A DNA stretch of 10,896 bases, from NCBI GenBank assembly GCA_030628225.1, contig DAOVRJ010000063.1, positions 1 through 10,896 on the forward strand. The letters are read 5' to 3'. This document shows positions 1-10,896 of the stretch, piece by piece (position 1 is the stretch's first letter; every line of letters begins with the position of its first letter). The notes below the pieces were generated by a model. That model searched no databases. It saw nothing but the letters and a program-made list of their open reading frames with translations, and was not told the origin of the DNA. Made by a program: the position numbers and the translations under genes. The stretch comes from Candidatus Zixiibacteriota bacterium (GTDB lineage Bacteria; SM23-81).

Positions 1-231
1 CTGGATAAAACCGATGCAGCCGCGAAGGGCGCCTTGCGAGTGGATGGTCACAAAAACGCCCCTTTCCTGTTTCAAGACCTCTGCAGAAACTTGAAGTGCG
101 CGGGTCTCCGAGCCCCGGACCTGTCCCTCGATGGCTGTTCTGGCGATATGCAGAAGCTGTCTTCTATCCTCCTCGCTCAAACACCATTCACTGCCAGTAT
201 CCTGAGGTTCTCCCACCTCGTTCACCTCCAT
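1..231 (-). CDS. amrA: AMMECR1 protein (AmmeMemoRadiSam system protein A), C-terminus cut by window edge
   Basis: The first 77 codons are visible and the gene continues past the left edge with no stop. The predicted start is the ATG at 231-229, preceded by a GGAGAG ribosome binding site 5 bases upstream; the same frame has a TGA at 255-253, which limits the start. The visible part ends in the AMMECR1 core, RGVFVTIH followed by ALRGCIGF; LRGCIG is the family's hallmark. The N-terminal stretch LSEEDRRQLLHIAR is the usual first helix. No signal peptide is seen. AMMECR1 proteins have no established biochemical role. In bacteria and archaea they co-occur with MEMO proteins and a radical SAM enzyme. 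The gene lies 86 bases downstream of the separate MEMO gene, so the two probably form a split A/B pair. The same domain is fused to MEMO in the gene two positions upstream. Family assignment is firm; function is unknown. Confidence 0.88.
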   Translation of the reverse strand, partial: MEVNEVGEPQDTGSEWCLSEEDRRQLLHIARTAIEGQVRGSETRALQVSAEVLKQERGVFVTIHSQGALRGCIGFIQ

Positions 232-317
232 CAATTCTCTCCGCCCAGATGCTCAGCTCACTTCCCCGGTCCGTAGCCCGAGCCGTATGCCCAATCACCT
301 TACCGGAAACAGCGCCC

Positions 318-1187
318 TCATCCTCCGTCACCCTGCTTTGCCGGAGCAAATAGGGCCGCCGCCATGTAGCCAACTACCTGGCCTCGATCTCCCATCACGT
401 CGCCCGAGTTTGCGTAGTTGAGAACCTTGGCTCCCGTGGCCCCAAGTCTCTGTGCTGCCAGCATGGCCGTGATCATGGGACCGCCGCCACAGGCCTCACT
501 TTCCCTGCTCTGCAAACTTTCCTGAAGTCTCAGCGGGTCAAAGGCGTTCACGGCCTCCACGATCGCCCCGTCCATCTCCACCGCCCGATCATAGGGGTGA
601 TAATGAGATAAATCGGAGCTGGCCACGATGAGGCTTTTCTCCTCTCCCGGGGAGGAGACGATGGCCTCGGCCAAAATCTGGCACGTGGATTGATCCTGAT
701 CGCCCATAATGATGGGCACCAACTGAAATTCGCCCAGCACCCGCTGTAAAAAGGGAAGCTGTACTTCCAGGGAGTGTTCCTGGGAATGGGCATGGGGATA
801 AAAATTTATTCTCTCGCTGCGCCCCAGTATAGCCGCGGCCAACTCGACGTTCACCGGTATCACTCCCAGGGGCGTCTGATAACCTCCCCGGTCGTAGATC
901 GAGGCCCCGATGAAGGAGGCCCGATGGCTGGGTGCGATGACGATAACCGTTTTGAAGGGCTGGCCCCGGACCTGTTGGTAGGCATACGCCGCAACCTGGC
1001 CGGAATACACGTATCCGGCGTGGGGAGCGATCAAAGCTATGATCTCTCCGGGAAGCTTTTCTCCCGGGACCTTCTCCAGGAAACCGTCGATCTGACCGGT
1101 CAGGACCTGGGGATCGTCGGTGTAAAATTGACCGGCCACCACTGGTCTGCGAATCTCATCCGCAGGAATGGACTTGAGAGAATTCAT
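318..1187 (-). CDS. amrB: MEMO family protein (AmmeMemoRadiSam system protein B), stand-alone
   Basis: A 289-residue protein covering the whole MEMO domain, a fold related to class III extradiol dioxygenases. The predicted ATG has a GGGAGAGGGG ribosome binding site just upstream. Visible family motifs are APHAGY (His56), APSHRAS (His88), QEHSLE (His138), SSDLSHY (His195) and EACGGG (Cys233). His56, His88 and Cys233 correspond to the putative metal-site residues of human MEMO1 (His49, His81, Cys244). No signal peptide is seen, so it is probably cytoplasmic. It starts 41 bases after the MEMO-AMMECR1 fusion gene and is about 60% identical by eye to the MEMO part of that protein, so the two look like products of duplication. 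Biochemical function is unknown. Annotations as an extradiol ring-cleavage dioxygenase are unsupported, because the context shows no aromatic pathway. Confidence 0.93.
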   Translation of the reverse strand: MNSLKSIPADEIRRPVVAGQFYTDDPQVLTGQIDGFLEKVPGEKLPGEIIALIAPHAGYVYSGQVAAYAYQQVRGQPFKTVIVIAPSHRASFIGASIYDRGGYQTPLGVIPVNVELAAAILGRSERINFYPHAHSQEHSLEVQLPFLQRVLGEFQLVPIIMGDQDQSTCQILAEAIVSSPGEEKSLIVASSDLSHYHPYDRAVEMDGAIVEAVNAFDPLRLQESLQSRESEACGGGPMITAMLAAQRLGATGAKVLNYANSGDVMGDRGQVVGYMAAALFAPAKQGDGG

Positions 1188-1228
1188 ATCCCCTCTCCCT
1201 TTTCCGCCAAGCCGCGATTGGGTTCAGT

Positions 1229-2785
1229 CTATTCTTCGTGAAAAACCTGGGCGGTAAAAGTGTATATGTGGGTGCCCTCTTCCAGATAGGCGTCCTTGGG
1301 AAGGAGGGCCTTGTCCCGGCAGCAATGCTCTAAATATTCCCTCTTAGACCAGCCCATCTCGGTGGCCACCTGGGGCAGAAAGCAGCCGCTACGGCTACCC
1401 CGGGTGATCCATATGCCGTGTTTGCCCATCTCGATCTCATCGATGCTGGAGATCTTCTTGATGGGAGACAGAACGGAAATCTCGATCTCAATCTTATCCA
1501 GCTCTGCAGAAGAAAGAGGCGGGAAACGGTTGTCCCCAAATGCCGCCGACTGGGCCATCTGGGCCACCGTCTGGCAGAGAGGATCGTCCGTCAGGAAGCG
1601 GCCGATACAGCCGCGAAGCTCCCCGTTCTTGTGAAGGGTCACAAAGACCCCTCTCTTCTCGCTCAACCTGGGATAAGAGCTTTCTGGCGGTGTATATTCC
1701 TTCCCCTGCAGTCTTTTGGCGATGGCCTGGCGAGCTATTTTTAACAGCTCACCCTGTTCCTGGCGGTTCATCTCCTCGTTTAAGTCGTTAAAGTTCATCC
1801 CCTCTCTGGGGATTTCCCCGTTTTCCTGGTAAAAGGACACGGCGCAGTAGCCTACCACACGGTCGCGATCGCCCACAGGTACGTCGCCGGAGTTGGCATA
1901 TTTGAGAACCTTGACCGCGTCGGCGCCCAGCTCCCTGGCAGCCATCATGACCACCATCACCGCTTGGAGGCCGCAGAGAGTACAGTGCAATCCAGGAATG
2001 TTTTCTTTGAGATATCGCCTTTCATGCTCGGCCATGGCCCGAGCATCGAAGTCCTCCATGACCCTCAGCGTCTCCCGGTCCACGCGGCAGGCCTCTGCGT
2101 AGGCCGGGTAGTGGGACATGTCCGTGCTGGCAACGATAAGGACCCTTTGCTCTCCTCCGGCCACCTGGACCACGGCCTGCGCTAAGGACTCCAGCTCCTC
2201 AAAGGAACAACGCGGGCCTATCAGAATAGGCAGTATGCGAAAGTTCCCCAAAGCCCTCTGCAGAAAGGGCAGCTGTACCTCCAGGGAGTGCTCGGACACG
2301 TGGGCCTGGGGCACGTACCGAAGGCTCCCCTTCAGAGACATCAGCTCCCTGGCCATCTCCACGTTTATGGGAACGGTGCCCAGGGGGGTCTCATAGCCTC
2401 CCCTGTCGTAAACAGAGACGCCCGGGAAGCTGGCTCGATGACTGGGTCCTATGAGGATCACCGTGTCAAAGGTCTTCCCCTGAACCTGCTTATAAGCATA
2501 GGCTGCCACCTGACCCGAGAACACATAACCGGCATGTGGCGCCACCAGGGCAATGAGGCGACCGGGCAGTGATTCCCGGGGCACATTGGCCAGGAACCGA
2601 TCCACCTGATCAGCCAACATCTTAGGGCTATCCGGGTAGAAGGCGCCGGCGACTACGGGTTTGCGAACGTCCGCGGGAAACTGCGTTTCCTCACTGTTGG
2701 TTTTCTGCCGGCATTGACCCACCGCGGTCAGCAGCAGCAGCGTCCAACAGATGATGACAATTCGGTGAATTGAACCTCTTTTCAG
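1229..2785 (-). CDS. MEMO-AMMECR1 fusion protein with predicted N-terminal export signal (CTG start)
   Basis: A two-domain protein. Numbered from the GTG at 2722-2720, the MEMO domain spans residues 20-300: APHAGY His63, GPSHRA His95, SEHSLE His145, STDMSHY His204, CTLCG Cys250. A linker follows, then AMMECR1 at about 318-497 with RGVFVTLH and LRGCIGRF. The GTG start has no ribosome binding site. The frame stays open back to the lon stop codon with no ATG, GTG or TTG, but a CTG at 2785-2783 sits 5 bases after GGGAGG. From there 21 more residues are read: a basic start (K2, R3, R8), then the hydrophobic stretch IVIICWTLLLLTAV, then GQC. This looks like a Sec signal peptide, cleaved after AVG or possibly lipidated at Cys25, although Gln before that Cys is not a normal lipobox. 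The full length would be 518 residues. The gene follows lon by 45 bases. Family assignment is firm; the CTG start and export are inference, and a sequencing error or assembly change in the start codon is possible. Confidence 0.88.
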   Translation of the reverse strand: MKRGSIHRIVIICWTLLLLTAVGQCRQKTNSEETQFPADVRKPVVAGAFYPDSPKMLADQVDRFLANVPRESLPGRLIALVAPHAGYVFSGQVAAYAYKQVQGKTFDTVILIGPSHRASFPGVSVYDRGGYETPLGTVPINVEMARELMSLKGSLRYVPQAHVSEHSLEVQLPFLQRALGNFRILPILIGPRCSFEELESLAQAVVQVAGGEQRVLIVASTDMSHYPAYAEACRVDRETLRVMEDFDARAMAEHERRYLKENIPGLHCTLCGLQAVMVVMMAARELGADAVKVLKYANSGDVPVGDRDRVVGYCAVSFYQENGEIPREGMNFNDLNEEMNRQEQGELLKIARQAIAKRLQGKEYTPPESSYPRLSEKRGVFVTLHKNGELRGCIGRFLTDDPLCQTVAQMAQSAAFGDNRFPPLSSAELDKIEIEISVLSPIKKISSIDEIEMGKHGIWITRGSRSGCFLPQVATEMGWSKREYLEHCCRDKALLPKDAYLEEGTHIYTFTAQVFHEE

Positions 2786-2790
2786 CCTAT

Positions 2791-2796
2791 CCTCCC
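2791..2796 (-). promoter_or_regulatory. Ribosome binding site favouring a CTG start for the MEMO-AMMECR1 fusion
   Basis: GGGAGG on the minus strand lies 5 bases before a CTG codon (2785-2783). No similar purine-rich stretch precedes the GTG at 2722. Together with the signal-peptide-like residues encoded between the two codons, this decides the start. Confidence 0.6.
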
Positions 2797-2830
2797 AGTA
2801 ACCGGAAATATGGCAGAGAAATACCGATAG

Positions 2831-5218
2831 TTACTTGGATTTCGTCACCTTTTTGGCCTTGGATGCCTTCGTCAATGCGCCTCTAAAAGCCTCCCTGAAA
2901 ACCTCATCTACCGTCTCCACAAACACAAACTTGAGCTTCTTTTTAACCTCCTGGGGAACCTCCACCAGATCCTTCTCGTTTTTCTTGGGCATGATGACCT
3001 CTTCGATCCCTGCCCGATGGGCCGCCAGGGTCTTCTGCTTGACCCCACCGATGGGCAACACCTCGCCGCGGAGGGTGATCTCGCCGGTCATGGACAGCCT
3101 CGGCTTGACAGGAGTATCGGTCAACAAAGAGACCAGGGCGGTGGCGATGGTGATACCTGCTGAGGGACCGTCCTTGGGAATGGCGCCTGCGGGAACATGC
3201 ACGTGAATATCAAGTTTGTTGAAGAAGTTCTCCTCGATGTTCAGTTTTTTGGCGCTGGCGCGAACGTAGCTGAGGGCAGCCTGAGCCGACTCTTTCATCA
3301 CACTCCCCAGCTGGCCGGTAAGAGTAAAACCCTTCCTGCCCGGCATCTTGGTGGCTTCCACGAACATGATCACGCCCCCCGCCTGAGTCCAGGCCAGAGA
3401 AGGCACAACCCCGACTTTCGGCTCATCGGTGGCCATCTCCCTGAAGAACTTCACCGGGCCCAGGTAGTCGATGAGGTTGTCGGCGACGATGGTGATGGAA
3501 CCCTGCTCTCCCTCAGTCACTCGTTTGGCCACCTTCCGATAAATGGTGGCAATTTCCCGGTCCAGATTCCTCAGGCCAGCCTCAATGGTGTATCTGGAGA
3601 TAATTTCCCGCAAGGCCTCGTCCTGGAACTGAATCTGGTCCTTGCGCAAACCGTGCTCCTCCCGTTCTCGAGGCACCAGGTATTTCTTGGCGATATGCAG
3701 CTTTTCCTCATCGGTGTATCCGGGAAGTTCGATGACCTCCATACGATCCCTCAGCACGCTGGGAATAGGATCCAAAATGTTGGCCGTTGTGATGAACATC
3801 ACCCGTGAGAGGTCGAAAGGCACTTCCAGATAGTGATCGGAAAAACTGTTGTTCTGCTCGGGATCCAGAACTTCCAGCAGGGCGGCAGCAGGGTCGCCGC
3901 GGAAATCCTGGCCGATTTTGTCAATCTCGTCCAACATAAAGATCGGGTTTTTAGAACCTGCCCGGCGAATGCCCTGGACGATTCTCCCGGGGAGGGATCC
4001 TACGTATGTACGCCTGTGACCGCGGATTTCGGCTTCATCTCTCATTCCTCCCAGGGAGATGCGGATGAATTTCCGTCCCAGAGCCCGAGCAATGGATCTG
4101 CCCAGGGAGGTCTTTCCCACCCCTGGCGGCCCCACGAAGCAGAGGATAGGGCCTTTCATCTCAGATTTGAGCTTTCTCACCGCCAGGTATTCCAGAATTC
4201 TCTCCTTGACCTTCTCCAGATCGTAGTGATCTTCGTCAAGAACCTCCTTGGCCGTCGGAATATCCAGGTTGTCCACCGTCTCCTTGCTCCAGGGCAGAGA
4301 GACCAGGCAATCCAGGTATGTCCGGGCCACCGTGTACTCGGCGGCAGCGGGAGAAATTCTGGATAGCCGGTCCATCTCCTTTCTGGCGGCCTCCAGGGCC
4401 TCGGCCGGCATCCGAGCAGCGGTGATCTTTTTTCTAAACTCCTCGATCTCCTCCGTTCTTTGATCCGTTTCCCCCAGTTCTTTCTGGATGGCCTTGAGCT
4501 GTTCTCTGAGAAAATACTCCTTCTGATCCCGGCCCATCTCCGAGGCGGCTCGCCTCTGGATTTGGCTGCCCAGCTCCAGAATGTTGAGCTCCCTGTTCAC
4601 GTAGGAGGTCAACTTGAGCAGACGTTCCTTGACATCCGCCGTTCCCAGAATATCCTGTTTTTGCTCAACTGGCATATTCAGGTTCGAGGCGATGAGGTCT
4701 GCCAGTTTGCTCGGCTCCTCGATGTTCATGGCTGAAACCTGCATTTCGTCTTGTAAATAGGGTGCTAGATCAACTACTTTCCCGAACTGCTGCAGAACAT
4801 TCCGCACCAGGGCTTCCAGCTCGATGGAGGATTCTGATGTCTCCTTGACCCTCTCCACCTTGGCTATAAAATAGGGTTTTTTCCGAACGAATTTCTTGAT
4901 CTTGATTCTGGCCACTCCCTGAACCAAGAACCGGACGCTTCCATCGGGAAAACGCAGCATCTTGATTATCTGCCCGGCCGTCCCCACATCATACACATCA
5001 TCCTTTTGCTCGATCTTCGGGTCCCTCTGCAAAAAAAGCCCCACGATTTTTCCACCGACCAGGGCTTCATCAACGAGCTTGGCATGCTCCTCCTGTGAAA
5101 TAACCAGAGGAGCGACGATGTACGGGAACACTACGATATTCTTCAGCGGAAGCACGGGCAGCTCCGCAGGAATTCTCGCTTTATGTCCTCGTCCTCCTGC
5201 AATATTATGTTTAGCCAT
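2831..5218 (-). CDS. lon: ATP-dependent Lon protease
   Basis: A 795-residue Lon of normal bacterial (LonA) length, a cytoplasmic AAA+ serine protease that degrades misfolded and regulatory proteins. Domain order: N-terminal substrate-binding domain from about residue 20 (LPVLPLKNIVVFP) to 205; helical and coiled region with LREQLKAIQKELGE near 237-250; AAA+ module with Walker A GPPGVGKT at 363-370 and Walker B FMLDEID at 427-433; protease domain from about 595 with catalytic Ser686 in KDGPSAGIT and Lys729 in GGVKQKTLAAHR, 43 residues apart as in the family. The C-terminus is a short lysine-rich tail. The ATG has GAGG 5 bases upstream. It follows the hsp20 gene by 73 bases, so a chaperone and a protease are adjacent. 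No clear heat-shock promoter or CIRCE element was found upstream. All key residues are intact. Confidence 0.98.
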   Translation of the reverse strand: MAKHNIAGGRGHKARIPAELPVLPLKNIVVFPYIVAPLVISQEEHAKLVDEALVGGKIVGLFLQRDPKIEQKDDVYDVGTAGQIIKMLRFPDGSVRFLVQGVARIKIKKFVRKKPYFIAKVERVKETSESSIELEALVRNVLQQFGKVVDLAPYLQDEMQVSAMNIEEPSKLADLIASNLNMPVEQKQDILGTADVKERLLKLTSYVNRELNILELGSQIQRRAASEMGRDQKEYFLREQLKAIQKELGETDQRTEEIEEFRKKITAARMPAEALEAARKEMDRLSRISPAAAEYTVARTYLDCLVSLPWSKETVDNLDIPTAKEVLDEDHYDLEKVKERILEYLAVRKLKSEMKGPILCFVGPPGVGKTSLGRSIARALGRKFIRISLGGMRDEAEIRGHRRTYVGSLPGRIVQGIRRAGSKNPIFMLDEIDKIGQDFRGDPAAALLEVLDPEQNNSFSDHYLEVPFDLSRVMFITTANILDPIPSVLRDRMEVIELPGYTDEEKLHIAKKYLVPREREEHGLRKDQIQFQDEALREIISRYTIEAGLRNLDREIATIYRKVAKRVTEGEQGSITIVADNLIDYLGPVKFFREMATDEPKVGVVPSLAWTQAGGVIMFVEATKMPGRKGFTLTGQLGSVMKESAQAALSYVRASAKKLNIEENFFNKLDIHVHVPAGAIPKDGPSAGITIATALVSLLTDTPVKPRLSMTGEITLRGEVLPIGGVKQKTLAAHRAGIEEVIMPKKNEKDLVEVPQEVKKKLKFVFVETVDEVFREAFRGALTKASKAKKVTKSK

Positions 5219-5291
5219 CTTTCCCTCGTCCGCGACGAATGGGTGTTTAAACTTCCTCTTCAGGAGTCTACTCTACAAGTATGTCAAGAAA

Positions 5292-6032
5292 TTACGTGCT
5301 CTTGGATAATTTCACCTTCAGAAAACCATTCTGGTAGGTGGCCTTGATTCCATGGGTGTTCACATATTCCGGAATGCCAAATTTGCGCAGGAAAGGGCCG
5401 CTGTCGATCTCCATACAATGATACGTCATTTTGCCCTCGATGGGAATTCCATCGCGCTCTCCGCTGATAGTCAGCTCATTCGATTTGATGGCGATCTCAA
5501 AATCATCCTCGTGCATGCCGGCGATCTCGCAGATGATGATCAATGAGTCGTTGGTCTCATACATATCGATGGGCGGCCGCCACCACCTCTCCAATCCTAA
5601 CTGGTCAAACAGCAGATTCATTCCCTCCTGAATACGCCGTATTTCCCTGTAAAAATTTGGGATTTCCCCGGAAATCGCCTTTTTAGACAGCCTCACCTTA
5701 AGAAAACCATTCTGATAGGTGGTCTTGATCCTCTCGGCGCTCACATACTCCGGAAGGCGAAATCTACGCTCAAAGAAACCATAGTCGATTTCGTAACAGT
5801 GATACGTGGTTTTGCTCTCGATGGGAATCTCATTGCGCACACCCCTGATAGTCAGATCGTCATCCTCAACGGCAATCTGAAAACCGGGCATTTTCATGCC
5901 GGCGATCTCGCAGACAACAATGAGAGAATTATCCGTTTCATACACATCGATGGCCGGCCACCGGTCAAACAGCAAGTCCCCTCCCTCCCGGAAACGACGC
6001 ATACTCCATTCGAAACTATTCTCATCTCCCAT
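5292..6032 (-). CDS. hsp20: Small heat shock protein (Hsp20) with two tandem alpha-crystallin domains
   Basis: A 246-residue protein, about 1.6 times the usual bacterial sHsp length because the unit is present twice. Each unit has a short arm (pattern RR-x-x-EG-x-x-LLFD), then an alpha-crystallin domain: residues 25-118 and 152-245. Both contain IDxYET, CEIAGM, a central TYHC and the family's C-terminal motif in the form TYQNGFLKV. By hand alignment about 57 of 94 domain positions match (about 60%), so this is an internal duplication rather than a fusion of distant sHsps. sHsps are ATP-independent holdases. The I-x-I/V tail motif that usually links dimers into large oligomers is not seen after either domain; the protein ends at KLSKST. 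The ATG has AAGGAGG 9 bases upstream. It lies between thi4 and lon, 73 bases from each. The family call is firm; how two linked domains assemble is unknown. Confidence 0.93.
   Translation of the reverse strand: MGDENSFEWSMRRFREGGDLLFDRWPAIDVYETDNSLIVVCEIAGMKMPGFQIAVEDDDLTIRGVRNEIPIESKTTYHCYEIDYGFFERRFRLPEYVSAERIKTTYQNGFLKVRLSKKAISGEIPNFYREIRRIQEGMNLLFDQLGLERWWRPPIDMYETNDSLIIICEIAGMHEDDFEIAIKSNELTISGERDGIPIEGKMTYHCMEIDSGPFLRKFGIPEYVNTHGIKATYQNGFLKVKLSKST
5298..5654 (-). repeat. Second copy of the intragenic hsp20 duplication
   Basis: Encodes residues 127-245 of the Hsp20 protein (arm plus alpha-crystallin domain). It is the direct-repeat partner of 5679-6014. DNA identity is patchy, for example a shared AGAAAACCATTCTG block near the end of each unit, so the duplication is not recent. 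Confidence 0.8.
5679..6014 (-). repeat. First copy of the intragenic hsp20 duplication
   Basis: Encodes residues 7-118 of the Hsp20 protein. It aligns without gaps to the second unit across the alpha-crystallin domain, and the arm before it shares the RR-x-x-EG-x-x-LLFD pattern, so the repeated unit is a nearly complete single-domain sHsp. Confidence 0.8.
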
Positions 6033-6105
6033 TAACCCGCGCCTCCTTTTCCTTTACCCGATATCATCGAATCCAAACTCCTCGAGGCAAGATGGAATCG
6101 TTCCT

Positions 6106-6906
6106 CTAAGAACGGGCTTTGAGCTTCGCCAAGATCAACTGGGCCACTCGCTCTCCAGAGAGAAGCATGCCGCCAAAAATCGGCCCCATCCGGGGGGCGC
6201 CGAAGGCGGCATTGGCGGCCATCCCGGCCACATACACCCCGGGATAGGCTTCCCGCGTATTCTCTAAGATTGCCCTCTCGCCCAGCTCGGCCCACATGGA
6301 TCTCTCCCCCTCCACCTTCCCGCTGGGGGTAAGCAGCTTGGGGCCAACCTTTTGCTGGATAATCTGCAGGATTTCCGTGGGATGTCCTGTCGATTCCACC
6401 ACATACTCTGCCCGTATGGTGAGCGGATCCACGTGGAACCGGGCCAGCTCAGTTGCAGTCCAGTTCAGCACCAGGCCCGTCACCCGCTCTTTCCTGATCA
6501 TCACGTCCTCTACACTGAGCAGGTTGAAGATCTTGGCCCCTGCCTGGCAGGCCCTGGAACCGATGGTGGTAATAGCCTCCACAGAATCTGCGGTATAATA
6601 CCCTTCCTGATACGGACGGCAGGATACCCCGAACTCGTCGAAAATCCGTTTTCCCTCCTCCTGGACCACCAGTTCATTGAACATCATCCCACCACCCCAC
6701 ATTCCCCCCCCTATGCTCAGCTGCCTCTCCAGCACCACCACCTTAACATTCTCCTTGGCCAAGTTATAGGCGGCCGTCAAGCCGGCCGGCCCCGCCCCAG
6801 CCACGGCCACATCCACCTCCAGGTGGTCCAGAAGCTTGGCGAAGTATCTCTCCACGATGGCCCTGGTAATCACCACATCATCCAACATTTCGCGTTTCTC
6901 CGGCAT
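6106..6906 (-). CDS. thi4: Sulfide-dependent thiamine thiazole synthase, Thi4 family
   Basis: A 266-residue cytoplasmic enzyme that makes the adenylated thiazole precursor of thiamine from NAD and glycine. Visible features: a dinucleotide-binding loop AGAGPAG around Gly37-Gly42, an acidic residue ending the second strand (VVVLE, Glu60), GGGMWGGGMM at 66-75, and the conserved C-terminal PRMGPIFGGM at 238-247. At the position where yeast Thi4 has its sulfur-donating Cys205, this protein has His158 (ARFHVDPLTI). This is the type known from methanogens, which takes sulfur from free sulfide with iron and is catalytic rather than suicidal. The chosen ATG has GAGGG 8 bases upstream; a TTG five codons earlier lacks a comparable site. 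It lies 53 bases after gcvT, whose pathway also uses glycine. Related archaeal proteins have been annotated as ribose 1,5-bisphosphate isomerase; I judge that less likely. Confidence 0.93.
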   Translation of the reverse strand: MPEKREMLDDVVITRAIVERYFAKLLDHLEVDVAVAGAGPAGLTAAYNLAKENVKVVVLERQLSIGGGMWGGGMMFNELVVQEEGKRIFDEFGVSCRPYQEGYYTADSVEAITTIGSRACQAGAKIFNLLSVEDVMIRKERVTGLVLNWTATELARFHVDPLTIRAEYVVESTGHPTEILQIIQQKVGPKLLTPSGKVEGERSMWAELGERAILENTREAYPGVYVAGMAANAAFGAPRMGPIFGGMLLSGERVAQLILAKLKARS

Positions 6907-6914
6907 AGTCTGAG

Positions 6915-6919
6915 CCCTC
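6915..6919 (-). promoter_or_regulatory. Ribosome binding site deciding the thi4 start
   Basis: GAGGG on the minus strand, 8 bases before the ATG at 6906-6904. It overlaps the upstream TTG candidate (6921-6919), which makes that codon an unlikely start. Confidence 0.65.
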
Positions 6920-6959
6920 AAAAATTACTGGGGAATGAGCCGTTACTCTGAGCGAAGGA

Positions 6960-8063
6960 TTATTTGCGCGAGCCCTCTTTGTAAAAAGGCGGTTTCACCA
7001 CCCGTGCCGGCTCTAACCCGCCTCTGATGAGAACCTCCAGTTCTGTTCCTACACCGGCGTATTTTACGGAGATGTACCCCGTTCCGATGCCTTTGTTCAG
7101 GGAGGGTGAGAAGGTCCCGCTGGTCACCTGGCCCTTCTTTTGTCCACCCACACACAGGTCGTAATGCGGGCGCGGGATGGCTCGCTGCTGCATCTCAAAA
7201 CACACCAGCCGGCGAGATAATCCTCTTTCCTTGAGATCCAACAGGGCCTGCCGTCCGATGAAATCACCCTTGTTCAGCTTGGTGATCCAACCCAGGCCCG
7301 ACTCCAACGGATTGGTGGTCCTGTCGATGTCCTGGCCGTACAGGGCGTATTTCATCTCCAAACGGAGAGAATCTCTGGCTGCCAGCCCCACGGGCTGCAG
7401 TTCAAACTCCTGGCCGGCCTCCAGGACACAATCCCAGATCTGATGGGCGTGCTGTGGGTCGAGATAGAGTTCAAAACCATCTTCGCCCGTGTAACCAGTG
7501 CGCGAGATGAGCATGGGACATCCGGACACACGACCCCGGGCGAAGGAGTAGAAGACGATCTCCTCCAGGTCCAGATCTGTTAATTTGGCCAGAACATCCT
7601 CGGCCCGAGGACCCTGGATGGCCAAAAGGGCACAGGCATCGCTGCGGTTCAGCACATCAGTCTGACCGTCCCCGTTGTCCAAGAGCCACTGGAAATCCTT
7701 ATCGATGTTGGCGGCGTTGACCACCAGCATATAGGAATCCTCACATCTATAAACCAACAGATCGTCCACGATGCCCCCATCCGGATAGCACATGGCAGAA
7801 TACTGGATCTGGCCGATCTGGAGCAGAGAAGCGTCGTTGATGGTCATTTTCTGGACAAAGACCAGGGCCTGGGCACCGCGGATCTCTATTTCCCCCATGT
7901 GGGACAGATCGAACATACCCACCGTCGAGCGAACCCGGAGATGCTCGTTCACGATACTGGTGTACTGAATGGGCATGGCAAAGCCGACAAAGTTGACCAT
8001 ACGAGCGCCATGGCGCACGTGCATCTCGTAGAATGGCGTTTTTTGACCCGGCTCTCCAGCCAT
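6960..8063 (-). CDS. gcvT: Glycine cleavage system T-protein (aminomethyltransferase)
   Basis: A 367-residue enzyme of normal family length. It moves the methylene group from the aminomethyl arm of lipoylated H-protein to tetrahydrofolate, releasing ammonia. Motifs in order: TPFYEMHVRHGARMV near the N-terminus, GMFDLSHMGEI at 49-59, GGIVDDLLVYR with the catalytic Asp at 100/101, ALLAIQGP, SRTGYTGEDGFELY, AARDSLRLEM and the C-terminal TSGTFSPSLNKGIGTGY. The ATG at 8063 follows GGAGGTGAGG directly and aligns with the family N-terminus; a GTG 12 codons upstream would add an unsupported extension. No gcvH or gcvP is visible here, so the other subunits must be elsewhere if the system is complete. 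It begins a run that continues with thi4 53 bases downstream and has its own predicted promoter. Confidence 0.97.
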   Translation of the reverse strand: MAGEPGQKTPFYEMHVRHGARMVNFVGFAMPIQYTSIVNEHLRVRSTVGMFDLSHMGEIEIRGAQALVFVQKMTINDASLLQIGQIQYSAMCYPDGGIVDDLLVYRCEDSYMLVVNAANIDKDFQWLLDNGDGQTDVLNRSDACALLAIQGPRAEDVLAKLTDLDLEEIVFYSFARGRVSGCPMLISRTGYTGEDGFELYLDPQHAHQIWDCVLEAGQEFELQPVGLAARDSLRLEMKYALYGQDIDRTTNPLESGLGWITKLNKGDFIGRQALLDLKERGLSRRLVCFEMQQRAIPRPHYDLCVGGQKKGQVTSGTFSPSLNKGIGTGYISVKYAGVGTELEVLIRGGLEPARVVKPPFYKEGSRK

Positions 8064-8216
8064 CCTCACCTCCAGGATAAAAGGGATTCGGCCGCGCACA
8101 CCGGCGTCAAAAACCCCCGGTGCAGAACTCTCAAGAACTTCAGCTCCTCACCGCTTTCTTATCCCCCTAATTTCTGCAGATTCCTCAACACCACAGCCGA
8201 ACTTATCGCGGAAACA
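8064..8216 (-). promoter_or_regulatory. Predicted 5' leader of the gcvT transcript, possibly structured
   Basis: About 150 bases lie between the predicted transcription start and the gcvT ATG. They include a 6-bp hairpin, CACCGG (8099-8104) with CCGGTG (8117-8122), in a 12-base loop. An 8-base stretch at 8157-8164 could pair (one G-U) with 8075-8082, immediately before the ribosome binding site. I do not see the conserved core of the glycine riboswitch that often precedes gcv genes. The pairings may be chance. Confidence 0.3.
8068..8073 (-). promoter_or_regulatory. Ribosome binding site deciding the gcvT start
   Basis: GGAGGT on the minus strand, 4 bases before the ATG at 8063-8061. It is a near-perfect match to the anti-Shine-Dalgarno sequence and lies downstream of the alternative GTG at 8099. 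Confidence 0.8.
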
Positions 8217-8222
8217 GCATAT

Positions 8223-8251
8223 AATATATCGACGACAACCGGTCTTCGCAA
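8223..8251 (-). promoter_or_regulatory. Predicted sigma70-type promoter upstream of gcvT
   Basis: On the minus strand TTGCGA (8251-8246, 4 of 6 to TTGACA) is followed after exactly 17 bases by TATATT (8228-8223, 5 of 6 to TATAAT), in an AT-rich patch within a GC-richer surrounding. It lies 57-85 bases downstream of the uvrA stop and would start RNA near 8216. This is the best promoter-like sequence seen between genes in the window. Confidence 0.55.
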
Positions 8252-8307
8252 GGGAAAAGCAGGAAACATCGGGCAATAAGGGGCGATTTCTCCACTGAAG
8301 ACAAAGA

Positions 8308-10896
8308 TCATGGCAACCCCAACTCACGCTGGAGAAACTGCCCGGTGTACGACCTCTTATCCTGGGCCACTCTCTCCGGCGTCCCCCTGGCCACCACCCG
8401 GCCTCCTTCCTGACCACCCTCGGGGCCCAGGTCGATGATGTAGTCGGCCGTCTTGATCACATCCATGTTATGCTCGATGACCAGCACGGTGTTTCCCATG
8501 TCCACCAGGCGATTTAGAACGTTGAGCAGCATATTGATATCCTCAAAGTGCAGGCCTGTGGTGGGCTCGTCCAGAATGTAGAGGGTACTACCAGTGCTTC
8601 GCTTAGAAAGCTCCGTGGCCAACTTCACCCTCTGGGCCTCTCCGCCGGACAGGGTGGTGGCCTGCTGCCCCAGGTGGATGTATCCCAGACCTACATCGGC
8701 CAGGGTCTGCAGCTTGCGCCGAACCGGGGGGATGTTCTCGAAGAAAACCAGGGCCTGGCCTACGGTCATGTCCAGAACTTCGGCGATGCTTTTGCCCTTG
8801 TACTTCACCTGCAGGGTTTCCCGGTTGAACCTCTTGCCCTTGCAGACCTCGCATTTCACATACACATCGGGTAAAAAGTGCATCTCGATCTTGATGATGC
8901 CGTCGCCGGCGCATGCCTCACACCGTCCGCCCTTGACGTTAAAGCTGAAGCGACCCGGCCGATATCCGCGCACCCTGGATTCGGGAAGCCGGGCATAAAG
9001 CTCGCGTATATGGGTGAACAAACCCGTGTAGGTGGCGGGGTTGGAGCGGGGGGTGCGACCGATGGGCGACTGGTCAATGCTCACAACCTTGTCGATCTGC
9101 TCCAATCCCTCGATTTTATCGAACTCCCGGGGAACCAGCTTCGAGTTGTAAAATCGTTTGGCTAATGCCCGATAGAGAGTCTCGTTCACCAGGGTGCTTT
9201 TGCCCGATCCGGAGACACCGGTCACGCAAGTGAAAACCCCCAGCGGAATATCCACGTTCAGGGATTTGAGATTGTTGCCCCGGGCACCGATGATGCGCAA
9301 GCGGCCCCTTTTCCTTGACCGCCGGCGAGAGGGAATGGGAATGGACTTCTCCCCTTTCAAATACAGCCCCGTCAGGGAACGGCTGCATCTCTGAATCTCC
9401 TGTGGAGTCCCCTGGGCAATGACCTCTCCGCCGGCCAGGCCGGCGCCCGGACCCAGGTCAATGACGTGATCCGCCGCCAGGATGGTGGCCCGATCGTGCT
9501 CCACCACTAAAACGGTATTGCCCAGATCCCGCAGGCGGGTGAGGGTGTCCAGCAACCGGCGGTTGTCTCGCTGATGCAGGCCAATGCTGGGCTCATCCAG
9601 AATGTACAGCACCCCTACCAGCTGAGAACCGATCTGGGTAGCCAGCCGAATCCTCTGGGCCTCACCGCCGGCCAGGGTACTGGTCGCCCGATCCAGGGTC
9701 AAATAGTCCAGGCCCACGTTCACCAGAAACCCCAATCGCTCCCGTATCTCCTTCAGGATCTGACGGGCTATCTGAAGCTCTTTGGTGCTGAGGTGCAAAT
9801 TGGCGAAAAAATCCACCGCCTCCCGAACCGATTTTGCGGTCACCTGAGCGATATTCAGGTCCGATATTCTCACCGACAGGCTTTCTTTGCGCAACCTGGC
9901 CCCGTGACACTGCCCACAGGGACGGATGCTCATGAACCTCTCTATCCACGCTCGTATGCCGCTGGACTGTGTCTGCCGGTACCGTCTGGTCAGGTTCGGA
10001 ATGATCCCCTCGAACCCCCCGTAGTGCTCCCAGAGACCCCTTCGGTTGCGCGGCTTGTATCTGAACCGGAACTCCTCCTCCCCAGAGCCGTACAGCAGGA
10101 CCTGCTGCACCTTGGGTTTCAGCTCGGCAAAGGGAGTTTCCAGACGGAAACGATATCTCTCAGCCACCGCCTGGAGCTGATGGTCAAACCAACGTCCCAT
10201 GGGCTTACCCCAGGGCATCAATGCTCCCTCACTGATGGGCAAACCCGGGTCCGGCACCACCAGCCGGGGATCAATTTCCATCTTTGAGCCCAGCCCGCCG
10301 CACGCCGGACAGGCACCATAGGGACTGTTGAAGGAGAACATCCGCGGGGACAGCTCCTCGTAGCTGATACCGCAATGGACACAGGCGTATTTCTCGCTGA
10401 ACAGGTGTTCCCCACCCCCGATCACCTGCACGATGATCACTCCCGAGCCTAATTGCAGAGCGGTCTCCACCGAATCTGCCAGACGGCCCCTCACCGTTTC
10501 CGAGATCTTGAGCCGGTCCACCACCACCTCTATGCTGTGCTTTTTCCTCTTCTCCAGCCGGAATTCCGTTTCCACATCCTGGACACGCCCATCCACCCGC
10601 ACGCGAACATAACCCTCCCGGCGGATGCCCTCGAAAACCTCCCGGTACTCCCCTTTTCTGCTCCTGACCAGAGGAGCCAGGATCATCACTTTGCTCTGCA
10701 GCGGCAGGGCCATGATGGCGTCCACCATCTGCTGCGGAATCTGCTGAGCGATCTTCCGGTCGCAGCTGGGACAGTAAGGCACACCGATCCGGGCGAAGAG
10801 AAGCCGCAGATAATCATAGATCTCCGTCACGGTGCCCACGGTGGACCGGGGGTTTTTGGAGGTGCTTCTCTGCCCGATGGAGATGGCCGGCGACAG
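8308..10896 (-). CDS. uvrA: Excinuclease ABC subunit A (UvrA), N-terminus cut by window edge
   Basis: The DNA damage sensor of nucleotide excision repair, which works as a dimer with UvrB. The visible 862 residues run from [11 protein letters not shown] to the true stop. About 78 N-terminal residues, including the first Walker A, lie beyond the right edge by comparison with E. coli UvrA. Visible parts: a first zinc motif C-x2-C-x20-C-x2-C from CVHC to CPAC (about residues 172-199 of the visible part); the first ABC signature [12 protein letters not shown] and Walker [13 protein letters not shown] (about 408-440); the second Walker [10 protein letters not shown] (about 560); a second zinc motif C-x2-C-x19-C-x2-C from CEAC to CEVC (about 659-685); the second signature [12 protein letters not shown] and Walker [13 protein letters not shown] (about 749-783). 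The frame is intact. The first signature has Ala where Ser is usual. Confidence 0.98.

Follow-up and report, generated by a model that had tools for sequence, protein, structure and literature searches.

A MEMO-AMMECR1 fusion protein with a predicted export leader, read from a CTG codon, in a Candidatus Zixiibacteriota genome

The window, that is, the whole stretch of 10,896 nucleotides that was analysed, is one entire contig (C218) of a Candidatus Zixiibacteriota genome of 2.34 Mb, which is 92% complete and distributed over 306 contigs. The nearest relative of this genome is candidate division Zixibacteria SM23_81 (71% identical). Three genes follow lon on the minus strand in the order MEMO-AMMECR1 fusion, single MEMO and single AMMECR1 (Table 1). 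Both domains of the fusion scored far above the cut-offs of their profiles, with 271 bits (cut-off 26) for MEMO (TIGR04336, PF01875) and 183 bits (cut-off 99) for AMMECR1 (TIGR04335, PF01871). The predicted structure of the fusion consists of a helix (residues 4-25), a disordered segment (26-37), the MEMO domain, a disordered linker (323-334) and the AMMECR1 domain. The three iron-site residues of the MEMO domain were invariant in 24 aligned proteins, and the corresponding residues H49, H81 and C244 are the iron ligands of human MEMO1 (PMC11081632). The human protein (PDB 7KQ8) shares the homologous MEMO domain with its H, H and C ligands, but it is an intracellular, single-domain protein without a leader.

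Table 1: Features of the MEMO-AMMECR1 locus, numbered from the first letter of the window.
Feature	Positions	Strand	Evidence
MEMO-AMMECR1 fusion CDS, 518 aa, from CTG 2785	1229..2785	-	CTG aligned with ATG of SM23_81
Shine-Dalgarno-like GGGAGG, 5 bases upstream of CTG	2791..2796	-	TGGGAGGAT identical and equally spaced in SM23_81
Putative N-terminal export leader, codons 1-25, Cys25 last (VGQC; possible but non-canonical lipobox)	2711..2785	-	SM23_81 alignment, hydropathy against chance, model
MEMO domain, residues 41-318, iron-site residues H84, H116, C271 (human H49, H81, C244)	1832..2665	-	profile search; alignment
AMMECR1 domain, residues 347-515	1241..1747	-	profile search
Second, single MEMO gene without leader (MNSLKSIPADEIRRP...), cytoplasmic-type paralogue	318..1187	-	
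Single AMMECR1 gene, truncated by contig end	1..231	-	

The reading frame of the fusion is open from a TAA codon at 2833-2831, which is also the stop codon of lon, to a TAG codon at 1231-1229. Read from the lon stop it contains no ATG, GTG or TTG ahead of the GTG at 2722, and a CTG codon (2785-2783) lies five bases downstream of GGGAGG (2796-2791), as a first-pass annotation of this DNA had described. Translation from the CTG adds 25 codons (LKRGSIHRIVIICWTLLLLTAVGQC) which encode a basic start, a hydrophobic core and Cys25. The annotation had read a signal of 21 codons here; its basic start and hydrophobic core are present, but the length to the conserved Cys is about 25 residues. The comparison with a close relative that it had proposed came out in favour of a start at this codon. 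SM23_81 has an ATG at exactly this codon, preceded by the identical GGGAGGAT, so that TGG GAG GAT AGG CTG in the window is aligned with TGG GAG GAT GTG ATG. The SM23_81 leader (MRRHPVHQIVAICGALLVISTGGRC) has the same length to the common Cys25 and aligns without gaps up to this residue, with 10 of 24 residues identical and the remainder mostly conservatively changed.

None of 20,000 dinucleotide shuffles matched the best 11-residue hydropathy of the window leader (3.07) in combination with its basic n-region; of the open 25-codon stretches in the window, only 0.075% did. On these figures we rejected the idea that the hydrophobic leader had arisen by chance, in line with the earlier expectation that a random stretch would rarely produce such a signal. 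The n- and h-regions expected of a Sec signal peptide are clear and beyond chance. We consider it likely that the window fusion starts at CTG2785 and is exported, the export itself being inferred.

Leaders were then counted in fused genes with a readable N-terminus from 59 other genomes, a diverse sample nearly all of whose members belong to different families. All 18 fused genes encoded a leader, read from ordinary starts, and none of approximately 30 single MEMO genes did (one apparent match was a broken fragment). In a second sample of 152 further genomes a leader was found in 24 of 28 fused genes; three genes lacked it (G124, G146, G175) and one was unclear (G102). Among the named loci, the fused genes of L047 and L051 without a leader and the single MEMO gene of L057 with one depart from this pattern. 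Single MEMO genes, including the neighbouring copy in the window, are thus essentially leaderless. The named leader-bearing fusions stem from Bacteroidota, Ignavibacteria, Armatimonadota, Poribacteria, Latescibacterota, Chloroflexi, Terriglobia and others. These counts support the suggestion of the first-pass annotation that one copy of the module may be extracytoplasmic. The condition that the annotation had set for refutation, homologs with no hydrophobic N-terminus, was checked in both samples and did not refute it. Its further remark that start annotation will usually remove the signal applies only to the present CTG case, the relatives mostly starting at an ordinary ATG or GTG. A non-ATG start can nevertheless hide a signal peptide, as it does in the window fusion. 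The MEMO tree was poorly resolved and the fused forms did not fall into one clade (10 changes); we therefore do not claim that the fusion arose only once.

Two side observations were made on MEMO genes of other genomes. The first usual MEMO start of G045 is preceded in frame by a hydrophobic stretch (L010, around 1504), perhaps another hidden non-ATG start. In G061 a tandem pair of exported-type MEMO-AMMECR1 fusions was found, one of them within a very long open frame (L180:2308-8501, minus strand).

The radical-SAM partner of the module (TIGR04337) occurred in two kinds, a cytoplasmic one with an MKEAMF-like start and one with 30-60 extra N-terminal residues. The extra residues contain motifs such as SRRKFLK, DRRTFIK or SKREFIK followed by a hydrophobic stretch. 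As criterion for a Tat-type leader we used an S/T-R-R-x-F-L-K-type motif ahead of a hydrophobic stretch together with TatC in the genome. The Tat-type pattern was present in 25 of 28 leader-bearing copies versus 1 of 43 leaderless copies. A strict RR pair was found in 16 of these 25 leaders, and those from Bacteroidota mostly have KR. TatC was detected in all 11 sample genomes with a Tat-type motif; it is absent from G006 and G021, whose exported-lineage copies carry plain hydrophobic leaders without this motif. The CxxxCxxC motif was intact in every leader-bearing copy, and three of these copies that were scanned reached 366-395 bits (TIGR04337 cut-off 220). The Tat pathway exports folded, often cofactor-bearing proteins (PMC3712460), and a leader of this type therefore fits an iron-sulfur radical-SAM enzyme.

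In quick trees the leader-bearing copies grouped in a single clade (SH-aLRT 93-94) that also took in a few leaderless ones, and the leader label changed 2 times versus 23-29 times in shuffles. A leader-bearing radical-SAM gene was present in 12 of 17 fusion genomes and in 1 of 42 non-fusion genomes of the 59-genome sample (p 6e-8), and in many loci it adjoins the fusion gene. The first-pass annotation had assumed a cytoplasmic radical-SAM partner. For many relatives this is probably incorrect, since the exported fusion is accompanied by a radical-SAM lineage of its own whose leaders are Tat-like or of membrane type. Judged from these sequences, the radical-SAM enzyme of the relatives is rather likely to be exported as well, which is not shown for the window genome. 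Separately, a second, very divergent radical-SAM protein is encoded directly upstream of the exported fusion in Clostridia-like genomes (L035:4766-5902, L061:4761-5873 and L181:185-1396, all plus strand); these three proteins fall outside the TIGR04337 tree.

A membrane protein of 700-850 residues, in which twelve hydrophobic segments surround a spermidine-synthase-like domain (MFS-SpdSyn), also recurs beside the module. Its AlphaFold2 model (pLDDT 85.7, pTM 0.86) matched MFS transporters (VMAT2, Z 25.3, 336 residues) as well as spermidine synthases (Z 23.6), and its score exceeded the cut-off of NF037959, the fused MFS/spermidine synthase family. In contrast to that family, the position of the aminopropyltransferase catalytic Asp is usually occupied by Asn (9/14; Asp in 1/14), while the ribose-binding acid is kept in 13/14, and the protein goes with the exported radical-SAM lineage. 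It was found in 13/13 genomes with an exported radical-SAM enzyme versus 3/46 others (p 1e-10), and in 14/17 fusion genomes versus 2/42 non-fusion genomes of the 59-genome sample. The link with the fusion was replicated in the second sample (19/28 versus 9/124, p 4e-11). Since related genomes share ancestry, the significance conveyed by the co-occurrence p-values is at the upper end.

A radical-SAM enzyme depends on SAM and a strong reductant. We infer, without proof, that MFS-SpdSyn is a supplier or sensor of SAM or of a related compound; the narrower statement that it supplies SAM is tentative, and we would not yet rely on it. A NosR-like membrane protein (FMN_bind and Fer4_5) and a polyferredoxin are encoded beside the exported module in SM23_81 (L034:9154-10365, plus strand) and G057 (L094:4453-6000, minus strand). 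They are possible electron donors by inference, and, present in only two of the loci examined, no more than a lead. DUF362 proteins adjoin the fusion or the leader-bearing radical-SAM gene in four loci (L127:3569-4624, minus strand; L130:1786-2790, L039:7223-8671 and L097:1123-2106, plus strand). The one of L127 has a twin-arginine-like start (MKRRKFVK). Tat-DUF362 neighbours were seen in no more than four loci.

The window genome itself presents a reduced picture. Its only detected radical-SAM gene, a TIGR04337 match of 360 bits (cut-off 220) on contig C6, is of the cytoplasmic type. No copy of the exported lineage and no MFS-SpdSyn were found in this genome, and the window contig ends inside the cluster. 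A search of the genome for the NosR-like neighbour of SM23_81 returned only an RnfG-like match, beside a TatC contig. TatC and the signal peptidase II LspA (C230) are both encoded. The SM23_81 radical-SAM fragment is situated at a contig end, 2.6 kb beyond AMMECR1 and after a repeated stretch (L034:11760-11973); it belongs to the exported lineage and is leaderless, and the MFS-SpdSyn gene is located on a different contig. Because these genes were not found in the window genome and the SM23_81 fragment is leaderless, the local version may export the fusion only, or another protein may take its radical-SAM enzyme out.

The first of these two options remains a serious, if minority, possibility. 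In this lineage the fusion alone would be exported and a leaderless radical-SAM enzyme would stay in the cytoplasm, so that the fusion would either work without it on the outside or be modified prior to export. Besides the sole cytoplasmic-type enzyme of the window genome, the leaderless exported-lineage copies of SM23_81 (the fragment), G017, G038, G043, G150, G188 and G192 agree with it, some of them being encoded directly beside an exported fusion. However, these copies sit within the exported clade, and SM23_81 also possesses MFS-SpdSyn. A leaderless subunit could, moreover, ride on another Tat substrate, or its start may have been called incorrectly.

A Cys residue is located near the end of the core in most leaders of the fused family, and a strict lipobox was found in only 8 of 40 relatives. 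The VGQC lipobox of the window fusion is not canonical, with Gln at -1, and a strict lipoprotein call was therefore not made. This would suit an uncleaved signal anchor, by which the protein is membrane-bound with MEMO-AMMECR1 outside and is neither a free periplasmic protein nor a lipoprotein, and the leaders of L039, L041 and L053 have no clear cleavage site or Cys. Against such an anchor stand the Cys just past the core in most relatives and the AEA-type cleavage site of L035 and L061; it is a possibility to which we give limited credence. An ATG that became CTG by a sequencing or assembly error is unlikely, yet cannot be excluded. SM23_81 has ATG at this codon and the source assembly is fragmented into 306 contigs, but a CTG can serve as start when a good Shine-Dalgarno-like site precedes it; an error would remove the unusual start and leave the export reading unaffected. 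A cytoplasmic protein starting at GTG2722 or later, with the leader frame as a relic, is judged very unlikely because leaders are general in the fused family: the GTG is the first ordinary start codon in frame, but no supporting ribosome site was noted there, and leader length, hydropathy and Shine-Dalgarno site are kept between the window and SM23_81.

The interpretation that we prefer, with good but not full confidence and on computational grounds without biochemistry, is that the exported fusion started at CTG2785 is a component of an extracytoplasmic form of the AmmeMemoRadiSam system. Its leader would direct the fusion through the Sec pathway and would then be cleaved or be retained on the membrane, possibly via a lipid on Cys25; both fates are inferred. 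AMMECR1 and the MEMO domain with its iron site would be kept outside the cytoplasm by the disordered tether (26-37). The [4Fe-4S] radical-SAM partner of the relatives would leave by a Tat-type or membrane leader of its own, which suits a protein that has to be exported in the folded state with the cluster in place, and MEMO-AMMECR1, which needs no cluster, would use a Sec-type leader. SAM or a related molecule may be delivered by the MFS-type transporter, whose spermidine-synthase-like domain is cytoplasmic. Whether this amounts to a widespread extracytoplasmic radical-SAM system is a tentative proposal that we put forward with some reserve: a Tat-exported enzyme would act with the exported iron-site MEMO-AMMECR1, SAM would be supplied by a dedicated MFS transporter whose inactive spermidine-synthase domain senses or binds it, and electrons would come from membrane iron-sulfur proteins. 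Any reaction of the system is likewise inferred.

All three AmmeMemoRadiSam families (TIGR04335, TIGR04336, TIGR04337) are present in the window genome above their curated cut-offs, and the leader-bearing radical-SAM copies of the relatives lie far above theirs. The known system is assumed to be cytoplasmic. Here, in contrast, MEMO and AMMECR1 are fused behind a leader that predicts export, for which there is no experiment, and the radical-SAM enzyme of relatives carries a Tat-type or membrane leader. Each part belongs to a named family; neither the exported arrangement nor an exported radical-SAM enzyme was found described in the literature searched, which left out most subscription papers. 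Burroughs et al. (2019, J Biol Chem), reportedly the key paper on the gene context of MEMO, may already mention leaders. To our knowledge radical-SAM enzymes have all been studied as intracellular proteins, and a lineage acting beyond the cytoplasm would require bacteria to bring SAM and electrons to it. MEMO and AMMECR1 are of unknown function, and their human relatives are tied to disease. The pair has long been assumed to be intracellular. In the window and in most relatives, which span many phyla, the fusion has an export signal, and a matching exported-type radical-SAM enzyme usually goes with it; the complete system may thus be active beyond the cytoplasm. With its constant neighbours, such an exported form limits what MEMO and AMMECR1 could be doing and offers tractable organisms for testing them.

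Elsewhere in the window one open frame (5292-6032, minus strand) encodes two tandem Hsp20-like domains; its SM23_81 counterpart (L034:3085-3516) is a single-domain protein.
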